Assembly: GCF_020696975.1 (NCBI RefSeq)
Contig: NZ_JAJGBK010000004.1
Location: 1 to 64,000, forward strand
Origin: Methanoculleus sp.
GTDB lineage: Archaea; Halobacteriota; Methanomicrobia; Methanomicrobiales; Methanoculleaceae
Reading direction: 5' to 3'
Length of the DNA: 64,000 bases
Positions 1 through 64,000 of the stretch are shown piece by piece. The stretch's first letter is position 1, and every line of letters starts with the position of its first letter. The position numbers and the translations under genes were made by a program. The notes beneath the pieces are model-generated. The model searched no databases. It saw only the letters and a program-made list of their open reading frames with translations, and was not told the DNA's origin.

Positions 1-31
1 CCTCCCCCAAAGGCGATACCCCCACGGTCCA
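1..31. repeat. Terminus of a dispersed intergenic repeat
   Basis: The motif GGCGATACCCCCACGGTCCA (12-31), preceded by CTCCCCCAA, matches the end of a repeat that recurs at 12692-12712 (inverted), 12986-13000, 21605-21620, 27261-27276 and 50788-50807. The element continues left of the window. The rest of the gap to 260 shows no gene that I can support. Confidence 0.6.
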
Positions 32-260
32 GCGTATGGGCATTTTTGACAATATCTAACGTTTCCTTACCCCCAGTCCAGCCTACTAGGCTACATCATC
101 GCTTCGATTGACCCAATAACCATAACAATAATCTTAGTTAGCGCTCTCTCACGCTCACCTACCTACGGCACTCACATCTCCGATACATTCCCCTCCGGGT
201 GTCTCCAGACTCTCCCATCTCACTCATCACCCGCCGGAGCGCCGCTCTCCCCCACGCCAC

Positions 261-269
261 CTATAAATA
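261..269 (+). promoter_or_regulatory. TATA-box promoter of the DUF2284 gene
   Basis: CTATAAATA lies about 45 bases before the GTG start at 309, placing transcription initiation near 288-292. A purine-rich GAGGGGGAAG Shine-Dalgarno-like stretch follows at 294-303. Spacing is as expected for an archaeal TBP/TFB promoter. Confidence 0.6.
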
Positions 270-308
270 CCCGGACACGGCAGATACCCTCACCGAGGGG
301 GAAGCACA

Positions 309-955
309 GTGAGAAGCGAACTCGAGGAAGAGATCGGGAAACTCTCCTCCCTCGCGCGGGAGCGCGGTGCGGAGGTGCAGCGGATTGCTACCCACGACGT
401 CGTCGTCGCGGAATGGGTCCGGTTCAAGTGCCGGTTCGGGTGCAAGGGCTACGGGAAGCACATGTCCTGCCCGCCCTATGCCCCCACCGTCGCCGAACCC
501 AACCGGCTGCTCGCCGAGTACAGCACCGCCCTCCTGCTGCGGTTCGAGGGCGTGCCGGGACGCCCCAACCTGAAACCCGACGAAATCCCGCTTGACTTCC
601 ACCCGTTCTTCCGCGACCTCATCCTCTGGGTGAACTCGACGATCCACCTTCTTGAAAAGACGGCCTTCTACGACGATTTCCCGAAGGCGTTCGGGTTCGG
701 GGGATACCCCTGCATCTACTGCGAACACCTGCACTGCGTCGCCGAGGAGCACGAGGGTGTCGTCGACGAGAGCATCCGGAGGCTCTGCTGGCACATGGAC
801 CTCGTCCGGCCGACGATGGAGGGGGCCGGGAACGACGTCTTTTCCACCGCACGGAAGGCCGGGTGGGACCTGCACGTCATCCCTGCCGGAACCTCGAGTA
901 CGGCAAGATCGAGCACGGCAACATCACGTCGGTAGGCCTCGTCCTCATCGAGTGA
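309..955 (+). CDS. DUF2284 metal-binding protein, frameshifted near the 3' end
   Basis: Cys-rich protein of the DUF2284 family; its biochemical role is unknown to me. Visible motifs are the FKCRFGCKGYGKHMSCPPYAP Cys cluster near residues 36-55 and CIYCEHLHC near 137-145, both fit for metal or Fe-S binding. GTG start with an upstream purine-rich Shine-Dalgarno. In frame the protein degenerates after HVIPAG and stops at 935. Reading one base later from 884 gives CRNLEYGKIEHGNITSVGLV and a stop at 953-955, which is a family-like ending. One C therefore seems missing from the CCC run at 881-883. This could be a real lesion or a sequencing error. Confidence 0.75.
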
Positions 956-960
956 TGCCC

Positions 961-2064
961 TCAGTCGTCCCGAAGGCCCTGGATGAACTCCTCAGTCATG
1001 CGGCAGGCATCATCATCCCTGATCTGGACCGGCGGGTGCTTCATGAAGTAGGCGGATGGGGAGGTCAGCACGCCGCCGATGCCCCTATCAAGGGCAAGTC
1101 TGCAGCACCGGATGGCGTCGATGACGATCCCGGCAGAGTTGGGCGAGTCCTCGACGGAGAGGCGGAGGTCAATGTGCATGGGGACGTCCCCAAAGAGGCG
1201 CCCCTCCATCCTGAGGAAACAGACCTTGTTGTCCTTCTGCCAGCAGACGTAATCACTCGGGCCGATATGGATGTCGTCGTCATCGAGCGGCTCTTCAAGA
1301 ACCGACTGCACCGCTTCGGTTTTTGACTCCCGCTTTGAGGCCAGGCGGCTGCGGTTCAGCATGTTCAGAAAGTCCGTGTTGCCGCCGGTATTCAACTGGT
1401 AGGTCCGGTCCAGTCTCACCCCCCGTCGCCGGAAGAGGTCGGCAAGGACCCGGTGGGTGATCGTCGCGCCGAGCTGGGCCTTGACGTCGTCGCCGATGAC
1501 CGGGAGGCCCTTCTCGCGAAACCGCTCCGCCCAGGCGGGCTCGCTTGCAATGAAGACCGGCATGTTGTTGATGAGGCCGACCCCCGCCTCCAGCGCACAC
1601 CCGGCGTAGAACCGTGCGGCCTCCTCGGACCCCACCGGGAGGTAGTTGAGCAGCATCTCGGCACCCGAGTCCTCGAGCACCCGGACGACGTCCTCGCGCG
1701 ACGCCTCCTCCTCGTCGGCAAGCATGAACCTGGACTCCTCCCGATATCCCTGCATATGCTCGGGAAAGCCATCCAGCACCCGCCCCATCCGGACGGTCAC
1801 CCCGGTCCGGGGCATATTGGGACAGAAGACCGTGGTGCAGTTTGGCGGGGAGAGTATGGCCTCTGAGACATCCTTCCCGACCTTCCTTGCATCGATATCG
1901 AACGCTGCGGCCACTTCAATATCAGACGGCAGGTAGCCGCCGAGGTCCCAGTGCATCAGTCCGGTCGCATCCTTCTCGCTTCTTCCCCGGTAGTACTCGA
2001 CTCCCTGGAGCAGCGAACTGGCACAGTTTCCGACACCAACAATTGCAATCCTGATCGAGTCCAC
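961..2064 (-). CDS. ino1: Myo-inositol-1-phosphate synthase
   Basis: Converts glucose 6-phosphate to L-myo-inositol 1-phosphate with NAD, the first step towards archaetidylinositol lipids and inositol-derived solutes. The N-terminal Rossmann motif IRIAIVGVGNCASSL, the central LPVGSEEA and QLNTGGNTDFLNML blocks and KAQLGATITHR (the Lys-containing active-site region) identify the archaeal INO1 family. About 367 residues. The GTG at 2064 is chosen because GGGAGG lies five bases upstream and the product then begins just before the Rossmann strand; the open frame extends to 2118. It ends five bases from the convergent DUF2284 gene. Confidence 0.93.
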   Translation of the reverse strand: MDSIRIAIVGVGNCASSLLQGVEYYRGRSEKDATGLMHWDLGGYLPSDIEVAAAFDIDARKVGKDVSEAILSPPNCTTVFCPNMPRTGVTVRMGRVLDGFPEHMQGYREESRFMLADEEEASREDVVRVLEDSGAEMLLNYLPVGSEEAARFYAGCALEAGVGLINNMPVFIASEPAWAERFREKGLPVIGDDVKAQLGATITHRVLADLFRRRGVRLDRTYQLNTGGNTDFLNMLNRSRLASKRESKTEAVQSVLEEPLDDDDIHIGPSDYVCWQKDNKVCFLRMEGRLFGDVPMHIDLRLSVEDSPNSAGIVIDAIRCCRLALDRGIGGVLTSPSAYFMKHPPVQIRDDDACRMTEEFIQGLRDD

Positions 2065-2142
2065 GACAGCCTCCCAATAGATTCGGTATACCACCTGACG
2101 CACCATCAGGGAAGACACAACTGTGGAGGCAGTTGCGTTTTC

Positions 2143-2170
2143 GACTATAATGCCGAGCGGGAAATATAAG
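2143..2170. promoter_or_regulatory. Divergent promoter region of ino1 and fae
   Basis: AAATATAAGG (2162-2171) reads as a TATA box on the plus strand and as CCTTATATTT on the minus strand; a second candidate, TATAAT, sits at 2149-2154. This is the only AT-rich core between the two divergent genes. It would give a leader of about 75 bases for ino1 and about 160 bases for fae. Confidence 0.45.
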
Positions 2171-2355
2171 GGTATGCTTTGAGAAGCGCCGGGGGTTCAT
2201 GTGCCAGGCTGCCGGAGAAGACCATGATGATGCAGGCATCCCACCTGCCCCCCGGGGCCCGCGTGAGTTCTCCACAGGAGAAGAGGGACCGGCCACAACC
2301 ATTTTCCTCTCCACATCCCACATCAGCACCGTCCAGATTCAGGAGGTCAGAGACC

Positions 2356-2859
2356 ATGGTCAATGTTGAACATGCACTCATCGGGGAAGCACTCGTCGGC
2401 GAAGGGCCGGAGGTTGCCCACATCGATCTTGTCATCGAGAAGAAGGGGGGCAGCGTGGAGCAGGCCTTCGTCACGGCGCTCTCCTTGCCTGCACGGGGCT
2501 ACATGCCGCTCCTTGCCGTCCTCACCCCGAACCTCCCCGCACGGCCCGCGACGCTGATGGTCAATAAGATCACCATCAAAACCGCAAACCAGGCGCTCCT
2601 GATATTCGGCCCCGCACAGGCCGCCGTCGCGAAGGCGGTGATTGACAGCGTCGCGGAAGGTATCATACCGGAAGTGGAGGCCGACGGCCTGCTGATCATC
2701 GCCTCGGTCTTCATCGGGTGGGACGCGGCGGACAGGAAGAAGATCTACGACTGGAACTACGAGGCGACGAAGACCGCCATCCGCCGGGCGATGACGGGCG
2801 AGCCGACGATGAGCGAGGTGCTCGCTCAAAAGGACACGGCGAAGCATCCCTTCGCGTGA
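2356..2859 (+). CDS. fae: Formaldehyde-activating enzyme (Fae)
   Basis: Condenses formaldehyde with tetrahydromethanopterin to methylene-H4MPT, linking free formaldehyde (for example from the ribulose-monophosphate route) to the methanogenic C1 carrier. The protein (167 aa) has the usual length for stand-alone Fae. EALVGEGPEVAHIDLVI carries the catalytic His (H22 here), followed by LTPNLPARPATLMVNKITI, FGPAQAAVAKAV and YNYEATK-like WNYEATKTAI. ATG 2356 is chosen because AGGAGGT stands at 2341-2347 and the family begins here. No Hps domain is fused. Transcribed divergently from ino1. Confidence 0.95.
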   Translation: MVNVEHALIGEALVGEGPEVAHIDLVIEKKGGSVEQAFVTALSLPARGYMPLLAVLTPNLPARPATLMVNKITIKTANQALLIFGPAQAAVAKAVIDSVAEGIIPEVEADGLLIIASVFIGWDAADRKKIYDWNYEATKTAIRRAMTGEPTMSEVLAQKDTAKHPFA

Positions 2860-2938
2860 TGCGGCGGGGAGGCCCCCGTTACGCCAGCAGGAGGAGGAGG
2901 CATAACCGTACGCGCCAGGGACGAAGGATACAACACAG

Positions 2939-2951
2939 TTTTTCCATTTTT
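2939..2951 (+). terminator. T-rich terminator downstream of fae
   Basis: Two T-runs (TTTTT CCA TTTTT) about 80 bases after the fae stop match an archaeal oligo-T termination signal. The remaining 2860-3092 gap holds no gene I can support. Confidence 0.45.
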
Positions 2952-3092
2952 AGAAGGATTCCTCTTTGAGCACGTTGGGGATCACGCCGCCAGCCTGTCG
3001 CCAGGTGCATGCCCGTCATGACGGTGGCGGCAAGGAGCGGTAAGGCGATGACCAGGACCATCGGCACCTTCACGAGCAGGAGGGAATAAGCG

Positions 3093-4490
3093 TTACCCTT
3101 GAGCCCAGCGAAGAGCTCTGCGGATAAGGTTCAGAGCGTTTGCGAGATACATCTCTTTTACCTCGAGCCGCCGCAGGAGCATGGCCTCCTCAGAGAGGAA
3201 GAGGCTTTTTAAGTGACGGATATCCGTCTTCGGGGAGTAATAGAGATAGACCGGGATGCCTGCGAGGACGACCAGGGCCCCCGCAACTTTATCGAAGGTT
3301 GTGGTTGAGAAGAGGAGAAAGAGGCAGATCGCGATCCCTGCGAGGGGGAGAATGTGCTGGCCGCGGAGGTTGGTAGCGCGGTCGCTGCGGAGAACGATGA
3401 GGGAAAAACAGGTAAGCAGGAACGAGAGCGCGAGGTTGAGGACAGCGAACGATATCAGCCCGGACAGGTTCCCGATGTTGGAGAGGACGAACGCAAGCAC
3501 CCCCTGGACGATGAGGACCACGTACGGCGTTCCGTAGCGCGGGTGAACCTTCGCAAACGCACGAGGGAAGAGGCCGTCAATCGCCATCGCATATGCGAGC
3601 CGTGCGCTGCCGAGCATCCCCGACTCGTCTGACCCCGCGACCGAAAAGAGAGCGCCGACCGTCATGATGAGCGCTCCTATCGACCCGAAGAGGATGGTGC
3701 CGGCCGTGACGAGCGGCACGGTGCTCTGTTCGAGTATGGTCCAGTTGACGAGCCCGAAGAGCACGAAGTTCGTCGAGAGGTAAAAGAGAGCGACAATCAG
3801 TATCCCGCTGGTGATGGCGCGGGGGATGGCCTTCTGCGGGTCCTGCACCTCGCCGGCCGGGAGCGTCCCCATCTCGAACCCGGCATAAGCCCAGAAGATC
3901 AAAACCAGAGCATGGGAGATGTTCTCGAGTCCGAGCGGGAGCAGCGGGGTGTAGTTCCCGATGAACATCTCCGGCCGGAGGATGAAGACACCGAACCCCG
4001 CTATGATCAGGAGGAGCAGGGGGAAGAGTTTGATGAGCGTCAGGACGTCGTTCAGTCTCCCTGCGGCCCGGACGCCGACGATGTTGACGAGCGTCAGGGA
4101 GACGACGAAGGCTGCTCTCACGGTGACTCCTGCAGCCGGAGTGAGGGGGACGAGCGTCTGGAGATAGTTCGTAAATGCGATTGCAAAGACCGGAAGTGCG
4201 AGGAGTTCCGCGACCCACATGCTCCAGCCGGCAAGAAAACCGTAAAAATCATCGAACGCCTCCGAAACGTAGGCGAACGGCCCGCCAACCCGGGGGACGT
4301 AGTAACTGCAGTAGGCAAAGACCATTGCGATGGTTACGGCAAAGAGGCCGGCCACCACCCAGAGAACGATCGAGAACGGGCCGACCAGGCCGGCCGTGAG
4401 TGCCGAGGCTATGTAGATATCAGCACCGACGATCGCCCCGACAATGATGCTGGTCAGGTCAAACTGCGAGAGCCCCCGCTGTAGTCCCAT
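3093..4490 (-). CDS. APC-superfamily amino acid permease
   Basis: Integral membrane secondary transporter of 465 aa with about twelve hydrophobic segments. The N-terminal unwound-helix motif SIIVGAIVGADIYIASA is the substrate-binding signature of the APC family, followed by PRVGGPFAYVSEAF in TM3. The conserved glycine-rich pattern fits amino acid or polyamine transport, but the substrate cannot be read from sequence. No Shine-Dalgarno precedes the ATG. A TATA-like ATAAATATT lies about 34 bases upstream, so the mRNA is probably leaderless or nearly so. Single gene, not clearly in an operon. Confidence 0.88.
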   Translation of the reverse strand: MGLQRGLSQFDLTSIIVGAIVGADIYIASALTAGLVGPFSIVLWVVAGLFAVTIAMVFAYCSYYVPRVGGPFAYVSEAFDDFYGFLAGWSMWVAELLALPVFAIAFTNYLQTLVPLTPAAGVTVRAAFVVSLTLVNIVGVRAAGRLNDVLTLIKLFPLLLLIIAGFGVFILRPEMFIGNYTPLLPLGLENISHALVLIFWAYAGFEMGTLPAGEVQDPQKAIPRAITSGILIVALFYLSTNFVLFGLVNWTILEQSTVPLVTAGTILFGSIGALIMTVGALFSVAGSDESGMLGSARLAYAMAIDGLFPRAFAKVHPRYGTPYVVLIVQGVLAFVLSNIGNLSGLISFAVLNLALSFLLTCFSLIVLRSDRATNLRGQHILPLAGIAICLFLLFSTTTFDKVAGALVVLAGIPVYLYYSPKTDIRHLKSLFLSEEAMLLRRLEVKEMYLANALNLIRRALRWAQG

Positions 4491-4519
4491 CGTAGCAGGG
4501 GGAGGAGGCAGTAGCGGGG

Positions 4520-4528
4520 ATAAATATT
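4520..4528 (-). promoter_or_regulatory. TATA box of the APC permease
   Basis: AATATTTAT on the minus strand, centred about 34 bases before the permease ATG. The distance predicts a leader of ten bases or less, in line with the missing Shine-Dalgarno. Confidence 0.5.
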
Positions 4529-4701
4529 CCGCGTCAATCTATTGGGGGCATATCGCCGGGTATTGACGCCGGATGCTCATGAAGGCGGAGCAGCACCCCG
4601 ATCCCCTCTAGCGGGGAAATGCTGGCGCTTCCCGTGAAACAGCGGGTAAATTCATGCAGGTCTGCTGAATGGGTGAAAAACTCAAAGAAGAAGTATTCCA
4701 G

Positions 4702-4773
4702 TGCGCCGACCGGGACTCGAACCCGGGTTTAGGCGTTGGCAACGCCTAGTGATAACCACTACACTATCGGCGC
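4702..4773 (-). tRNA. tRNA-Gly (anticodon GCC)
   Basis: On the minus strand a complete cloverleaf can be drawn. The acceptor stem is GCGCCGA / TCGGCGC, the anticodon stem AGGCG / CGCCT encloses the loop TTGCCAA (anticodon GCC), and the T-arm is CCCGGGTTCGAGTCCCGG. The discriminator is A and CCA is not encoded. A TATA-like TTTATTAA about 50 bases upstream could be its promoter. It decodes GGC and GGU glycine codons. Confidence 0.95.
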
Positions 4774-4945
4774 ACGCGTGTGCTCTCGCACCTGTGTGCC
4801 TTACAACATGGCACTCGCTGGTTAATAAACCTATTGGAGCCAGCCAGGGTTCAGGTAGTGCCGTCCCTGGTGGTTCCCCGCAACCGGGCTGGATTCAAGC
4901 GCTGTGCATCATTTTTGAGGTGGCGACCGCGCATCCACCGCGCGC

Positions 4946-5638
4946 TTACTGCCGCCCGTGGCGAAGTGCGGCTGTAATGTTCCGGTTTGCCAGTATCCAG
5001 AGCCCTGGAGTCAGGATCAGGATGAAGACGACCATGGTGTATGCGAAGACCTCGGCAGTCATGAGCAGGAAGTTGAAGACGCCGTGCAGGACCATGCCGA
5101 GGACAAGCCCCTCGAGCACGATCCGGGAGCGCCGTTCGGGGGCCGAGAACTTGGCCCGGCCAAGAGCGTATCCCCAGGCGCTGGCAAAAAGCGCGTGCCC
5201 GGGGACCGAGAAGATCGCCCGGACAGCGATTGTGCCGAGGGCCAGCTCCGGCGACGTCACGTAGGCCGCAAAGACGTAGAGGACATTCTCAAGCGAGGCG
5301 AGCCCGAGGGCGGCGGCGGCGGCGTAGACGATGCCGTCCATCGGTTCGTCGAACTCCCTGTCCCGGTAGGCGAACCGGCGCACGACCGCAAACTTGCCGT
5401 ACTCCTCGACAATGGGCGCGACAACTGCGCCCATGATCAGGGGAGACACGATGAAGAGGCCGAAGAACCCCTCGACAAAAGCCACGGGAAACGTGACGAG
5501 GACGCCGAGGAGGAAGATCTTCACGATCAGGGCCGCCGGCTCAGGTTCATATCTATCTCTGCGGTAGAAATACCACGCCCAGAAGATCCCCGGCCCCAGC
5601 GCCAGGGCAAGGATCACCAGCGGCTCGATATCGACCAT
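4946..5638 (-). CDS. PrsW-family intramembrane metalloprotease
   Basis: Polytopic membrane protein (230 aa) with seven or more hydrophobic helices. Signature elements of the PrsW/CPBP-like glutamic metalloprotease family are present: VAPIVEEYGKFAVV (E78-E79 with K82), a SLENVLY segment, FSVPGHALFASAWG (H148) and GMVLHGVFNF (H185). Bacterial PrsW cleaves anti-sigma factors; archaeal substrates are unknown. It lies near another multi-spanning membrane protein on the same strand, separated by about 160 non-coding bases, so operon membership is possible but not shown. Confidence 0.85.
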   Translation of the reverse strand: MVDIEPLVILALALGPGIFWAWYFYRRDRYEPEPAALIVKIFLLGVLVTFPVAFVEGFFGLFIVSPLIMGAVVAPIVEEYGKFAVVRRFAYRDREFDEPMDGIVYAAAAALGLASLENVLYVFAAYVTSPELALGTIAVRAIFSVPGHALFASAWGYALGRAKFSAPERRSRIVLEGLVLGMVLHGVFNFLLMTAEVFAYTMVVFILILTPGLWILANRNITAALRHGRQ

Positions 5639-5801
5639 GCTGATCGGGATCCATGGTTTCAGAGAGGAAGAGTCTTTCCGTCAGATAGGCCGGGCCGGCG
5701 AAGCGATTCCCGGTCTTGCCCGGAATTGGGGAGCCGTGACCGGGGAAAGCCGCGCATTGGGCACGGGGTTCCCGATCGGGGCACCCTTCTTCAAAAAGAG
5801 G

Positions 5802-6737
5802 TTATTCGGGGAGGAGATGATACTCCGGGGCGAGCCCTTCGAGCACCAGCAGCCCGTAGTATCGGAAGAACGTGACGAACGGAACCGCGATCAGGAGCGC
5901 GACAGGGATGGCGATGATGAGGTAGGGTATGAGGAGGACGAGGAGCAGCACGTAGTTGGCCATGAGCGCGGCAAGGAGCACGATCCCGATGAGGACAAAG
6001 GGTATTGCGATGACCAGCAGGGCAAGGACGACCAGAACCGCCTGCACAATCCCGGCGACGAGGCCCAGAATGAGCCGGGTGACGACGTAGACGACAGACT
6101 GCCAGATGTTTGCCGATATTGTCTCGATAAGCCGCTGCCAGCCCTCGATGACGCCGCAGTCCTCATGGATCATGATCGGGACGACGAAGTCGTTGGTCAG
6201 GAGGAAGACAATCCCGAAGAGGAGGGCTGCGACCAGGACGAACGGGATGAACACCAGGATGAGTGCAGCACCGCCGACACCCGACCCGCCGAGTCCGACG
6301 AGCATGATGATAAGCGCCACCATGGCGAGGATCAGGACCAGCGTGAGGGCGACCTGGAAGACGAAGAGCCGCACCCCTTTTCCGAGCCGTTTTCCAAAGA
6401 ACGGTCTGATATGGATGTCATCCTTTCGAAGCATATCGACGAAGACGAACTGCATCACCGTGCCGATGATCCACCAGATGATAGCGATCGCAAGCACGAC
6501 AATGAAGAGCGCCACAATGAGCGGCGCAATAGCGGGGAGGGACTCCATAACACCAGGCGGGAGGTCACCATCTCCAAAGTTATATCCAGAGGTGCTCGGG
6601 AAGCTTATGCCCCCTCCTACAAAGAGCGCGATCACCGCCAGGCGGAGCCAGACACCCCACCTGATCGGCCAGAGCAGACTTTTCGTGCGCTGGAGGGCGC
6701 CTTCGAGCCTGCTGAATGCATACATCTCATCAGCCAT
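5802..6737 (-). CDS. Multi-pass membrane protein of unknown function
   Basis: About 311 aa. A short cytosolic N-terminus (MADEMYAFSRLEGALQRTKS) precedes six or more very long hydrophobic segments rich in Ile, Val, Leu and Ala, with a conserved-looking loop DMLRKDDIHIRPFFGKRLGKG and a second loop ending HEDCGVIEGWQRL. The pattern resembles DUF4013/DUF7544-type archaeal membrane proteins, but I cannot assign a function. ATG 6737 is preferred over the open frame at 6818 because the protein then starts at a typical N-terminus and GTGAG lies about nine bases upstream. Confidence 0.7.
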   Translation of the reverse strand: MADEMYAFSRLEGALQRTKSLLWPIRWGVWLRLAVIALFVGGGISFPSTSGYNFGDGDLPPGVMESLPAIAPLIVALFIVVLAIAIIWWIIGTVMQFVFVDMLRKDDIHIRPFFGKRLGKGVRLFVFQVALTLVLILAMVALIIMLVGLGGSGVGGAALILVFIPFVLVAALLFGIVFLLTNDFVVPIMIHEDCGVIEGWQRLIETISANIWQSVVYVVTRLILGLVAGIVQAVLVVLALLVIAIPFVLIGIVLLAALMANYVLLLVLLIPYLIIAIPVALLIAVPFVTFFRYYGLLVLEGLAPEYHLLPE

Positions 6738-6890
6738 ATTTCTCACGAAGAAAAGGATCTTCCTGCCATTAAAACCTTCTTTTGATAAACAGGGTGCAGC
6801 AATCCGGATCCCGGGCATATACCAACGGGTGCCGGGGAAATTGGATTTTTCAACACCTTAATCTATTCCGTTCACCACACTATAGAACGA

Positions 6891-7517
6891 ATGATCCCTC
6901 TCATGCTTGACCTGACGGGCAGGAGGGTGCTCATCTTCGGGGGAGGCGACATCGGTGCCCGGAAGGCCGCGTATTTCGAGCATGAGGCGGAGGTGACGGT
7001 GGTCAGCCGTGCGTTCTCGCCGCACCTTGACGGTCTCGTGATAGAGCGGCAGGAGGCCGACCTCTCGTCCCTCACGGATGGGGCGCTCCGGGACCTCCTC
7101 GAGGGTGCGTTCCTTGCGGTAGCCGCGACCCCGGACCCGGGGCTCAACAACCGCATCGGGAGGCTGTGCGCCGGGGCGGGGGTCCTCTTCAACAACGCCG
7201 CCGGGGAGCCAGGGGATGTAATCATCCCTTCGGTCGTCCGGGGCAGCCGCTACCTGGTCGCGATCAGCACCCGCGGAAAGAGCCCTGCCGTCGCCCGCTA
7301 CCTTCGCATGAGGCTTGAAACGGAGTACGCGGATCTCGACCGGATGATCGACCTGCAGGACGAGGTGCGCTCGATGCTTAAAGAAACCGAACCGGTGCAG
7401 GCCGAGCGGTCCCGCATCCTCTGGAGTATCCTCTCGGACGACGAGATCTGGGGAGCGCTTGCCGCCGACTACGACCGGGCGCGCGAACTGGCAATCAAGA
7501 GGTACCTGCATGCCTGA
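6891..7517 (+). CDS. Precorrin-2 dehydrogenase / sirohydrochlorin ferrochelatase-like protein
   Basis: Met8/CysG N-domain-type enzyme, 208 aa, that oxidises precorrin-2 to sirohydrochlorin, the branch intermediate for siroheme, F430 and cobamides. IPLMLDLTGRRVLIFGGGDIGARKAAYF is the NAD-binding Rossmann start, and LFNNAAGEPGDVIIPS and ISTRGKSPAVARYLR are family hallmarks. First gene of a six-gene operon in which every junction overlaps. A TATA-like CTTAATCTA lies about 29 bases before the ATG, so the operon mRNA is probably nearly leaderless. Whether this protein also chelates metal cannot be told from sequence. Confidence 0.92.
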   Translation: MIPLMLDLTGRRVLIFGGGDIGARKAAYFEHEAEVTVVSRAFSPHLDGLVIERQEADLSSLTDGALRDLLEGAFLAVAATPDPGLNNRIGRLCAGAGVLFNNAAGEPGDVIIPSVVRGSRYLVAISTRGKSPAVARYLRMRLETEYADLDRMIDLQDEVRSMLKETEPVQAERSRILWSILSDDEIWGALAADYDRARELAIKRYLHA

Positions 7518-8781
7518 ACCGCTCACGACACCGCTCGCGCTCGCGGGCATCAGCCACCACACCGCAGACATCGCCACGCTCGAGGCGTTCCGGTTCCCCG
7601 ACGAGGCGGCATTCCTCCACGATGCGCGGGAGCGGTTCCGGGGCGCCCTCCTGCTCCAGACCTGCAACCGGGTCGAGATCCTGGTGCAGGGCGACGCGCG
7701 GAGCCTTGAAGGGTTCCTGCAGGAGCAGGGCAGGAGCGGCTTTGTGGTTCTCGAGGGCGAGGCCGTGCCCCGCCATCTCCTGGAACTGGCCGCCGGCATC
7801 GACTCCCTGGTCGTCGGCGAAGACCAGATCCTCGGGCAGCTCAAACGGGCGTTCGCGGCCGCAGAGGAGGCGGGGACCGCGAGCAGTCTCATCGGGCTCT
7901 GTGTCAACAAGGCGGTGCACGTGGGGGTCAGGGTCCGGCGCCAGACGCGGATCAACCAAGGAGCGGTCTCGATCGGTTCTGCCGCCGTGACGCTTGCGGA
8001 GAAACTCCTCGGCACCCTCCGCGACCGGCACATCCTGGTCGTCGGGAGCGGGGAGATAGGGGTGCTCGTGGCGCAGGCACTCTCGGCGAAAGGCCTCACG
8101 GCCATCTACGTCGCGAACAGGACCTATGACAGAGCGGTGATGCTTGCGGATAAGATCGGCGGGCGGGCGGTCAACTTCAAGGACCTCTACCGCTATGTCG
8201 CACTCTCCGATGTCGTCATCTCCTGCACCGCCGCGCCGCACCCGGTCATCCGGACCGAAGACCTCCGGGGGGTGATGGAGGAGCGACTCTGGCCGCTCGA
8301 CACCCATCCCCGTCACCTGGTCCTCATCGACATCGCCCAGCCCCGTGACGTCGAGGAAGGGGTGCGGTCGATCGAGGGCGTACACCTCTTCACGATCGAC
8401 GACCTCCGGAGCATCAACGACGCCGCCATGGACTCCCGGAGGGGCGAGGCTGACCGGGCACGGGAGATCATCGACGAGGAGGTCGGCCACTTCATCCGGC
8501 TCCTCCGGCGGACGGCAGCCGACGAGACGCTCGCCCTCCTCTACACCTGGGCTGAGTCAATCCGGGTGCGTGAACGTGACCGGGCGCTTGCCCGCCTTGG
8601 GGAGAAGGACGGCAGGACGGCTGAGGTCATCGATGACCTCTGCCGGGCGCTCACGAAGAAACTCCTCTCGGATGCAACCGCATCCATCCGGACGAGCGCG
8701 GAGCGCGGCGATATAGCAGCAGCAGAAGCCCTGATGAGGGCAATTACCCGTGGAGAACCATGTTTCCAGAACGAAGAATGA
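7510..8781 (+). CDS. hemA: Glutamyl-tRNA reductase
   Basis: Reduces glutamyl-tRNA(Glu) to glutamate-1-semialdehyde with NADPH, the first committed step of C5-pathway tetrapyrrole synthesis. The catalytic Cys is in LLQTCNRVEIL, and SLVVGEDQILGQLKRAF, the NADPH motif VVGSGEIGVLVAQAL and DIAQPRDVEEGV follow in the expected order. About 423 aa. The ATG at 7510 overlaps the previous stop by eight bases, implying translational coupling. The C-terminal dimerisation region (RERDRALARL...) is intact. Confidence 0.97.
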   Translation: MPEPLTTPLALAGISHHTADIATLEAFRFPDEAAFLHDARERFRGALLLQTCNRVEILVQGDARSLEGFLQEQGRSGFVVLEGEAVPRHLLELAAGIDSLVVGEDQILGQLKRAFAAAEEAGTASSLIGLCVNKAVHVGVRVRRQTRINQGAVSIGSAAVTLAEKLLGTLRDRHILVVGSGEIGVLVAQALSAKGLTAIYVANRTYDRAVMLADKIGGRAVNFKDLYRYVALSDVVISCTAAPHPVIRTEDLRGVMEERLWPLDTHPRHLVLIDIAQPRDVEEGVRSIEGVHLFTIDDLRSINDAAMDSRRGEADRAREIIDEEVGHFIRLLRRTAADETLALLYTWAESIRVRERDRALARLGEKDGRTAEVIDDLCRALTKKLLSDATASIRTSAERGDIAAAEALMRAITRGEPCFQNEE

Positions 8782-9743
8782 GGCGGATGCGGCGGCGTAT
8801 CGTCCAGCCGCTCCTCCGCGAGACGGAACTTCGAAAGACCGACCTCATTATGCCGGTCTTCGTGGACGAATCGATCAGCGAACCGTTTCCGATCGCCTCG
8901 ATGCCGGGACAGTCCCGGTATCCGGTAGACGGTGTCGCCGACTACTGCGAGCGCCTCTGGAACGCCGGCATCCGGGCTGTGATCCTCTTTGGGATTCCGG
9001 CAGCGAAAGACAGCGTGGCAACGGAGGCATATGCAGCGGAAGGCGTCGTCCAGCGGGCCGTCCGGAGCATCAAGGAGCGGTTGGCGGAGATGGTCGTCGT
9101 GACCGATGTCTGCGCCTGCGAGTACACCGACCACGGCCACTGCGGGATCGTCGGGGAGACCTCTGAGGGTCCGGATCTATTAAACGACCCCTCACTTGAC
9201 CTGATGGCGCAGATAGCCGTCTCCCATGCCGAGAGCGGCGCGGACATCGTCGCGCCGTCGTGCATGCTTGATGGGATGGTGCGAGCGATCCGGCAGGCGC
9301 TCGATGCCGCCGGATACCAGGACGTCCTGATTATGTCTTACTCCTCCAAGTTTGCAAGCGCCCTTTATGGGCCGTTTCGTGACGCAGCGGACTCGGGGTT
9401 CTCGTTCGGCGACCGGACGACCTACCAGATCAACCCGGGCAACGCCCGGGAGGCGGTGATGGAGTCGGAGCTCGACGCGGCCGAAGGGGCGGATATCCTG
9501 ATGGTCAAACCGGCCGGAGTCTACCTCGACATCCTTGCGGCCGTGACAGAGTTCGGGCTGCCGGTCGCGGCCTACCAGGTCAGCGGTGAGTACGCGATGA
9601 TCAAGGCTGCGGCAGAGCGCGGGTGGCTGAACGAGCGGGCCGTCGCTCTCGAGACCCTCACCGCCATCAAACGGGCCGGGGCCGACCTGATCATCACCTA
9701 CTTTGCAGAAGATGCGGCGAGGTGGCTCGATGAAGAGCACTGA
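8760..9743 (+). CDS. hemB: Delta-aminolevulinic acid dehydratase (porphobilinogen synthase)
   Basis: Condenses two 5-aminolevulinate molecules to porphobilinogen. The protein is 327 aa, the standard length. Active-site lysines lie in MSYSSKFAS and [22 protein letters not shown] is the Cys-rich zinc-binding loop of the Zn-dependent class. Start at 8760 gives [12 protein letters not shown], the usual HemB N-terminus, with a GTGGAG Shine-Dalgarno just upstream; it overlaps hemA by 22 bases. An internal ATG at 8778 forms an ATGA with the hemA stop and is a less likely alternative. Confidence 0.97.
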
Positions 9744-10977
9744 TCTTTTCGCACGGGCAAAGACCCTGATGCCGGGCGGCGTCAGCAGCCCTGTCAGGGC
9801 GATCAAACCCTACCCGTTCTACGTGGAGCGTGCGGCGGGCTCCCGCCTTGCGACCGTCGACGGGACCGAATTGGTCGACTGCTGCCTCGGCTACGGCCCC
9901 CTCATCCTCGGCCACGCCCACCCGGAGGTCCGGGAGGCGATCGAGCGCCAGCTCGAGAAGGGGTGGCTCTACGGCACCCCGACGCCGCTCGAACTTGACC
10001 TTGCGGGGATGATCACCGGCGACCACCCCGCAGTGGACATGGTCCGGTTCGTCTCGTCAGGCTCGGAGGCGACGATGGCCGCGATCCGGCTCGCCCGCGG
10101 CTACACGGGCAAGCAGGACATCATCAAGATCGAGGGCGGTTTCCACGGCGCCCACGATGCGGTCCTGGTCAAGGCCGGGTCAGGGGCGACCACGCTCGGG
10201 GTGCCCGACTCCGCGGGCGTCCTCGCGGACCTTGTGGCGCATACCCGGCAGGTCCCCTACAACGATCCCGAGGCGCTGGAGGACCTCCTCGCCGGGAACG
10301 GCGATGTTGCCGCGTTCATCCTCGAGCCGATCATGGGGAATATCGGCCCGGTCCTCCCGGACGACGGCTATCTCGCCGATGTCCGGGAGATCACCGCCGC
10401 CCACGACGTCCTCCTCATCCTCGACGAGGTTATCACCGGCTACCGGGTCGGGATCGGCGGCGCGGAGGTACTCTACGGGGTAAAACCGGATCTCGCCACG
10501 TTCGGCAAGATCATCGGCGGCGGTCTCCCCATCGGGGCGTTCGGGGGGCGGCGCGATATCATGGAACTGGTCGCCCCTGCAGGACCGGTCTACCAGGCCG
10601 GAACCTTCAGCGGCAACCCGGCGAGCCTCGCGGCGGGGTATGCGACCCTCCGCCACCTCCACGAGCACCCGGATGTCTACCGGCGGCTCGACGAGGCCAC
10701 GCGGGCGATCGGAGAGGTCGCCGAGGATGCACACCGCGGCTCGTTCGTCAGGATGGGCTCGCTCTTCAAGCACTTCTTCCGGGACGCAGCCCCGCGGGAC
10801 TACCGGGAGGTCAAGGAGTGTGACACGGAGGCGTTCTCGCGGTTCTGGAAGGCGATGCTTGATGCCGGGATCTTCCTCCCGCCGTCGCAGTTCGAGACGA
10901 ACTTCCTCTCTGCAGCGCACACGACACAGGATATCGAACAGATAGCAGACGCATACGGATCATGTCTCTTCGCATAG
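9730..10977 (+). CDS. hemL: Glutamate-1-semialdehyde 2,1-aminomutase
   Basis: PLP enzyme that converts glutamate-1-semialdehyde to 5-aminolevulinate, between HemA and HemB in the pathway. Class III aminotransferase fold, 415 aa. Visible motifs are [11 protein letters not shown] near the N-terminus, [25 protein letters not shown] and [16 protein letters not shown] with the Schiff-base Lys. ATG 9730 overlaps hemB by 14 bases and has GAGGTGG a few bases upstream. Confidence 0.97.
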
Positions 10978-11846
10978 GCACACGGGGAAGCGCTCTTGCG
11001 CTTGCACAGACGAACAAGGTGGCCGGCATCCTCGCCGGCCAGGGTATCGAGGTAGAGGTCGTCACGATCACGACCGAGGGCGATACCGCGACCGGCGTCC
11101 CGCTCCACGCCATCGGCGGGCAGGGGGTCTTCGTCCGGGCGCTCGACGACGCGATCCTCCGCGGCGAGATCGACGCCGCGGTACACAGCATGAAGGATAT
11201 CCCCGCAGCCCGACCGGCGGGACTCACCTGCTGTGCGGTGCTTGAGCGGGACTCGCCTGCCGATTTCCTCGCGCACGAGGGTTCCCTTGATACAGTCCGC
11301 GTCGTCGGGTCATCGAGCACCCGGCGCCGCGCCCAGCTCCTCCGCGACGACCCGACGCTTGAGGTGAAGCAGCTCCGCGGGAACGTCGATACCCGGATAC
11401 GGAAGCTCCGTGAGGGACAGTACGACGCCATCGTCCTCGCGGAGGCGGGCCTCCAGCGCCTCGGGCTCACGCTCTCCGGCGAGCCCCTCCCGACCGACCG
11501 GTTCGTCCCGTCCCCGAACCAGGGGACCATCGCGGTCGTCTGCCGGGACGACCCGGCCGTCGCCGGGGCCTTTACGGCCCTCGATCACGCGCCCACCCGT
11601 CTCGACGTGGAGATCGAGCGTGCGGTCATGGAGGAGGTCGGCGGCGGGTGCTTCACCCCGCAGGGGATCTACTGCCGGGACGGGAACCTGATAGCCGAGG
11701 TGCTCGCGCTCGACGGCTCTCGGTGGGAGCGGATTGAGCGACGGATCGCGACGATCGACGAAGCCCGGGAGTGCGGGCGGGCGCTGCGCCGGCAGGCGGG
11801 CGGCCTGATCCGGGAGGCATATGCGGCACTGGGGATAAAACCATGA
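10962..11846 (+). CDS. hemC: Hydroxymethylbilane synthase (porphobilinogen deaminase)
   Basis: Polymerises four porphobilinogen units to hydroxymethylbilane. Motifs are [46 protein letters not shown] and [12 protein letters not shown], whose Cys anchors the dipyrromethane cofactor. The protein is 294 aa. Start overlaps hemL by 16 bases. The next enzyme, uroporphyrinogen-III synthase (HemD), should follow in the pathway but is not encoded here. Confidence 0.97.
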
Positions 11847-12574
11847 CAGGAAAAGCATATCTTGTGGGGTCCGGCCCGGGCGGGCTCGGCCTCCTGACGA
11901 TGAAGGCCCGCGAGGTGATCGACGCGGCGGACGTGATCCTCTACGACCAGCTCCCCGGCGAGGAGATCCTCGCGACGCTCCCGGAGGACGCCGAACTCGT
12001 CGACTGCGGGAAGTACGGCGGCAACCACACCATGGAGCAGGACGAGATCGAGGCGCTGATGGTCGAGCGGGTGAAGGCAGGGAAGACGGTCGTGCGCCTG
12101 AAAGGCGGTGACCCCTTCCTCTTCGGCCGCGGCGGCGAAGAGGTCGAGACCCTCCGGGAGCACGGGATCTCCGTCGAGGTGGTGCCCGGGGTGACGAGCG
12201 CCATCGCCGTCCCGGAGATGGTCGGGATCCCGGTCACCCACCGGAAGTACGCGTCGCAGGTGACGTTCATCACCGGCCACGAGGACCCGACGAAGCCCGA
12301 GTCCGCCCTCGACTGGGAGGTCCTCTCGCGGCTGAAGGGGACCCTTGTCATCCTGATGGGCGTAAAGAACCTCCCCGCCATCGCGGCGGCCCTCACGGCG
12401 AATGGGAAGGACCCCGCAACCCCGGTGGCAATCATCGAGCGGGGGCTCCGGCCCGACCAGCGCGTGACGGTCGGGACGCTTGCGGATATCGCCGGGAAAG
12501 CCCGCGCCGCAGGCGTCCGGCCCCCGGCGGTGATCGTGATTGGAGGGGTGGTAGAGTTGTATGAGGGGGCTTGA
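11843..12574 (+). CDS. cobA: Uroporphyrinogen-III C-methyltransferase (SUMT)
   Basis: Methylates uroporphyrinogen III at C2 and C7 with SAM to make precorrin-2, the substrate of the first gene in this operon. GKAYLVGSGPGGLGLLTMKA is the N-terminal SAM/tetrapyrrole methylase signature; YDQLPGEEIL, VRLKGGDPFLFGRGGEE and VPGVTSAIAVP follow. The protein is 243 aa, a single-domain SUMT without a CysG or HemD fusion. The ATG overlaps the hemC stop as ATGA, so it is the last coupled gene of the operon. Confidence 0.96.
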   Translation: MTGKAYLVGSGPGGLGLLTMKAREVIDAADVILYDQLPGEEILATLPEDAELVDCGKYGGNHTMEQDEIEALMVERVKAGKTVVRLKGGDPFLFGRGGEEVETLREHGISVEVVPGVTSAIAVPEMVGIPVTHRKYASQVTFITGHEDPTKPESALDWEVLSRLKGTLVILMGVKNLPAIAAALTANGKDPATPVAIIERGLRPDQRVTVGTLADIAGKARAAGVRPPAVIVIGGVVELYEGA

Positions 12575-12621
12575 GGGGTGAGGAGCGGGGGGTTTCTCTT
12601 CCCCTGTGTCGGTGTGGTTCC

Positions 12622-12629
12622 TTTTTTTT
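12622..12629 (+). terminator. Oligo-T terminator after the tetrapyrrole operon
   Basis: A run of eight T residues about 48 bases after the SUMT stop, in otherwise GC-rich DNA, fits an archaeal oligo-T terminator. Confidence 0.55.
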
Positions 12630-12683
12630 GACGCTTGTTATGTCATGTTGCGACGAACTGGTCCGTTAAAACAAAGAATAGCC

Positions 12684-13018
12684 AGATACACTGGACCGTG
12701 GTGGCTATTGCCCTTGGGGGAGGGGCTGACGGGGAGGGGGGCTTGCCCCCCTCTCCTGTCTCCACACCTAAAACGGCTGTTCCATGGAGACTCGTTAATA
12801 TGAAGAAATGGTCACTTCAGTAACAGATCTAGGAAATCAAGAGGTTTTTGAGGATCCTGTCTGCAAGATGATGCCTGAAACCCCCACCCCACCCGCGCTT
12901 CGCGCTCCTCACTCGCACCTGCGGTGCTCGAACTCTGCTCCTACGGAGCATCGTCCCCCACACCCCAGGGGCGGGGGCAGTGCGTGGCGATACCCCCACG
13001 AAAGCCGTGCCTGGGGTC
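12684..13018. repeat. Mosaic intergenic repeat with hairpin modules
   Basis: This gene-free stretch holds a left terminus TGGACCGTGGTGGCTATTG (12692-12710), then CTGACGGGGAG (12726-12736), a perfect 9-bp GC hairpin (12734-12753) and CCTGTCTCCAC (12755-12765). Three mini-hairpins follow: GCGC-TTC-GCGC (12895-12905), GCACC-TGC-GGTGC (12915-12927) and GCTCC-TAC-GGAGC (12937-12949). A right terminus GGCGATACCCCCACG lies at 12986-13000. The same blocks recur near 21.5 and 50.7 kb. About 120 bases between the halves (12766-12885) show no recognisable pattern. Confidence 0.7.
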
Positions 13019-13184
13019 TATTTGATCGATAAACATGCTCATCTAAAGAGTGCGTAACGTAAGCGTTCGCACACGTGACGATTCACCTGCTTCACAATGC
13101 AGGCCAATCTCCTTGGCGCGCCACCTCCCCGCCAACCGGAATACTCTTTTCTCTCCACATGCGTATTCTCATACAAGGATTACC

Positions 13185-14828
13185 ATGCGGAGTGAGACGG
13201 TAAAGAAAGGCTATCAGCGTGCCCCGAACCGGGCGCTGCTCAGGTCGCTCGGCGTGACCGACCGGGAGATGGACCAGCCCTTCATCGGTATAGCAAACGC
13301 GTATAACACGGTCGTCCCCGGGCACACCCACCTCCGGTCGCTCTCGCAGAAGGTGCAGGAGGGTGTCGCGGCCGCGGGCGGCGTGGCGTTCGAGTTCGGG
13401 ACCATCGGGATCTGCGACGGGATCGCGATGGGCCACGAGGGGATGCGCTACTCCCTCCCCTCGCGGGAGAACATCGCCGACGCCGTTGAGTTGATGGTCG
13501 AGGCGCACCGGTTCGACGGTCTCGTCTGCGTTGGGACCTGCGACAAGATCGTCCCCGGCATGCTGATGGCGGCGGTCCGGTGCAATATCCCGACGATCGT
13601 CGTCACCGGCGGACCCATGCTCCCCGGCTACGCGGCGGGCCGCGAACTCTCGCTCATCGACGTCTTTGAAGGCGTGGGCCGTTTCGCCGCCGGGACGATG
13701 AATGAGGAGGAACTCGGGGAACTCGAGTGTGCGGCGATGCCCGGGTGCGGGAGCTGCCAGGGGCTTTATACCGCAAACACGATGGCGTGCGTGACCGAGG
13801 CACTCGGCCTCTCCCTCCCGGGGACTGCCGCCACCCCCGCGGTCGACGCGGCAAAACTCCGCATAGCCCGGGAGAGCGGGGAGCGGGCGGTCGCCCTCGT
13901 CCGGGAAGGTATCCTCCCGCGGGATATCGTCACAAGGACAGGCCTTAAGAACGCCATCCGTGTTGACATGGCACTCGGCGGGTCGTCAAACACAGTCCTC
14001 CACCTGATGGCCGTCGCCCGGGAGGCAGGCGTCCCCCTCGACCTTGAGACCTTCAACACCGTCGCCGAGGAGACCCCGCACATTTGCCACATGCAGCCCG
14101 GGGGACCGCACTCGATGCTCGCTCTCTACCGGGCGGGCGGTATCCCCGCCATCCTGAAGATGCTTGAGGGGTACCTCGATGACGCCCCGACGGTCTCGGG
14201 ACGCTCGATCCTTGATATAGCGAAAACCGCCCGGGTCGCCGACCCGGAGGTGATCAGGACGACCGATGCCCCGGTCAGCCCCGCCGGCGGCCTCAAGGTT
14301 CTCAGGGGAACGCTCGCCCCCGACGGCGCCGTCGTCAAGTGCGCCGCGGTCACGGAGGCGATGTGGCGCCACCGGGGCCCGGCACGGGTCTTTGATGGGG
14401 AGACAGCCGCAATGGAGGCGATCCTCCACCGCGAGATCGCGGAAGGCGACGTTGTCGTGATCCGCTACGAGGGCCCGCGGGGGGGACCCGGGATGCCCGA
14501 GATGCTCTCACCGACGTCAGCGCTGATGGGTCTCGGCTACGCCCGGGTCGCCCTGGTGACCGACGGGCGTTTCTCGGGCGGCACCCGGGGTCCGTGCATC
14601 GGGCATATCGCCCCTGAAGCCGCGATCGGCGGGCCGATTGCCCTTGTCGAGGACGGTGACGAGATTGTGATCGACCTCTACGAAAAACGCCTCGATCTCG
14701 CCGTCGAGAGAGCGACCCTCGAGGAGCGGCGGCAGGCATGGAAACCGCCGGCCCGGCGCCTGACCGGAGTGCTCGCCCGGTATGCGCAGACCGTCGAACA
14801 GGCGAACCTCGGTGCCGTCCAGAGGTAA
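13185..14828 (+). CDS. ilvD: Dihydroxy-acid dehydratase
   Basis: Fe-S enzyme that dehydrates 2,3-dihydroxy-isovalerate and -methylvalerate, the penultimate common step of valine and isoleucine synthesis. The protein is 547 aa. Motifs are [49 protein letters not shown] (cluster Cys), [15 protein letters not shown] and [21 protein letters not shown] near the C-terminus. ATG 13185 starts at the typical [20 protein letters not shown]; the open frame upstream to 13050 runs through repeat-flanking DNA and is not conserved-looking. Apparently monocistronic. Confidence 0.96.
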
Positions 14829-14832
14829 CCCC

Positions 14833-14838
14833 TTTTTT
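14833..14838 (+). terminator. Oligo-T terminator after ilvD
   Basis: T-run immediately after the ilvD stop. The following 14839-15096 segment holds no gene I can support; it contains another T-run at 15060-15066 and leads into the carbonic anhydrase promoter. Confidence 0.4.
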
Positions 14839-15096
14839 GCCGGGCAGGGCGGAATGGTTCGTATCTTCTCATCCGGGGAGAGCGCATACTCTTCACCGGC
14901 GTCAGGGCGCCCGACGTCAATTTGGTCTCGTTGACAAATTTCTCATGTTAGATAATTATACCCGAACGCCATGATGTACGCGTACCCTGCACCCCCAAAC
15001 AGCACATTGATGCACAGAGGTGCTCCGGTGCGCCCGGCGCAATTTCTGGCAGGAGAACGTTTTTTTCCCCGGCTCATCATCCGGCAGCATCCAGGC

Positions 15097-15109
15097 GTAT
15101 ATATTTTTA
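15097..15109 (+). promoter_or_regulatory. TATA promoter of the carbonic anhydrase gene
   Basis: GTATATATTTTTA is a strong TATA element in GC-rich surroundings. It predicts transcription from about 15125 and a leader of about 55 bases carrying CGGAG before the start codon. Confidence 0.65.
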
Positions 15110-15178
15110 AACCCCTGGGCATAACTCCCTCCTAAGGCGCACCCGTCCGAGACGGTCGCCCAATCACTTACGGAGCTT

Positions 15179-15763
15179 ATGATGATACAGAAGTTTCTTG
15201 AGGGCAACACGCGTTTCCGGGAAGAAGATTTTGCAAAGGATCCCGAGCATTACGGCCCGCTTGCGTCAAGCCAGCACCCGGTGGTTCTCTGGATAGGGTG
15301 CTCCGACTCGCGTGTGGACCCGGAACGCATCACCGGTGCAAAGGCCGGTGAGATCTTCGTCCAGCGCAACATCGGCAACATCGTCCCGGTTCACGACTGG
15401 AACTTCGCGACCGTGCTCGAGTACGCGCTCAACCATCTCAAAGTCGAAGACATCGTCATCTGCGGGCACTCTGACTGCGGCGCCATAAAGGGGCTCGACC
15501 ACGAGAGCACGGACGCATATGTCCCCCTCTGGCTCAACAACGCGCAGGAGGCGAAACGCCGTGTCGACGGCAGGATACAGGTCCCGAAGACCCCTGAAGA
15601 AGAGAAGATCCGGCGGCGGCTCATCGAGATCGAGAACGTCGGCCTGCAGCTTGAGCACATCCGCACCTATCCGCCGGTCAAGGCTGCCGAAAAAGATGGG
15701 CGGGTCCGGCTTCACGGCCTTTACTTCGACCTGGCGACAGGAGAGTTGAAGAAGATATTCTAA
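15179..15763 (+). CDS. Beta-class carbonic anhydrase
   Basis: Interconverts CO2 and bicarbonate, useful both for methanogenesis from CO2 and for bicarbonate-dependent carbamoyl phosphate synthesis encoded just downstream. Zinc ligands and the catalytic dyad are visible: C41-x-D43-x-R45 in WIGCSDSRVDPE and H97-x2-C100 in ICGHSDCGA. The protein is 194 aa and looks cytosolic, with no signal peptide. Two tandem ATGs (15179 and 15182) are equally possible. Its stop overlaps the stop of the convergent minus-strand gene. Confidence 0.95.
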   Translation: MMIQKFLEGNTRFREEDFAKDPEHYGPLASSQHPVVLWIGCSDSRVDPERITGAKAGEIFVQRNIGNIVPVHDWNFATVLEYALNHLKVEDIVICGHSDCGAIKGLDHESTDAYVPLWLNNAQEAKRRVDGRIQVPKTPEEEKIRRRLIEIENVGLQLEHIRTYPPVKAAEKDGRVRLHGLYFDLATGELKKIF

Positions 15764-16104
15764 GACTCTTCAAGTGCATAATCAATCTCTTCTTTTATCA
15801 GATCGAGCGAGACCCTCCCGATTGACGTGAGTCTGCCGTTGACCAGGATGATCGGGATAGGGGGGTGGCGCTCCTCGATGAGCTCTCGGATGCGGTCGGG
15901 CATCTCGTCGTCGAGCAGGATTGTCTTCACCTCGACCTTATCCCCGTATTCGTCGAGGAGCTCGTCGCGCAGGGCGCCGATGGCGTCCATCAGATTATTT
16001 GACGGATAGCAGGTCTCAAGGCCGCAGGATCGCGTCTCGTCGCAGGGAAACGGCCCACATTCGGACTCCATAAACCCGACAATCTCAACAGTCACTTCTG
16101 CCAT
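15760..16104 (-). CDS. Small Cys-rich protein with thioredoxin-like features
   Basis: The protein is 114 aa. The N-terminal strand TVEIVGF is followed by an unusual five-Cys stretch, ESECGPFPCDETRSCGLETC. Later, PPIPIILVNGRLTSIGRVS looks like the cis-Pro strand-turn-strand of a thioredoxin fold. I infer a redox or metal-binding role but cannot name a family with confidence. It converges with carbonic anhydrase, with a four-base overlap of the two reading frames, and lies 28 bases downstream of the flavoprotein gene on the same strand, so the two could be co-transcribed. Confidence 0.75.
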   Translation of the reverse strand: MAEVTVEIVGFMESECGPFPCDETRSCGLETCYPSNNLMDAIGALRDELLDEYGDKVEVKTILLDDEMPDRIRELIEERHPPIPIILVNGRLTSIGRVSLDLIKEEIDYALEES

Positions 16105-16132
16105 GCATCATCGGTGGGGGATTCGAGATATA

Positions 16133-17032
16133 TTAGCCTTCGTCTCGGGGAGCAAGCACCGCACGCGATGCCGCCCGGACATTGTCTTCAGCCCCCTCGA
16201 TCGTTTCGACGTCCCGGGCCCGGTCGAGGTCGCCGATCAGCACCGGCAGAGCGGGACGGATGCCCAGGTTCCTCATGAAAGCATCAACCACACGTGTCAC
16301 GCAGACAAACGGTTCGGTCCCCCGCCGTCCTGCGACCGCGACAAGAAAGCCACGGGCGTTCACCTCGCTTCCGAGCACCTTCTCCCGAGCATGGAGCCAC
16401 TGGCAGCGGTCCATCACTGCCTTGAGGGGTGCGGGGACGGTGCCGGTGTAGACCGGGGTGCAGACAACGAGGACCAAAGCCGCTTCAAGCGCCCGGATGA
16501 CCAGGGGCATATCGTCCTCAACCGGGCAGTAACCGTAGTCGTAGCAGACATAGCAGCCGACACACGGCCTGATATCCATCTCCTGCAGGAAGAAGACCCG
16601 GGAGGAGAGACCGGCCTGAGTGGCCTCGTCATCGCACCACGACGCGATTTTTGCGGAGTTCCCGAACCGGCGCGGACTCCCCTGCAGGATGACGACATCC
16701 ACTGTGCCGGTGCCCGGAAGCGGCCGGGTGAAGACCCGTGGCCGGGTGTAGGCCCCGGGACGAGAGACAACGTCGTGCGCGAGCCGGGCAAAGACAATCT
16801 CCGCCGCCTTCCTGGTATCGAAGAGGGAGCCCCGGGGTGCACTCTCGTAGGAGTTGATCGCGTAGGTGTAGACCGTCTCCGTGCCATGGAGGACCTCGAC
16901 GGTGTACCTGATCATGCCCGGATAAATGCTGCCCAGGTTATCAGATGTAAGCCTGATGGTAAACGTCCCCTCAGGCGTCTCGACCGCTTTGGTCTTCTCC
17001 GCCGCGCTCTCACCCCGCGCGTCACCAGGCAT
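16133..17032 (-). CDS. Iron-sulfur flavoprotein-like NAD(P)H-FMN reductase with N-terminal extension
   Basis: 299 aa. Residues from about 108 form a flavodoxin-like FMN reductase domain (VDVVILQGSPRRFGNSAKIA), with the compact Cys motif CVGCYVCYDYGYC of iron-sulfur flavoproteins and the FMN-site segment CTPVYTGTVPAPLKAVMDR. Such proteins transfer electrons from ferredoxin in methanogens. The first ~100 residues, including TFTIRLTSDNLGSIYPGMIRY, are a separate domain I do not recognise. Whether the real start is 17032 or further in is uncertain, because the first ~15 residues are low-complexity. Confidence 0.82.
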   Translation of the reverse strand: MPGDARGESAAEKTKAVETPEGTFTIRLTSDNLGSIYPGMIRYTVEVLHGTETVYTYAINSYESAPRGSLFDTRKAAEIVFARLAHDVVSRPGAYTRPRVFTRPLPGTGTVDVVILQGSPRRFGNSAKIASWCDDEATQAGLSSRVFFLQEMDIRPCVGCYVCYDYGYCPVEDDMPLVIRALEAALVLVVCTPVYTGTVPAPLKAVMDRCQWLHAREKVLGSEVNARGFLVAVAGRRGTEPFVCVTRVVDAFMRNLGIRPALPVLIGDLDRARDVETIEGAEDNVRAASRAVLAPRDEG

Positions 17033-17121
17033 TCAACACACTTCAACATTTCGGGTAGCCAGAAGCCCGCCGTTTCGGGTTTCCGGCGGGGTTGCAGAGG
17101 CAGGCGCATGATCCGTCATTA

Positions 17122-17132
17122 GCGTTAATAAG
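17122..17132 (+). promoter_or_regulatory. TATA promoter of carAB
   Basis: CGTTAATAAGG is centred about 34 bases before the carA ATG, so the carAB mRNA likely has a very short leader. No Shine-Dalgarno is visible before carA. Confidence 0.5.
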
Positions 17133-17160
17133 GAATCTGATCCACATGGTATGGTAATTC

Positions 17161-18213
17161 ATGAAGGCGGTTCTGGGTCTTGAAGACGGAACATTTGTTG
17201 TAGGGAATGGTTTTGGCGTTGAAGGAACATGTTCCGGCGAGCTCGTCTTCACGACGCAGATGACCGGTTACATGGAGGCATTGACTGACCCCAGTTATGC
17301 CGGACAGATCTTGATGTTCACGTATCCCCTCATCGGGAATTATGGTGTGGATCTTCAGAACTTTGAGAGTCCGGAGGTTCATGCGCGGGGCTGCGTGGCG
17401 CGTGAGATCGCCGCAACCCCCACGATGCAACCCTCGGTTGCCGAATTCTTTGAAGAAAAAGGTCTTTTTGGGATATCGGGCGTCGATACCCGCAGCCTGA
17501 CAATAAAGACCCGGACGGTCGGGGCACTCCGGGCATCCCTCATCGTTGGGAGCGACGACGGTGAAGAAGCAGTCCGGCTCGCCCGGGCCGCCCCCCCGAT
17601 CAGCGACGCCGACCTCATCGGAAGTGTCTCCTGCCCTGAACCCTACCGGATCAGCGGCTCCGGCAAACGGATTGCCGTCATCGATCTCGGAGTAAAGCGG
17701 CACATTCTTGCAAGCCTAAGAGCCCGTGGCGCCGACATCCACGTCTTCCCGCACACCGCCACACCGGACGAGGTGATGACGGCAGAGCCCGAAGCCCTCT
17801 TTATCAGCAACGGTCCCGGCGACCCGCGGAGGGCAACCCACGCCATCCGGTGCGTCCGGGATCTGGCCGGCGAGGTGCCGGTCATCGGCATCTGCATGGG
17901 CATCCAGGTGGCCGCGCTTGCGCTCGGCGCCGAGACCTACAAGATGAAGTTCGGGCATAGGGGGACGAACCAGCCGGTCCGCTACCGGGACGGGAGCATC
18001 TACATCACGACGCAGAACCACGGGTTTGCTGTGGACGAGGAGACGCTTCCCGAGGGATGCACCGTCTCGTACCGGAACGTGAACGACGGTTCGGTCGAGG
18101 GGTTCGAGGATAAAGACCTCAACATCACCTGCGTCCAGTTCCACCCGGAGGCGCACGGCGGACCCCGGGATACGGAGATGCACTTCTTTGACCGCGTCTA
18201 TAGGGAGATCTAA
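17161..18213 (+). CDS. carA: Carbamoyl-phosphate synthase small (glutaminase) subunit
   Basis: Hydrolyses glutamine and channels ammonia to CarB for carbamoyl phosphate, feeding both arginine (argF, argG here) and pyrimidine (pyrC, pyrE, pyrH here) synthesis. The N-domain has TQMTGYMEALTDPSYAGQI. The class I glutaminase domain has the nucleophile Cys in GICMGIQVAALALG and His/Glu in QFHPEAHGGP. The position usually occupied by His in GxCxGHQ is Ile here, while the catalytic triad is intact. 350 aa; carB starts two bases after its stop. Confidence 0.97.
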   Translation: MKAVLGLEDGTFVVGNGFGVEGTCSGELVFTTQMTGYMEALTDPSYAGQILMFTYPLIGNYGVDLQNFESPEVHARGCVAREIAATPTMQPSVAEFFEEKGLFGISGVDTRSLTIKTRTVGALRASLIVGSDDGEEAVRLARAAPPISDADLIGSVSCPEPYRISGSGKRIAVIDLGVKRHILASLRARGADIHVFPHTATPDEVMTAEPEALFISNGPGDPRRATHAIRCVRDLAGEVPVIGICMGIQVAALALGAETYKMKFGHRGTNQPVRYRDGSIYITTQNHGFAVDEETLPEGCTVSYRNVNDGSVEGFEDKDLNITCVQFHPEAHGGPRDTEMHFFDRVYREI

Positions 18214-18215
18214 GC

Positions 18216-21200
18216 ATGCCGAAGAAATCTCATATTAAAAAAGTCATCATCATCGGTTCCGGCCCCATCCAGATCGGGCAGGCGGCCGAGTTCGACTTCT
18301 CGGGGTCGCAGGCCTGCCGGGCGCTGCGGGAAGAGGGGGTCGAGGTCGTCCTCGTCAACTCCAACCCCGCAACGATCCAGACCGACCCCGATACCGCGGA
18401 CGTCATCTACATCGAGCCATTGAAGGCCGAACTCATCGCAAAGATCATCGCAAAAGAGAAGCCGGACGGGATCCTGAGCGGTATGGGCGGCCAGACCGGC
18501 CTCAACATGACCGCGGAACTCGCGGAGATGGGGGCCCTTGAGGGCGTGGAGATCCTCGGGACGCCGCTTGAAGCGATCTACCGGGGCGAAGACCGGGAGC
18601 AGTTCCGGGACCTGATGAACGCCATCGGCGAGCCCGTCCCCCGGAGCATGATTCTTGAGAACATGAACCAGATCGACGAGGCGATCCGCGAGGTCGGCCT
18701 CCCGGCAATCATCAGGCCGGCGTATACCCTGGGCGGCTCCGGCGGCGGCGTGGCGCACACACCCGAGGAGATGCGGCGGATCTGCGAGCTCGGTCTCGCC
18801 CGCTCCCGGATCCACCAGGTGCTCGTGGAGGAGAGCGTCGCCGGTTGGAAGGAGATCGAGTTCGAGGTGATGCGGGACGCTTCCGATACCTGTATCATCG
18901 TCTGCGGCATGGAGAACGTCGACCCGATGGGCATCCACACCGGCGAGAGCGTCGTCGTCGCCCCCATCCTCACCCTGCGGGACGACGAGTTCCAGATGCT
19001 CCGGACCGCCGCAATACGGATCATCCGGGCGCTCGACGTCCAGGGCGGCTGCAACATCCAGTTCGCCTACAAAGACTGCGACTACCGGATCATCGAGGTA
19101 AACCCCCGGGTCTCCCGGTCCTCGGCGCTCGCGTCCAAGGCGACCGGCTATCCGATCGCCCGGGTGGCGGCAAAGATAGCGATCGGGCTCCGGCTCGACG
19201 AGATCATGAACCCCGTGACCGGTGTCACCCCGGCATCCTTCGAGCCCGCGATCGATTATGTGGTGGTGAAGGTGCCCCGGTGGCCGTTTGACAAGTTCAA
19301 GTCGGCCGACCGGACGCTCACGACAGCGATGAAGAGCACGGGTGAAGTGATGGCGATCGGGCGGACGGCCGAGGAGGCGTTCAAAAAGGCGCTCAGGTCG
19401 CTCGATAACGACATGCAGCGGCACACGAGCCCAAGCGAGATCCGGATGATCCTCACGTCCCCAACGGACGAGCGGTTCGGGTGCCTCTTCGACGCCTTCC
19501 GGGAGGGATTCACGGTCGAGGAGGTTGCCGGCCTCACCTCCATCACGCCGTTCTTCCTTGAGAAGATCAAGAACATCGTGGACCTGGAACAAAAACTCGC
19601 GACCGCCTTTGAGCCCGGGGATATCAGGGCCGCGAAGCGCTGCGGCTTCTCGGACGAGGAACTACAGGCGCTGACGGGGGAGACCGCCGCTGAGATCGAG
19701 GCCCTCTCCGGAACGCCGACCTACAAGATGGTGGATACCTGCGCCGCGGAGTTCCCGGCGACGACGCCCTACTTCTACTCCACCTGGGAGGAGGGGTGCG
19801 AACTCGTCCGGGACGGGGCGAAGAAGGTGCTGATCCTCGGTTCCGGGCCGATACGGATCGGGCAGGGGATCGAGTTCGACTACTGCACCGTCCACGCGGT
19901 GATGGCGCTCCGCGAGGAAGAGGGGATCGAGGTCCATATCGTCAACAACAACCCCGAGACGGTCTCGACCGACGCCGATACCTCCGATCGGCTCTTCTTT
20001 GAGCCGATGCAGCTTGAGGACGTCGTGAACATCCTCAAAAAGGACGACTACTACGGCGTCATGGTCCAGTTCGGCGGCCAGAACTCGGTGAACCTGGCCG
20101 TCCCGCTGGAAGCGGAGATCAAACGGCTCGGTCTGGCGACGAAGATCCTCGGCACCTCACCCGACGCCATGGACGCGGCGGAAGACCGGGACCGGTTCAG
20201 CCAACTCCTCACCCGGCTCGGTATCCCGAGCCCGGCGAACTCTTCCGCCTACTCGGAGGATGAGGCGCGGGAGATGGCCCGGGCAATCGGCTACCCGGTC
20301 CTGGTCCGGCCGTCCTACGTCCTCGGCGGGCGGGCGATGGAACTCGTCCACGACGAGACCGAACTCGAGAGTTACATCAAAGAGGCCGTCCGGGTGAGCA
20401 GGAAACACCCGGTGCTGATCGACTCCTTCCTCCAGGGGGCCGTCGAGATCGACGTCGACGCGGTCTGTGACGGAACGGACGTCCTGATCGGCGGCATCAT
20501 GGAGCATATCGAGTGGGCCGGGGTCCACTCCGGCGACTCGGCCTGCGTCATCCCGCCGCAGTCCCTTTCCCCCTCGGTGATTGCGCGGGTGCGGGACTAC
20601 ACGAAGAAGATTGCCCTCGGCCTCGGTGTCGTCGGGCTGATCAACATCCAGTACGCCGTCCAGAACGACATCGTCTACGTCCTCGAAGCAAACCCGCGTG
20701 CAAGCCGGACCGTGCCGTTCGTCGCGAAGGCGACGGGCATCGCCCTCGCGAAGCTCGCGGCAAAGGTGATGGTTGGGCGCAAACTTGCCGATATGGATAT
20801 TGTCGAGCGCGAGATCGAGCACGTCGCGGTCAAAGAGGTGCTCCTGCCGTTCAACAAACTCCCCGGCGTCGACACCGTCCTCGGGCCGGAGATGAAGAGC
20901 ACCGGCGAAGTGATGGGGATCGACTACGACTTCGGCCGCGCCTACTATAAGGCAAGCACCGCCGCGGACAATACCCTGCCGACGAGCGGGAACGTCTTCA
21001 TATCGGTGACGGACGAACAGAAGGAGGAACTCCTCCCTATCGCCCGGAAACTTCGCGAGCTCGGCCTCTCGCTCTACGGCACGAGCGGGACGGTCGAGTT
21101 CCTGACCCAGAACGGCATCGGGGCAAACCTGGTCCGGAAGGTCCAGGAAGGATCCCCGAACGTCATCGACGTCATGCGTTCCGGGGGGATCCGGCTGATC

Positions 21201-21386
21201 ATCAACACCCCGGCGGACAAGGCGTCGCGGCAGGACCACATCCAGATCATGCGGGCGGCCGTCGATTACGGCATCCCCTACATCACCACGCTCCAGGCGG
21301 CGCGGGCGGCGGCGATGGCGATCGACGCCATCAAGCGCGAAGAGATCACCATCGAGCCGCTCGGGCACTACCACGGGCTGGCGTAA
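18216..21386 (+). CDS. carB: Carbamoyl-phosphate synthase large subunit
   Basis: 1056 aa, full length and unsplit, unlike some archaea where carB is in two genes. Two homologous ATP-grasp halves each begin with a (K)VxIIGSGPIxIGQ motif (near residues 8 and 534). The first half makes carboxyphosphate and carbamate; the second phosphorylates carbamate. The C-terminal MGS-like regulatory domain starts near residue 930 (GNVFISVTDEQKEELLP) and contains the LYGTSGTVEFL segment. Two bases separate it from carA, so the two are co-transcribed. Confidence 0.98.
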   Translation: MPKKSHIKKVIIIGSGPIQIGQAAEFDFSGSQACRALREEGVEVVLVNSNPATIQTDPDTADVIYIEPLKAELIAKIIAKEKPDGILSGMGGQTGLNMTAELAEMGALEGVEILGTPLEAIYRGEDREQFRDLMNAIGEPVPRSMILENMNQIDEAIREVGLPAIIRPAYTLGGSGGGVAHTPEEMRRICELGLARSRIHQVLVEESVAGWKEIEFEVMRDASDTCIIVCGMENVDPMGIHTGESVVVAPILTLRDDEFQMLRTAAIRIIRALDVQGGCNIQFAYKDCDYRIIEVNPRVSRSSALASKATGYPIARVAAKIAIGLRLDEIMNPVTGVTPASFEPAIDYVVVKVPRWPFDKFKSADRTLTTAMKSTGEVMAIGRTAEEAFKKALRSLDNDMQRHTSPSEIRMILTSPTDERFGCLFDAFREGFTVEEVAGLTSITPFFLEKIKNIVDLEQKLATAFEPGDIRAAKRCGFSDEELQALTGETAAEIEALSGTPTYKMVDTCAAEFPATTPYFYSTWEEGCELVRDGAKKVLILGSGPIRIGQGIEFDYCTVHAVMALREEEGIEVHIVNNNPETVSTDADTSDRLFFEPMQLEDVVNILKKDDYYGVMVQFGGQNSVNLAVPLEAEIKRLGLATKILGTSPDAMDAAEDRDRFSQLLTRLGIPSPANSSAYSEDEAREMARAIGYPVLVRPSYVLGGRAMELVHDETELESYIKEAVRVSRKHPVLIDSFLQGAVEIDVDAVCDGTDVLIGGIMEHIEWAGVHSGDSACVIPPQSLSPSVIARVRDYTKKIALGLGVVGLINIQYAVQNDIVYVLEANPRASRTVPFVAKATGIALAKLAAKVMVGRKLADMDIVEREIEHVAVKEVLLPFNKLPGVDTVLGPEMKSTGEVMGIDYDFGRAYYKASTAADNTLPTSGNVFISVTDEQKEELLPIARKLRELGLSLYGTSGTVEFLTQNGIGANLVRKVQEGSPNVIDVMRSGGIRLIINTPADKASRQDHIQIMRAAVDYGIPYITTLQAARAAAMAIDAIKREEITIEPLGHYHGLA

Positions 21387-21403
21387 CCCGGAATTTATCA
21401 ACC

Positions 21404-21410
21404 TTTTTTT
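21404..21410 (+). terminator. Oligo-T terminator after carAB
   Basis: A T-run about 18 bases after the carB stop, just before the repeat-rich gap. Confidence 0.5.
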
Positions 21411-21439
21411 ATTCCAGTGTTGCCGTCTCCTTCAACCCA

Positions 21440-21640
21440 CGCAAAGAGCGACGTGCCGAACGCGACCGGCCGAAGGGCGGGAGCGTGAGAAAACGCGAAG
21501 CGTTTTCGAGTTGCGACCGGCCGAAGGGCGGGAGCGTGAGCACCGTTAGGTGCGAGTGCGGGGCCGGAGTCTGAGAAGGCCGAAGGCCTTCGCTACCCCC
21601 TCATGGCAATATCCCCCCGGAATCCGTGCCTGGGACGCAA
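21440..21640. repeat. Hairpin-module repeat between carB and proX
   Basis: Two identical 28-base direct repeats, beginning GCGACCGGCCGAAGGGCGGG, lie at 21462-21489 and 21513-21540. They flank the hairpin AAAACGC-GAA-GCGTTTT (21490-21506). Further hairpins are GCACC-GTTA-GGTGC (21540-21553) and AAGGCC-GAA-GGCCTT (21576-21590). The terminus GGCAATATCCCCCCGG (21605-21620), followed by GTGCCTGGGA, matches the copy at 12986-13016. No gene is present. Confidence 0.7.
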
Positions 21641-21688
21641 CCGATGACTATCCTAAGAGAGTTTCAACAAGCCGAAAAAAAGAGAGGG

Positions 21689-22561
21689 TTAGGCGTTTCC
21701 GAGCCAGGCATCAACCTTGTCGCGGTTGGCGTCGACCCACTTCTGCGCGGCTTCCTCTTCGGACATACCGCCCGCTATGTCGGTCATGACCGAGGCGATA
21801 TCCTCATTGGTCCACTGGAACCGCTCGATGATTCCATAGGCCGCCGGGTCGTCGGTTGCGAGATCCTGCCTCGCGAGGGTCACGATATCCTCGGCCCCGC
21901 CGTAGACACCCTTCGGGTCGTCGAGGAACTTGAGGTCGTAGCGGCCGAACTTCCAGTGCGGCGACCACCCGGTCACTGCGACCCACTTCTCATCGTTGAT
22001 GGCGGCGCCCAGTTCAGTTGCCATACCGGCACTGCTGCTTGCGACCAGTTCATAATTGAGGCCGTATCCGTCGATTGCCTGCTCGGTCCGGGTCATGACA
22101 CCCGCACCGGGCTCGATGCCGACGATCCTGCCGCCGAACTTATCGGAGACACCATTCATCTCATCGATCGAGTCGATGGTCACGTAGGTGGGGACGACGA
22201 GTCCAATACGTGCCGCTCCGGGGATGTTTTCGTTAACGTAATCGATCCGGTCGCCGTACTCCTCCCAGTAGTGCTCGTGGGTGTGGGGGAGCCACCCGGT
22301 CGTCGTGAAATCTACGTCGCCTTTGGCAAGCGCCTGGAAGAGCGGTCCGGCGTCAACCGCGACCAGTTCGACATCATATCCCGCTTCTTCAAAGACCTGC
22401 TTCATCACGTTGCTGCTCGCGATGGCACAGTCCCAGGTGACGTAGCCGATGCTGACTTCCTTCTTGGGCTCGGTTGCCTGTGTACCGGTGCAACCGGCAG
22501 AGAAGAGGCAGAGCATCAGGATAAGGCCCGTCAGTGCGAGCAGGGTTCCTTTCTTTTGCAT
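21689..22561 (-). CDS. proX: Glycine betaine ABC transporter substrate-binding lipoprotein
   Basis: OpuAC/ProX-type binding protein, 290 aa. MQKKGTLLALTGLILMLCLFSAGCTG is a lipoprotein signal with the lipobox Cys, so the protein is likely anchored outside the membrane. The mature domain has IGYVTWDCAIASSNVMKQV and TTGWLPHTHEHYW, the aromatic-rich choline/betaine pocket. ATG 22561 is chosen because GGTGAAG precedes it and the signal peptide starts there. It lies 400 bases downstream of proW, with a TATA-like CTAAATAT near 22780, so it may have its own promoter. Confidence 0.92.
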   Translation of the reverse strand: MQKKGTLLALTGLILMLCLFSAGCTGTQATEPKKEVSIGYVTWDCAIASSNVMKQVFEEAGYDVELVAVDAGPLFQALAKGDVDFTTTGWLPHTHEHYWEEYGDRIDYVNENIPGAARIGLVVPTYVTIDSIDEMNGVSDKFGGRIVGIEPGAGVMTRTEQAIDGYGLNYELVASSSAGMATELGAAINDEKWVAVTGWSPHWKFGRYDLKFLDDPKGVYGGAEDIVTLARQDLATDDPAAYGIIERFQWTNEDIASVMTDIAGGMSEEEAAQKWVDANRDKVDAWLGNA

Positions 22562-22962
22562 AATTTCTTCACCATGTCGTTTCCTTACCGCGGGAAAGCG
22601 GTAAGATTGCATTCAGAGCCCGGCTATGTGGGGTTCCGGGTTCTCACGAACTGCCCGGGACGACGATTGTGCCGACAGCCCGGACATGAGCAGAGGCGGC
22701 AGCATGTGCCGCTCCTGGCGTGTTTGCACCCCAGGGCAAAAAGGCCAGATTTTGACCAGTCAACATATGACCCCAACCATATTTAGGTTTTACGGGTTTT
22801 ATTTTGAGAAATGAGCCCGTTTAAAACCCAGATTGAAGGGATGTGCGGGCGGGAAACCGTTCGGAATGCGCCGACTATCCGCCATCTGTTGGGGCAGTAT
22901 GACGGAGGATGCAGGGTGATGACCGGACAAATCGTTCCTCTCGAAAAGAGTATTGGGACAGG

Positions 22963-23805
22963 TCACCGGCTCTCATGCTGCGGCACAAGGTTCTGGGTGA
23001 TCCGATCAAGGATGATCGCGATGATCACGATGGCAAGCCCTGCCTCAAATCCCATGCCGATATCCACCCGCTGGATACCCACAAGCACCTGGTAGCCGAG
23101 TCCTCGGGCACCGATCATCGATGCGATGACGGTCATGGAGAGGGCGAGCATGATGCACTGGTTCACTCCTGCCATGATGGTGGGGAGCGCAACCGGAAGT
23201 TGTACTTTCAGGAGTTTCTGCCGGGGTGTTGAGCCGAACGCGTCCGCAACCTCGATCAGTTCGGTCGGCACCTGCCGGATGCCGAGATTCGTGAGACGCA
23301 GTGCTGGCGGTATCGCGAAAACGACCGTTGCAATGATGCCCGGCACGTTCCCGATGCCAAAGAAGATCACGGCGGGGATGAGGTAGACGAACGAAGGCAT
23401 GGTCTGCATGAAGTCAAGGAACGGCCTGAGTGCAGCGTTCAGGGGATCGCTTCGTGCAGCCGCGATCCCGAGTGGGAGCGATATCGCAAGCGCGAGCCCT
23501 GTCGATACGAGGACGAGCGCCAGGGTAAGCATGGCGAGGTCCCAGAGTTGCAGGTCCCAGATCAACAGCAGGCCAAGCGCGGTGAGCCCCGCCAGTTTGA
23601 TATCCCGTCGGGTGACGAACCAGACCAGCACGCTCACGAGGAGGATCAGGACGGGTGCCGGCATGAGGGTCAGAAGGTCCTGCAACCCGTCGATGAGGAA
23701 CCCGAGCCCTTCACTGACGCCGTCAAGCAGCCAGCCTAAGTACTGATCGATCCAGCCAACCAGCGCCTCAACGGCATCTCCCACGGGGAGTTTAGGCAGT
23801 TGCAT
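22963..23805 (-). CDS. proW: Glycine betaine/proline ABC transporter permease
   Basis: BPD-type permease, 280 aa, with about six or seven membrane segments. The transmembrane region includes PLGIAAARSDPLNAALRPFLD, LDFMQTMPSFVYLIPAVIFFG and the EAA-loop-like VADAFGSTPRQKLLKVQLPVALP that docks on the ATPase. It overlaps the proV reading frame by 14 bases. The betaine assignment comes from its partners. The transporter would import compatible solutes under osmotic stress. Confidence 0.93.
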   Translation of the reverse strand: MQLPKLPVGDAVEALVGWIDQYLGWLLDGVSEGLGFLIDGLQDLLTLMPAPVLILLVSVLVWFVTRRDIKLAGLTALGLLLIWDLQLWDLAMLTLALVLVSTGLALAISLPLGIAAARSDPLNAALRPFLDFMQTMPSFVYLIPAVIFFGIGNVPGIIATVVFAIPPALRLTNLGIRQVPTELIEVADAFGSTPRQKLLKVQLPVALPTIMAGVNQCIMLALSMTVIASMIGARGLGYQVLVGIQRVDIGMGFEAGLAIVIIAIILDRITQNLVPQHESR

Positions 23806-25069
23806 TGATATCCTCCCCCTTTCTTGCCAGGGCAGCGAGGATGGCGCCGCGCGATATGACTCCTTTGAGCCTGCCGGTATCGTCCGCCACCGCCACCGGG
23901 TAGGGGCTCTGGACGATCAGCGAGATGATGTCGGAGAGCGATGCATCGGGAGCCACGATGGGAATGTCGGTGATGAGGATATCCGTTATCTGTTTTCCCT
24001 TCTTGACGGCTTCGACGGCGTCGTCGAGCGTCACCCGCCCACGGAGCAGGCGCTGGCGGGTGACCACGAATATCCCCGGGATGTCGTGCTCCTCCATGAG
24101 GTGCAGGGCCACCCGGGGTCCTGCGGTACACTGGGCAACCGGTTCGGCATGGCGCATTACATCGCTTGCCGAGAGAACCCTCGTGAGATCCACATCAGCG
24201 ACAAACTTCTCGACGTAGGCGTTCTCGGGGTTCGTCAGGATCTCCTCCGGCGTGCCGATCTGTACAATTGCACCGTCTTTCATCAGGGCGATACGGTCAC
24301 CGAGTTTCAGGGCCTCGTCGAGGTCGTGAGTGACGAAGATGATCGTCTTGCCGAGCCGTTGCTGGAGATCCAGCAGTTCATCCTGCATGTCCCGGCGAAT
24401 GAGGGGATCAAGAGCGCTGAACGCCTCATCCATCAGGAGAATATCCGGATCGCTCGTGAGGGCCCGGGCAAGCCCGACACGCTGTTTCATGCCGCCGGAG
24501 AGCTCGCCGGGCATACTCGCCCCATAGCCGCCGAGCCCCACCATCTGGAGCACCTCTTCGGCCTTTTTGTGGCGCTCGTCTACCGGGATGCCCTGGATCT
24601 CAAGACCGAAGGCGACGTTGTCAAGGATTGTCCGGTGGGGGAGGAGAGCAAAACTCTGGAAGATCATGCCCAGCTTGCGTCGCCGGGTTGTTCGGAGTTC
24701 TTCCTGGCTCATCCCGACGATATTTTCACCGTCGATCCGTATCTCACCCTCAGTAGGGTCGATGAGCCGGTTGATGCAGCGCAGAAGCGTCGATTTCCCG
24801 CTTCCGGACAGCCCCATCAGGACGAACGTCTCACCCGGCATAACCTCAAACGAGACGCCATCGAGGGCCAGCGTCGCGCCAGTCTCTTTGTAGATCTCCT
24901 GTTTTGAGCGGCCGGACCGATGAAGCGCCAGCGCTTTCTCGGGATCCTCTCCAAATACCTTGGTCAGATCCCTGACACTGATTATTGGCTGTTGTGTTCT
25001 TGTGTTTTCTGTGGGTACATTCTCAAAAATGACAGAACCCTCCAGCTTGACGATTTCTATCTTATGCAT
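23792..25069 (-). CDS. proV: Glycine betaine/proline ABC transporter ATP-binding protein with CBS domains
   Basis: The protein is 425 aa. N-terminal KVFGEDPEKALALHRSGRSK and TLALDGVSFEV are typical of ProV/OpuAA. Walker A is GLSGSGKSTLL, the signature LSGGMKQRVGLARAL and Walker B DILLMDEAFSALDPLIR. Two C-terminal CBS domains (about residues 300-425) probably sense ionic strength, as shown for OpuA-type systems. No start codon other than M1 is available near the N-terminus. No Shine-Dalgarno is seen, and a TATA-like AATTTATC about 30 bases upstream suggests a leaderless mRNA. Confidence 0.94.
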   Translation of the reverse strand: MHKIEIVKLEGSVIFENVPTENTRTQQPIISVRDLTKVFGEDPEKALALHRSGRSKQEIYKETGATLALDGVSFEVMPGETFVLMGLSGSGKSTLLRCINRLIDPTEGEIRIDGENIVGMSQEELRTTRRRKLGMIFQSFALLPHRTILDNVAFGLEIQGIPVDERHKKAEEVLQMVGLGGYGASMPGELSGGMKQRVGLARALTSDPDILLMDEAFSALDPLIRRDMQDELLDLQQRLGKTIIFVTHDLDEALKLGDRIALMKDGAIVQIGTPEEILTNPENAYVEKFVADVDLTRVLSASDVMRHAEPVAQCTAGPRVALHLMEEHDIPGIFVVTRQRLLRGRVTLDDAVEAVKKGKQITDILITDIPIVAPDASLSDIISLIVQSPYPVAVADDTGRLKGVISRGAILAALARKGEDINATA

Positions 25070-25480
25070 TTTATAATTAGTGATTTTGATAAATTCACGT
25101 TATTCAGCCGAATTTTAATTTTCCGAGAAATTTGCGGCGCATTTCCGGATAGAATATTGTCGTGGCTGCTATCCAGTAATTAATTGACGTTTTGTTGATT
25201 ATTCCCCATATAATCCTCATTTTTTTCAGATCACAATCTCCTACCCATCTGTTCGAACGTCCCGGTCGCGCGGAGGATCATCGGGGTTACGAAAGGTCTC
25301 CTGTGCCCCTCCGAGCCCTGGCTCTCCGGCACCTCCCGACCTCAATAAATCCCGGAAACGGTTCCGGCTCCCCCCGTGCGCCCATCAATACCATTTCTTT
25401 TATTGGGTGAAAGATCATACCAATGTAGATTACTCCAGACTGTCTTTCAGACAGAAACCAGGAACGCGGAGATCAATACC
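25070..25480. other. Intergenic region between divergent proV and argG
   Basis: About 400 bases, AT-rich on the proV side (25070-25240), where the proV promoter should lie, and GC-rich on the argG side. TCTTTTATTG near 25395 is a possible argG TATA element. I see no gene, hairpin terminator or copy of the dispersed repeat. Confidence 0.4.
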
Positions 25481-26668
25481 ATGGAAAAGGGAAAAGTCGT
25501 CCTAGCATTTTCGGGAGGTCTCGACACCTCCATCTGTATCCCCCTCCTGCGCGAGCACTACGGGTTTGACGAGATCGTCACCGTTGCAGTCGACGTGGGC
25601 CAGCCCGAGGAGGATATTACCCGGGCAACAGAGAAGGGCCAGATGCTTGCAGACAAGCACTACACCATCGATGCGAAGGAGAAGTTCGTATCTGACTGTA
25701 TCTTCCCCTCGATAAAAGCAAACGGGTCATACGAGGGCTACCCGATGGGCACGGCGCTCGCCCGCCCGCTGATCGCCGAGGAGATCGTGAAGGTCGCAGA
25801 GAAGGAAGGCGCATCAAAGATCGCACACGGGTGCACCGGCAAAGGAAACGATCAGCTCCGGTTCGACTTCATCTTCCGGGCCGCCGGCTACGACATCGTT
25901 GCGCCGATGCGGGAGATGAACCTGACCCGTGAGTGGGAGATCTGCTACGCAGAGGAGCATAACGTCCCGGTGACCGTCGTAAAGGACAAGCCTTACAGCA
26001 TCGACGAGAACTTCTGGAGCCGGAGCATCGAGGGCGGCAACCTCGAGGACCCGGCCTTCCACCCGCCGGAGGAGATCTATGCCTGGACGGTCTCCCCGAA
26101 GGATGCCCCCGACACCATGGAGGAGGTCCGGATCGAGTTCGAGAAGGGTATCCCGGTCGGCATCAACGGGAAGAGACTCCCCGGCATCGCCCTGATCAAG
26201 GAGTTGAACCGTATTGCCGGACGAAACGGGGTGGGCCGCAACGACATGATCGAGGACCGGATCCTCGGCCTGAAGGCCCGCGAGAACTACGAGCACCCGG
26301 CCGCAACCGTCCTCCTTGCGGCGCACCGGGACCTTGAGCACCTCGTTCTGACCCGCTCCGAACTCGCGTTCAAGCATATCGTCGACGACAGGTGGTCCGA
26401 ACTCGCCTACATGGGACTCGTCCACGAACCGCTCTTCTACGCGCTGAACGCGTTCATCAACACGACGCAGGAACGGGTGAACGGCACCGTGGATGTCGGC
26501 CTCTACAAAGGCAGCGTCAGGGTGCTCGGCCGGAACTCGGATGCCGGGCTCTACTCGGACGATCTCGTCTCCTTCGACTCGACGACGATCGACCAGAACC
26601 ACGCCGTCGGGTTCTCGAATTACTTCGGGCTGCAGGCTCGCCTGCTCAAAAACCGCAAGAAATGTTGA
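25481..26668 (+). CDS. argG: Argininosuccinate synthase
   Basis: Joins citrulline and aspartate with ATP in arginine synthesis, following ArgF. The protein is 395 aa. The ATP pyrophosphatase motif [13 protein letters not shown] lies at the N-terminus; [29 protein letters not shown] and [24 protein letters not shown] complete the family pattern. ATG 25481 is chosen for its conserved N-terminus with GCGGAG a few bases upstream. argH is not in the window. Confidence 0.97.
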
Positions 26669-26676
26669 AGAGGTGC

Positions 26677-27081
26677 TTAAAGCACCTTCTTCCCTGCCTC
26701 TTTTCCCGGCGTGCACTCGAAGACGTCGGTGATCTTGATGACGATGAGCGATTTTGCCGGGTACTGGTGGCCCTTCGTCCTCACCTGGTCGCGGAACTTC
26801 TCGTAATCGGGGCCGGACGTCTTGATCTCTGTCGCGCCCTTCACCTGGAAGCAGCGCTTGGTCTCCTGGTCGTAGAAGTAGAGGGCCACAACAGGGTTCT
26901 CTTTGAGGTTGTCAAGCGTCTTTGCCATGTAGTTGTCCATGATCCAGATGGTATCGTCGCCGACGAGCTGGATCGACGCCATCGGCGCCACGTTCGGGAC
27001 GCCGCTCTTTGATGCCGTGGCCATCGGCATGACTTTGGTTTTTGTAAATATCTCCTTAATATCGCCTGAAAGTCCAACCAT
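26677..27081 (-). CDS. Pyridoxamine 5'-phosphate oxidase-family FMN-binding protein
   Basis: Small split-beta-barrel protein, 134 aa, with MATASKSGVPNVAPMASIQLVGDDTIWI and LKENPVVALYFYD, typical of PNPOx-like flavoproteins in methanogens. These bind FMN or F420 and probably reduce small molecules; the substrate is unknown. Converges with argG, whose stop lies eight bases away. True pyridoxine phosphate oxidase is unlikely because the substrate-binding C-terminus is missing. Confidence 0.85.
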   Translation of the reverse strand: MVGLSGDIKEIFTKTKVMPMATASKSGVPNVAPMASIQLVGDDTIWIMDNYMAKTLDNLKENPVVALYFYDQETKRCFQVKGATEIKTSGPDYEKFRDQVRTKGHQYPAKSLIVIKITDVFECTPGKEAGKKVL

Positions 27082-27558
27082 ACGATTTACCTCCCCCGGG
27101 GAGCGGAGCGGGCGCGGCGAGGCGCCGCAGCCTGTCCGGTAGTGTGGTTATCCGTGCTGTGCATATATAAGGGCTCTGCCGGAACCGGCAGTGCCGGCCG
27201 TTCGGCGGTGATACTACCAGATCTGCCTGAAGCGTCACAATCCACCCCGGGATTTCAGCAGATATCGCCACGGTCCGCTGTAGGTGCTTTTTTCTCGTCA
27301 ACCTTGCCGGGCAGCTGCCAATCGCGTTTGACGCCTTACGGTCACTCCGTTCGCGACTTAAAGCCCAATACTTTCTCACGCTCCTGCACAGCAAAGATCG
27401 GAGCCCCTTCAAACTCCTGGCTTCGGACCGGGGCGCCAAACATCGCCCGAACACGTCCTGCTGGAGAAGCCGTACTGCCGTCCCGGGAACCGGATGAAGA
27501 GTTTTCTGGAGGATTTCCTCTCTCCCGGGGTCACTGGAACGGTCTGGAATCATGGAAA
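27082..27558. other. Gene-free region with a decayed repeat copy
   Basis: GATATCGCCACGGTCC at 27261-27276 is a shortened copy of the dispersed-repeat terminus. Around 27320-27415, words such as GACGCCTTACGGTCACTCCG resemble the hairpin modules, but their stems no longer pair cleanly. The open frames crossing the region show no domain and unusual composition, so I do not call them genes. Confidence 0.45.
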
Positions 27559-27567
27559 GGTATAAAG
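27559..27567 (+). promoter_or_regulatory. TATA box of the marker 14 gene
   Basis: GGTATAAAG is centred about 29 bases before the ATG at 27591, predicting a leaderless transcript and ruling against the upstream ATG at 27552, which would put the TATA box inside the coding region. Confidence 0.6.
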
Positions 27568-27590
27568 TGCGAGACGGGGAAAAGACTATT

Positions 27591-29087
27591 ATGTGTGCCC
27601 GTTTTCTGGAGCGCTTTTTCAAACCTACCCCCCATATCGTCGAAAGCCCGCCTCCGCCGTCGATCTCCCACGGAGCGGGTGCCGGTGTTCCCGAGTACCG
27701 GGTGAAGCCTTATTTTATTGTGGCCTCTGTCGAGATGGGCAATACCACGACGAAGTGTATTCTGACCGGCACGAATCTCGAAACGGGCAGGTCCTACGTC
27801 ATCAACAAGACCGTGACCATGAGCCGTGACGTCCGGCCACCGAAACCGGGCGAGACAGTCTTCGGGGCAACCCTAGACGGCACGGAACTGACCCGGGAAT
27901 CGGTCACGGAACTGGTGCGCGATACCCTGATCCGGTGTCATAACGAGGCTCACCTGAGCATCAAGGACGATCTCGACTTCGTCGTCAGGAGCACCGGTGT
28001 CGTGGCGGCGATGGACTCCCCCGACCAGGTCGGGGACTTCATCATCGCGCTTGCAAACGGCTGCCTCGAAGCCGGTGTTCCCCCGCGGAAGATGACACCG
28101 CCGATGTCGATCGACAACCTCCCCCCGAAACTCCGGCAGTTCTCGTTCGCCGACCGTCTGGTCTTCGTCGGCGCGGTTGCCGGCGTCGTGCCGCCGGTCG
28201 GATGTACCGGCGTCGAGATGGTGGCAAACGAGATGGAAGGCGAGCTTGCGATGGCGGGGATCAAGGAAGGCGCCAAATGGACGCCGGTCGACTTCCGGAA
28301 CCCCTGCATCTCGATCGACTTCGGGACCACACTCGACGGCCGGATCACGAGCGACGTCGCACCCGACAACCCGAACCCGTTCGCCCAGACGATCGGGAAC
28401 TTCTGCGGGCTCGCGGGTGCCATACCGGACGCAATCGTCCGGGGCACGGGGCTTGTGAAGAATAGGACGGGGACAGCCCTCGACCTCTTCGGCGACCACA
28501 GCATCAAGGGCGCGTTCGGGGGCAGGAAACGCTCCGTCGTCGAGGATTACGTCAACCGCTGCCACGAGCACATCGACATCCGGATCGTCCCGCCCGACCG
28601 GACGAGGTTCGGCCGGGTCCCTGTCTGCGCCGACGTTGCCGACAAATCGGGCGTCGCCCTTATCGGGTGTGACTCCGGCGTCAACGGCAGCGAGATGCCT
28701 GCGCTCGAAGAGATCGGGCGCGAAATCCACGAGAAGCACGGCATGGGCATGCTGACCGAGGTCGTCGACCGTGTCTGCGCGAGGATGGCGCTCCGGCTCA
28801 TCGATGTCGCCATCGAGAAGGGAATGGTCCCGCCGAACTCGTCGATCGGATTCACGGGGCGGGCGGCGATATCGGGGAGGAAGCCCGAGTACATTCTCGA
28901 GGGGATAACGGAGCGGAACCTCTACGACACACCAAATGACCATCTGGTCTTCGTGGACGACGGTCTTGCCCGAGGAGCAGCACTGATGGGGCGGTGCATG
29001 AACTCCCTCGGGAAACCGAAGGCCCCGCTCGGCGGGGTGCGGGGAGGGCCATGTATTATGTCCCGCCGGATCAAAATAGGAAAGTAG
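27591..29087 (+). CDS. Methanogenesis marker protein 14
   Basis: Member of a family confined to methanogens and related archaea (marker 14); its role is not established. The protein is 498 aa from this start. FIVASVEMGNTTTKCILTG and CISIDFGTTLDGRI resemble the two phosphate-binding motifs of ASKHA ATPases, and VFVDDGLARGAALMG near the C-terminus fits the same fold. I infer a nucleotide-dependent activation role, possibly like corrinoid-protein reactivases. Many Cys and Gly residues cluster in VVPPVGCTGVEM. A small conserved gene follows after 12 bases, probably in the same operon. Confidence 0.88.
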   Translation: MCARFLERFFKPTPHIVESPPPPSISHGAGAGVPEYRVKPYFIVASVEMGNTTTKCILTGTNLETGRSYVINKTVTMSRDVRPPKPGETVFGATLDGTELTRESVTELVRDTLIRCHNEAHLSIKDDLDFVVRSTGVVAAMDSPDQVGDFIIALANGCLEAGVPPRKMTPPMSIDNLPPKLRQFSFADRLVFVGAVAGVVPPVGCTGVEMVANEMEGELAMAGIKEGAKWTPVDFRNPCISIDFGTTLDGRITSDVAPDNPNPFAQTIGNFCGLAGAIPDAIVRGTGLVKNRTGTALDLFGDHSIKGAFGGRKRSVVEDYVNRCHEHIDIRIVPPDRTRFGRVPVCADVADKSGVALIGCDSGVNGSEMPALEEIGREIHEKHGMGMLTEVVDRVCARMALRLIDVAIEKGMVPPNSSIGFTGRAAISGRKPEYILEGITERNLYDTPNDHLVFVDDGLARGAALMGRCMNSLGKPKAPLGGVRGGPCIMSRRIKIGK

Positions 29088-29099
29088 GATCTGGTAATA

Positions 29100-29333
29100 A
29101 TGGCTGAAGAAGAACTGTTTGATCTACTTGTCCCCCCGGGCGTGCCCCGGAAGATGATCTACGATGTCGTCGAGAAGTACGACGTGGAAGTGGTGCGGCG
29201 GCCGCAGAAACTGTCGTTTGCAAACATGGACGGGGACGCGAGAGAACTGATTGCATTCCGCGGAAAGAGAGAGGTCGTCGAAGAGGTGCAGAATTACCTC
29301 TTTACGCAACTCAAAGAGTTCATCGCGGAATAG
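29100..29333 (+). CDS. Small conserved protein downstream of marker 14
   Basis: The protein is 77 aa: MAEEELFDLLVPPGVPRKMI, then a charged middle and the C-terminal VEEVQNYLFTQLKEF. The predicted pattern is alpha/beta with one short ACT- or NIL-like beta-alpha unit, but I do not recognise a named family. Good codon usage, a start 12 bases after marker 14 and a terminator right after it support a real, co-transcribed gene. Any function would have to be inferred from its partner. Confidence 0.75.
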   Translation: MAEEELFDLLVPPGVPRKMIYDVVEKYDVEVVRRPQKLSFANMDGDARELIAFRGKREVVEEVQNYLFTQLKEFIAE

Positions 29334-29338
29334 ATACC

Positions 29339-29346
29339 TTTTTTTT
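29339..29346 (+). terminator. Oligo-T terminator after the marker 14 operon
   Basis: Eight T residues begin five bases after the stop of the 77-aa gene. The remaining 29347-29568 gap shows nothing I can identify. Confidence 0.6.
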
Positions 29347-29568
29347 GGATTCGTGCGCCGCGGGATCGTCGCGTACGGCATAACCCCGGGCTGAGTCATG
29401 TAAGCCGGGACGGTTGCAGGTGGACCGGTCAGACAGGGACTACCTGAGGTCATCCCGGCATTCTCCAGGATAGGCTCCCCCCGCCAGGAGACACTGTGAC
29501 GCCCAGGTCGGGAAGAGCCCATAACCGATTGCACCCGTTGAATCCGAGGTGGAACGGTCGCGGGATGT

Positions 29569-30498
29569 TTAATCCGTCGCCGGCATCCCGCCGGCGATCA
29601 GCCTAACAAGGAGCGCCTTCTGTGCGTGGAGCCGGTTCTCAGCCTGGTCCCAGACGACGCTCTGCGGCCCTTCCATCACCTCGTCGGTGATCTCCTCGCC
29701 CCGGTGGGCGGGGAGGCAGTGCATCACGAGAGCGTCGTCTGATGCCTGCGCCAGAAGGCGGGAGTCTATCGTGTAGTTCTTGAGGGCCCGCAGGCGCTCC
29801 GCACGCTCCTGCTCATCACCCATCGAGACCCAGATATCGGTGTAGAGGACGTCCGCATCCCGGGCGGCCTCCGCAGGGTCCGTGACGACGCTGACCCTAG
29901 CGCCTCGCGCCCGTGCCAGATCAATGACCTCAACTTTTGGCTGGTAGCCATCGGGGCTTGCGACCACAATCTCCATCCCGGTCAGGGCCGAGGAGAGGAT
30001 CCACGAGTTGCAGACGTTGTTGCCGTCCCCGACCCACGCGAGTTTCAGGTCGTGGAGATCGCCGAACCGCTCGCTCAAGGTCATGATGTCGGCCAGCACC
30101 TGGCAGGGGTGCAGCCGGTCCGAGAGGCCGTTGATGACCGGGACCGTCGAGTAGCGGGCGAACTCCTCGATGGTGGCGTGGCTGTAGGCACGGATCATCA
30201 CCGCATCGACGTAGCGGGCAAGCACCCGCGCCGTATCCCGAACCTCCTCGCCCCGCCCGAGTTGCATATCCTGGGGGTTTAAGAAGAGCGCGTGGCCGCC
30301 GAGGTCGGTCATTCCCACCTCGAACGAGACACGGGTGCGGGTCGACGCCTTCTCAAAGATCATCCCGAGGCTCTTCCCGCCAAGAAACTCATGCGCAGCC
30401 CCTGCACTCTTCAGCCGCTTTAAGCGCATTGCGTCGGCGACGATGCTCTCCAGCTCAAACTCGTCGATATCGATGATCGAGAGAAAGTCCTTCTTCAT
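29569..30498 (-). CDS. argF: Ornithine carbamoyltransferase
   Basis: Transfers the carbamoyl group of carbamoyl phosphate to ornithine, making citrulline for ArgG. Carbamoyl phosphate site [16 protein letters not shown], ornithine/domain motif [12 protein letters not shown] and the C-terminal [13 protein letters not shown] are intact. The protein is 309 aa. ATG 30498 overlaps the purD stop as ATGA, so translation is probably coupled to purD. Confidence 0.97.
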
Positions 30499-31781
30499 GC
30501 AATCTCCCTCATATGCCGGCACCGCCTCTCGAGAACCGCCCGGGTGCCGATATCCTTGCGGTGGAAGACGCGGCCAGAGACGGACGCCGCCGCCTTCTCG
30601 GCGATCTCCTCGGCCTCTTCGAGCGTCTCCCCTCTCCCGACGAACGCGAGCGTCCGCGACGTCTGGGTGTAGAGCGTCCCGTCCCGCTCCTCGACGTTTG
30701 CGTAGTAGAGGAGAGCGTCACCATAGTCGCCGATGGCGAGAGGCTCATGGGTCATCGGGGCCTCCGGGTAGCCTTCGGGGACGAGGTACTTGCAGACCGT
30801 CGCCTTATGAGCAAACCGGACATGCGACGGCGAGAGGTCTCCCTCCGTGACATGACGGATGATCTCGGAGAAGTCCGTTTCCAGGAGCGAGAGGACGTTC
30901 ATCGCCTCAGGGTCTCCGAACCGGGCGTTGAACTCGATGACCTTCGGGCCGTCGCGGGTGTTCATGAACTGGCCGTAGAGGATCCCCCGGTAGGGCGTCC
31001 CCTCAGCCTGCATGGCCGCGACTGTATCCTCCATGATCCGGAGCGCCTTCTCGTAGTCAGAACGTGCGACAAACGGGAGCATGTGGTCCGGCAGGGAGTA
31101 CGAGCCCATCCCCCCGGTGTTCGGCCCCACATCACCCTCGTATGCACGTTTGTGGTCCTGGACGAGCGGCATGGGCACCAGGTGCTCGCCGTCGACGAAC
31201 GCCTGAAGGGTGAACTCCTCGCCGATGAGCCGCTCTTCCAGCACGACGTCGCCCCCGATCTCCCGGGCATACTCGACAGCCCCCGCAGTATCGACATGCT
31301 CGCCCATGATCCGCACCCCCTTCCCGCCGGTAAGGCCGATGGGCTTGATAGCGAGGTCGCCGTCGTAGGTCTCGATGAACTGCCGTGCCTCCTCCGGGTC
31401 GTGGAAGACCCGGTAATCCGGGCATCCCGCAATCTCATGCCGCTCCATCAGGCGGCGGCAGAACGCCTTATCCGTCTCAAGCCGGGCCGCTGCACGGGTC
31501 GGCCCGAGAGATGGTATCCCCGCCGCTTCGAGGTGATCGACGATGCCCGCCTCAAGGGGCGCCTCTGGCCCGATGACCGCAACATCAACCGCATTCTCGG
31601 TGGCGAATTGTATTATCTCCGGGATATTGGTCTCTTTTTCAAGGAGCACCCGCTCCGCGAGCCGGGCAATCCCTGGATTCTTGCGTGCCATAACAGAAAA
31701 TATTCTCACGCCGCTGTTGCAGGAAAGCGCCCTGGTGATCGCATGTTCCCTGCCACCACCACCTACAACGAGTACTTTCAT
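30495..31781 (-). CDS. purD: Phosphoribosylamine-glycine ligase
   Basis: ATP-grasp enzyme of purine synthesis that joins 5-phosphoribosylamine and glycine. [15 protein letters not shown] is the GARS N-domain start; [14 protein letters not shown] is the ATP-grasp nucleotide loop; [11 protein letters not shown] and [11 protein letters not shown] are family markers. The protein is 428 aa. ATG 31781 is chosen over 31790 because the usual GARS N-terminus is MKVLVVG. Lies between pyrE and argF in a minus-strand cluster of nucleotide and arginine genes. Confidence 0.96.
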
Positions 31782-31814
31782 ATCCATCATATTCGTCTGC
31801 TCTTAAAAAAATGT

Positions 31815-32327
31815 TTATCCGTCCAGCAGCTCACTGACCCGCACAAGAGCAAGAAGCGACGCCCCTTTTTCTGCAAGCGCCTCATGGGCGCCCGCTTCCC
31901 GGTCAACGACGGTTACTACCCGGTCGACATGCGCCCCTGCGGCACGCAGTGCTGCAAGACCGTAGAGGGCGCTTCCCCCGGATGTGGTCACGTCTTCGAC
32001 CAGCAGCACGCGCTTATCCTTCACGTCGCCGATGATCGCCCCGGCCTTGCCGTGGTCCTTCTCTGCCTTCCTGATGATCGCGTAGGGCCGACCGCTCGCG
32101 AGCGAGACGGCGACAGCAATCGGAACGGCACCGACGGCCACCCCGGCAACCATATCAAACTCATGGGCTTCGGCAATGGCTTCTCCGATTGCCGCAAGAA
32201 TGGTAGGGTTTGTTGTTGCAGCCTTGATGTCGATGTAGTAGGTGCTCCGGGCTCCGGATGCAAGGACAAAGTCCCCGAACTCGATAGCCCCGCTCTCAAG
32301 CAACAGTGTCGCGATAGGGTTTACCAT
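31815..32327 (-). CDS. pyrE: Orotate phosphoribosyltransferase
   Basis: Makes orotidine 5'-phosphate from orotate and PRPP. The PRPP-binding motif VLLVEDVTTSGGSALYG is clear; the N-terminal FGDFVLASGARSTYYIDIKA is the OPRTase beta hairpin. 170 aa, typical for archaea, with no OMP decarboxylase fusion. Its first codons overlap the carS stop by seven bases, so carS, pyrE, purD and argF look like one transcription unit. Confidence 0.97.
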   Translation of the reverse strand: MVNPIATLLLESGAIEFGDFVLASGARSTYYIDIKAATTNPTILAAIGEAIAEAHEFDMVAGVAVGAVPIAVAVSLASGRPYAIIRKAEKDHGKAGAIIGDVKDKRVLLVEDVTTSGGSALYGLAALRAAGAHVDRVVTVVDREAGAHEALAEKGASLLALVRVSELLDG

Positions 32328-32869
32328 GGTACGTCTTTAACTCCGATGTAATAACCGATAATGTTCACTATCCGGTGAAGCAGCGGTGTCACGATGATGA
32401 TCCAGACGGCAACGGGTAAGGTAATATTCTCCAACAACCACTGGGGGTAAACCAGGAGGATGAGCAGAAAGGAACCGATAACCAGGTCATACTGATCGGC
32501 CAGGAACCAGGACTCGCCCCGCTCCTTGCCCAGCCTCCGCTTCAGGAAGCTCTTGGCGAGATCGCCGAGGAGAGCACCCGACGCAAGCAGAGTCACGGAG
32601 AGAATGGTCTGATTCGGAAGCGCCGTCAGGCTGAACGAGGACCAGACCCAGATCTCGATGAGACCCACCAGTACTCCACTGAGGACGCCACCGAAGAATC
32701 CCCGGTAGGTCTTGCCGTCACCAAAGATCCTTCTCCCGTCGGTGAACGTCTTCCCAAGATCGATTGGGGTTCCTCCGCCGAAGAGTGCAGCCGCTGAGTT
32801 CGGCACGTACGCCGGAAGCATGATCCACAATGCCGCAAGCAACGACACGATCCAGTAGCCGATGTCCAT
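32321..32869 (-). CDS. carS: CDP-archaeol synthase
   Basis: Integral membrane cytidylyltransferase (formerly DUF46) that activates 2,3-digeranylgeranylglyceryl phosphate with CTP, before polar head groups such as inositol are attached. About five hydrophobic helices surround the loop FTDGRRIFGDGKTYRGFFGG (about residues 43-62), with FLKRRLGKERGESWFLADQYDLVIG later, the catalytic polar loops of the family. The ATG at 32869 is preferred; a TTG at 32884 would give five extra residues on a nearly leaderless mRNA. Confidence 0.93.
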   Translation of the reverse strand: MDIGYWIVSLLAALWIMLPAYVPNSAAALFGGGTPIDLGKTFTDGRRIFGDGKTYRGFFGGVLSGVLVGLIEIWVWSSFSLTALPNQTILSVTLLASGALLGDLAKSFLKRRLGKERGESWFLADQYDLVIGSFLLILLVYPQWLLENITLPVAVWIIIVTPLLHRIVNIIGYYIGVKDVPW

Positions 32870-32900
32870 ATCCAGAAACGCCAATATCCATTACAATCAG

Positions 32901-32912
32901 TAAATATAAAGA
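32901..32912. promoter_or_regulatory. Shared bidirectional TATA element between carS and the radical SAM gene
   Basis: AGTAAATATAAA reads TTTATATTTACT on the other strand. It is the only AT-rich core between the divergent genes and is suitably placed for both: about 40 bases before the carS ATG and about 55 before the radical SAM ATG, which also has GGTGAG at 32952-32957. Confidence 0.55.
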
Positions 32913-32960
32913 TTAAAGTGTCGAAATATGAGATAGAACTTCGATGGGCACGGTGAGAAA

Positions 32961-34430
32961 ATGCTGATAAAAAAGACAAAGAGCCTCTGTCCAACGTGCG
33001 GCCGCATCCTCGACGCCGATATCGTTGAGGGAGAGGGGAAGGTCTGGCTGGTCCGTACCTGCCCAGAGCATGGCATGTACCGGGCCCTCTACTGGTCGGA
33101 CGCAGAGATGTACCGGAGGTTCGACGCCTACGAGCGCATCGGACATGGCATCTCAAACCCGCAGAAGGCCTCGTCCCCTGCAGGGTGCCCGAATGACTGC
33201 GGCATCTGTCAGAACCACCGGTCAACCACGTTGCTCGCAAATATCGATCTGACGAACCGGTGCAACCTTAACTGTGACTTCTGCTTTGCGAATGCGCGGG
33301 CATGCGGTTTTGTCTACGAACCGACATTTGATCAGGTCGTGGATATGCTACGCATGCTGCGCGAGGAAAAGCCTGTGCCGGCGCCAGCGGTTCAATTTTC
33401 CGGCGGAGAACCGACATTGCGCGACGATCTCCCCGAACTCATCCGAAAGGCAAAGGAGATTGGGCTGTATCAGGTGCAGGTCGCGACAAACGGAATCAGA
33501 CTCGCCCAGGAGCCCGACTACGCCAGACAGCTCAAGGAAGCAGGGCTCTCCACCGTCTACCTGCACTTCGACGGCATATCCCGCGAGACCAATCCAAAAC
33601 TCGCAAGTGACCGGCGGGCCATCGAGAACTGCGAGAAGATCGGGTTAGGGATGGTGCTGGTGCCCACGGTCATCAAGGGCAAGAACGACCACGAGGTGGG
33701 CGCCATCATTCAATACGCCGCCGAGCACATCAGGACCATCCGGGGCGTCAACTTCCAGCCGGTGGCCTTCACCGGGGCGGCAAGCGAGGATGACGTCAGG
33801 GAAGAGCGGATCACCATCCCGGAACTTGCAGAGCGGATCGAGGAGCAGACAGATGGGGTGATCAAGAAGGAATACTTCTACCCCGTGCCCTGCGTCGTCC
33901 CGATCTCCGAACTCGTTGAGGAGTACACCGGCAAACCCCAGGTCACGTTCACCACGCACCAGCACTGTGGTGCGGCGACCTACGTCTTTATCACCGAGGA
34001 AGGGATGGTCCCGATAAATAAGATGGTCGACGTCGACGCCTTCTTTGAATCGGTCGAGAAGATGGGGGCGAAGCTCGCGAAAGGTGGGTCGCTCAATAAG
34101 TATGTGACCCTCGTCGAGGGCGTCAAGGACCTCTACGGCTCCACGCGGAAGGCGGAGCAGAAGAATACCGGAGAGTTCCTCAAACTGATCGGAAAGACGC
34201 TCGTAATGCAGAACTTCGAAGCTCTGCGCGAGTTCCACTGGAACGCTCTCTTCATCGGCACGATGCACTTCATGGACTGCTACAACTACGACCTCTCCAG
34301 GGTGGAGCGGTGCTGTATCCACTACGCGACACCCGACGGCCGCCTGATCCCGTTCTGCACCTACAACAGCGGTCCGGTCTACCGGGAGAAGGTCTGGAAA
34401 GCCTTCGCGCAGCCCAAAAAAGACGAGTAA
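32961..34430 (+). CDS. tes: Radical SAM protein of the tetraether lipid synthase (Tes/MJ0619) family
   Basis: The protein is 489 aa. The N-terminal CPTCGRILDADIVE and CPEHG motifs form a likely metal site, GCPNDCGICQNH a second Cys cluster, and RCNLNCDFC (C101, C105, C108) binds the SAM [4Fe-4S] cluster; FSGGEPTLRDDLPE follows. C-terminal Cys residues (HQHCGAA, MDCYNYD, RCCIHYA, FCTYNSG) could bind auxiliary clusters. Family members couple two archaeol chains to give tetraether lipids, and MJ0619 was earlier reported to methylate pterin precursors. Divergence from carS favours the lipid role. Paralogues exist, so the assignment is inference. Confidence 0.78.
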   Translation: MLIKKTKSLCPTCGRILDADIVEGEGKVWLVRTCPEHGMYRALYWSDAEMYRRFDAYERIGHGISNPQKASSPAGCPNDCGICQNHRSTTLLANIDLTNRCNLNCDFCFANARACGFVYEPTFDQVVDMLRMLREEKPVPAPAVQFSGGEPTLRDDLPELIRKAKEIGLYQVQVATNGIRLAQEPDYARQLKEAGLSTVYLHFDGISRETNPKLASDRRAIENCEKIGLGMVLVPTVIKGKNDHEVGAIIQYAAEHIRTIRGVNFQPVAFTGAASEDDVREERITIPELAERIEEQTDGVIKKEYFYPVPCVVPISELVEEYTGKPQVTFTTHQHCGAATYVFITEEGMVPINKMVDVDAFFESVEKMGAKLAKGGSLNKYVTLVEGVKDLYGSTRKAEQKNTGEFLKLIGKTLVMQNFEALREFHWNALFIGTMHFMDCYNYDLSRVERCCIHYATPDGRLIPFCTYNSGPVYREKVWKAFAQPKKDE

Positions 34431-34444
34431 CGGCCCATCTTGAC

Positions 34445-34474
34445 CGGGGGTGATCCCCCGGATGAACTTTTTTG
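34445..34474 (+). terminator. Hairpin and T-run terminator after the radical SAM gene
   Basis: CCGGGGG-TGAT-CCCCCGG forms a 7-bp stem (34445-34462), followed within six bases by a T-run (34469-34474). This is an unusually bacterial-looking terminator for this window. Confidence 0.6.
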
Positions 34475-34615
34475 CGCCATGATGCGGTTGCCCGGGATGG
34501 TATGCTGATGGCCGGACGGCTTACACCACGACCGATACATTTCAGCCATCGTTGCGCAGTTTCACGCTTCACGAGACGCACAGGGGCCGGGGCACCCGGT
34601 TATACCCCGGGAGTA

Positions 34616-35554
34616 TCAGGGAAACGGCAGTTCATACCCTTCCTCTTTCCGCGCGACAAGGGCGGCAATGGCGAGGTCCTGTATGGCAAGCCCGGTGGAG
34701 TCGAATATCGTGATAGCGTCGGGACTCGATCGGCCTTTCTTCCCGATGACGACCTCGCCGAGGGTTCCTGCAATCCGGCCGGAGTCGTAGAGGCCGGTGC
34801 TGATCGGGACGTTCACTTCACCCGAGTGGATCGCCTGGCCGGGATCGTCGACGAAGACCTCTGCCATCAGCAGGAGGGCGGGGTCCAGTTCCTGTTTGCC
34901 AGGCGCATCCGCGCCGATCGCGTTGATGTGCGTCCCTTCGTGGATCCAGTCCGCCATCACGAGCGGTTTCGTCGACGGCGTCGTCGTGAGGAGGACGTCA
35001 CAGTCAGAGGCGCGCTCGATCGAGACAGCCTGAGCGTCATACTCCGCGTAACGGGCTGCAAACGCCTCTGCACTCTTCTCAGTCCGGCTCCAGGCCAGGA
35101 TCTTCTCGATCGTGAGCGTTGCAGCCGTCGCCTCGACGAGCGCCTCGGCCTGCCGTCCGGTTCCGATGACGCCGAGGGTGACGGACCGCCGGGGTGAAAG
35201 GTGCCTCGCGGCGATGGCTCCCGCCGCACCGGTACGCATTGCCGTAAGTTCGGTGGCGTTGACGATCGCCTCCGGCGTGCCGGTCTCCACATCGATGATC
35301 ACCGTGAGGGCCATGACGGTGGGAAGACCCCGTGCCCGGTTATCAGGGTGGACATTGACGATCTTCACCCCGGCAATCTCAAGCGCCGGGAGGTAGGCAG
35401 GCATCGTCCGGAAATCCCCAGTCTGGACAAACGTCACATAGACCTTCGGCGGCATCTGGACGTTCCCTCTCCCGTGCTCAGCAAAGGCCGCCTCGATTGC
35501 CTGGTTTACCGTGGCATACGGCGGATATCCCGAGTGGACCGGATAATACTTCAT
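34616..35554 (-). CDS. ala: Alanine dehydrogenase-like protein (ornithine cyclodeaminase/mu-crystallin family)
   Basis: NAD(P)-dependent enzyme, 312 aa. PPKVYVTFVQTGDFRTMPAYLP carries the substrate-site pattern, TVMALTVIIDVETGTPEAIV and TELTAMRTGAAGAIAARHLS are family hallmarks, and VTLGVIGTGRQAEALVEA is the Rossmann loop. Archaeal members have been shown to be alanine dehydrogenases, but ornithine cyclodeaminase or imine reductase activity cannot be excluded. ATG 35554 is chosen because the family starts with a short strand (MKYYPVHSG); the upstream frame to 35686 looks non-coding. Confidence 0.85.
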   Translation of the reverse strand: MKYYPVHSGYPPYATVNQAIEAAFAEHGRGNVQMPPKVYVTFVQTGDFRTMPAYLPALEIAGVKIVNVHPDNRARGLPTVMALTVIIDVETGTPEAIVNATELTAMRTGAAGAIAARHLSPRRSVTLGVIGTGRQAEALVEATAATLTIEKILAWSRTEKSAEAFAARYAEYDAQAVSIERASDCDVLLTTTPSTKPLVMADWIHEGTHINAIGADAPGKQELDPALLLMAEVFVDDPGQAIHSGEVNVPISTGLYDSGRIAGTLGEVVIGKKGRSSPDAITIFDSTGLAIQDLAIAALVARKEEGYELPFP

Positions 35555-35717
35555 CCGGCGACCGCCCCCCGGCAGGGCAACCTCTCGGTCCGTCGCGGAA
35601 GGGCTATGGCCGGCCGGAGTTCCGGTGTGGCAGTGAGATGCATGGAACCCATTCCATGCTTCAGAGAGATTAACCTGTGGGTGCAAAAGAGAAAGGGAGC
35701 TGCCCCATACTCACCGA

Positions 35718-36389
35718 TCAGGCCGGCCCGTCCTGCATGCCCCGTATCGAGAGCCGGATCAGACCGAGGTTGGCGTCGGGCTTTGCGAGTATGCAGAGAA
35801 AGAGATCCCCGTAAGGTGCGATGATGAACTTCCCTGCCGGTGTCTCAAGGATCACCTGGGAGAGACGCCCCATCTCCATATCGGCCGTGATCCGGGTGCC
35901 GGCCCGGAGCAGGTCCTCGGCGACCGCGGCCACCTGCTCGAAGTCCGCTGAGCCGAGCGACTGAAGGGCAAACCCTTCGTGAAAGACCGAGACGGCAATG
36001 ACGCCCGGCTGCCGGGCAACCTGCTCAAGACTCTCCGTGCTCATCGGCCCGGCCGGGGCAGCAGGCGTTGCACCGTCTCCGTTGACCAGATACCCTCTCC
36101 TCCGGGAGACCTCCCGGGCAGCCTCGGTCTCTCCGGCGGTGTACGCAACGAGTTCGTAATCGAGGGACGGCCGGCCAAGCAGGTACCTGTGGGCTTCATC
36201 TCCACCAAGCAGCAGATTGCCGTCGATGCTCTCGAACGCGGCCGCATACGGGCTCCCGCTCTGGACCAGGAGAAAACCGGTCCCCCCGGGGCCGTCGATA
36301 CGCACTGCTCCCGTGAACCGGGGACTGATGGAGGCAAGGGCTGCGAGAGGCCCCTGCATCCGCCCGAGTGAGACGCCGTCGGGTAGCAT
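35718..36389 (-). CDS. Two-part protein with C-terminal Roadblock/LC7 domain
   Basis: The protein is 223 aa. Residues ~1-80 (ISPRFTGAVRIDGPGGTGFL... DEAHRYLLGR) resemble the DUF2226-like N-domain of the gene at 41468-42106. Residues ~120-220 (VARQPGVIAVSVFHEGFALQSLGSADFEQVAAVAEDLL...) have the beta-strand and helix pattern of Roadblock/LC7, the MglB-type regulatory fold for small GTPases or motors. A linker of Gly, Ala and Pro joins them. GTGAG precedes the ATG. Last gene of the hydrogenase operon; stop to start spacing to the preceding Roadblock gene is four bases. I know of no experimental data on this arrangement. Confidence 0.75.
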   Translation of the reverse strand: MLPDGVSLGRMQGPLAALASISPRFTGAVRIDGPGGTGFLLVQSGSPYAAAFESIDGNLLLGGDEAHRYLLGRPSLDYELVAYTAGETEAAREVSRRRGYLVNGDGATPAAPAGPMSTESLEQVARQPGVIAVSVFHEGFALQSLGSADFEQVAAVAEDLLRAGTRITADMEMGRLSQVILETPAGKFIIAPYGDLFLCILAKPDANLGLIRLSIRGMQDGPA

Positions 36390-36393
36390 CGTC

Positions 36394-36741
36394 TCACAGA
36401 GCAGCGGTTATCCGGTCCCGGTTCTTCTTCAGTTCGTATCGAATCCGCCCGACGTTGACGTTTGCGTCCGCCACGATGGCGATCAACTCGTCCTCGGAGA
36501 GCGGGGAGAGCAGGATGGGCCCATTCTCCAGTTCGACGAGCATCTGATACATCTCTCCCTTCCCGAGCTCGTTGCTCATGGCTTCAGACGTACCCATGCC
36601 GGTCGATGCCATGGCGCCCAGAGCCTCGACATCCACGTCCCCCGCAACGACGCTCTCGATCACAAAGCCGTCCCGTCCCGCCACGACCGCGGCGGTAACC
36701 CCGTCAAGTTTCAGAAACTCACCAAGGATCTGTTTAAGCAT
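36394..36741 (-). CDS. Roadblock/LC7-domain protein
   Basis: 115 aa, a single Roadblock domain: MLKQILGEFLKLDGVTAAVV, then AGRDGFVIESV, a helix with EALGAMASTGMGTSEAMSNE, LVELENGPILLSPLSEDELI and a C-terminal helix RIRYELKKNRDRIT. It resembles MglB and archaeal Roadblock proteins that dimerise and bind GTPases. It starts five bases after the hydrogenase large subunit stop, strongly indicating co-translation. Function in this operon is unknown; a regulatory or scaffold role is inferred. Confidence 0.87.
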   Translation of the reverse strand: MLKQILGEFLKLDGVTAAVVAGRDGFVIESVVAGDVDVEALGAMASTGMGTSEAMSNELGKGEMYQMLVELENGPILLSPLSEDELIAIVADANVNVGRIRYELKKNRDRITAAL

Positions 36742-36746
36742 CCATA

Positions 36747-38117
36747 TCACCTCACGCTCTTCTGAAGTTCGATCCGGAGGGGCATCCGCCCGATTGCATG
36801 GGTTGCGCACGATATGCAGGGGTCATACGCCCTGATGATCATCTCGATGCGGTTTGCCGCCCCGTCAGTCAACGCTCCGTTCTCCACCACCCGGCGCGCC
36901 ATATCCTCCACGCCGCGGTCGATCGCGTAATTGTTCTGGCATGTCGCCACAATGAGATTGCACCGCTCGATGATGCCGGCCTCATTGACGGTATAATCGT
37001 GGATCAGGGTCCCCCGAGGAGCCTCGATGATCCCGACACCCCGCCGGTTCACGACCTTTCCAGCCGGAGTCCGGAGGTCTGTAGCGGTGATGCCGGGGTC
37101 CGAGAGAAGTTCCACTGCCCGCTCGCACGAGGCAACGAACTCGATGTAGCGTGCCAGGTGGTAGGCGAGCGCAGCCTGGGCGACGGTGCCGAACCGCTCT
37201 CGGTACTCTGCGAGGGCGGCGTCCGCGTCTTCCGTACCCATCCTCTCGACGATGTTGAGCCGGGCGAGCGGTCCGACCCGGTAGTAGTCTCCGCCTTTGA
37301 ACCGGGCGAACTTCAGGTAGGACCAGTCCTCCGAGTATTCTTCGATGAAGTTCGTGTATTCCTGACTCGAGAACGAGCCGATCCGGCCCCCATCGGCCCT
37401 GAGCATCGCAACGGGACCCCCGTAGGTCGAATAGAGCCCGTGGTTGGTCATGCCCATAAACCCGGTCTTTACAGCCCCGACCTCCGTATCGACGCCGTCA
37501 AGGAGGTTACGGGCGATATCCCACCCTTCACGGGCGATCCCGAGCGCTTCCCCGGCCATAGCGGCCAGCTCCGATCTCTGACCCTCCTTGAGCGGCGCCG
37601 ACATCCCCCCGGGGAGCGCATTTGCCGGGTGGATGGGTTTGCCGCCGACCGCTTCCGTCAGGCGCTGGCCGAACTTCCGGACCGCGATCGCCTTCTTTGC
37701 GATCTCAGGCGACTGGCGGGCAAGCCCGATGACGTTCCGCGTCTCCGCCGGTGCGTCATGGCCCAGGATGAAGTCCGGGGCCGCAAGCATGAAGAAGTGG
37801 AGGGCGTGGGAGTGGACGAACTGGCCGATGTTGAGGAGTTCCCGGAGTTTCCTCCCGGTCGCGGGCGGTTCAACGCCGAAGATCTGGTCGGTCGCCTTCG
37901 CCGCCGCCAGGTGATGCGCCGAAGGGCATATACCGCAGATGCGGGGTGTGATCCGGGGCGCTTCCTCGATCGCAGCGCCGACGAGGAACTTCTCAAACCC
38001 CCTGAGCTCAGCGACCTGGAAGTGGGCCGAGTCGACCCCTCCCTGTTCGTTGAGGTAGACCTTCACACCGGCATGCCCCTCAATCCGGGTCACCGGACTG
38101 ATCGTGATCTCCTTCAT
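36747..38117 (-). CDS. [NiFe] hydrogenase large subunit, MvhA-like (group 3)
   Basis: The protein is 456 aa. The four Ni ligand Cys are visible: C61 and C64 in RICGICPSAHH, and C434 and C437 in DPCISCATH. After H440 comes a 16-residue tail, the classical peptide removed by a maturation protease once Ni is inserted (candidate gene at 42224). RIEGHAGVKVYL and HSHALHFFMLAAPDFI match methyl-viologen-reducing hydrogenases more than FrhA. mvhD, which links Mvh to heterodisulfide reductase, is not beside it. The ATG overlaps the small-subunit stop (ATGA). Confidence 0.93.
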   Translation of the reverse strand: MKEITISPVTRIEGHAGVKVYLNEQGGVDSAHFQVAELRGFEKFLVGAAIEEAPRITPRICGICPSAHHLAAAKATDQIFGVEPPATGRKLRELLNIGQFVHSHALHFFMLAAPDFILGHDAPAETRNVIGLARQSPEIAKKAIAVRKFGQRLTEAVGGKPIHPANALPGGMSAPLKEGQRSELAAMAGEALGIAREGWDIARNLLDGVDTEVGAVKTGFMGMTNHGLYSTYGGPVAMLRADGGRIGSFSSQEYTNFIEEYSEDWSYLKFARFKGGDYYRVGPLARLNIVERMGTEDADAALAEYRERFGTVAQAALAYHLARYIEFVASCERAVELLSDPGITATDLRTPAGKVVNRRGVGIIEAPRGTLIHDYTVNEAGIIERCNLIVATCQNNYAIDRGVEDMARRVVENGALTDGAANRIEMIIRAYDPCISCATHAIGRMPLRIELQKSVR

Positions 38118-39034
38118 CCGCTCCTCTCCTTAACAAGGTCCCGGATCTTTGAGTTCTCCTTGTCTTCCATGATCAGGCTCCCGATGGTGAAGGCGTACAT
38201 CGTGTGGGCGACGTCGTAGAGCTCCTTCTCCACTTCTTTTGCGGGTTTATCGGTGAGATCCGAGATCCGCCGCACCATCATGCCGTGGATGTCGCGGCAG
38301 GGTTCTCGGAGGATATCGAGCGACGGGCCGTTGCACCCGTGGCACGGTATGTTGTTCTTCGGGCAGGCCGCGGCGCACCTGCCGAAGGTGACGCTTCCAA
38401 GACAGAGGTAACCCTGCCCAAGCAGACAATGCTCACGGTCGGGAACACCCTCATGCCGCCGGATAAGCGTCCAGTTCTCGACCGGCCCCATGGTTCGGTC
38501 GCACTCGGAACAGACGGATTTGCGCGAGAGTTCAAGGGTTTTACCTGCGACCATCGCCGGGATGATCTCCTTTAAGAACGCCTCTTTGGGCGGGCAACCC
38601 GTGATGTAGTAATCGACCTTCACAAGGTCGCCCACCGCAAACGCCCGGTAAAGGAACGGCGGCACGTCCGTCGGGATAACCCCGTCGGGTTTCGCCGTCT
38701 CCACCTCGCGGTAGACGCAGGAGAAGATGTCTTCGTTAGAACTCAGCATCGAGAGACCCGATATCCCCCCGTAGCAGGCGCAGGTTCCGAGCGCCACCAG
38801 CGTCTTTGACCGCTTCCGGATCTTCTCAAGGCGTTCGCGGTTCTCGACGTTGCGGACCGCCCCGGTGACGAACGCAATATCGATACCTTCAGGGGGCTCC
38901 TTTACATCCATGATCACCGGCGAGTAGACGATATCCGCCTCCGCGACGACATCAAGGAGCATCTCGTGGAGGTCGAGCACCGCGATCGTACACCCGGAGC
39001 ATCCGGCCAGTTCCTCAATAGCGATCTTCATCAT
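38114..39034 (-). CDS. [NiFe] hydrogenase small subunit, MvhG-like
   Basis: 306 aa, no Tat signal peptide, so probably cytosolic. Proximal cluster Cys are in ELAGCSGCTIAVLDLHE, LGTCACYGG and ITGCPP; SVCSECDRT and the dense HCLLGQGYLCLG, GRCAAACPKNNIPCHGC region provide medial and distal clusters as in MvhG/FrhG. Electron flow would run from the Ni site to a partner such as the ferredoxin encoded two genes upstream. The C-terminal ~70 residues (LTDKPAKEVEKELYDVAHTM) are helical. Confidence 0.93.
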   Translation of the reverse strand: MMKIAIEELAGCSGCTIAVLDLHEMLLDVVAEADIVYSPVIMDVKEPPEGIDIAFVTGAVRNVENRERLEKIRKRSKTLVALGTCACYGGISGLSMLSSNEDIFSCVYREVETAKPDGVIPTDVPPFLYRAFAVGDLVKVDYYITGCPPKEAFLKEIIPAMVAGKTLELSRKSVCSECDRTMGPVENWTLIRRHEGVPDREHCLLGQGYLCLGSVTFGRCAAACPKNNIPCHGCNGPSLDILREPCRDIHGMMVRRISDLTDKPAKEVEKELYDVAHTMYAFTIGSLIMEDKENSKIRDLVKERSG

Positions 39035-39040
39035 TCCGCC

Positions 39041-39604
39041 TCATTTCAGAACCAGTTTCTTCAAGCAGGCATTCGGGCCGGTGTGGACGATCTCCAGTTT
39101 GGCTTTCCTGCCGGTGATCTCCTCGATTGCGCCGACGACGTAGCCAAAGAGCGTCTGGCAGAGCGGGCCGCCCTGGTCGAGGCCGTTGCGCCGGAGCGTC
39201 TGACGAACGATGCAGTCGTGGAAGACGAGGTAGATGAAGGTCTCGCCGTTCTCCTCAATGATGAACGTCTCCTTATCCTCGGGCTTCCAGACCTCAAAGG
39301 AATACTGGCCGCGCAGCAGGTCGGAGAGCTCATGGAGGGCCCCCTCCACATCTTCACGTTTCTGGAAGTACTGGGCGACCTCGTGGCCGAACTTCTTACC
39401 GGCCCGATAGGTGACTGCGTTTGCGCCCCTGCCTGCGATCTCCTCAAGCGACCGGATAACGAGACCATTGAGTTTCATCACTCCATGGAGCGTCTGTTCC
39501 ATCTCTTTGGGCCGCGGCGAACACTCAAGCGGAATCTCCTCGGCACGATAGACGAGATCAGAGTGAAAGGCCTCGTGCAGTTCGTCAATGTAACCTGCGC
39601 TCAT
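39041..39604 (-). CDS. V4R-like protein in the hydrogenase operon
   Basis: 187 aa. The C-terminal half, with FIYLVFHDCIVRQTLRRNGL, CQTLFGYVVGAIEEITGRKA and HTGPNACLKKLVL, follows the Cys/Gly pattern of V4R (4-vinyl reductase-like) ligand-sensing domains, which in archaea often carry a metal-binding Cys pair. The N-terminal half is helical (MEQTLHGVMKLNGLVIRSLE). It sits between the ferredoxin (one-base overlap) and the small subunit (six-base gap), so it is a stable member of this operon. A sensory or assembly role is inference. Confidence 0.7.
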   Translation of the reverse strand: MSAGYIDELHEAFHSDLVYRAEEIPLECSPRPKEMEQTLHGVMKLNGLVIRSLEEIAGRGANAVTYRAGKKFGHEVAQYFQKREDVEGALHELSDLLRGQYSFEVWKPEDKETFIIEENGETFIYLVFHDCIVRQTLRRNGLDQGGPLCQTLFGYVVGAIEEITGRKAKLEIVHTGPNACLKKLVLK

Positions 39605-39846
39605 CAGATCACCTTTCGGAGCATCTCACAGACCTTGATGTCGATGTAGTGTCTCCGGGCCGGGTAGATGCCGCGATGCTCGAGCGCCTGGGCCGGACAG
39701 ATCTCGTGACAGGACAGGCACCCCATACAGTTATTCGGCCTGACCGGAACACTCACATTATCCTGGAGTTCGTACACGTGCATCGGGCAGTCTTTGACGC
39801 AGAGACCGCACCCGACGCACGCATCCTTATCCACACGTATATCCAT
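39604..39846 (-). CDS. Two-[4Fe-4S] ferredoxin
   Basis: The protein is 80 aa. DACVGCGLCVKDCPMHVYEL and NNCMGCLSCHEICPAQALEH are two complete CxxCxxCxxxCP motifs. The C-terminal extension YPARRHYIDIKVCEMLRKVI holds one more Cys. First gene of the hydrogenase operon and the probable electron partner of the hydrogenase. An AGAGG precedes the ATG. A full-strength GGAGGTGAT lies about 25 bases upstream, seven bases before an in-frame ATT; this is odd and noted separately. Confidence 0.93.
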   Translation of the reverse strand: MDIRVDKDACVGCGLCVKDCPMHVYELQDNVSVPVRPNNCMGCLSCHEICPAQALEHRGIYPARRHYIDIKVCEMLRKVI

Positions 39847-39870
39847 TATGAGCCTCTGAATGTGATTATC

Positions 39871-39908
39871 ACCTCCTGATATTAAAATATAGTTATATAT
39901 ATCTTAAT
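39871..39908 (-). promoter_or_regulatory. Promoter and leader of the hydrogenase operon
   Basis: The minus strand reads ATTAAGATATATATAACTAT and then ATTTTAATAT, two overlapping TATA candidates, followed by GGAGGTGAT. The 250-base gap to the MinD gene otherwise has no gene, so the ferredoxin-to-Roadblock genes form a transcription unit separate from minD and its upstream neighbours. Confidence 0.55.
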
Positions 39909-40101
39909 CGACGCAAGAGGAATTATTATAGAGCAGAATTGGAGATATTGCGCATTTTCTTCACGTTTGTAGGCTATCCGGGAAAGAGTGTACCCCAATC
40001 GCACTGATACGTTCGATCCCTCGCCGGATGAGCCCTGGTCCGCCGGCATGTCACGCACCCGGCGCAATCAAAAAAAGACGGTTGCCGATGATCCTCGAAC
40101 T

Positions 40102-40890
40102 TCAGGCTTTTGCCCGAAAGAGGACACGGGCCAGCCGATCGACGAACCCTTCCCGTGGCACGGGCGTCTGCTCTTCGATATACTCGATGCCGACTATATC
40201 GGCAGATATACGCTTAAAGGCCCGGGAAGCGTCGGACGACGGATACTTCGCCACGATCGGCGACCTGCCGGCAGACGCACGCCGAACGTTGGCATCTTCG
40301 GGTATGACCCCGAGGACCCGGACCCCGAGGAGCTTCTCCATCTGTGCGCGGTTAAACTCGTCCCCGCTACCGGCAACCCGGTTGATGATCGCCCCTTCGA
40401 TGTGTCCGCCGACAGTCTCGGTCAGGATCTTCGTCTTTAAGGCGTCGACGATCGAGGAGATCTCGGGGTTTATGACAAGGATCACTCCATCGGCGATGGT
40501 CAGCGGGATGACGCCGTCCCTGCTGATCCCTGCAGGAGCATCCAGGATCAGGATATCGAACTCACTCACAAGGTCGGTCATGACGTCTTTTAACCGGTCC
40601 GGGTTCGATTGCTGGAAACCCTGCAGCGAGAGCCCGCACGGGACCACCTTCACGCCGAACGGTCCGTCGTAGATGGCATCCCTGACACGTGCTTTGCCTG
40701 CCAGCACCTCATGCAGGGTCACCGGCAGATCCTCAAGCCCGAGAATGAGGCCAAGGTTCGCCATCCCGACATCGGCATCCAGGATGCATGTCCTCTTCCC
40801 GTACCGGGCCAGCATCGGCCCCAGGTTGGCCGTGACCGTCGTCTTGCCGGTACCGCCTTTACCGGACGCAATTGTGTACACTTTTACCAT
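40102..40890 (-). CDS. MinD/ParA-type ATPase
   Basis: The protein is 262 aa. The deviant Walker A is SGKGGTGKTTVT (residues 10-20), with ILDADVGMANLGLIL and FDILILDAPAGIS as the switch regions. The C-terminal end GFVDRLARVLFRAKA has the hydrophobic periodicity of a MinD membrane-targeting amphipathic helix. Family members dimerise with ATP on membranes to position partners. Its direct neighbours are Roadblock-type proteins and, downstream, the hydrogenase. General chromosome or division function is an alternative. Confidence 0.9.
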   Translation of the reverse strand: MVKVYTIASGKGGTGKTTVTANLGPMLARYGKRTCILDADVGMANLGLILGLEDLPVTLHEVLAGKARVRDAIYDGPFGVKVVPCGLSLQGFQQSNPDRLKDVMTDLVSEFDILILDAPAGISRDGVIPLTIADGVILVINPEISSIVDALKTKILTETVGGHIEGAIINRVAGSGDEFNRAQMEKLLGVRVLGVIPEDANVRRASAGRSPIVAKYPSSDASRAFKRISADIVGIEYIEEQTPVPREGFVDRLARVLFRAKA

Positions 40891-40930
40891 GAAATCACTC
40901 GTTATTTAATTCACTCCAGGCTCACCGGCC

Positions 40931-41446
40931 TTATACCCAGTACTGCAGGGCATTCCGGGTATCCTGTTCCAGTGCGCTCATCAGTTCGGCGGAAAGATGC
41001 TCCGATGGGCGGACGATACCGACCACCGTCTCCCCGCGATAGGGTATGCCAAGGAGTTCTGCCCCGGTCTCGTCCTGCAGTCTGCCCTGGGTGTAGAGAT
41101 AACTGTATCGGGCTGCCTCGTCCTCGCTGCCGGGCTTTGTCGAGCCGATCAGGAGACCGTCCGCGGTTGCCAGCGTGAAGGATGCAAGACCATACTTCTT
41201 CCCGATTGCCCCGATATACTCTTCCAGGCTTCCTATATCCCCGGGATCGATCTCACCGCGAGGTTTCGCGGGCTCGACGGGTGCCGGTTCTTCGTGAACC
41301 CCGGCAGCCCCGGAGACCTCACCGCGCAGCTGCCCGGTGAGTGCCGTGGAGATCCTCGAGAGGAAGTATAGGGTGCCGGCGAAACCGGCCACGACCGTTA
41401 CTGTGATGATACCAAGGAAGACCTGGATAATGCCTGCTGAATCCAT
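40931..41446 (-). CDS. Membrane-anchored Roadblock-like protein
   Basis: The protein is 171 aa. One N-terminal transmembrane helix (IIQVFLGIITVTVVAGFAGT), a Pro/Glu-rich linker, and a C-terminal domain starting IGSLEEYIGAIGKKYGLASF with TLATADGLLIGSTKPG and a final helix SALEQDTRNALQY. The strand-turn-strand TLATADGLLIGS is like the core of Roadblock/LC7. It could tether MinD or the soluble Roadblock proteins to the membrane. Lies 40 bases upstream of the MinD gene. Confidence 0.72.
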   Translation of the reverse strand: MDSAGIIQVFLGIITVTVVAGFAGTLYFLSRISTALTGQLRGEVSGAAGVHEEPAPVEPAKPRGEIDPGDIGSLEEYIGAIGKKYGLASFTLATADGLLIGSTKPGSEDEAARYSYLYTQGRLQDETGAELLGIPYRGETVVGIVRPSEHLSAELMSALEQDTRNALQYWV

Positions 41447-41467
41447 TCAACTACCCGCTCCTGCCAA

Positions 41468-42106
41468 TTAAGTGTCTCCATCCTGGATGAGATGATCGAG
41501 ATGAATTCGGCGGAGCATATCCTTGCAGTTTACCCTGAAACTGCTCACGAGTTGCTCAACATCCATCTCCTCCATATTCCGCATGAGGGTGTCAATCTCG
41601 CCATTCCCGGAGGGAGGCGCTGCAGCTGTCTCCTGTATGGGTTTCACCCCCGGCATAGGGATCCGGTGCTTCTCTGCGGGCGGTTTTTGAGGATGCTTCT
41701 GCGGGGGAGCCTCACCGGCCCTCTTCTTCCCGGCAGGCGGTTCCTTACCTTCCCGACCAGCCTTCGCTGGCGATAGCCTTTCCGGCCCTTTGGCATCGGG
41801 ATCCGTGGTCGCAAACGGCCGGTTGAACTCCAGAGAGAGCCGGATCTGCTCAAATGTCAGGAGGTTTAACTCTGCGGCCGCTTCGCTCGTTTCGCCCTTC
41901 AACACCGCATCCAGTGCGCGCCTACCTTTTATGCCCCCATATTCGGCAAGCACCACCAGACCTTCATTCAGCACCAGGACGGCGCTCTCACTGCCAAGGA
42001 CGATCGTGCAGATCCCGGTAAACCGTGTAGAGCCCATCTCTTCTATCAGGGCACAGGGTGCCGTGGACTTGAGAAGACGATGGAACTGACCTCGTGGCAG
42101 CTGCAT
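41468..42106 (-). CDS. DUF2226-like protein with charged linker
   Basis: The protein is 212 aa. The N-domain (~1-95) has MQLPRGQFHRLLKS, RFTGICTIVLGSESAVLVLN and GLVVLAEYGGIKGRRALDAV, a pattern like DUF2226, found in archaeal signalling proteins. A long Lys/Pro/Ala linker (~105-165) leads to a C-terminal helical domain (MRNMEEMDVEQLVSSFRVNC). Its N-domain resembles that of the gene at 35718-36389, so the same module brackets the locus. A TATA-like GTTATAAATAGC is at 42143-42154. Confidence 0.68.
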   Translation of the reverse strand: MQLPRGQFHRLLKSTAPCALIEEMGSTRFTGICTIVLGSESAVLVLNEGLVVLAEYGGIKGRRALDAVLKGETSEAAAELNLLTFEQIRLSLEFNRPFATTDPDAKGPERLSPAKAGREGKEPPAGKKRAGEAPPQKHPQKPPAEKHRIPMPGVKPIQETAAAPPSGNGEIDTLMRNMEEMDVEQLVSSFRVNCKDMLRRIHLDHLIQDGDT

Positions 42107-42142
42107 ACAAACAACTCAGCGCAGAGGTATGAAATAAACCTT

Positions 42143-42154
42143 GCTATTTATAAC
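42143..42154 (-). promoter_or_regulatory. TATA promoter of the DUF2226-Roadblock-MinD operon
   Basis: GTTATAAATAGC on the minus strand lies about 42 bases before the ATG of the DUF2226-like gene, predicting a leader of about 16 bases without a Shine-Dalgarno. Confidence 0.55.
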
Positions 42155-42223
42155 TTTTGAAATGATCCTGGTACCCACACACCCTGGTGCCTCATCTCCA
42201 TATTTCTAACGGCATCGGCGGGC

Positions 42224-42682
42224 TTACAGGCCAATCTCCAGCAGGATCTTCCGGATCTCCTGCCCGGCAACCCGGATCCCTTCCTCGACCGTCGGGTCTA
42301 TCTCCCGGCTGAATGCCCGGATCTCGCCCACCTCAATCCCGATGACCACAACGTCTGCGGCATACCCGAGCTCACGGGCTAACGCTACCGCCTCCCCGAT
42401 CCCGATGTCGTGGAGCGCACATGCCGGGAGGCCCGAAGACGGGGGTGCCTCAAAGACACGGACGTCGCCGATATGCTCGCCGATGCCCATCATCGCATCG
42501 ACGATCACGACCTTCTCGTAGCCTTCCATCAGGGGGATCAGGCCCAACCCCCCGGTGCCGCCGTCGATGCAATCGACCCCGGCGTACCTCCCTTTGAAGA
42601 GCCGCATCACCAGGATCCCTGCTCCATCGTTTCCCATGAGGGGATTTCCGCACCCGATGATACCAATCCGGTTCTTCTGCAT
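42224..42682 (-). CDS. Hydrogenase maturation protease
   Basis: HyaD/HycI-type Ni-dependent endopeptidase, 152 aa. GIIGCGNPLMGNDGAGILV is the N-terminal family motif with the nickel-binding Asp, VVIVDAMMGIGEHIGDV the central one and CALHDIGIGEAVALA the His-containing motif. It would remove the 16-residue tail of the large subunit encoded downstream on the same strand; that tail and this protease fit each other. An unrelated substrate such as FrhA cannot be excluded. Confidence 0.92.
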   Translation of the reverse strand: MQKNRIGIIGCGNPLMGNDGAGILVMRLFKGRYAGVDCIDGGTGGLGLIPLMEGYEKVVIVDAMMGIGEHIGDVRVFEAPPSSGLPACALHDIGIGEAVALARELGYAADVVVIGIEVGEIRAFSREIDPTVEEGIRVAGQEIRKILLEIGL

Positions 42683-42780
42683 GGTCTTCTTCCCTACCGA
42701 TTATATCCAGCAAAGTACAAAATGATACTGAACATCCTTCGACCGCGAACTGTTAGTCCCGGGACCAGGACGTGAGGCGT

Positions 42781-43575
42781 ATGATCCATATCGTACCAAA
42801 ACCAACGGATACGCCGGACGACAACTCGACCGGCGCTGTTATACGAGAGCTGGAGAGAGCCGGTGCCCGATATTGTATCCTTGATCTCGGCGCAATCGAC
42901 CCCCTCGACTCCGGGCTTGAGAACGAACTCATATGGGTCTGCGGAATCCGGCAGGACGGCCACCAGTTTGAGACCCTGAACGTGCTCTCGCTCAACAACC
43001 AGGTGATCAACACACCCGAGAGCATCGTTACCTGCGCATCGAAAGTGATGACATCCGCACTCCTTCTGCAGAATGGAGTGCGGACGCCGGAAACGGCCTA
43101 CGTCCGAACAGAGGGACAGGCGCGGGACTTTCTCCTGCGGCACGGGAAGGTCGTCTATAAGCCGCTCTACGGGTATGACGGGAACGGTATCCGGCTCGTG
43201 ACGAAACCGGGCGAACTCGGGCCGGGACCCTGGTACCTGCAGGAGTATGTCGAGAACGACCGGGATTTCCGCATCTTTGTCCTCGGTGGAGAGGCCGTCG
43301 GGGCGATAACCCGGGTATCCGATAGCCTGATGCATAACATCCACCAGGGTGGGATCGGTATGCCGGTCCCGATCGACGAGGAGATGCGCGCGATTGCCGA
43401 GGTCTCAGCCTCGGCGATCGGGATCGACTACTGCGGTGTCGATCTTCTCCGTGACAGAGAGGGCTACACGGTTCTTGAGGTGAACGGGACGCCGAACTGG
43501 CACTGCATGGCGGCGCCCATCCCGGCCCTGCTTGCCACCTACCTTATCGAGCGCGAGCGCGGGATGCGGGCCTGA
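42781..43575 (+). CDS. RimK-type ATP-grasp ligase, possibly a coenzyme glutamyl ligase
   Basis: The protein is 264 aa. VVYKPLYGYDGNGIRLV is the ATP-grasp nucleotide loop, WYLQEYVENDRDFRIFVLGG and VLEVNGTPNWHCM carry the Mg-binding acidic residues. Closest in style are archaeal RimK homologues such as MptN and CofF, which add glutamate to tetrahydromethanopterin or F420; the substrate here cannot be read from sequence. ATG 42781 is chosen because GTGAGG lies just upstream; the GTG at 42772 is within that site. Confidence 0.82.
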   Translation: MIHIVPKPTDTPDDNSTGAVIRELERAGARYCILDLGAIDPLDSGLENELIWVCGIRQDGHQFETLNVLSLNNQVINTPESIVTCASKVMTSALLLQNGVRTPETAYVRTEGQARDFLLRHGKVVYKPLYGYDGNGIRLVTKPGELGPGPWYLQEYVENDRDFRIFVLGGEAVGAITRVSDSLMHNIHQGGIGMPVPIDEEMRAIAEVSASAIGIDYCGVDLLRDREGYTVLEVNGTPNWHCMAAPIPALLATYLIERERGMRA

Positions 43576-43652
43576 GGAGAGCGCCGGGGGAGAGGGGGAT
43601 CCCCCGGCGGCGGCTGTATCCATTCGGGGCGATACGCAGTTATCGGGCAGAC

Positions 43653-43937
43653 TTATTGGAGATACTCAATCTCCTTTAAGGTCTTCTCTGCAAGTTCCTT
43701 CATCCGGGCAGAGATCCGTCCCGACGATGAGAACTCCACGTCTTTCATGGCGTTCGCCAGTTCCGTTCCGAGCACGAATATTGCGTATTTATGTTCCATT
43801 TTGCTTTTATGCACCTGAGAAGGCTCGATCTTCAGGGCATAATACTGCGAAAATTTTAACTCCGGATTACTCATCTCAAAAAAGTCTTTAATCTCCGTAA
43901 GGATCCCATGTAAGGCTATTAATTCTTCCTTGTGCAT
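43653..43937 (-). CDS. UPF0058 family protein
   Basis: 94 aa, all-helical small archaeal protein of unknown function: MHKEELIALHGILTEIKDFF is the family N-terminus, with ALKIEPSQVHKSKMEHKYAI and the C-terminal RMKELAEKTLKEIEYL. The start is fixed by GGGAGA nine bases upstream and a TATA (AATTTATATATG) at about 43968-43980; the open frame to 44000 would run through the promoter. Lies just downstream of dnaG on the same strand but with its own promoter. Confidence 0.88.
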   Translation of the reverse strand: MHKEELIALHGILTEIKDFFEMSNPELKFSQYYALKIEPSQVHKSKMEHKYAIFVLGTELANAMKDVEFSSSGRISARMKELAEKTLKEIEYLQ

Positions 43938-44000
43938 ATTCTCTCCCAGAGATAAAAATAGTAAATATAAACATATATAAATTTGCACCCCCGATAACAA

Positions 44001-45209
44001 TCATCCTATCTTTATAAGCCGGATGGAGAGGGGGCGCTTGATGATTCCCTTGAAGTCACGGGCCGCCACAAATTCGAGATTTCTTCCCCCGATCTGGTCG
44101 AGGAGTTTCTGGTCAACGATGCGGTCGACGATAAGCCCTTCAACGTCGTCGTTCAGGGTCTGGAGCGCACCCTCAAGTTCGGCTGCTTTGGACTCCCTGA
44201 TGACGGTGAAATCCGGAGAGAGGAACCGCGCGATCTTTTTGTCCCGGACGTCGGCCATGTGCTCGCCGAGCGTCGAGGGGACCTTCTGGCCTCCCTCTTT
44301 CACGCTTTTCTGCTGTTCGGGGAGTTTGTCCACTTCCGTCTCAGGCACAGGGGCAGGGGCACGCGCCTCGGCCGTTCCTTCACCGGAGATGTGCTCAATG
44401 ACTACCTCCACGGGCACTTTGTTCCGGAGTGCTTTGACGATCTCCTTGCGGCTCATCTCCTCAACGCTCTTTCCTCGCGGGCTGTATGCCACGAAGTCGA
44501 TCTCGGCGACCTGGAGGAGCTCGCGGAGGATCAACTCCCCGCCCCGATCACCGTCGAGCAGGGTCGTCGCGGTCTTCTGCGAGCAGAGGTCGATGATGAC
44601 ACGCGGGATGTTGGTCCCCTCGACCGCAACGGCGTTCTTGATCCCGTAGCGGAGCAGGTTGATGACGTCGGCCCGCCCTTCGACGAGGATGATGGCATCG
44701 GAGGCCATGACGTTCGGGCCCGCATGCACCCTCTCCTCACCGAGATACTCGAGTTTCTCGATTCTAATGACTTCCCGGACCTCGTCCAGCAGGTCGTCGC
44801 TGTTGATCGTGCCTTCGTCGAAGTCTTCAAGGAGGAGCTCTTTCGCGCGCTCGACGATCTTGCGTCGCTTGGTCACCCGGATGTCCTCGATCCGGTCGAC
44901 CTTCACGTGTGCCGTGCATGGCCCGACCCGGTCGATCATCTCAAGCGACGAGGCGAGAAGTGCGGTCTCCGCCCGGTCGAGCGAGGATGAGATGAGTATT
45001 TCGCCTTTCGTCTCGCCTCTCTTCGTCGTGATCTGGACGTCGATCCGGCCGACGCGGCCGGTCCTCTGTAAGTCGCGCAGATCGAGGTCTTCGCCGAGCA
45101 AACCTTCAGTCTGGCCGAAGATGGCACCGACCACGTCAGGTTTATCGACCACCCCCTCGATCTGCAGAGTAAGATGGATAAGGTACTTTGTGGTTTCTGA
45201 TGAATACAT
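44001..45209 (-). CDS. dnaG: DnaG-type primase (archaeal)
   Basis: The protein is 402 aa. Archaeal DnaG has primase activity in vitro and associates with the exosome, so its main role may be RNA turnover. The TOPRIM domain is clear: DAIILVEGRADVINLLRYG with the catalytic Glu and LLDGDRGGELIL with the DxD-type acidic pair. The N-terminal TKYLIHLTLQIEGVVDKPDV is the archaeal hallmark. TATA GATATATAATT at 45283-45293 and AAGGGGGC before the ATG support this start. Confidence 0.96.
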   Translation of the reverse strand: MYSSETTKYLIHLTLQIEGVVDKPDVVGAIFGQTEGLLGEDLDLRDLQRTGRVGRIDVQITTKRGETKGEILISSSLDRAETALLASSLEMIDRVGPCTAHVKVDRIEDIRVTKRRKIVERAKELLLEDFDEGTINSDDLLDEVREVIRIEKLEYLGEERVHAGPNVMASDAIILVEGRADVINLLRYGIKNAVAVEGTNIPRVIIDLCSQKTATTLLDGDRGGELILRELLQVAEIDFVAYSPRGKSVEEMSRKEIVKALRNKVPVEVVIEHISGEGTAEARAPAPVPETEVDKLPEQQKSVKEGGQKVPSTLGEHMADVRDKKIARFLSPDFTVIRESKAAELEGALQTLNDDVEGLIVDRIVDQKLLDQIGGRNLEFVAARDFKGIIKRPLSIRLIKIG

Positions 45210-45457
45210 GGAAATGTTGCCCCCTTTAGTGTAAGTTTGATCGCCGTACGCCGTGCAGGAATCAATGCGCGGGCATAGGGGTCAATTATATATCTAGGGT
45301 GCAATTACTTAAACCAGATGGCACCGCGAACATAAGGTATTTCAGGGCAAAAATCCAAAATCAAAGTTCAACACGCCCCGATTTTGATTTTCTTTCGGTT
45401 ATATATTGCCCGGAATGATAATCATCCCGCTATTGCTCGATTCCCGTCCCCACCGGG

Positions 45458-45775
45458 TCAGGCACCGGAAGCGGAGAGGATTGCAAGGATTTCGGAACGC
45501 GATGTGCCGGCGATGGCCACGATCTTCGACGAAGAAGTGTGCCCGGCGATGATGCTTACATCGGCGCGGGGTATGCCGAACGTCTCTGCGACGAGGTCGA
45601 TGATGGCGCGGTTCGCCTTCCCGCCGACAGCAGGTGCGGTCACCTGGCAGCGAACGCTCTTCCTCCACTCGTTATAACCTGCTGGAAATGACTGCCTTTT
45701 TGCCCCAGCCGTAACGTCGAGTGCTATGGTCACACCATGCGCGGTCTCGACAACAGCATCGGCATATGGTTCCAT
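45458..45775 (-). CDS. DUF167/YggU (UPF0235) family protein
   Basis: The protein is 105 aa. GVTIALDVTAGAKRQSFPAGY, VRCQVTAPAVGGKANRAIID and SIIAGHTSSSKIVAIAG follow the well-conserved DUF167 pattern; the family is widespread and of unknown function. Single gene between dnaG and pyrC; neighbouring gaps (45294-45457 and 45776-45973) contain only possible AT-rich promoter elements and no further gene that I can support. Confidence 0.9.
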   Translation of the reverse strand: MEPYADAVVETAHGVTIALDVTAGAKRQSFPAGYNEWRKSVRCQVTAPAVGGKANRAIIDLVAETFGIPRADVSIIAGHTSSSKIVAIAGTSRSEILAILSASGA

Positions 45776-45973
45776 GAGAATAGCCCTTCTGATATAGGAA
45801 TGTCGCCCGGCACTAACGATCCTGGATCACAGGCGGCTTCTGCCGGTCCTCACCCGATCGTACCCATATGCCAGGCGTGCCTGTCGCGCACCTGGGTTGT
45901 CCCATGGATCATATCAGGCATCTCGCCAGGCGATCACCCGGGGACCTATAAGATGCGCTATATCGGCCTTATA

Positions 45974-47245
45974 TTATTTATTGTCCTGGGATAAAAATCC
46001 TTGCCCGGGGTACCATGCCGGGCATGCCTCCCCGTACTCTCCACAGGTGTAGGCGCGCTCACCGTGGACGATCACCACCTCCGGGAAGACCGCGTCGAAC
46101 CCCTCAAACGGCGACCAGCCGCACTTTGCGTGGAGGGATGAAGGGTCGATCCGGGTGACTTCGTCCGGGTAGAGGGCGAAATCTGCCCGGTCGCCCGGCT
46201 CAAACCCTGCGCGCAGTATGCCGAGGATGGCGGCGGGCCGCCATGCCGTCTTCTCGATCACCGACGAGAGGGTGATCTGTCCCCGACGGTGCGCCGCCAT
46301 CAGGAGCGGCACCATCGTCTCGACCCCGGGGATGCCGGAGGGAGCGGCATCAAACGGCAGTGCCTTCTCAGGAACCGTGTGCGGGGCGTGGTCCGAGGCG
46401 ATGACGTCAATCCTATCCCAGCAGGACCAGAGACCGCGCCGGGTCTCTTCGTCACGAAGGGGCGGGTTCACCCGGGCGCGGGTGTCGTCCGGATCAAACA
46501 TCTCGTGAGAGAGAAAGAGATGGTGGGGCGTCGCCTCCACCGTTCCGCGGGCGGCCCTGACCGAGGCGGCGGTGCTCAGGTGGCAGAAGTGGAGCCTCAT
46601 TTCGGCCGGGGCAAGGGCCAGGACCGCCTGCACGGCGCGTGCCTCCCCCGCACCAGAGCGGGCGCGGTCGTGGTCGGCGAGCGTTGCCGGCACCGGGCCG
46701 GAGACCTCCTCGGCGTGGACCGTGGCAAGCCCCCCGAGGGCGTGGATGCGGTAAAACAGCTCCCGGAGGACCTCCGGGTCGAGTCCCTCGCCGTAACTTG
46801 ACGGTGCGGCAAAGGTCTCCCCGAACGCCATCGCACCGGCATCCCGCATCCCGGCAAGATCGGCGTCCACGGTGACCCCCGCATTCACCGCAAACCCGCA
46901 TACAGCCCCTTCTCCCGCCTCGCGGATACGTGCCCGGAGGAGTTCGGGAGTGGTGATGGGCGGGACGGTGTTCGGCTGGTCGACGACGACCGTCACCCCG
47001 CCGGCGACCGCACTCATCGTGCCCGTCCGCCAGTCTTCCTTCTCTGCCTGCACCCCACCCCGCATGTGGACGTGCATATCAACCGCTCCGGGAAGACAGG
47101 TATACCCGGTGCAGTCGATCGTCTCGCCGGCACGCACCGGTGCGCCGACGTGCCGGACGATTCCATCGGCGACGACGATGTCGGCCCGCCGGCCCGTCGG
47201 GAGCGTTACGTTCCGAAGCACCAGATCGGCGTTCACCTGCAGCAT
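45974..47245 (-). CDS. pyrC: Dihydroorotase
   Basis: Amidohydrolase of pyrimidine synthesis, 423 aa. VDMHVHMRGGVQAEKEDW carries the HxH metal pair, LHFCHLSTAASV and VIASDHAPHTVPEKA the further His and Asp ligands. Class I-type length. ATG 47245 overlaps the preceding gene by 13 bases; the open frame to 47344 lies inside that gene and is rejected. An allantoinase or hydantoinase is less likely in this context of car, pyrE and pyrH genes. Confidence 0.93.
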   Translation of the reverse strand: MLQVNADLVLRNVTLPTGRRADIVVADGIVRHVGAPVRAGETIDCTGYTCLPGAVDMHVHMRGGVQAEKEDWRTGTMSAVAGGVTVVVDQPNTVPPITTPELLRARIREAGEGAVCGFAVNAGVTVDADLAGMRDAGAMAFGETFAAPSSYGEGLDPEVLRELFYRIHALGGLATVHAEEVSGPVPATLADHDRARSGAGEARAVQAVLALAPAEMRLHFCHLSTAASVRAARGTVEATPHHLFLSHEMFDPDDTRARVNPPLRDEETRRGLWSCWDRIDVIASDHAPHTVPEKALPFDAAPSGIPGVETMVPLLMAAHRRGQITLSSVIEKTAWRPAAILGILRAGFEPGDRADFALYPDEVTRIDPSSLHAKCGWSPFEGFDAVFPEVVIVHGERAYTCGEYGEACPAWYPGQGFLSQDNK

Positions 47246-48147
47246 GCCTCCAGGTCGTCCCGGGTCGCGGAGTGCACTTCGACCATGTAGGCCGGGTGGT
47301 ACCGCGTCTTTGATTCGCGGAGCCCGGCGACGCCCATGTCGCACTCCCGGTTGACGTAGCGGTAGCGGTCCCGGAGCCCCGCCGCCGTCTCGGTCGTGAT
47401 CACCTTGTAGATGTTGCGGTAGGTCTCGGGAAGCGCTTTTTCAAAGTGGACGACCGCCATCGATGCATTGACCGGTCCGACAACCGATATCGCCCCGATG
47501 GTGCCGCCAATCCTGACGATCCACCCCTCAAGCCCGATGGCAAAGAAGTTATTCACGGCAAAGAGGATGGCCTCCTTTTCCGCGGCAAGGATGGGTTCTG
47601 AGTCGCAGTCCCGCCACTCGCACCAGACAACCAGGAACTCCCACACCTCGTTGATGTTCTCTTTTGTGATCGCCTCGACCGTGTACGCGTACTCTCGCCC
47701 GAATCGGTTGACCTGGCGCCGGATGGTGGCGTAACCTTTGCCGGCAAGTTCAGCGAGGTCTTCGGTATGGTAGATGTAATCGAAGAAGTCACGGTTCTCA
47801 TGCAGCGGAAGGTTCGGGTAGAGTTCCTGGAGCCACGCTTTGTTTACCGGGTCGAGGACCCGCAACGGTATCTCACCCCCCTCCCTGAGCGCGAGGTCGA
47901 TGACGTCTTCAAGCAGGTCCGGGTTTCTCGGGCCGATTGGCATGCGAAACGCCGTTACGCCGTCAATGGTGCTTGAGAGGACGATTGCGCCTTCCGCTTC
48001 CGTGAAACGGTAGTCTGCGTAGTGGTTCCAGCAGACCATATTTGCAAACGTGTTATCGCTATGCACCTGGGGAAACTGCCGGTAATGCTCAGAGAAGAGG
48101 TCGCGATCATCCAGGCTCACGGGTTTGAAGTCGGCAAATCTCAGCAT
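47233..48147 (-). CDS. DUF2156 (phosphatidylglycerol lysyltransferase C-domain-like) protein
   Basis: The protein is 304 aa with a double GNAT-like fold: FKPVSLDDRDLFSEHYRQFP and DNTFANMVCWNHYADYRF at the N-terminus, and GLEGWIVRIGGTIGAISVVG and YRYVNRECDMGVAGLRESKT towards the C-terminus are the DUF2156 hallmarks. Bacterial MprF members transfer amino acids from tRNA to lipids, but this stand-alone soluble form has no membrane helices and unknown acceptor. Part of a GNAT-DUF2156-pyrC run with overlapping or near-touching ends. Confidence 0.85.
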   Translation of the reverse strand: MLRFADFKPVSLDDRDLFSEHYRQFPQVHSDNTFANMVCWNHYADYRFTEAEGAIVLSSTIDGVTAFRMPIGPRNPDLLEDVIDLALREGGEIPLRVLDPVNKAWLQELYPNLPLHENRDFFDYIYHTEDLAELAGKGYATIRRQVNRFGREYAYTVEAITKENINEVWEFLVVWCEWRDCDSEPILAAEKEAILFAVNNFFAIGLEGWIVRIGGTIGAISVVGPVNASMAVVHFEKALPETYRNIYKVITTETAAGLRDRYRYVNRECDMGVAGLRESKTRYHPAYMVEVHSATRDDLEACCR

Positions 48148-48150
48148 GGC

Positions 48151-48582
48151 TCACCAATCTTCCGGGTACCACCGCATGGGCACATGCTCCTCCATTCTCC
48201 GGAACCCGAGCGCGGTATAGAACGTTTCGGTCCCGGGTTCGGCGATAAGGGCGACCCAGGTGACACCCGCAGTTTTACAGTAATCAAGCAGCGTTGATAA
48301 GATCATCGTTCCAACACCCCGGCCCCGATATCCGGGAAGGACGACCAGGTCCTGGATGTAACCGTCCGAGACCCCATCCGAGATCACCCTGCCCATGCCG
48401 ACGGCTCTTTCGGCCGCAGGGTCGACGGCGACGGCGAACGCAAAACTCCCTGCGATGAGGGCGCCGAGGCCTGCAGGGTCCCATTCCTCGTTCCACCAGC
48501 CGCCCGCCCGGTAGAGGTCGGCGATCGTCTCAACGTCCCAGACGTTCACCAGGCGCACCTCGATGCCTGCTTCTTCCATCAT
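48151..48582 (-). CDS. GNAT-family N-acetyltransferase
   Basis: The protein is 143 aa. The acetyl-CoA loop VVLPGYRGRGVGTMILSTLL is intact, preceded by GYIQDLV and followed by AEPGTETFYTALGFRRMEEH, the usual C-terminal motif. Substrate unknown. GAGAGG precedes the tandem ATG start. Stop lies three bases before the DUF2156 start, so both are probably one operon with pyrC. Confidence 0.88.
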   Translation of the reverse strand: MMEEAGIEVRLVNVWDVETIADLYRAGGWWNEEWDPAGLGALIAGSFAFAVAVDPAAERAVGMGRVISDGVSDGYIQDLVVLPGYRGRGVGTMILSTLLDYCKTAGVTWVALIAEPGTETFYTALGFRRMEEHVPMRWYPEDW

Positions 48583-48664
48583 TCACGCCTCTCCATAAGA
48601 CTGCATAACAACGATGTATAAACCAGCAGGATCGAGGGGAGATGTAAAAAGGTATGGTCGTCTC

Positions 48665-49660
48665 CTAACAGACGCGCGGGACCGGGTCGCCGACCGGCGG
48701 TTCGATGAATCTTTCTCCGCCGATCGCGGTCCGCATGACCACGTGGGAGCCTTCGACGACTTCGCCGACGATTGCGGCGTCACGTCCGTAGGGATGCTTT
48801 CGGAGCGTCGCGAGAACAGTTTCGGCGTCGTCGGGCGCGACTCCCATGACGACTTTACCCTCGTTCGCCACCTCAAGGGGGTCGATCCCGAGCATCCCGG
48901 CGGCGCTCCGGACGCTCGTCCGGAAGGGAAGGTCTTCCTCCTCGATGACGACCCCGACACCGCTCTTTCTCGCCATCTCGTTGATGGCGTTCGCAAACCC
49001 GCCTCGTGTCGGGTCTTTCATGGCGTGGATATCCCCGGCTGCGAGCGCCTGCTCGACGAGCGGCCAGAGGGGGGCAACGTCGGAATGGATCTGGCCGCCG
49101 AAGTCGAACCCTTCGCGGTGGGCCATGATGGCGATGCCGTGGTCGCCGATGGTGCCGCTGACCAGGATCTTGTCGCCGACCGAGAGGCCGTTGTCCCGCA
49201 CCACCCGCCCGGCGACGCCGATGCCGGCGGTGTTGATGATGATGGTGTCGAGCGCGCTCCGCTCAAGCACCTTGGTATCACCCGTGACGAGGTTTGCCCC
49301 GCACTCGTCGAGAGCGGCATCCATCGATGCGACGATCCGTTCGAGGTCGGCGACGTCGAAGCCTTCGGGGATGACCATGCCGCACGAGAGGGCGATCGGC
49401 CGGCCGCCCATCATCGCAAGGTCGTTGATGGTGCCGCAGACGGCGATACGCCCGATATCCCCGCCGGGGAAGAAGATCGGCGAGACCACATGGTTATCTG
49501 TCGTAAAAACGATATTCTGGCCGTTGAGCGGGATGACGGCCCCGTCGTCAAGCGATTCGAGCCCTATTCCGCCGGCGTTGTTGTGCTCGAGGTTGGTGAT
49601 GACGCGCAGAAGCTCGCCCATCACCTCGCCGCCGGCGCCATGCATGAGGTTGACTTTCAT
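48665..49660 (-). CDS. hypE: Hydrogenase expression/formation protein HypE
   Basis: Dehydrates the carbamoyl thioester on its own C-terminal Cys to thiocyanate, providing the CN ligands of the [NiFe] site. The protein is 331 aa. MHGAGGEVMGELL and FTTDNHVVSPIFFPGGDIG are the PurM-like N-domain motifs, and the chain ends ...GDPVPRVC with the essential terminal Cys. It should serve the hydrogenase encoded at 36.7-39 kb and any others. The ATG overlaps the hypA stop (ATGA). Confidence 0.96.
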   Translation of the reverse strand: MKVNLMHGAGGEVMGELLRVITNLEHNNAGGIGLESLDDGAVIPLNGQNIVFTTDNHVVSPIFFPGGDIGRIAVCGTINDLAMMGGRPIALSCGMVIPEGFDVADLERIVASMDAALDECGANLVTGDTKVLERSALDTIIINTAGIGVAGRVVRDNGLSVGDKILVSGTIGDHGIAIMAHREGFDFGGQIHSDVAPLWPLVEQALAAGDIHAMKDPTRGGFANAINEMARKSGVGVVIEEEDLPFRTSVRSAAGMLGIDPLEVANEGKVVMGVAPDDAETVLATLRKHPYGRDAAIVGEVVEGSHVVMRTAIGGERFIEPPVGDPVPRVC

Positions 49661-50001
49661 TCTTCTTCGTCCACTTCTATCTCGATATTGGTGACCACAA
49701 TCTCCATTCCTGCAACGATTTCCGGGAGTTTCCCGCACTGCGGGCAGACAAACCGCTCGCTCCCTTCGTAGCCGCAGGAGCAGCGGGTGCGTGCCTCGAC
49801 GTCCCGGCACGAGAGTCGGGCGTTCGCGAAGAGCGGGTCGTCCTCGATGATGATATTGAAGAGGAACTCTACCTGCTCGGGATTCGCCATCGCCATCTTG
49901 CCGACGTCTACGGAGACGCACTTCACCTCTTTTCCGCTGTTCTCGACCGCGGCCCGGCGGGCGGTCGTGTAGATATCGTAGGCGATGCTGTACTCGTGCA
50001 T
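49657..50001 (-). CDS. hypA: Hydrogenase nickel-insertion protein HypA
   Basis: The protein is 114 aa. Ni-binding N-terminus MHEYSIAYDIY (His2) and a zinc site with CSCGYEG and FVCPQCGKLPE. The start at 50001 gives the required Met-His N-terminus; the ATG at 50004 would shift His to position 3. ATG and the hypC TGA share a base, so hypC, hypA and hypE are translationally coupled. Confidence 0.95.
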   Translation of the reverse strand: MHEYSIAYDIYTTARRAAVENSGKEVKCVSVDVGKMAMANPEQVEFLFNIIIEDDPLFANARLSCRDVEARTRCSCGYEGSERFVCPQCGKLPEIVAGMEIVVTNIEIEVDEEE

Positions 50002-50225
50002 CACTCCTCCATCGCAGCGTAGACCTGCCTGAAGACCTCGCGGGTCTCAAGCCCTTCCTCTCTGCTGAGGCGCTGGATGGCAAACCCGACGTGGACGAGC
50101 ACGAACTCCCCGACCTTCACGTCGACGAGATCGAGCCTGACCTCCTGCTGCAGGTCGCCGAAGTCGACGACGCCGATGTTGCCCTCTTTTATCTCGAGTA
50201 CCTCAGCGGGCATTGCAATACACAT
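50001..50225 (-). CDS. hypC: Hydrogenase assembly chaperone HypC
   Basis: The protein is 74 aa. MCIAMPAEVLEIKEG contains the conserved second-position Cys that holds the Fe(CN)2CO unit, and VDVKVGEFVLVHVGFAIQRL is the family core. The start must be 50225 so that Cys is residue 2; the longer open frame to 50285 is not used. First gene of hypCAE. Confidence 0.95.
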   Translation of the reverse strand: MCIAMPAEVLEIKEGNIGVVDFGDLQQEVRLDLVDVKVGEFVLVHVGFAIQRLSREEGLETREVFRQVYAAMEE

Positions 50226-50628
50226 GACCTCTCTTCCTCTCCTGATCTTTCGTTTGAATGTCAAAAAAGGTTGACCATACTGCACAGGGGAATCCCGGGG
50301 GAGCGGCCGTTTTGACCGGTGCGATCCCCGTCCTCTCCGTATTTAGGTACCTAATAGATCGGTCCGGGCGGGTAAAAAGGTATGTCAGGGTCTCCCGTTC
50401 CGGCCCCTGGAGGGGCAGAGCGCGGGGTCGGCCGTGGGACGTCTCCGCCTCCAGTGCCGCCGGCCCGCGCCCTTCCGATGTTTGCACCAGGTGTGCCGAT
50501 GTTAAACAGAGCCGGGTTGCCGGACTAGTGTGCCATGGTGAAACGCGCCGGAAGAATAAGGTACGGTTTGTGTCTGTCGGCATTAGAATCCGGGTTTTCG
50601 TCAACTGCAACCATTGGGCACGGATTTC
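50226..50628. other. Gene-free region upstream of hypC
   Basis: The hypC promoter should lie just above 50225; TTTAGGTACCTAATAG (50341-50356), containing the palindrome TTAGGTACCTAA, is the most AT-rich spot. The rest is of variable composition with no convincing open frame. It borders the repeat element that begins near 50629. Confidence 0.35.
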
Positions 50629-50810
50629 CAGTGGATATCGCCATTGGGGGAACGACTGTCCACAGAACAGGAGTTCGAGAAACCCGAAGGGTTTCGCTGT
50701 GGGGCTGACGGGGAGTGCGAGCGAAGCGAGTTTGAGCACCGATAGGTGCGGAGGGGGCATGCCCCCCCTGTCCCCACCCCTCTGTATGGTGATATCCCCA
50801 CGGTCCACTG
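50629..50810. repeat. MITE-like mosaic repeat, most complete copy
   Basis: The right end GGTGATATCCCCACGGTCCA (50788-50807) is the inverse of the left-end type seen at 12692-12712; this copy's own left end (50629-50650, CAGTGGATATCGCCATTGGG) is a shortened version. Inside are hairpins GAAACCC-GAA-GGGTTTC (50679-50695), GCACC-GATA-GGTGC (50736-50749) and a GC palindrome (50753-50767). CTGACGGGGAG (50705-50715) and CCTGTCCCCAC (50767-50777) also occur in the 12.7-kb copy. Confidence 0.7.
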
Positions 50811-50949
50811 TGCGGGGACCGCTTGGAAAAGTCGTATCCAATCCCTCTCAGATCTGTAATGAAGATTCGCAGATACGATTTATGCAAACCGATCGGGCAG
50901 AATCCAGCCGCCCTGGGCGTACAGACCCGCCTACCCTTCAACCTAACTG

Positions 50950-51080
50950 TGCTCGAACTCCGCTCCTCAAAGCCTGATGGCTTCTCAAACTTCGGTCCCG
51001 CACCTAATGGTGCTCATGCTCCGCTCCTCAAAGACCTCCGGTCTTCTTGAACTCCTGTCCTACGGACAATCGTTCGTTGG
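50950..51080. repeat. Cluster of mini-hairpins in a repeated linker
   Basis: Hairpins AAGCC-TGAT-GGCTT (50970-50983), GCACC-TAAT-GGTGC (51000-51013), AAGACC-TCC-GGTCTT (51031-51045) and GTCC-TAC-GGAC (51057-51067) are separated by near-identical linkers containing CTCCGCTCCTCAAA. The right part overlaps the 3' end of the methyltransferase gene. Between 50811 and 50949 nothing is recognised. Confidence 0.7.
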
Positions 51081-51720
51081 AACATCGCACCTGTCGGCCC
51101 GTCGCATTCAGAAACACCGCCTCTACCTCTGCCCGGGGGAGATCCCTGCCCCTGACACGCATCTGCCAGCGATGCGTCCGGACAGAGACCGGGGTGAGCG
51201 GCGCAAAGAGTTCCGCCGTCTCGGTCTCGGTGAAGTAGTGGGTGATGATGCCGTCACCCCTTCGAAAGGTCTGCGGCTCCGTCTCTGTCCCCTTCCCGGC
51301 GCGCATATCCTCGACGGAGAAGGCCCGGAAGAAGGCCGTACCCCCGTGTCCGAGCACCCGGAAGACCTCGGACGCCACGGCCCTCCGGCCCGAGAGGGGG
51401 AGGTGGCCGGCGATGTGGACCAGGAAGACCGCGTCAAACGTCCCCTCACGGAACGGCAGGCACCGCGCGTCGGCAACGGCGAGATGGACCGTTGCGGTCG
51501 CGGGATGCCGCCGGGCGAGGGTGAGGGCATGAGGGGAGATGTCGACCGCGGTCACGCGTGCCGACCGTCGGGCAAGGGCTGTGAGGGTCTTGCCGTTCCC
51601 GCAGCCGAGTTCCAGGACGGCGGCACCGGGAGGGATCTCCGGAAGCGGCGCCGGCACTCCGCCCCAGAGGTCTCCCCGCCTCCGGTAGTCCTCGTCCCAG
51701 GCCGATGAATGGGCAGTCAC
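51028..51720 (-). CDS. Class I SAM-dependent methyltransferase with repeat-encoded C-terminus
   Basis: The protein is 230 aa. SAM motif I is VLELGCGNGKTLTALA, motif II VTAVDISPHALTLARR, followed by VADARCLPFREGTFDAVFLV. The substrate is unknown; it resembles UbiE/TehB-like small-molecule methylases. The last ~17 residues (CSNERLSVGQEFKKTGGL) are encoded by the hairpin repeat at 51028-51080, so the original C-terminus was probably replaced. It begins five bases downstream of the msrB stop and is probably co-transcribed. Confidence 0.85.
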   Translation of the reverse strand: MTAHSSAWDEDYRRRGDLWGGVPAPLPEIPPGAAVLELGCGNGKTLTALARRSARVTAVDISPHALTLARRHPATATVHLAVADARCLPFREGTFDAVFLVHIAGHLPLSGRRAVASEVFRVLGHGGTAFFRAFSVEDMRAGKGTETEPQTFRRGDGIITHYFTETETAELFAPLTPVSVRTHRWQMRVRGRDLPRAEVEAVFLNATGRQVRCSNERLSVGQEFKKTGGL

Positions 51721-51724
51721 ACCC

Positions 51725-52234
51725 TCAGAGGTCGGTGCCAGCAGAGGATAAGGGTTGGTGCTGCAGGTCCTTCTGCCGCACGAACCGGAGGGCCGCCGAG
51801 TTCATGCAGTAGCGCTGGTAGGTCGGCGGCGGCCCGTCGTCAAAGACATGGCCCAGATGGGCGTCGCATCGCCTGCAGAGCACCTCGGTCCGGCTCATGA
51901 AGAACCGGGTATCAAGGTCAGTTCTGATGTTCAAGTCCGAGACGGGCTTCCAGAAACTCGGCCAGCCCGTCCCCGACTCAAACTTCGTCTTCGAGGAGAA
52001 GAGGTGGTTGCCGCAGCAGACACAGACATACAGGCCGTCCTCCTTGCAGTCCCAGTATCGCCCGGTGAAAGCCGGTTCCGTACCATCTTTGCGGGCAATA
52101 GAGAACTCTTCCGGCGTCAGCTGACGCTGCCACTCATCGTCGGACTTGACGACTCGCTCGACCTCTTCAACCTCTCTTGTTACAGCGTTGCAGACCTTCA
52201 CGGTCCCAACGGTCTCCGCAACATCTCCGCACAT
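51725..52234 (-). CDS. msrB: Peptide-methionine (R)-S-oxide reductase
   Basis: Repairs oxidised methionine residues. The protein is 169 aa. The catalytic Cys is in RYCMNSAALRF. Zinc Cys pairs are in CVCCGNHLF and CRRCDAHLGHVFDDGP, and FESGTGWPSFWKPV is the substrate loop. A ~30-residue N-terminal extension (AETVGTVKVCNAVTREVEEV) precedes the domain. ATG 52234 has GGAGGA six bases upstream and is preferred to the GTG at 52237. No msrA is adjacent. Confidence 0.95.
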   Translation of the reverse strand: MCGDVAETVGTVKVCNAVTREVEEVERVVKSDDEWQRQLTPEEFSIARKDGTEPAFTGRYWDCKEDGLYVCVCCGNHLFSSKTKFESGTGWPSFWKPVSDLNIRTDLDTRFFMSRTEVLCRRCDAHLGHVFDDGPPPTYQRYCMNSAALRFVRQKDLQHQPLSSAGTDL

Positions 52235-52398
52235 CACGGCTCCTCCGGTTCGGCCACCTTATCCGGAGAGCATGTAAACCTATCCTTCGGGTGGGGTCGG
52301 GGAGATGCCCGATAATATCAGGAGATGCCAAGATCCCGACCCGAATACGCTTCCGAATCAGTTATATAGCCTCCGGTCGATGAACCTTCATACAGGAG

Positions 52399-52851
52399 GT
52401 GCCTTTCACGAGGAAGAACTGCATGAGTCTTCTGCTCCTCGCCTGCATCATAGGCGTTATTGCCGTGGCAGGCTGCATGGAGACTTCCGGAGGACTGGAG
52501 GTGCCTGCACCGGAAGCGACGCCGACCGCCCATGCCACCTACTCCTCCACCGGACCGCAGCCGTCATTCTCAACCATCGTTACCGCGCCGGAGAAGCATT
52601 ACCGCACCGACACGTCCTGTTACTGGGTTGTGACGGGGACGGTGACCAACACCGGCACGGTTCCCGGGAGAAACGTTGTCGTCCGGTTCATGCTCATCGA
52701 TGATGAGACCGGTATGATCCGGTCGACCGAGACCATCCTCATCCCGCGATTCCAGGCGGGCGAGACAAAGATATTCACCGTCGATCCGCTCCCCGGTGAC
52801 CCGGACCGCCAGTATCGTGCCGAGATCGCCGTCACGCGCGACATCCCATGA
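52399..52851 (+). CDS. Putative secreted lipoprotein
   Basis: About 150 aa. MPFTRKNCMSLLLLACIIGV and IAVAGCMETS form a lipoprotein signal with the lipobox Cys. A Pro/Thr-rich spacer is followed by a beta-rich domain (YWVVTGTVTNTGTVPGRNVV... RFQAGETKIFTVDPLP) with the FxxP/TGTVxNTG pattern of FxLYD-type extracellular domains. TATA GTTATATAG is near 52361. Start is uncertain: GTG 52399 keeps the basic n-region, while ATG 52423 has AGGAAG at a proper distance. Confidence 0.75.
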   Translation: MPFTRKNCMSLLLLACIIGVIAVAGCMETSGGLEVPAPEATPTAHATYSSTGPQPSFSTIVTAPEKHYRTDTSCYWVVTGTVTNTGTVPGRNVVVRFMLIDDETGMIRSTETILIPRFQAGETKIFTVDPLPGDPDRQYRAEIAVTRDIP

Positions 52852-52907
52852 GGTTGCGGGTGAGCGGACGAAAACCAGCCAGCAGAACGCTACATACGAG
52901 GTAAGAA

Positions 52908-53579
52908 ATGAAGATACTTGCAATTAACGGGAGTCCGCGGGGTCCGCGGAGCCAGACCCTCCGGCTTGTCCAGGCGGTCCTCGACGGGGCCAGGAGCGCC
53001 GGGGCCGATGTCGAACTTGTGGATGTCTGCAAACTCCAGATCGAGTACTGCAACGGGTGCCAGGTCTGCTACGAGCGGGGAACATGCGTCAAGGAGGACG
53101 ATTTCCCCGAGTTATACCAGAAGATGCTTGCAAGCGACGGGATTGTGCTCGGGTCGCCCAACTACATCGACTCTATCACGGCCCAGACAAAGACCCTGCT
53201 TGACCGGATGGCGGACGCCATCCACTGCCAGATGTTCATCGGGAAGTACGGGTGCGCCGTCGCCACGGCAGGCGGGTCAAAAGCGGACGAGGTCGTGGCG
53301 TACCTCAACGATGTCCTCCAGACCCTGGGTGCAAACACCGTCGGCGGGATCGGCGTGATCCTCGGGCGAGACCCGGAGGCGGTCATCGTACCGGCCGAGG
53401 AGAGGGCCCGCGAACTCGGCAAACAACTCGTGAGGGCCATTGCGGAGAAGACAACCTACCCGGAGCAGGAGAGACTCCACGCCGAGAGGCTTGAATACAT
53501 GCGGGCCCTGGTCCTGGCGAACAAGGACCGCTGGCACCACGAGTACGACTACTGGAAAGCAACCGGGCGGATACCTTAG
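52908..53579 (+). CDS. Iron-sulfur flavoprotein-like NAD(P)H-FMN reductase
   Basis: The protein is 223 aa. MKILAINGSPRGPRSQTLRL is the flavodoxin-like FMN phosphate loop; CNGCQVCYERGTC is the compact cluster motif of methanogen iron-sulfur flavoproteins; GSPNYIDSITAQTKTLLDRM is the FMN ring segment. Probably a ferredoxin-dependent electron carrier in oxidative-stress defence, as for characterised Isf. It is the second such protein here (see 16133-17032) but without an N-terminal extra domain. It converges with the HEAT gene after eight bases. Confidence 0.88.
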   Translation: MKILAINGSPRGPRSQTLRLVQAVLDGARSAGADVELVDVCKLQIEYCNGCQVCYERGTCVKEDDFPELYQKMLASDGIVLGSPNYIDSITAQTKTLLDRMADAIHCQMFIGKYGCAVATAGGSKADEVVAYLNDVLQTLGANTVGGIGVILGRDPEAVIVPAEERARELGKQLVRAIAEKTTYPEQERLHAERLEYMRALVLANKDRWHHEYDYWKATGRIP

Positions 53580-53587
53580 AGTATCGC

Positions 53588-56500
53588 TCACCGGCGGATC
53601 TCGTCGAGGATCCGCTGCAGCCCCTCGTGCTCCTCCGGCCGCGCCCCTTCGGCCGCCAGGGTGAGCGCAGGAACAACTGCATCGCCCATATCGATCAGGG
53701 CCCGTTCAGCCCGCATTCTGACGACAAGAGCGCCATCCCCGAGTGCCCTGATGAGGGGCGCGATGGCTTCCTCTCCCCCTATCCGGGCGATAGACCTGAC
53801 GGCATTTGTCCGTACCTCAATCGAAGGGTCGGAGAGCGCCCCGGCAAGCACCGGCAGTGCATCGGCACCGACCCGCTCCACCTCAGCCCACCGGTCCAGG
53901 GCCATGAGGAAGAGCGTCCTCTCTTCGCCGGTCTCCGGTTCCCAACCCGCTGCTTCCAGTGCTTCGGCGACCCCCGCCTTGAGTCTTACGTCGTCGGAAC
54001 GCAGGGCACCGATCAGGTGACCTCGTACCGCGCCTCCGGGATCTTTCAGGGCCTCGAGCGCAGCGTATCGGACCCGATCATCCACATCGCTCAAGGCCAG
54101 AATTAGCGGTTCAATGGCGCAGTTATCCCCGATATAACCGAGTGACCGGGCTGCGGCAATCTGGACTGCCTCGTCCCTGTCCCGCAGCGCCAGCGTCAGC
54201 GGTTCTATCACCTGCCTGCTTCCTATGTAGCCCAGCGCTTCCGCCACGGCTGCCCGGACCTCGGTGTCGGGCTCCCTTCGCAGGGATTCACTCAGTATCC
54301 CGATAGCCCGTTTGTCCCCGATATTGCCCAGATTGCGGGCAGCAACGAGCCGAACAAACCTATCAGCATCGTTTAAGGCATCCATGAGCGGCGCGACCGC
54401 GGCCTCTCGCATCTCGCCAAGCACCCCGGCAGCAGCGGCCTGCATCGCCGGGTCGCCGTCTTTGAGCGCCATAATCAGCCCTTCAGCGGCAGGGCGCCCC
54501 ATCTCGATAAGCCGGGTGGCAGCAGAGACCTGTGCCTCTACGGACCCGTCCTTGAGCGCAGTTATGAGTGTCTCAACCTCATGTCGGACCCGGCTATCGG
54601 AGGTGCTGCGCCGTACACGTGTAGCCCGCCGCCGCATGAGCACGGTTGCCGCTCGTTCCACAACATCCCGATCCTCGTCGCGCAGGGCGTATTCAAGCGA
54701 CTCGTCCGCCTCCGCCGACCCGATCAGGGCGAGTGCATCAATTGCGGCGAGACGCCCATCCTTTCCGCCTTTCATCAGCACCGTGGAGAGCGGTTCAACG
54801 GCAGGATGCCCAAATCCCCCGAGAACCCGGGCAGCAACCACGCTGACCTCCCGGGCAGGATCCTCCAGGTGCCTGATGAGGAGCGGTATCGACCGGGGAT
54901 TCCCGATAATCCCGATAGCCCGTGCCGCCGTCACCCGGACTGCCGGCACCGCATCATCCAGTGCCACTTCAAGCGGCTCAAACGCATCAGGGCCAAACGC
55001 CGCAACAGCCGCAGCCGCAGCCGACCGAACCGTGGGGTATCCATCACCGAACAGGCGTACGAGCGGGATAATCGCCCGCGCATCTCCGATCTGCCCGAGC
55101 GCACCGGCAGCGGCGATTCGGACATCCCGCTCAGGATCATCCAGCAACAGGATCAGCGCACCGACGCTGCTATCGTCACCAATCTCACCGAGCCCTTCAG
55201 CGGCGGCGATACGAACTGTGGAGTGCGGATCAGAGAGTGCCCGGATGAGGAACTCGATTGCCGGCTTGCCAAGGCTCCGTAACGCAGCAACCGCCGCAGC
55301 GCGGATCTCCTCGTCGTCATTCTGCAAAGCGTTGAGATACCGTTCGAGTGATGCCCTCTCCCGGATATCTCGTTCCGACGGTCCTGCAGGGAGTACCGGT
55401 TCAGGCAGAGCGACATCACTCGACTTTGCGGGTGCAGGAAGATTCTCGTTTGGGCACTCATCCTCATCGACCGCCTGCTCTTCTTCATTGGCCGGGACGA
55501 GCTGATCCAGTGAGACCGATCTTCGTGTTTCAATCCGGCTCTTTATGCCGGCCCATGTTTCCTCACCCCTCCGGCTTTCCTCCAGAAGTTTCTCAAGATC
55601 ACCGGCATCAGTGGGTTCCTGAGCGACGGATTCCGGAATGGGTGCTTCTCCGCCAGTGGTGGGCTCTGCCGGTTCCACCTGTGCCGCTCGTGGAGATCTG
55701 CGGGGAGCAGGGTTTGGTGTCCGGGCCATCTTTCCGAAGTGCCCCTCAATCCGCTTCCGGGCGGCAAGCCCCTCTTCGAGTTCCCGGTTGTAGTCGGAGG
55801 TGTCTTTGTGTGCCGGTCCGGATCGTATGCTCTCCTTCTGACGTGCCCGGATATACTCCAGCGCAACCCCGGCCTGCTCACGAGCCGCAGCGTTCTCCGA
55901 ATGCATCGCCATGTTCAGGGCGTCGAATGCAGGCTCCCCCAGCTGCCGCAACGCTTCGCACGCACCGGTGCGGACCCCCGAATACTCGACCTTCAGGGCC
56001 CGGATGAGCGCCGGAATAGCCGGCTTTCCCATCCGGACAAGTTCGCTCCACTGCTCTCTTGCAATCAGGAACTCCGCTCTCTCGAGATCGCTGTGCGGGA
56101 TCCAGTCCAGCCGGTCGAGCGCCCAGGCCGCTTCCATCCGCACCGGATGCTGGGGATCGTTGAGGGCCCTGACCAGTGGAGGTTTCGCCCGGTCGTCACC
56201 AATCTCCCCGAGCGCCTCGATGACGCGTACCCGGACATCCATCTGCGGGTCATCCGCCGCCCGGATGAGTGCCGGGACGGCCCGGGGATCGCGAATCTTT
56301 CCGAGCGTCCGTGCCGACTCGCTCCGTATCCGGGGTTCTTTGCTGCCGAGGGCTTTGAGAAGGGCGGGGACGGCTGCGCCCTGGAGTTTTGCGAGTTCCG
56401 ACCAGTCTTCCAGGAGGTAGTAATACTGCACCTTCTCCGCGAGATCGTCAGGCACCCACCGCAGTGCGGCGAGTGCGCTTGCTGCCTCTTTCCGAACCGA

Positions 56501-56956
56501 TCGGTTGCTGTCGCGGAGCATTCGCGCAAGATACGGGACGGCCTTCCTGCCCGTCCCCCGGAGGGCAATCACGGCGGCACTCCGGATTGCCGGTTGTTCA
56601 TTCTGCAGTGAGGGGAGCAGTGCCTCAAAGATCTCGTCGCCTGTTTCGGCGATTGCACGGCCCAGAGATGCCTGCAGGGGAGGGCTTGCCTGGACGATCA
56701 GGGCGAGAAGCAGCGGGATGGAGGAGGTGCCGGTCGATACAAACGCCTCTGCCATCCGGACCCGTGATGCGGGACCGGCATTCTCCAGGGCTTTGAGGAA
56801 GTCCGGAAGAATAGAGATCCCGAGGGCAGAAAGAGCGCGTGCCGCACCAGCACGGCTACGGCGGTCTTCATTATCCAGAGCCTCAATCAGCCCCTGATAA
56901 TCCTTTTCCTGCTGGAACAACTTGATATTCATTCGGAATTTGTCAAAAAATGCCAT
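53588..56956 (-). CDS. Giant HEAT-repeat (PBS lyase-like) protein
   Basis: The protein is 1122 aa, cytosolic. Two alpha-solenoids (about residues 15-375 and 537-1120) of ~31-residue HEAT repeats, e.g. VRIAAAEGLGEIGDDSSVGA and VRLVAARNLGNIGDKRAIG, flank an acidic, Pro-rich disordered linker (375-537). A variant repeat, W-x-P...ALDRWAEVERVGADALPVL, occurs at least three times (also YYYLLEDWSELAKLQGAAVP and FLIAREQWSELVRMGKPAIP). ATG 56956 is chosen, as the upstream frame is non-conserved-looking. Such solenoids bind proteins; the partner is unknown. Codon usage and GC match the neighbours. Confidence 0.9.
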   Translation of the reverse strand: MAFFDKFRMNIKLFQQEKDYQGLIEALDNEDRRSRAGAARALSALGISILPDFLKALENAGPASRVRMAEAFVSTGTSSIPLLLALIVQASPPLQASLGRAIAETGDEIFEALLPSLQNEQPAIRSAAVIALRGTGRKAVPYLARMLRDSNRSVRKEAASALAALRWVPDDLAEKVQYYYLLEDWSELAKLQGAAVPALLKALGSKEPRIRSESARTLGKIRDPRAVPALIRAADDPQMDVRVRVIEALGEIGDDRAKPPLVRALNDPQHPVRMEAAWALDRLDWIPHSDLERAEFLIAREQWSELVRMGKPAIPALIRALKVEYSGVRTGACEALRQLGEPAFDALNMAMHSENAAAREQAGVALEYIRARQKESIRSGPAHKDTSDYNRELEEGLAARKRIEGHFGKMARTPNPAPRRSPRAAQVEPAEPTTGGEAPIPESVAQEPTDAGDLEKLLEESRRGEETWAGIKSRIETRRSVSLDQLVPANEEEQAVDEDECPNENLPAPAKSSDVALPEPVLPAGPSERDIRERASLERYLNALQNDDEEIRAAAVAALRSLGKPAIEFLIRALSDPHSTVRIAAAEGLGEIGDDSSVGALILLLDDPERDVRIAAAGALGQIGDARAIIPLVRLFGDGYPTVRSAAAAAVAAFGPDAFEPLEVALDDAVPAVRVTAARAIGIIGNPRSIPLLIRHLEDPAREVSVVAARVLGGFGHPAVEPLSTVLMKGGKDGRLAAIDALALIGSAEADESLEYALRDEDRDVVERAATVLMRRRATRVRRSTSDSRVRHEVETLITALKDGSVEAQVSAATRLIEMGRPAAEGLIMALKDGDPAMQAAAAGVLGEMREAAVAPLMDALNDADRFVRLVAARNLGNIGDKRAIGILSESLRREPDTEVRAAVAEALGYIGSRQVIEPLTLALRDRDEAVQIAAARSLGYIGDNCAIEPLILALSDVDDRVRYAALEALKDPGGAVRGHLIGALRSDDVRLKAGVAEALEAAGWEPETGEERTLFLMALDRWAEVERVGADALPVLAGALSDPSIEVRTNAVRSIARIGGEEAIAPLIRALGDGALVVRMRAERALIDMGDAVVPALTLAAEGARPEEHEGLQRILDEIRR

Positions 56957-57166
56957 ACCTTTGCATCCATAAAGTGCATATCCAGAGTGCCCCGCTTGAA
57001 CAGATCTCTGTGAATCCAGACAATATTTACTATTCACAGCCAATAAAACTTCCATTTTAAGACTGTCGAAGCGTTATGGCTGCAAACAGTTCAGTTCGGC
57101 CGGCTTATGCCCTTCTGCGGTCCGATCCGAATCTTTATCGGGGTGAGATCTGTATACGGGGCCCCT

Positions 57167-58219
57167 ATGGTTAAGCTGGAAATCACCCGTCTGCCGGGCA
57201 TTGTGCAGGAACTCGCGCCGGAGATGGAGGAATTGGTCTCCCGGTTGTACTCCTGGTATGTCGAACCCGGGCACCTGGTCTTTCCCGATGCGATGCAGGA
57301 GTGGGTGCAGGAGAAGTACGGCGATATCGAGGCGCAACAGATCGTCAGGGTGACCAACAACCAGACCGATGAGAGCACGCTGTTCAACTCTATCCGGGCA
57401 CGCCGCCCGGTGCTGACCCCCCGGGCGGAGGAGACGCTTGAACTGCAGGCGCTCTCCGAGGGAGGGCCGTTCGCAAACCCGCTCGATGAGACGCCGGCCG
57501 ACACGTTCGGGAGGATCGACGGCGACCACTGGATCACGGCAAGCAACATCGCGAAGTACGATTACCTCCACGCCCTCATCATCGCAAAGGAGAGCACCCC
57601 CTACGTCACGACAGAGCCGCAGGTGGCCGATATGATCAGCGTGGCCGTCAGGTGGTGCCAGGAGGCGCACCGCGCAAATCCCCGGGCAGTCTACCCCTTC
57701 CTCGTCTGGAACTCCCTCTGGCGTGCAGGGGCAAGCATCGTGCACAACCACGCCCAGATCCTGCTCACCCACCAACCATATACCGCGCCGGTTCGGATCG
57801 AGAGGACCCGGGACGAGTACCGGTGCCGTTACGGGAGCGAGTACTACGACGACCTCTTCAGGGCGCATACGGCCATCGGTCTCGGGCTCGTCTACAAGAA
57901 TGCCCGGGTCATGGCGCACCTCACACCGAAGAAAGAGCACGAGGTCGTGATCATCGCAACGTTGCCGCACGACCTTGCTCCCGCGCTCGCAAAGGTGCTT
58001 GAGTGCTACCAGAACATCGGGGTGCAGAGTTACAATGCCGCGGTGTATATGCCCCCGCTCGGAGAGGAGGGGCATTACGTTGCGTGGCTGGTGGACCGGG
58101 GCGACCTCCACTCGCGGACATCGGACATCGGGGGAATGGAGCTCTACGCGGGGACGCCCGTCGTCGCGTCGGACCCATTCCGCCTGATGGAGCACCTTGC
58201 CGCCGTCATGCAGCCGTGA
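57167..58219 (+). CDS. Galactose-1-phosphate uridylyltransferase-like protein
   Basis: 350 aa, HIT superfamily. SIVHNHAQILLTHQPY carries the HxHxQ catalytic motif of GalT-type nucleotidylyltransferases, and the C-terminal LPPLGEEG-like MPPLGEEGHYVAWLVDRG follows. The N-terminal half (FPDAMQEWVQEKYGDIEAQQ) differs from bacterial GalT, so the substrate may be another sugar phosphate. ATG 57167 is chosen over 57107; GGGGCCCC before it is a weak site. It converges with a glycosyltransferase, hinting at carbohydrate or glycogen-like metabolism. Confidence 0.82.
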   Translation: MVKLEITRLPGIVQELAPEMEELVSRLYSWYVEPGHLVFPDAMQEWVQEKYGDIEAQQIVRVTNNQTDESTLFNSIRARRPVLTPRAEETLELQALSEGGPFANPLDETPADTFGRIDGDHWITASNIAKYDYLHALIIAKESTPYVTTEPQVADMISVAVRWCQEAHRANPRAVYPFLVWNSLWRAGASIVHNHAQILLTHQPYTAPVRIERTRDEYRCRYGSEYYDDLFRAHTAIGLGLVYKNARVMAHLTPKKEHEVVIIATLPHDLAPALAKVLECYQNIGVQSYNAAVYMPPLGEEGHYVAWLVDRGDLHSRTSDIGGMELYAGTPVVASDPFRLMEHLAAVMQP

Positions 58220-58227
58220 GCGGGCGG

Positions 58228-59382
58228 TCAGCAGAGGAGCGTGTCGTGGTTTGCGAGTTTCCGGTACGTCTCCTCCACCCGCTCTGCAACGCGGCTCCAC
58301 TGGAAGTCGCCCTTAACCCTGTCGAACCCTTCCCGGCCCATGGCGAGCAGCTTCCCGGGGGAGCCCGCCACCTGAGCGAGGCCTTCGGCGATCGAGTCCG
58401 GGCGGGGCTGCACCTTGACCCCATCGGTCCCGTGCTTGATGTTCTCGGAGAGACCACCGACGTCGGAGGCGACCACGCACCTGCCGGCGCTCCACGCCTC
58501 GAGGAGGACAAGCCCGAAAGGCTCGTTCCTGCTCGGGATGGCAACGATATCGCTGGCATTGAGGAGCGGCACGTAATCGGCATCAGTGAGCCGCCCGAGG
58601 AAACGGACGGGGAGCGACCGGGCCCGCATCTCAAGGTCCGGGCGCATCTGTCCTTCCCCGATAAAGGCGAACTGGCTCTCGGGGTGCTCCCGGAGGAGAT
58701 TGGGGGCTGCGTCCACGAGCATATCGGGCCCTTTCTGCCATGCAAGCCGTCCGACAAAGAGGATCAACGGGGAGTCGGGGTCAAATCCGTGGCGCTCTTT
58801 CACCTCCGCCGGGTCGACGTCCGCCTGGTAGTGGCCGGGCACGATGCCGTTCGGGACGACATCGATCTTCCAGTCGGGGATCTCGTAGAGGTTCATGGCC
58901 TCCCGGCGGAGGGTGGAGGAGACCGCCGTTATACGTTTGGCAATCGATCCCCCGTAGCGCTCGATCCGCGCAATCTCCGCAAAAGGCCACTTGCTGCTGA
59001 AACTGTTCCCGCTCCTGCCGAACTCCGTCGAGTGGTAGGTGAAGAGGGTCTCCCGCTCGCGGAGCCGGTGGAGCGCATCGACCACATGCCAGTCGTGGAA
59101 GTGCAGGAGGTCAAACGACGGTGTATCAAACTCACCGAACCGGCCGATCATCCCCCTGCTCATATCGGAGCAGTACCGGACGATATCCTCTCCCGCCGGC
59201 CGGCAGTAGTGATACTGGACTCCGTTAATCTCAACATCTCTTCCCTCACCCCGGGTAAAAAAGTGCACCTCATGGTGCCGTGCCAGCGTCTCGGCGAGGT
59301 TTGTCGCCGCACTTGCAAGCCCGCCGACCCGTTCGGCATACAATGACTCCCAGCAGAAAAATGCTATTTTCAGATGTTCCAT
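58228..59382 (-). CDS. GT4-family glycosyltransferase
   Basis: 384 aa, GT-B fold. ERVGGLASAATNLAETLA is the N-terminal donor/acceptor glycine-rich motif, and the C-domain has ILFVGRLAWQKGPDMLVDAA and NEPFGLVLLEAWSAGRCVVA with the E-x7-E motif. It resembles glycogen/starch synthase-like enzymes (YHSTEFGRSG is typical of this archaeal group). Probably UDP- or ADP-sugar dependent. Start at 59382 is chosen from the N-terminal strand (MEHLKIAFFCWES); the region 59383-59590 upstream has no gene that I can support. Confidence 0.88.
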   Translation of the reverse strand: MEHLKIAFFCWESLYAERVGGLASAATNLAETLARHHEVHFFTRGEGRDVEINGVQYHYCRPAGEDIVRYCSDMSRGMIGRFGEFDTPSFDLLHFHDWHVVDALHRLRERETLFTYHSTEFGRSGNSFSSKWPFAEIARIERYGGSIAKRITAVSSTLRREAMNLYEIPDWKIDVVPNGIVPGHYQADVDPAEVKERHGFDPDSPLILFVGRLAWQKGPDMLVDAAPNLLREHPESQFAFIGEGQMRPDLEMRARSLPVRFLGRLTDADYVPLLNASDIVAIPSRNEPFGLVLLEAWSAGRCVVASDVGGLSENIKHGTDGVKVQPRPDSIAEGLAQVAGSPGKLLAMGREGFDRVKGDFQWSRVAERVEETYRKLANHDTLLC

Positions 59383-59590
59383 ACAATTCCTCTCATAAAT
59401 TGCCCGGGGTTCGGCACCTGGACGGCCGAAACCATTTGTTCGGGCCGGAACGTCGGGTTCCGGTGATAGTCGATCTGGCCTGCCGGCCTTCAATTGCCGC
59501 GCTTCATATCCGCTCAAAGATGATATATCTTTCCGGGATTTTCAAAAATCGCCTGAAATCACCGGTTTTCACGGCACGGCCGGTGCACAG

Positions 59591-60085
59591 TCAGGAGGCG
59601 GGGCGCATCTCATGCAGGCGCTTTTTGAGGCGGTCGCTGTGCGAACCCATCCAGTAGAGTTTCCTGCAGGCAGGACACCACGAGAACTCCTTCCCCCGGG
59701 CTGACTGCGGGGCGTAACGTGCCTCCCGGATCTCCCGGGCGGTGGCCGGCCGGAGACGGGCGTTGCAGAGCGAGCAGCGGCTCATCCGGATCTCGGGCTC
59801 GATCAGCCCGAGGTCAGCGACCTGCCGGACCTGGTCCATGATCGCCTCGGATGCGATGTAGACCGCCTGCGCCCCGCCTCGCCGTGCAAGTTCCCGGTCC
59901 CGGGTCAGGAGGATCCGGTCGTCCTGGACGGCGATCTCGAGGAGGAGGGTATCCTCCCGCGTGCTCCCGGGAGCGAGGCTGTTTGCGCTCTTGGTGTCGT
60001 AACCCATGAACCGGAGGTAGCGGGTGAGCGTCCCGAGCATCCGGTCGGTGAGAAACTTCCGCGATTCACCTGATCTCTGAGACAT
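59591..60085 (-). CDS. Mut7-C RNase-domain protein
   Basis: 164 aa. An N-terminal PIN-like half (KFLTDRMLGTLTRYLRFMGYDT with the catalytic Asp, and ILLTRDRELARR) is joined to a zinc ribbon with CSLCNARLRPAT and WCPACRKLYWMGSHSDRL. The Mut7-C family is widespread in archaea and is thought to be an RNase; targets are unknown. The ATG at 60085 overlaps the end of the AmrS gene by 20 bases, so the two are coupled. Confidence 0.9.
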   Translation of the reverse strand: MSQRSGESRKFLTDRMLGTLTRYLRFMGYDTKSANSLAPGSTREDTLLLEIAVQDDRILLTRDRELARRGGAQAVYIASEAIMDQVRQVADLGLIEPEIRMSRCSLCNARLRPATAREIREARYAPQSARGKEFSWCPACRKLYWMGSHSDRLKKRLHEMRPAS

Positions 60086-61079
60086 ACTCGATCCGTCCGC
60101 CGCACTCCGTGCAGGTATGGTCTTTGAGTCCCACCATGCGGGTCGCATACCCCGACCGCTCGATGGCGAGGCTGCCGCAGGTCGGACAGTAGGTGTTCTC
60201 GTAGGGGTGGCCCCCGACGTTGCCGAGATACGGGTAGTGGAGCCCCAGTTCTTTTGCACGATCGTAGATCTTCTCAAGCGTCCTGATCTCGGTCGGTCTT
60301 GCCTCCAGCATCTTGTAGTCGGGGTGGAACCGGGTGAAGTGCATCGGGGTATCGGGCCCGAGGTTCTCAAGCACCCACCCTATGAGCGCCTCCATCTCTT
60401 CCATCGAGTCGTTCTGCCCGGGGATGACCAGCGTGACCGTCTCGACATGCATGCCGAGTTCCTTTGCACGCGCCGTCGCGTCGAGGATCGGCTGCAGCCG
60501 CCCCCCGCAGACCTTCCGGTAGAAGGTGTCGGAGAACGATTTGATGTCGACGCGGAAGGCGTTGAGCATTCCCGCGAGCTCGCGGAGCCCCTCCTCGGTG
60601 ATGTAGCCGTTCGTGACATAGACGGTCCCGAGTCCCTTCTCGCGCGCAAGCGTCCCCATTGCGAGCGGGTACTCGTGCCAGATGGTGGGCTCGTTGTACG
60701 TCCAGGCGATGCTTGCAGACCGGCTTGCAAGCGCCCGTTCCACGCCCTGCTCCGGGGGGAGGTTCCGGAGCGCCTCCATCTCCAGCGTCTGCTGGGAGAT
60801 GTGCCAGTTCTGGCAGTGCTCGCAGTGGAAGTTGCACCCGATGCTCCCGAGTGAGTAGGAGAGGGTCCCGGGCAGGAAATGGTAGAGCGGCTTCTTCTCG
60901 ATGGGGTCGACCGCTTCGGCGATGACCTTGCCGAAGGTGGCGGCATAGAGGGTGCCGCCGCGGTTGATGCGGACACCGCAGACCCCCTGTTTGCCCTCCC
61001 GTATGGTACACCGGTGAGCGCAGAGCGAGCAGTGGACGGTGTTCTCCTCCAGTTTCTGGTAGAGTCGCGCCTCGTGCAT
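60066..61079 (-). CDS. amrS: AmmeMemoRadiSam system radical SAM enzyme AmrS
   Basis: The protein is 337 aa. The radical SAM cluster motif is CNFHCEHCQNWHIS. An N-terminal CSLCAHRCTIREGKQGVCGV and a C-terminal zinc-ribbon CPTCGSLAIERSGYAT with CTECGGRIEYV bracket the core. AmrS occurs with AMMECR1 (AmrA) and Memo (AmrB) proteins, neither of which is in this window; the reaction is unsettled. Coupled with the Mut7-C gene. Confidence 0.93.
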   Translation of the reverse strand: MHEARLYQKLEENTVHCSLCAHRCTIREGKQGVCGVRINRGGTLYAATFGKVIAEAVDPIEKKPLYHFLPGTLSYSLGSIGCNFHCEHCQNWHISQQTLEMEALRNLPPEQGVERALASRSASIAWTYNEPTIWHEYPLAMGTLAREKGLGTVYVTNGYITEEGLRELAGMLNAFRVDIKSFSDTFYRKVCGGRLQPILDATARAKELGMHVETVTLVIPGQNDSMEEMEALIGWVLENLGPDTPMHFTRFHPDYKMLEARPTEIRTLEKIYDRAKELGLHYPYLGNVGGHPYENTYCPTCGSLAIERSGYATRMVGLKDHTCTECGGRIEYVSEIR

Positions 61080-61105
61080 ACGATCACGGTGTGAGGGGAA
61101 CCATG

Positions 61106-61270
61106 TTATTTATCCCTGCGGTGCGGTCGGCCCTCGTCGTCATCATCGTACTCGACAATCAGCGCCCCATGATACCCGCAACGCTTGCAGCGGTAGAGAC
61201 AGCCGGTATAACCGCCGGTAACCGCCCAGACGTCCATGGAGCCGCATACAGGACAGTGCAGCCTCTTCAC
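61106..61270 (-). CDS. Small zinc-ribbon protein
   Basis: 54 aa, from GTG 61270: (M)KRLHCPVCGSMDVWAVTG, then GYTGCLYRCKRCGYHGALIV and an acidic-to-basic tail ending DDDDEGRPHRRDK. Two CxxC pairs (CPVC and CKRC) define a zinc ribbon. The frame ends at TAA 61106-61108, 26 bases before the AmrS start. It has no Shine-Dalgarno and may be leaderless from an AT-rich region shared with divergent pyrH. It may be co-transcribed with amrS. A DNA-, RNA- or protein-binding role is likely but unproven. Confidence 0.7.
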   Translation of the reverse strand: MKRLHCPVCGSMDVWAVTGGYTGCLYRCKRCGYHGALIVEYDDDDEGRPHRRDK

Positions 61271-61311
61271 AACAGGTATATGAGCGATATTAAGAATAAT
61301 AATAGGGTAGA
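61271..61311. promoter_or_regulatory. Divergent promoter of pyrH and the zinc-ribbon gene
   Basis: GGTATATGA (61275-61283) is spaced about 33 bases before the pyrH ATG; on the other strand, ATTATTATTCTTAATAT can serve the zinc-ribbon GTG. Both mRNAs would have short or no leaders. Confidence 0.45.
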
Positions 61312-62016
61312 ATGAAGAAGATCGTGATCTCTCTGGGCGGCTCGGTTCTGGTCCCTTCGCTCGAATCGAATAATATAAGCCGATATGTCTCTGTTCTCGG
61401 AAGGCTTGCCGAAAAATGCCGGATCTTTATTGTTGTCGGGGGCGGCGGGGAGGCACGCCGGTACATCCAGGTTGCCCGCGACCTCGGTGTCGGTGAGGCG
61501 GCGGCCGATGAACTCGGCATCCTGGTGACCCGGCTGAACGCGCGCCTTCTCGTGGCCGGGCTCGGGGATGCGGCCTACCCGCGCGTTGCAGAGGACTATA
61601 CGGAGGCAAAGGAGTTCGCGGGGACCGGGAAGATCGTTGTCATGGGCGGGATCACCCCCGCGCAGACGACGGACGCGGTGTCTGCGGTCCTCGCGGAGAG
61701 CGTCGATGCCGACCTCCTGATCAACGCAACCTCGGTCGACGGCATCTACAGTGCCGACCCGAAGAAGGACGCCGCCGCAGTGAGGTACGAGCACCTCACG
61801 CCGGAGGAGCTCCTCGATATCATCAAGGGGTGCAGGATGGACGCAGGCGCCAATACGGTGCTCGATATCGTTGCCGGGAAGGTCGTCGAGCGTTCGAAGA
61901 TCCCGCTCCTGGTGCTTGACGGCCGTGAACCGGAGAACCTCTACCGCGCGATCGCGGAGGGCGCCTACATCGGGACCACCGTGAGCGAAGAAGATACAAT
62001 CCCCCTGCCGGCCTGA
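61312..62016 (+). CDS. pyrH: UMP kinase
   Basis: Amino-acid-kinase fold, archaeal type, 234 aa. MKKIVISLGGSVLVPSLESN is the N-terminal phosphate loop, FIVVGGGGEARRYIQVARDL the glycine-rich motif, VVMGGITPAQTTDAVSAVLAE and INATSVDGIYSADPKKD the nucleotide site, and VLDGREPENLYRAIAEG the C-terminus. Phosphorylates UMP to UDP, the step after orotidylate decarboxylation. GGTAG precedes the ATG closely. Followed after 54 bases by tRNA-Pro. Confidence 0.95.
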   Translation: MKKIVISLGGSVLVPSLESNNISRYVSVLGRLAEKCRIFIVVGGGGEARRYIQVARDLGVGEAAADELGILVTRLNARLLVAGLGDAAYPRVAEDYTEAKEFAGTGKIVVMGGITPAQTTDAVSAVLAESVDADLLINATSVDGIYSADPKKDAAAVRYEHLTPEELLDIIKGCRMDAGANTVLDIVAGKVVERSKIPLLVLDGREPENLYRAIAEGAYIGTTVSEEDTIPLPA

Positions 62017-62070
62017 AGATCCCCCTATCGGTAACTATTTTTGCCTGCCTCGCCAACGTATAGTGGTACA

Positions 62071-62145
62071 GGGGCAGTAGGGTAGCCTGGTCCATCCTAG
62101 AGCGTTTGGGACGCTTTGACGGCAGTTCGAATCTGCCCTGCCCCA
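62071..62145 (+). tRNA. tRNA-Pro (anticodon TGG)
   Basis: Acceptor GGGGCAG / CTGCCCC with discriminator A, anticodon stem AGCGT / ACGCT around the TGG anticodon (loop centre TTTGGGA), and T-arm GGCAGTTCGAATCTGCC. No CCA encoded. A T-rich ACTATTTTTG about 35 bases upstream may be the promoter. nth starts only five bases after the tRNA end. Confidence 0.95.
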
Positions 62146-62150
62146 TCAGT

Positions 62151-62804
62151 ATGAACCGCGAGACCGCCTGCGAGGTCTACCGCCGTCTTCTTGCAGAATA
62201 CCCGATCATCGACGACAGGCGCCACTTTCTTAACTTCCATAACTCCTACGAGACGCTGATCCTCACGATTCTCTCGGCGCAGACGACGGACCGTGCCGTC
62301 AACGCCGTCCGCGACGCCCTCTTCTCCCGCTATCCGACGCCCGAGGCCCTCGCCCGCGCGGAGCCCGATGAGGTGGAGCCGATCATCAAGACGATCGGGT
62401 TCCACCACGCGAAGGCCCGCTACATCGTCGGGACGGCAAGAAAGCTCGTCGCCGATTTCGGCGGCGAGGTCCCGCGGACGATGGAGGAACTGCGGTCGCT
62501 CCCCGGTGTGGGGAGAAAGACCGCAAACATCGTCCTATCCCATGCGTTCGGGATCAACGTCGGCATCGCCGTCGATACCCATGTCCGCCGGCTCTCAAAG
62601 AGGATAGGGTTCACCGAGAGCACGAACCCCGATATCATCGAGCGCGATCTGATGGCCCTCTTCCCCGAGGGAGTCTGGCGGGACATCAACTACCTCCTGA
62701 TCCGCCACGGCCGCGCCGTCTGCACGGCCCAGAACCCGAAGCACGATGAGTGCGTTGTGGCGGACATTTGCCGGTATTACCGGGAGATGCAGGGTGGCGA
62801 GTAG
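62151..62804 (+). CDS. nth: Endonuclease III (DNA glycosylase/AP lyase) with an atypical cluster motif
   Basis: Removes oxidised pyrimidines. The protein is 217 aa. Helix-hairpin-helix LPGVGRKTANIVL with catalytic K123 and D142 in IAVDTHV are intact. The C-terminal [4Fe-4S] loop CTAQNPKHDECVVADIC has Cys at 191, 201 and 207, but His198 replaces the second Cys of the usual C-x6-C-x2-C-x5-C motif. Start 62151 gives the standard N-terminus MNRETACEVYRRL. The gene begins five bases after tRNA-Pro, so it may be processed from the same transcript. Confidence 0.94.
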   Translation: MNRETACEVYRRLLAEYPIIDDRRHFLNFHNSYETLILTILSAQTTDRAVNAVRDALFSRYPTPEALARAEPDEVEPIIKTIGFHHAKARYIVGTARKLVADFGGEVPRTMEELRSLPGVGRKTANIVLSHAFGINVGIAVDTHVRRLSKRIGFTESTNPDIIERDLMALFPEGVWRDINYLLIRHGRAVCTAQNPKHDECVVADICRYYREMQGGE

Positions 62805-63028
62805 GCTCCCCCGTGGCGGCTCCGGCCCGTGATGGCGGAGGGCTAAGACACAGGCCCCGGTCAGGCGCAGACGGGGAGCGGTGAGGGAGGAAGTCCGGTC
62901 ACCAGTGCACGGAAACGGTGACCTACGAAGCATCGATTCGCCATCACCCTCCAACTCTGCGAGAGTATCTCGCGGCAACAAATGAGAATCATTATCCTGA
63001 TACCCACGGTCTCTCCTGTGAGGAAAGG
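62805..63028. other. Non-coding region with a structured GC-rich segment
   Basis: GGTCACC (62897-62903) and GGTGACC (62917-62923) form a 7-bp hairpin with a 13-base loop, just after GAGGGAGGAAGTCC, which looks like the CR-I box of RNase P RNA. The downstream CR-V ACAGAA element is missing, so this is not a complete RNase P RNA. The rest carries the exonuclease promoter region (CATTATCC, 62992-62999). Confidence 0.4.
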
Positions 63029-63661
63029 ATGCACCGGAAGAGAGACCAATGCAGAATCAGTGCGCCACCGCATCCCGATCAGCGAGCGGCCCATCTAATC
63101 TTCGATACAGAGACAACCGGCCTCCCCCTGTACCAGAACGCACCAGGACGTGACGCGACGGCCTGGCCACGGCTGGTGCAGATCGCGTGGCTTCTCTACG
63201 ACAGCGGCGAGCACATCACCCGGCAGGAGTGCTTCACCATCCTTCCGGACGGGTTCACGATCCCGCGGGATGCCGTGAGAGTTCACGGCATCACCACCGA
63301 GGCGGCGATTCGCTCCGGCATTCCTCTCCAGATCGTGCTCGATAAGTTCCGGGAGGCGGCGGCACAGAGCAGCATCGTTGTGGCTCATAATATGGCGTTC
63401 GACGGCGCGGTGGTCGCTGCCGAATGCGCAAGGAGTGGAGTGGAGAATCCGCTCTCTGGGATGCCGTCGGTCTGCACGATGGAGGCATCAGTCAGGGTCT
63501 GCGGGCTCCGACGACCAGGAGGGCTGAAGTGGCCGACGCTGACGGAACTGCACCGGACACTCTTTGGGTCAGTGTATCCCGGCGCCCATGGTGCTGGAAA
63601 CGATGCCGCTGCGTGTGCCCGGTGTTTCTTTGAGTTGAAGCGCCGGGGGATCATCCAGTAG
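63029..63661 (+). CDS. DEDDh (DnaQ-like) 3'-5' exonuclease domain protein
   Basis: The protein is 210 aa. HLIFDTETTGLPL carries the first Asp and Glu, VVAHNMAFDGAVVAAE the second Asp and HGAGNDAAACARCFFEL the H-x4-D of the DEDDh class. It is a stand-alone exonuclease without polymerase or helicase domains. ATG 63029 is chosen because GTGAGG lies upstream and the first strand follows; the open frame to 62918 would add a tail without similarity. It ends 118 bases before a CRISPR array, where DnaQ-type nucleases can trim prespacers. Confidence 0.87.
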   Translation: MHRKRDQCRISAPPHPDQRAAHLIFDTETTGLPLYQNAPGRDATAWPRLVQIAWLLYDSGEHITRQECFTILPDGFTIPRDAVRVHGITTEAAIRSGIPLQIVLDKFREAAAQSSIVVAHNMAFDGAVVAAECARSGVENPLSGMPSVCTMEASVRVCGLRRPGGLKWPTLTELHRTLFGSVYPGAHGAGNDAAACARCFFELKRRGIIQ

Positions 63662-63779
63662 CGGCATTCTCTCTACAGTGCTTCTCGGGGATTTGAAAGG
63701 CTCTGACCAATAGGGAGGATTTTCGCTCCCATGAGATAGGGAAAGACCGGCCCGTATCAAGGACGTGCTCTCCCGGTCA

Positions 63780-64000
63780 AGTTTCATCCCCACGTGCATG
63801 GGGAACGCTAGTCGTCTTCGCCGCGCTTATACCGCCGGACCGGTTCATCCCCACGTGCATGGGGAACGCACCAGCCAAAGCGCCAGCAAATGGATTATCA
63901 CCGGTTCATCCCCACGTGCATGGGGAACGCTCGCCGAACCCCGTGACGAAGGCCCTCGCCGACGGTTCATCCCCACGTGCATGGGGAACGCTCTCATCGC
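63780..64000 (-). CRISPR. Type I-E-like CRISPR array (partial, continues past the window)
   Basis: Four 29-base repeats at 63780-63808, 63841-63869, 63902-63930 and 63963-63991, with 32-base spacers. The plus-strand repeat starts CGGTTCATCCCCACG and ends TGCATGGGGAACGC. The inner palindrome GTTCCCC/GGGGAAC and the ATGAACCG end on the minus strand are type I-E features, so transcription is probably leftwards from a leader outside the window. The 63780 copy differs at two bases, as expected of the leader-distal terminal repeat. No cas genes are in the window. Confidence 0.95.

Follow-up and report, generated by a model that had tools for sequence, protein, structure and literature searches.

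The small dispersed repeats of Nostoc are very small repeats inserted in other repeats, and the BOX elements of Streptococcus have a modular build with one module present in variable copy number. In general build, the Methanoculleus repeats reported here resemble both, in having small repeats within repeats and a modular make-up.

Other short hairpin repeats are known from bacteria and organelles. Some REP dimers sit within larger palindromes, and no dedicated transposase seems to belong to the CGTC families (PMC3733652). The yeast mitochondrial GC clusters (GC42) are GC-rich hairpins of about 40 nt that have short flanking duplications, merge and shuffle, and are present or absent among strains (PMC4478555). 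The double-hairpin elements of Allomyces and the repetitive hairpin elements of sponges include two-stem double hairpins and multi-hairpin arrays, and their mobility is inferred from distribution (PMC2800124).

The Methanoculleus repeats are like the REP, REPIN and BIME elements in being short high-copy hairpins with variable stems, but unlike them they occur without a Y1 transposase in 24 of 27 carriers, nest loop within loop and belong to an archaeal genus. The scored Methanoculleus units lie one way, whereas REPs are often HH dimers; by eye there is no GTAG end tag among the units inspected, and CGTC lies inside some stems, not as a tag. With GC42 they share, in general make-up, GC-rich hairpin units of about 40 nt, merging and shuffling of units, and presence/absence variation, and in nested cases short flanking duplications; 209 strictly defined units (mode 40 nt) consist of two adjacent hairpins in the manner of GC clusters and double-hairpin elements. 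GC42 is organellar, whereas in Methanoculleus a separate frame repeat is the landing place. The Allomyces and sponge elements are alike in their two-stem double hairpins and arrays and in mobility judged by distribution; they too are organellar, and sponge stems are conserved while the loops vary, whereas Methanoculleus stems vary and GRA-type loops are common. We found no description of this element in Methanoculleus in the literature searched, most subscription journals lying outside its reach. The M. marisnigri tandem families named with 45 and 51 in one report (PMC6749651) may be arrays of these units.

Repeat elements in the window

The window is a stretch of 64,000 nucleotides at the start of a Methanoculleus sp. 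contig (NZ_JAJGBK010000004.1). The element of main interest lies upstream of a hypC-hypA-hypE set and downstream of a methyltransferase gene; the Pfam domains of the neighbours are HypC, HypA, AIRS/AIRS_C and Methyltransf_25, with hypE named from its AIR-synthase domains and position, and the hypE neighbours, with 95% identity to M. sediminis, place the host in Methanoculleus. The features are as follows (a slash marks the insertion point in a slot).

50618-50810, plus strand: whole element, with type B outer end at 50618-50628 (GCACGGATTTC), frame half 1, and type A outer end at 50795-50810 on the minus strand
50652-50696, plus strand: first inserted double-hairpin unit, in slot GGGGGA/GGGGCTGACG, the frame strand carrying a single linker plus B hairpin and the opposite strand none
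50701-50715, plus strand: left frame GGGGCTGACGGGGAG
50716-50749, plus strand: second inserted unit, TGCGAGCGAAGCGAG-TTT-GAGCACCGATAGGTGC, flanked by GGAG at 50712-50715 and GGAG at 50750-50753; a similar unit is present or absent at an orthologous frame
50753-50766, plus strand: frame GC hairpin, GGGGG-CATG-CCCCC
50767-50777, plus strand: right frame CCTGTCCCCAC
12689-13010, plus strand: second element of the window, two-half form, with end A 12689-12704, left frame 12722-12736, GC hairpin, right frame 12755-12765, spacer, half 2 12888-12991, and end B 13000-13010 (minus strand)
about 12910-12960, minus strand: inserted unit in half 2 of the 12689-13010 element
21456-21600, plus strand: three-unit array, adjoining a lone type B outer end at 21619-21629 (minus strand)
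50995-51046, minus strand: another such unit, at the methyltransferase ORF's 3' end

A preliminary description of this DNA noted two motifs that bracket only a GC hairpin at 12726-12765 and the hairpin plus two modules at 50705-50777, and both arrangements are found there. The left motif, CTGACGGGGAG, has two exact copies in the window, at 12726-12736 and 50705-50715, and the right motif is CCTGTCTCCAC at 12755-12765 and CCTGTCCCCAC at 50767-50777. When up to two mismatches are allowed, CTGACGGGGAG occurs 43 times where 36.8 are expected, a count attained in 15 of 100 shuffles and so no excess over chance; it is the matches in the window's own genome (2.29 Mb in 33 contigs, E≤0.001), 12 to the long form and 22 to the short form, that establish repeat similarity beyond chance.

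The larger context changes how the two copies are read. The slot of the supposedly short copy at 12726 does hold a hairpin alone, but that copy is just half of an element at approximately 12689-13010 whose other half carries a unit, so the element is not unit-free. Similarly, the copy at 50705 has its modules but belongs to an element spanning approximately 50618-50810 with another unit at approximately 50652-50696. The two modules, GCGAGCGAAGCGAG (50717-50730) and GCACCGATAGGTGC (50736-50749), are both present; they are the A and B halves of one unit at 50717-50749 and go together. GCGAGCGAAGCGAG is a poor hairpin: when the 38-nt unit is folded alone as DNA it stays open and only the GCACCGATAGGTGC part is paired.

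Several other features of the window were noted. The methyltransferase ORF (51028-51720) runs into hairpin units at its 3' end, and many matches to its orthologues end at residue 202-205 of 229; the units may have lengthened the protein. A left frame with four G runs at 12716-12742 (GGGGGAGGGGCTGACGGGGAGGGGGG) is a possible G-quadruplex, and at the window end (63778-63991) four 31-nt direct repeats with 61-nt spacing and a TTCATCCCCACGTGCATGGGGAACGC core form a CRISPR-like array. The only known RNA families found in the window are tRNAs.

Architecture of the frame repeat

The anatomy was derived from 30 loci of the window's own genome, some of which represent one copy, and from approximately 2 Mb of sequence of three relatives. 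The frame, GGGGCTGACGGGGAG...CCCCTGTCYCCAC, makes up one half of a dispersed MITE-like repeat that lacks genes and has inverted outer ends, each consisting of TATCGCCA with GTGGACCGTGG or CACGGATTTC before it. Inward of the outer end are GGGG(G)AGGGGCTGACGGGGAG, a GC hairpin of variable loop and then CTCCCCTGTCTCCAC, and a longer form adds a spacer and a second half (CCCACCC-GCGCTTCGCGC-TCCTC, a GC hairpin and GCAGTGCGTGGCGATA). The left and right frame pair together and the bare frame folds as a single long hairpin (z -1.87; 12 of 200 shuffles equally good); the 73-nt stretch, taken as a whole, has an unremarkable folding energy (z -0.76).

Among 97 left-right frame pairs in the three relatives and the window, 49 are bare and 35 are loaded; of the remaining 13, one has its GC hairpin doubled and the others are chance or run-in pairs (12). 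Bare pairs, which hold a GC hairpin of 15-20 nt alone, thus account for 49 of 84 genuine copies, and the inserted blocks of the 35 loaded frames have 24 different starts.

The frame resembles MITEs in its inverted outer ends, which are of two sequence types and form 25 facing pairs 80-373 bp apart, and in carrying no gene. It is unlike them in being loaded with other units, and neither a parent transposon nor a clean target duplication was found. Across three genomes (1.97 Mb), no parent or autonomous relative sharing the frame ends was recognised, a result that leaves aside two wider end pairs, spaced 4.7 and 5.9 kb. One 340-bp presence/absence block round a frame extends well past the ends with no exact duplication.

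Double-hairpin units and their nesting

The inserted unit consists of a hairpin or hairpin-like A half, a GAG-NNN-GAG linker and a B hairpin, mostly 38-45 nt in all, with recurring ends NNCGA...GGTGC-GA(A)G. The 209 strict units, 205 in the three relatives and four in the window, range from 34 to 49 nt; the definition needs a good A hairpin and therefore leaves out A modules of the GCGAGCGAAGCGAG type. The B half comprises 221 perfect palindromes, against 5 in the reversed sequence, with about ten different stem sequences (such as GCACC, GAAACTC, GAAGACC, GAAGAAC, GAAAACGC and GAAGCC) and loops such as GAA, GGA, GTTA and GTCA; base pairing is preserved while the letters vary. Folded singly as DNA, two of three units are more stable than their shuffles (z about -3), and the window's own unit has a z of -1.4. 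For 41 of the 205 strict units the nearest frame motif is over 1 kb away, so the units are not part of the frame. Upstream of hypC in two relatives (L154 and L150, in G007 and G012) there are tandem arrays of an approximately 50-bp unit in about five to seven copies, counted by eye, and in another genome (G031:C77) the matches are spaced 38 bp apart.

Units are also found within hairpins formed by their own flanks. There are 31 such cases among the 209 (29 of them credible), against a mean of 6.6 and a maximum of 16 in 50 rounds of flank reshuffling. The host-guest list has 15 rows, of which two are accidental by eye and two others represent one pair, leaving 12 distinct credible pairs, some with guests similar to one another; one composite occurs seven times. 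Credible host loops, read on the unit's strand, are GRAG, GAACG or GAATG, and GAAG, GAG or GAACG follows the unit. One frame (G006 position 247737) has three levels of nesting by eye.

The orientation of the units scored within frames is constant. Each of the 46 linkers with a B hairpin in half-1 frames (n=73) lies on the purine strand of the frame, and each of the 32 in half-2 copies (n=53) lies on the opposite chromosome strand, the purine strand of that half. The direction is thus set by the target and not by the replication fork, and a simple lagging-strand effect is insufficient, the units of one element's two halves facing opposite chromosome strands.

Gain and loss at orthologous sites

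Three relatives, G007 (2,478,101 bases, which we take to be M. marisnigri JR1), G006 and G012 (whose hypA-hypC is identical to that of M. sediminis S3Fa), were compared over 760, 685 and 523 kb respectively. The 234 syntenic regions yielded 69 clean indel rows of 25-500 bp, certain sites appearing in more than one species pair. A sequence-pattern filter flagged 37 rows of up to 220 bp as module blocks, one of them false (position 509540) and dropped before the final polarity test, and two module rows above 220 bp were excluded; several of the 30 other indels, those with 8-16 bp repeats, are also hairpin material by eye, uncounted as modules.

The differences comprise whole units. A 38-bp TGCGAGTGAAGCGAGCTTGAGCACCGATAGGTGC plus GAAG is present in a G006 frame and absent from G007 (at about 1,312,572), and a further 46 bp lies within a GCACC-GAAG-GTGC loop, with GAAG on either side, in G006 and not in G007. 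Likewise, G012 has 45 bp within GGGCG-GAA-CGCCC, with GAACGC on either side, that G007 lacks, and a 178-bp block absent from both G006 and G007.

When 36 rows were judged against the third genome, that genome was empty in 15 (11 sites) and full in five (three sites), with nine unclear and seven having no syntenic region; the thresholds were loosened after a stricter first pass had left 27 of 30 unclear, and several polarised sites share one element and so are not fully independent. Loaded sites are thus confined to one of three species at 11 sites (G006 or G007 alone at seven, G012 alone at four) and are shared by two at three. In a hyp-gene tree, its inner nodes read without support values, G012 is sister to the group containing G006 and G007, and the seven sites loaded in G006 or G007 alone therefore speak for gain, while the four G012-alone sites favour neither direction.

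Most indel ends lack exact duplications: their length is 0-1 bp in 28 of the 37 module rows and at least 5 bp in three, compared with at least 5 bp in ten of the other 30. They are clear mainly in nested cases (GAAG, GAACG), and exact target duplication is not supported as a general rule. A single frame haplotype (ACAAAGGGGAGTGCGAGCGCAGCGAGCATGAG...) is found again at three orthologous sites and in the window's own genome (L007), a sign of conversion among copies that were loaded beforehand. The units of two species differ at one site where the third is empty.

These comparisons support cassette gain by whole units, as the preliminary description had proposed for the modules: orthologous frames differ between species in exactly this way. 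The aligned copies and mapped gains and losses are from different species, not strains of one species, and show losses alongside the gains, certain blocks having been lost or exchanged.

The locus upstream of hypC varies in the same slots. In ten hypC-upstream regions, chosen because element sequence is visible there, nine have a frame by the pattern used, and the frame-slot units number one in the window, three in G012, none in G013, three in G009, two in G008, none in G004, G027 and G003, and one in G007; other slots vary too. The flanks fall into groups (the window with G008 and G009; G012 with G007; G013 with G003 and G004), so these are not all one element. Within groups, the slot has three units in G012 and one in G007, and a half-2 block in G013 is absent from G003 and G004. 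No frame is present at this position in the G025, G019, G017, G016 and G032 loci, where 93-249 bp separate the genes. Comparison of 50618-50810 with L134 and L151 shows a frame reversed relative to hypC compared with G008, with one outer end and its flank matching; this reflects either inversion between the ends or replacement.

Distribution and order of events

Of the 35 genomes of the genus, 32 match the bare-frame query and 27 the long-form query. The long-form query found no match outside the genus: at E≤1e-5 it is found in at least 25 of 232 genomes of the order and in one of 40 genera, with up to three candidates scored per genome, so that weak matches may be missed.

One relative, G011, appears to have frames only. 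In 400 kb of its sequence there are 12 frames, none with an insert above 30 nt, and five linker matches against six in the reversed control; the three loaded genomes have 21-23 linker matches per 100 kb, with 6.4 in the reversed control of G007. The outer ends in G011 hardly fit the pattern (one match). Several of its frames occur in near-tandem rows with neighbours about 260 bp apart (L293, about 9554-10079; L288, about 14265-15303). In the hyp-gene tree G011 and G030 are the sister of the clade holding the loaded genomes (support 0.92), a clade that also contains G033, with no frame or unit found, and G014, with no long-form match; the next deeper node, to G022 (five short matches, no long), has support of 0.62. 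The two frames and two linker matches of G030 are one feature set counted twice (L165 lies in L066) and carry no information. The simplest reading is that the frame came first and the units later, although loss of all units in G011 is possible.

Candidate movers

Y1_Tnp is found in seven of 35 genus genomes, and just three of 27 carriers of a long-form match have it: G018, G023 and G032 (below cut-off). There are no matches in G000, G003, G006, G007, G008 or G012, and the genomes G011, G020, G030 and G033 have Y1_Tnp without a long-form match. An IS200/RAYT mover is thus unlikely, 24 of 27 carriers having no Y1_Tnp. Separately, G033, with neither frame nor long-form match, has 19 Y1_Tnp matches, many of them fragments. 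RVT_1 occurs only in G023, G026 and G027 among the 35 and is missing from 24 of 27 carriers, making reverse transcription an unlikely mover. In the genus, 31 of the 35 genomes have DDE_Tnp_1 genes, with the highest number (15) in G011, and the carriers G010, G016, G025 and G026 have none; no family of this type shows a pattern across the 35 genomes that tracks the element.

Models for the spread of the units

The comparisons show a dispersed frame repeat, in the simplest reading older than the modules, that receives double-hairpin units, gained whole (A+B) or in runs. The landing slots are purine-rich frame sites (GGGGA/GGGG, GGGGAG/GGGG and GCGGGG/GAGGAG), and the GRA loop in the hairpins of resident units is a second landing place; in every scored case, the unit's purine strand lies on the target's purine strand. 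Each arrival supplies further GRA loops and another GAGG end, and hence new targets, so that arrays and Russian-doll nests grow. Units would be copied in from other copies, we infer, with no resident IS200-type transposase or reverse transcriptase, the likeliest step being a template switch during replication or repair at a hairpin, guided by the GRAG, GAAG and GAGG words that flank units. Such a switch is favoured because it accounts for the target-set orientation, the multi-unit inserts and the absence of constant duplications, and it would yield short, imperfect ones. Units would be lost by slippage or recombination between longer direct repeats, and loaded copies may also spread or convert one another, ectopic conversion probably contributing. 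Frame loading by whole units, together with GRAG-microhomology copying between hairpins, is our best explanation, and we give it an even chance of being right. The stronger proposal, that copying is directed by hairpins and free of any transposase, with single-stranded GRA-loop hairpins as points of landing and exit so that units multiply, nest and keep their orientation using the cell's replication and repair enzymes only, is put forward tentatively.

A transposase outside the tested families is nearly as likely as the favoured template-switch copying. In this model, which we regard as quite possible while short of probable, an enzyme of the DDE or another type mobilises A+B as a miniature transposon, recognising its double hairpin and cutting GRA loops with a stagger of 3-4 bases, and frames and units may use different enzymes. 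The whole-unit inserts with recurring ends (NNCGA...GGTGC), the short duplications in nested cases and the wide occurrence of DDE_Tnp_1 (31 of 35 genomes) are as expected of it, and the strict units lying over 1 kb from a frame motif (41 of 205) indicate independence of the frame. Exact duplications are rare, however, the 1.97 Mb of three genomes revealed no autonomous element with frame ends (among the 25 pairs 80-373 bp apart, leaving aside the two at 4.7 and 5.9 kb), and DDE_Tnp_1 is missing from four carriers (G010, G016, G025, G026) yet peaks, at 15, in G011, whose 400 kb contain no loaded frame. It is improbable that gene conversion or recombination among frame copies loaded long ago, with no new insertion, explains the whole pattern. 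The frame haplotype with its unit at three orthologous sites, the host-guest composite found seven times and the site with different units in two species and none in the third all agree with conversion, but the 12 host-guest pairs and the 24 block starts in the frame slot need many separate insertions at some time, and there are units well away from frames.

Deletion of a fixed block as the sole source of short copies, the outcome against which the preliminary description had set its cassettes, is rejected. That the modules are a fixed ancestral block would accord with the three of 14 polarised sites loaded in two of three species and with some indels having 8-16 bp direct repeats, as in deletions, but it is very improbable given the unit-free frames of the early-branching G011, single-species presence at 11 sites against single-species absence at three, the wider reach of the bare-frame query (32 of 35 genomes against 27), the 49 bare copies among 84, and the nested units that interrupt older ones. 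RNA-mediated copying, by retrotransposition of a small structured RNA, is the least credible of these explanations. It is a route proposed for similar mitochondrial elements (PMC2800124, PMC4478555), and two of three units, when folded singly as DNA, surpass their shuffles in stability (z about -3; -1.4 for the window's unit), but RVT_1 is present in three of 35 genomes and in none of G000, G006, G007 and G012.

We read the repeat system as mainly selfish or passive. The spread of tiny gene-less hairpin repeats is an old open question in bacteria and organelles. In Methanoculleus, close relatives, M. sediminis S3Fa and other named strains among them, differ by whole units at many orthologous sites, and these differences, with the fixed orientation, the nesting and the unit-free frame of an early-branching relative, make the question testable in a free-living archaeon.
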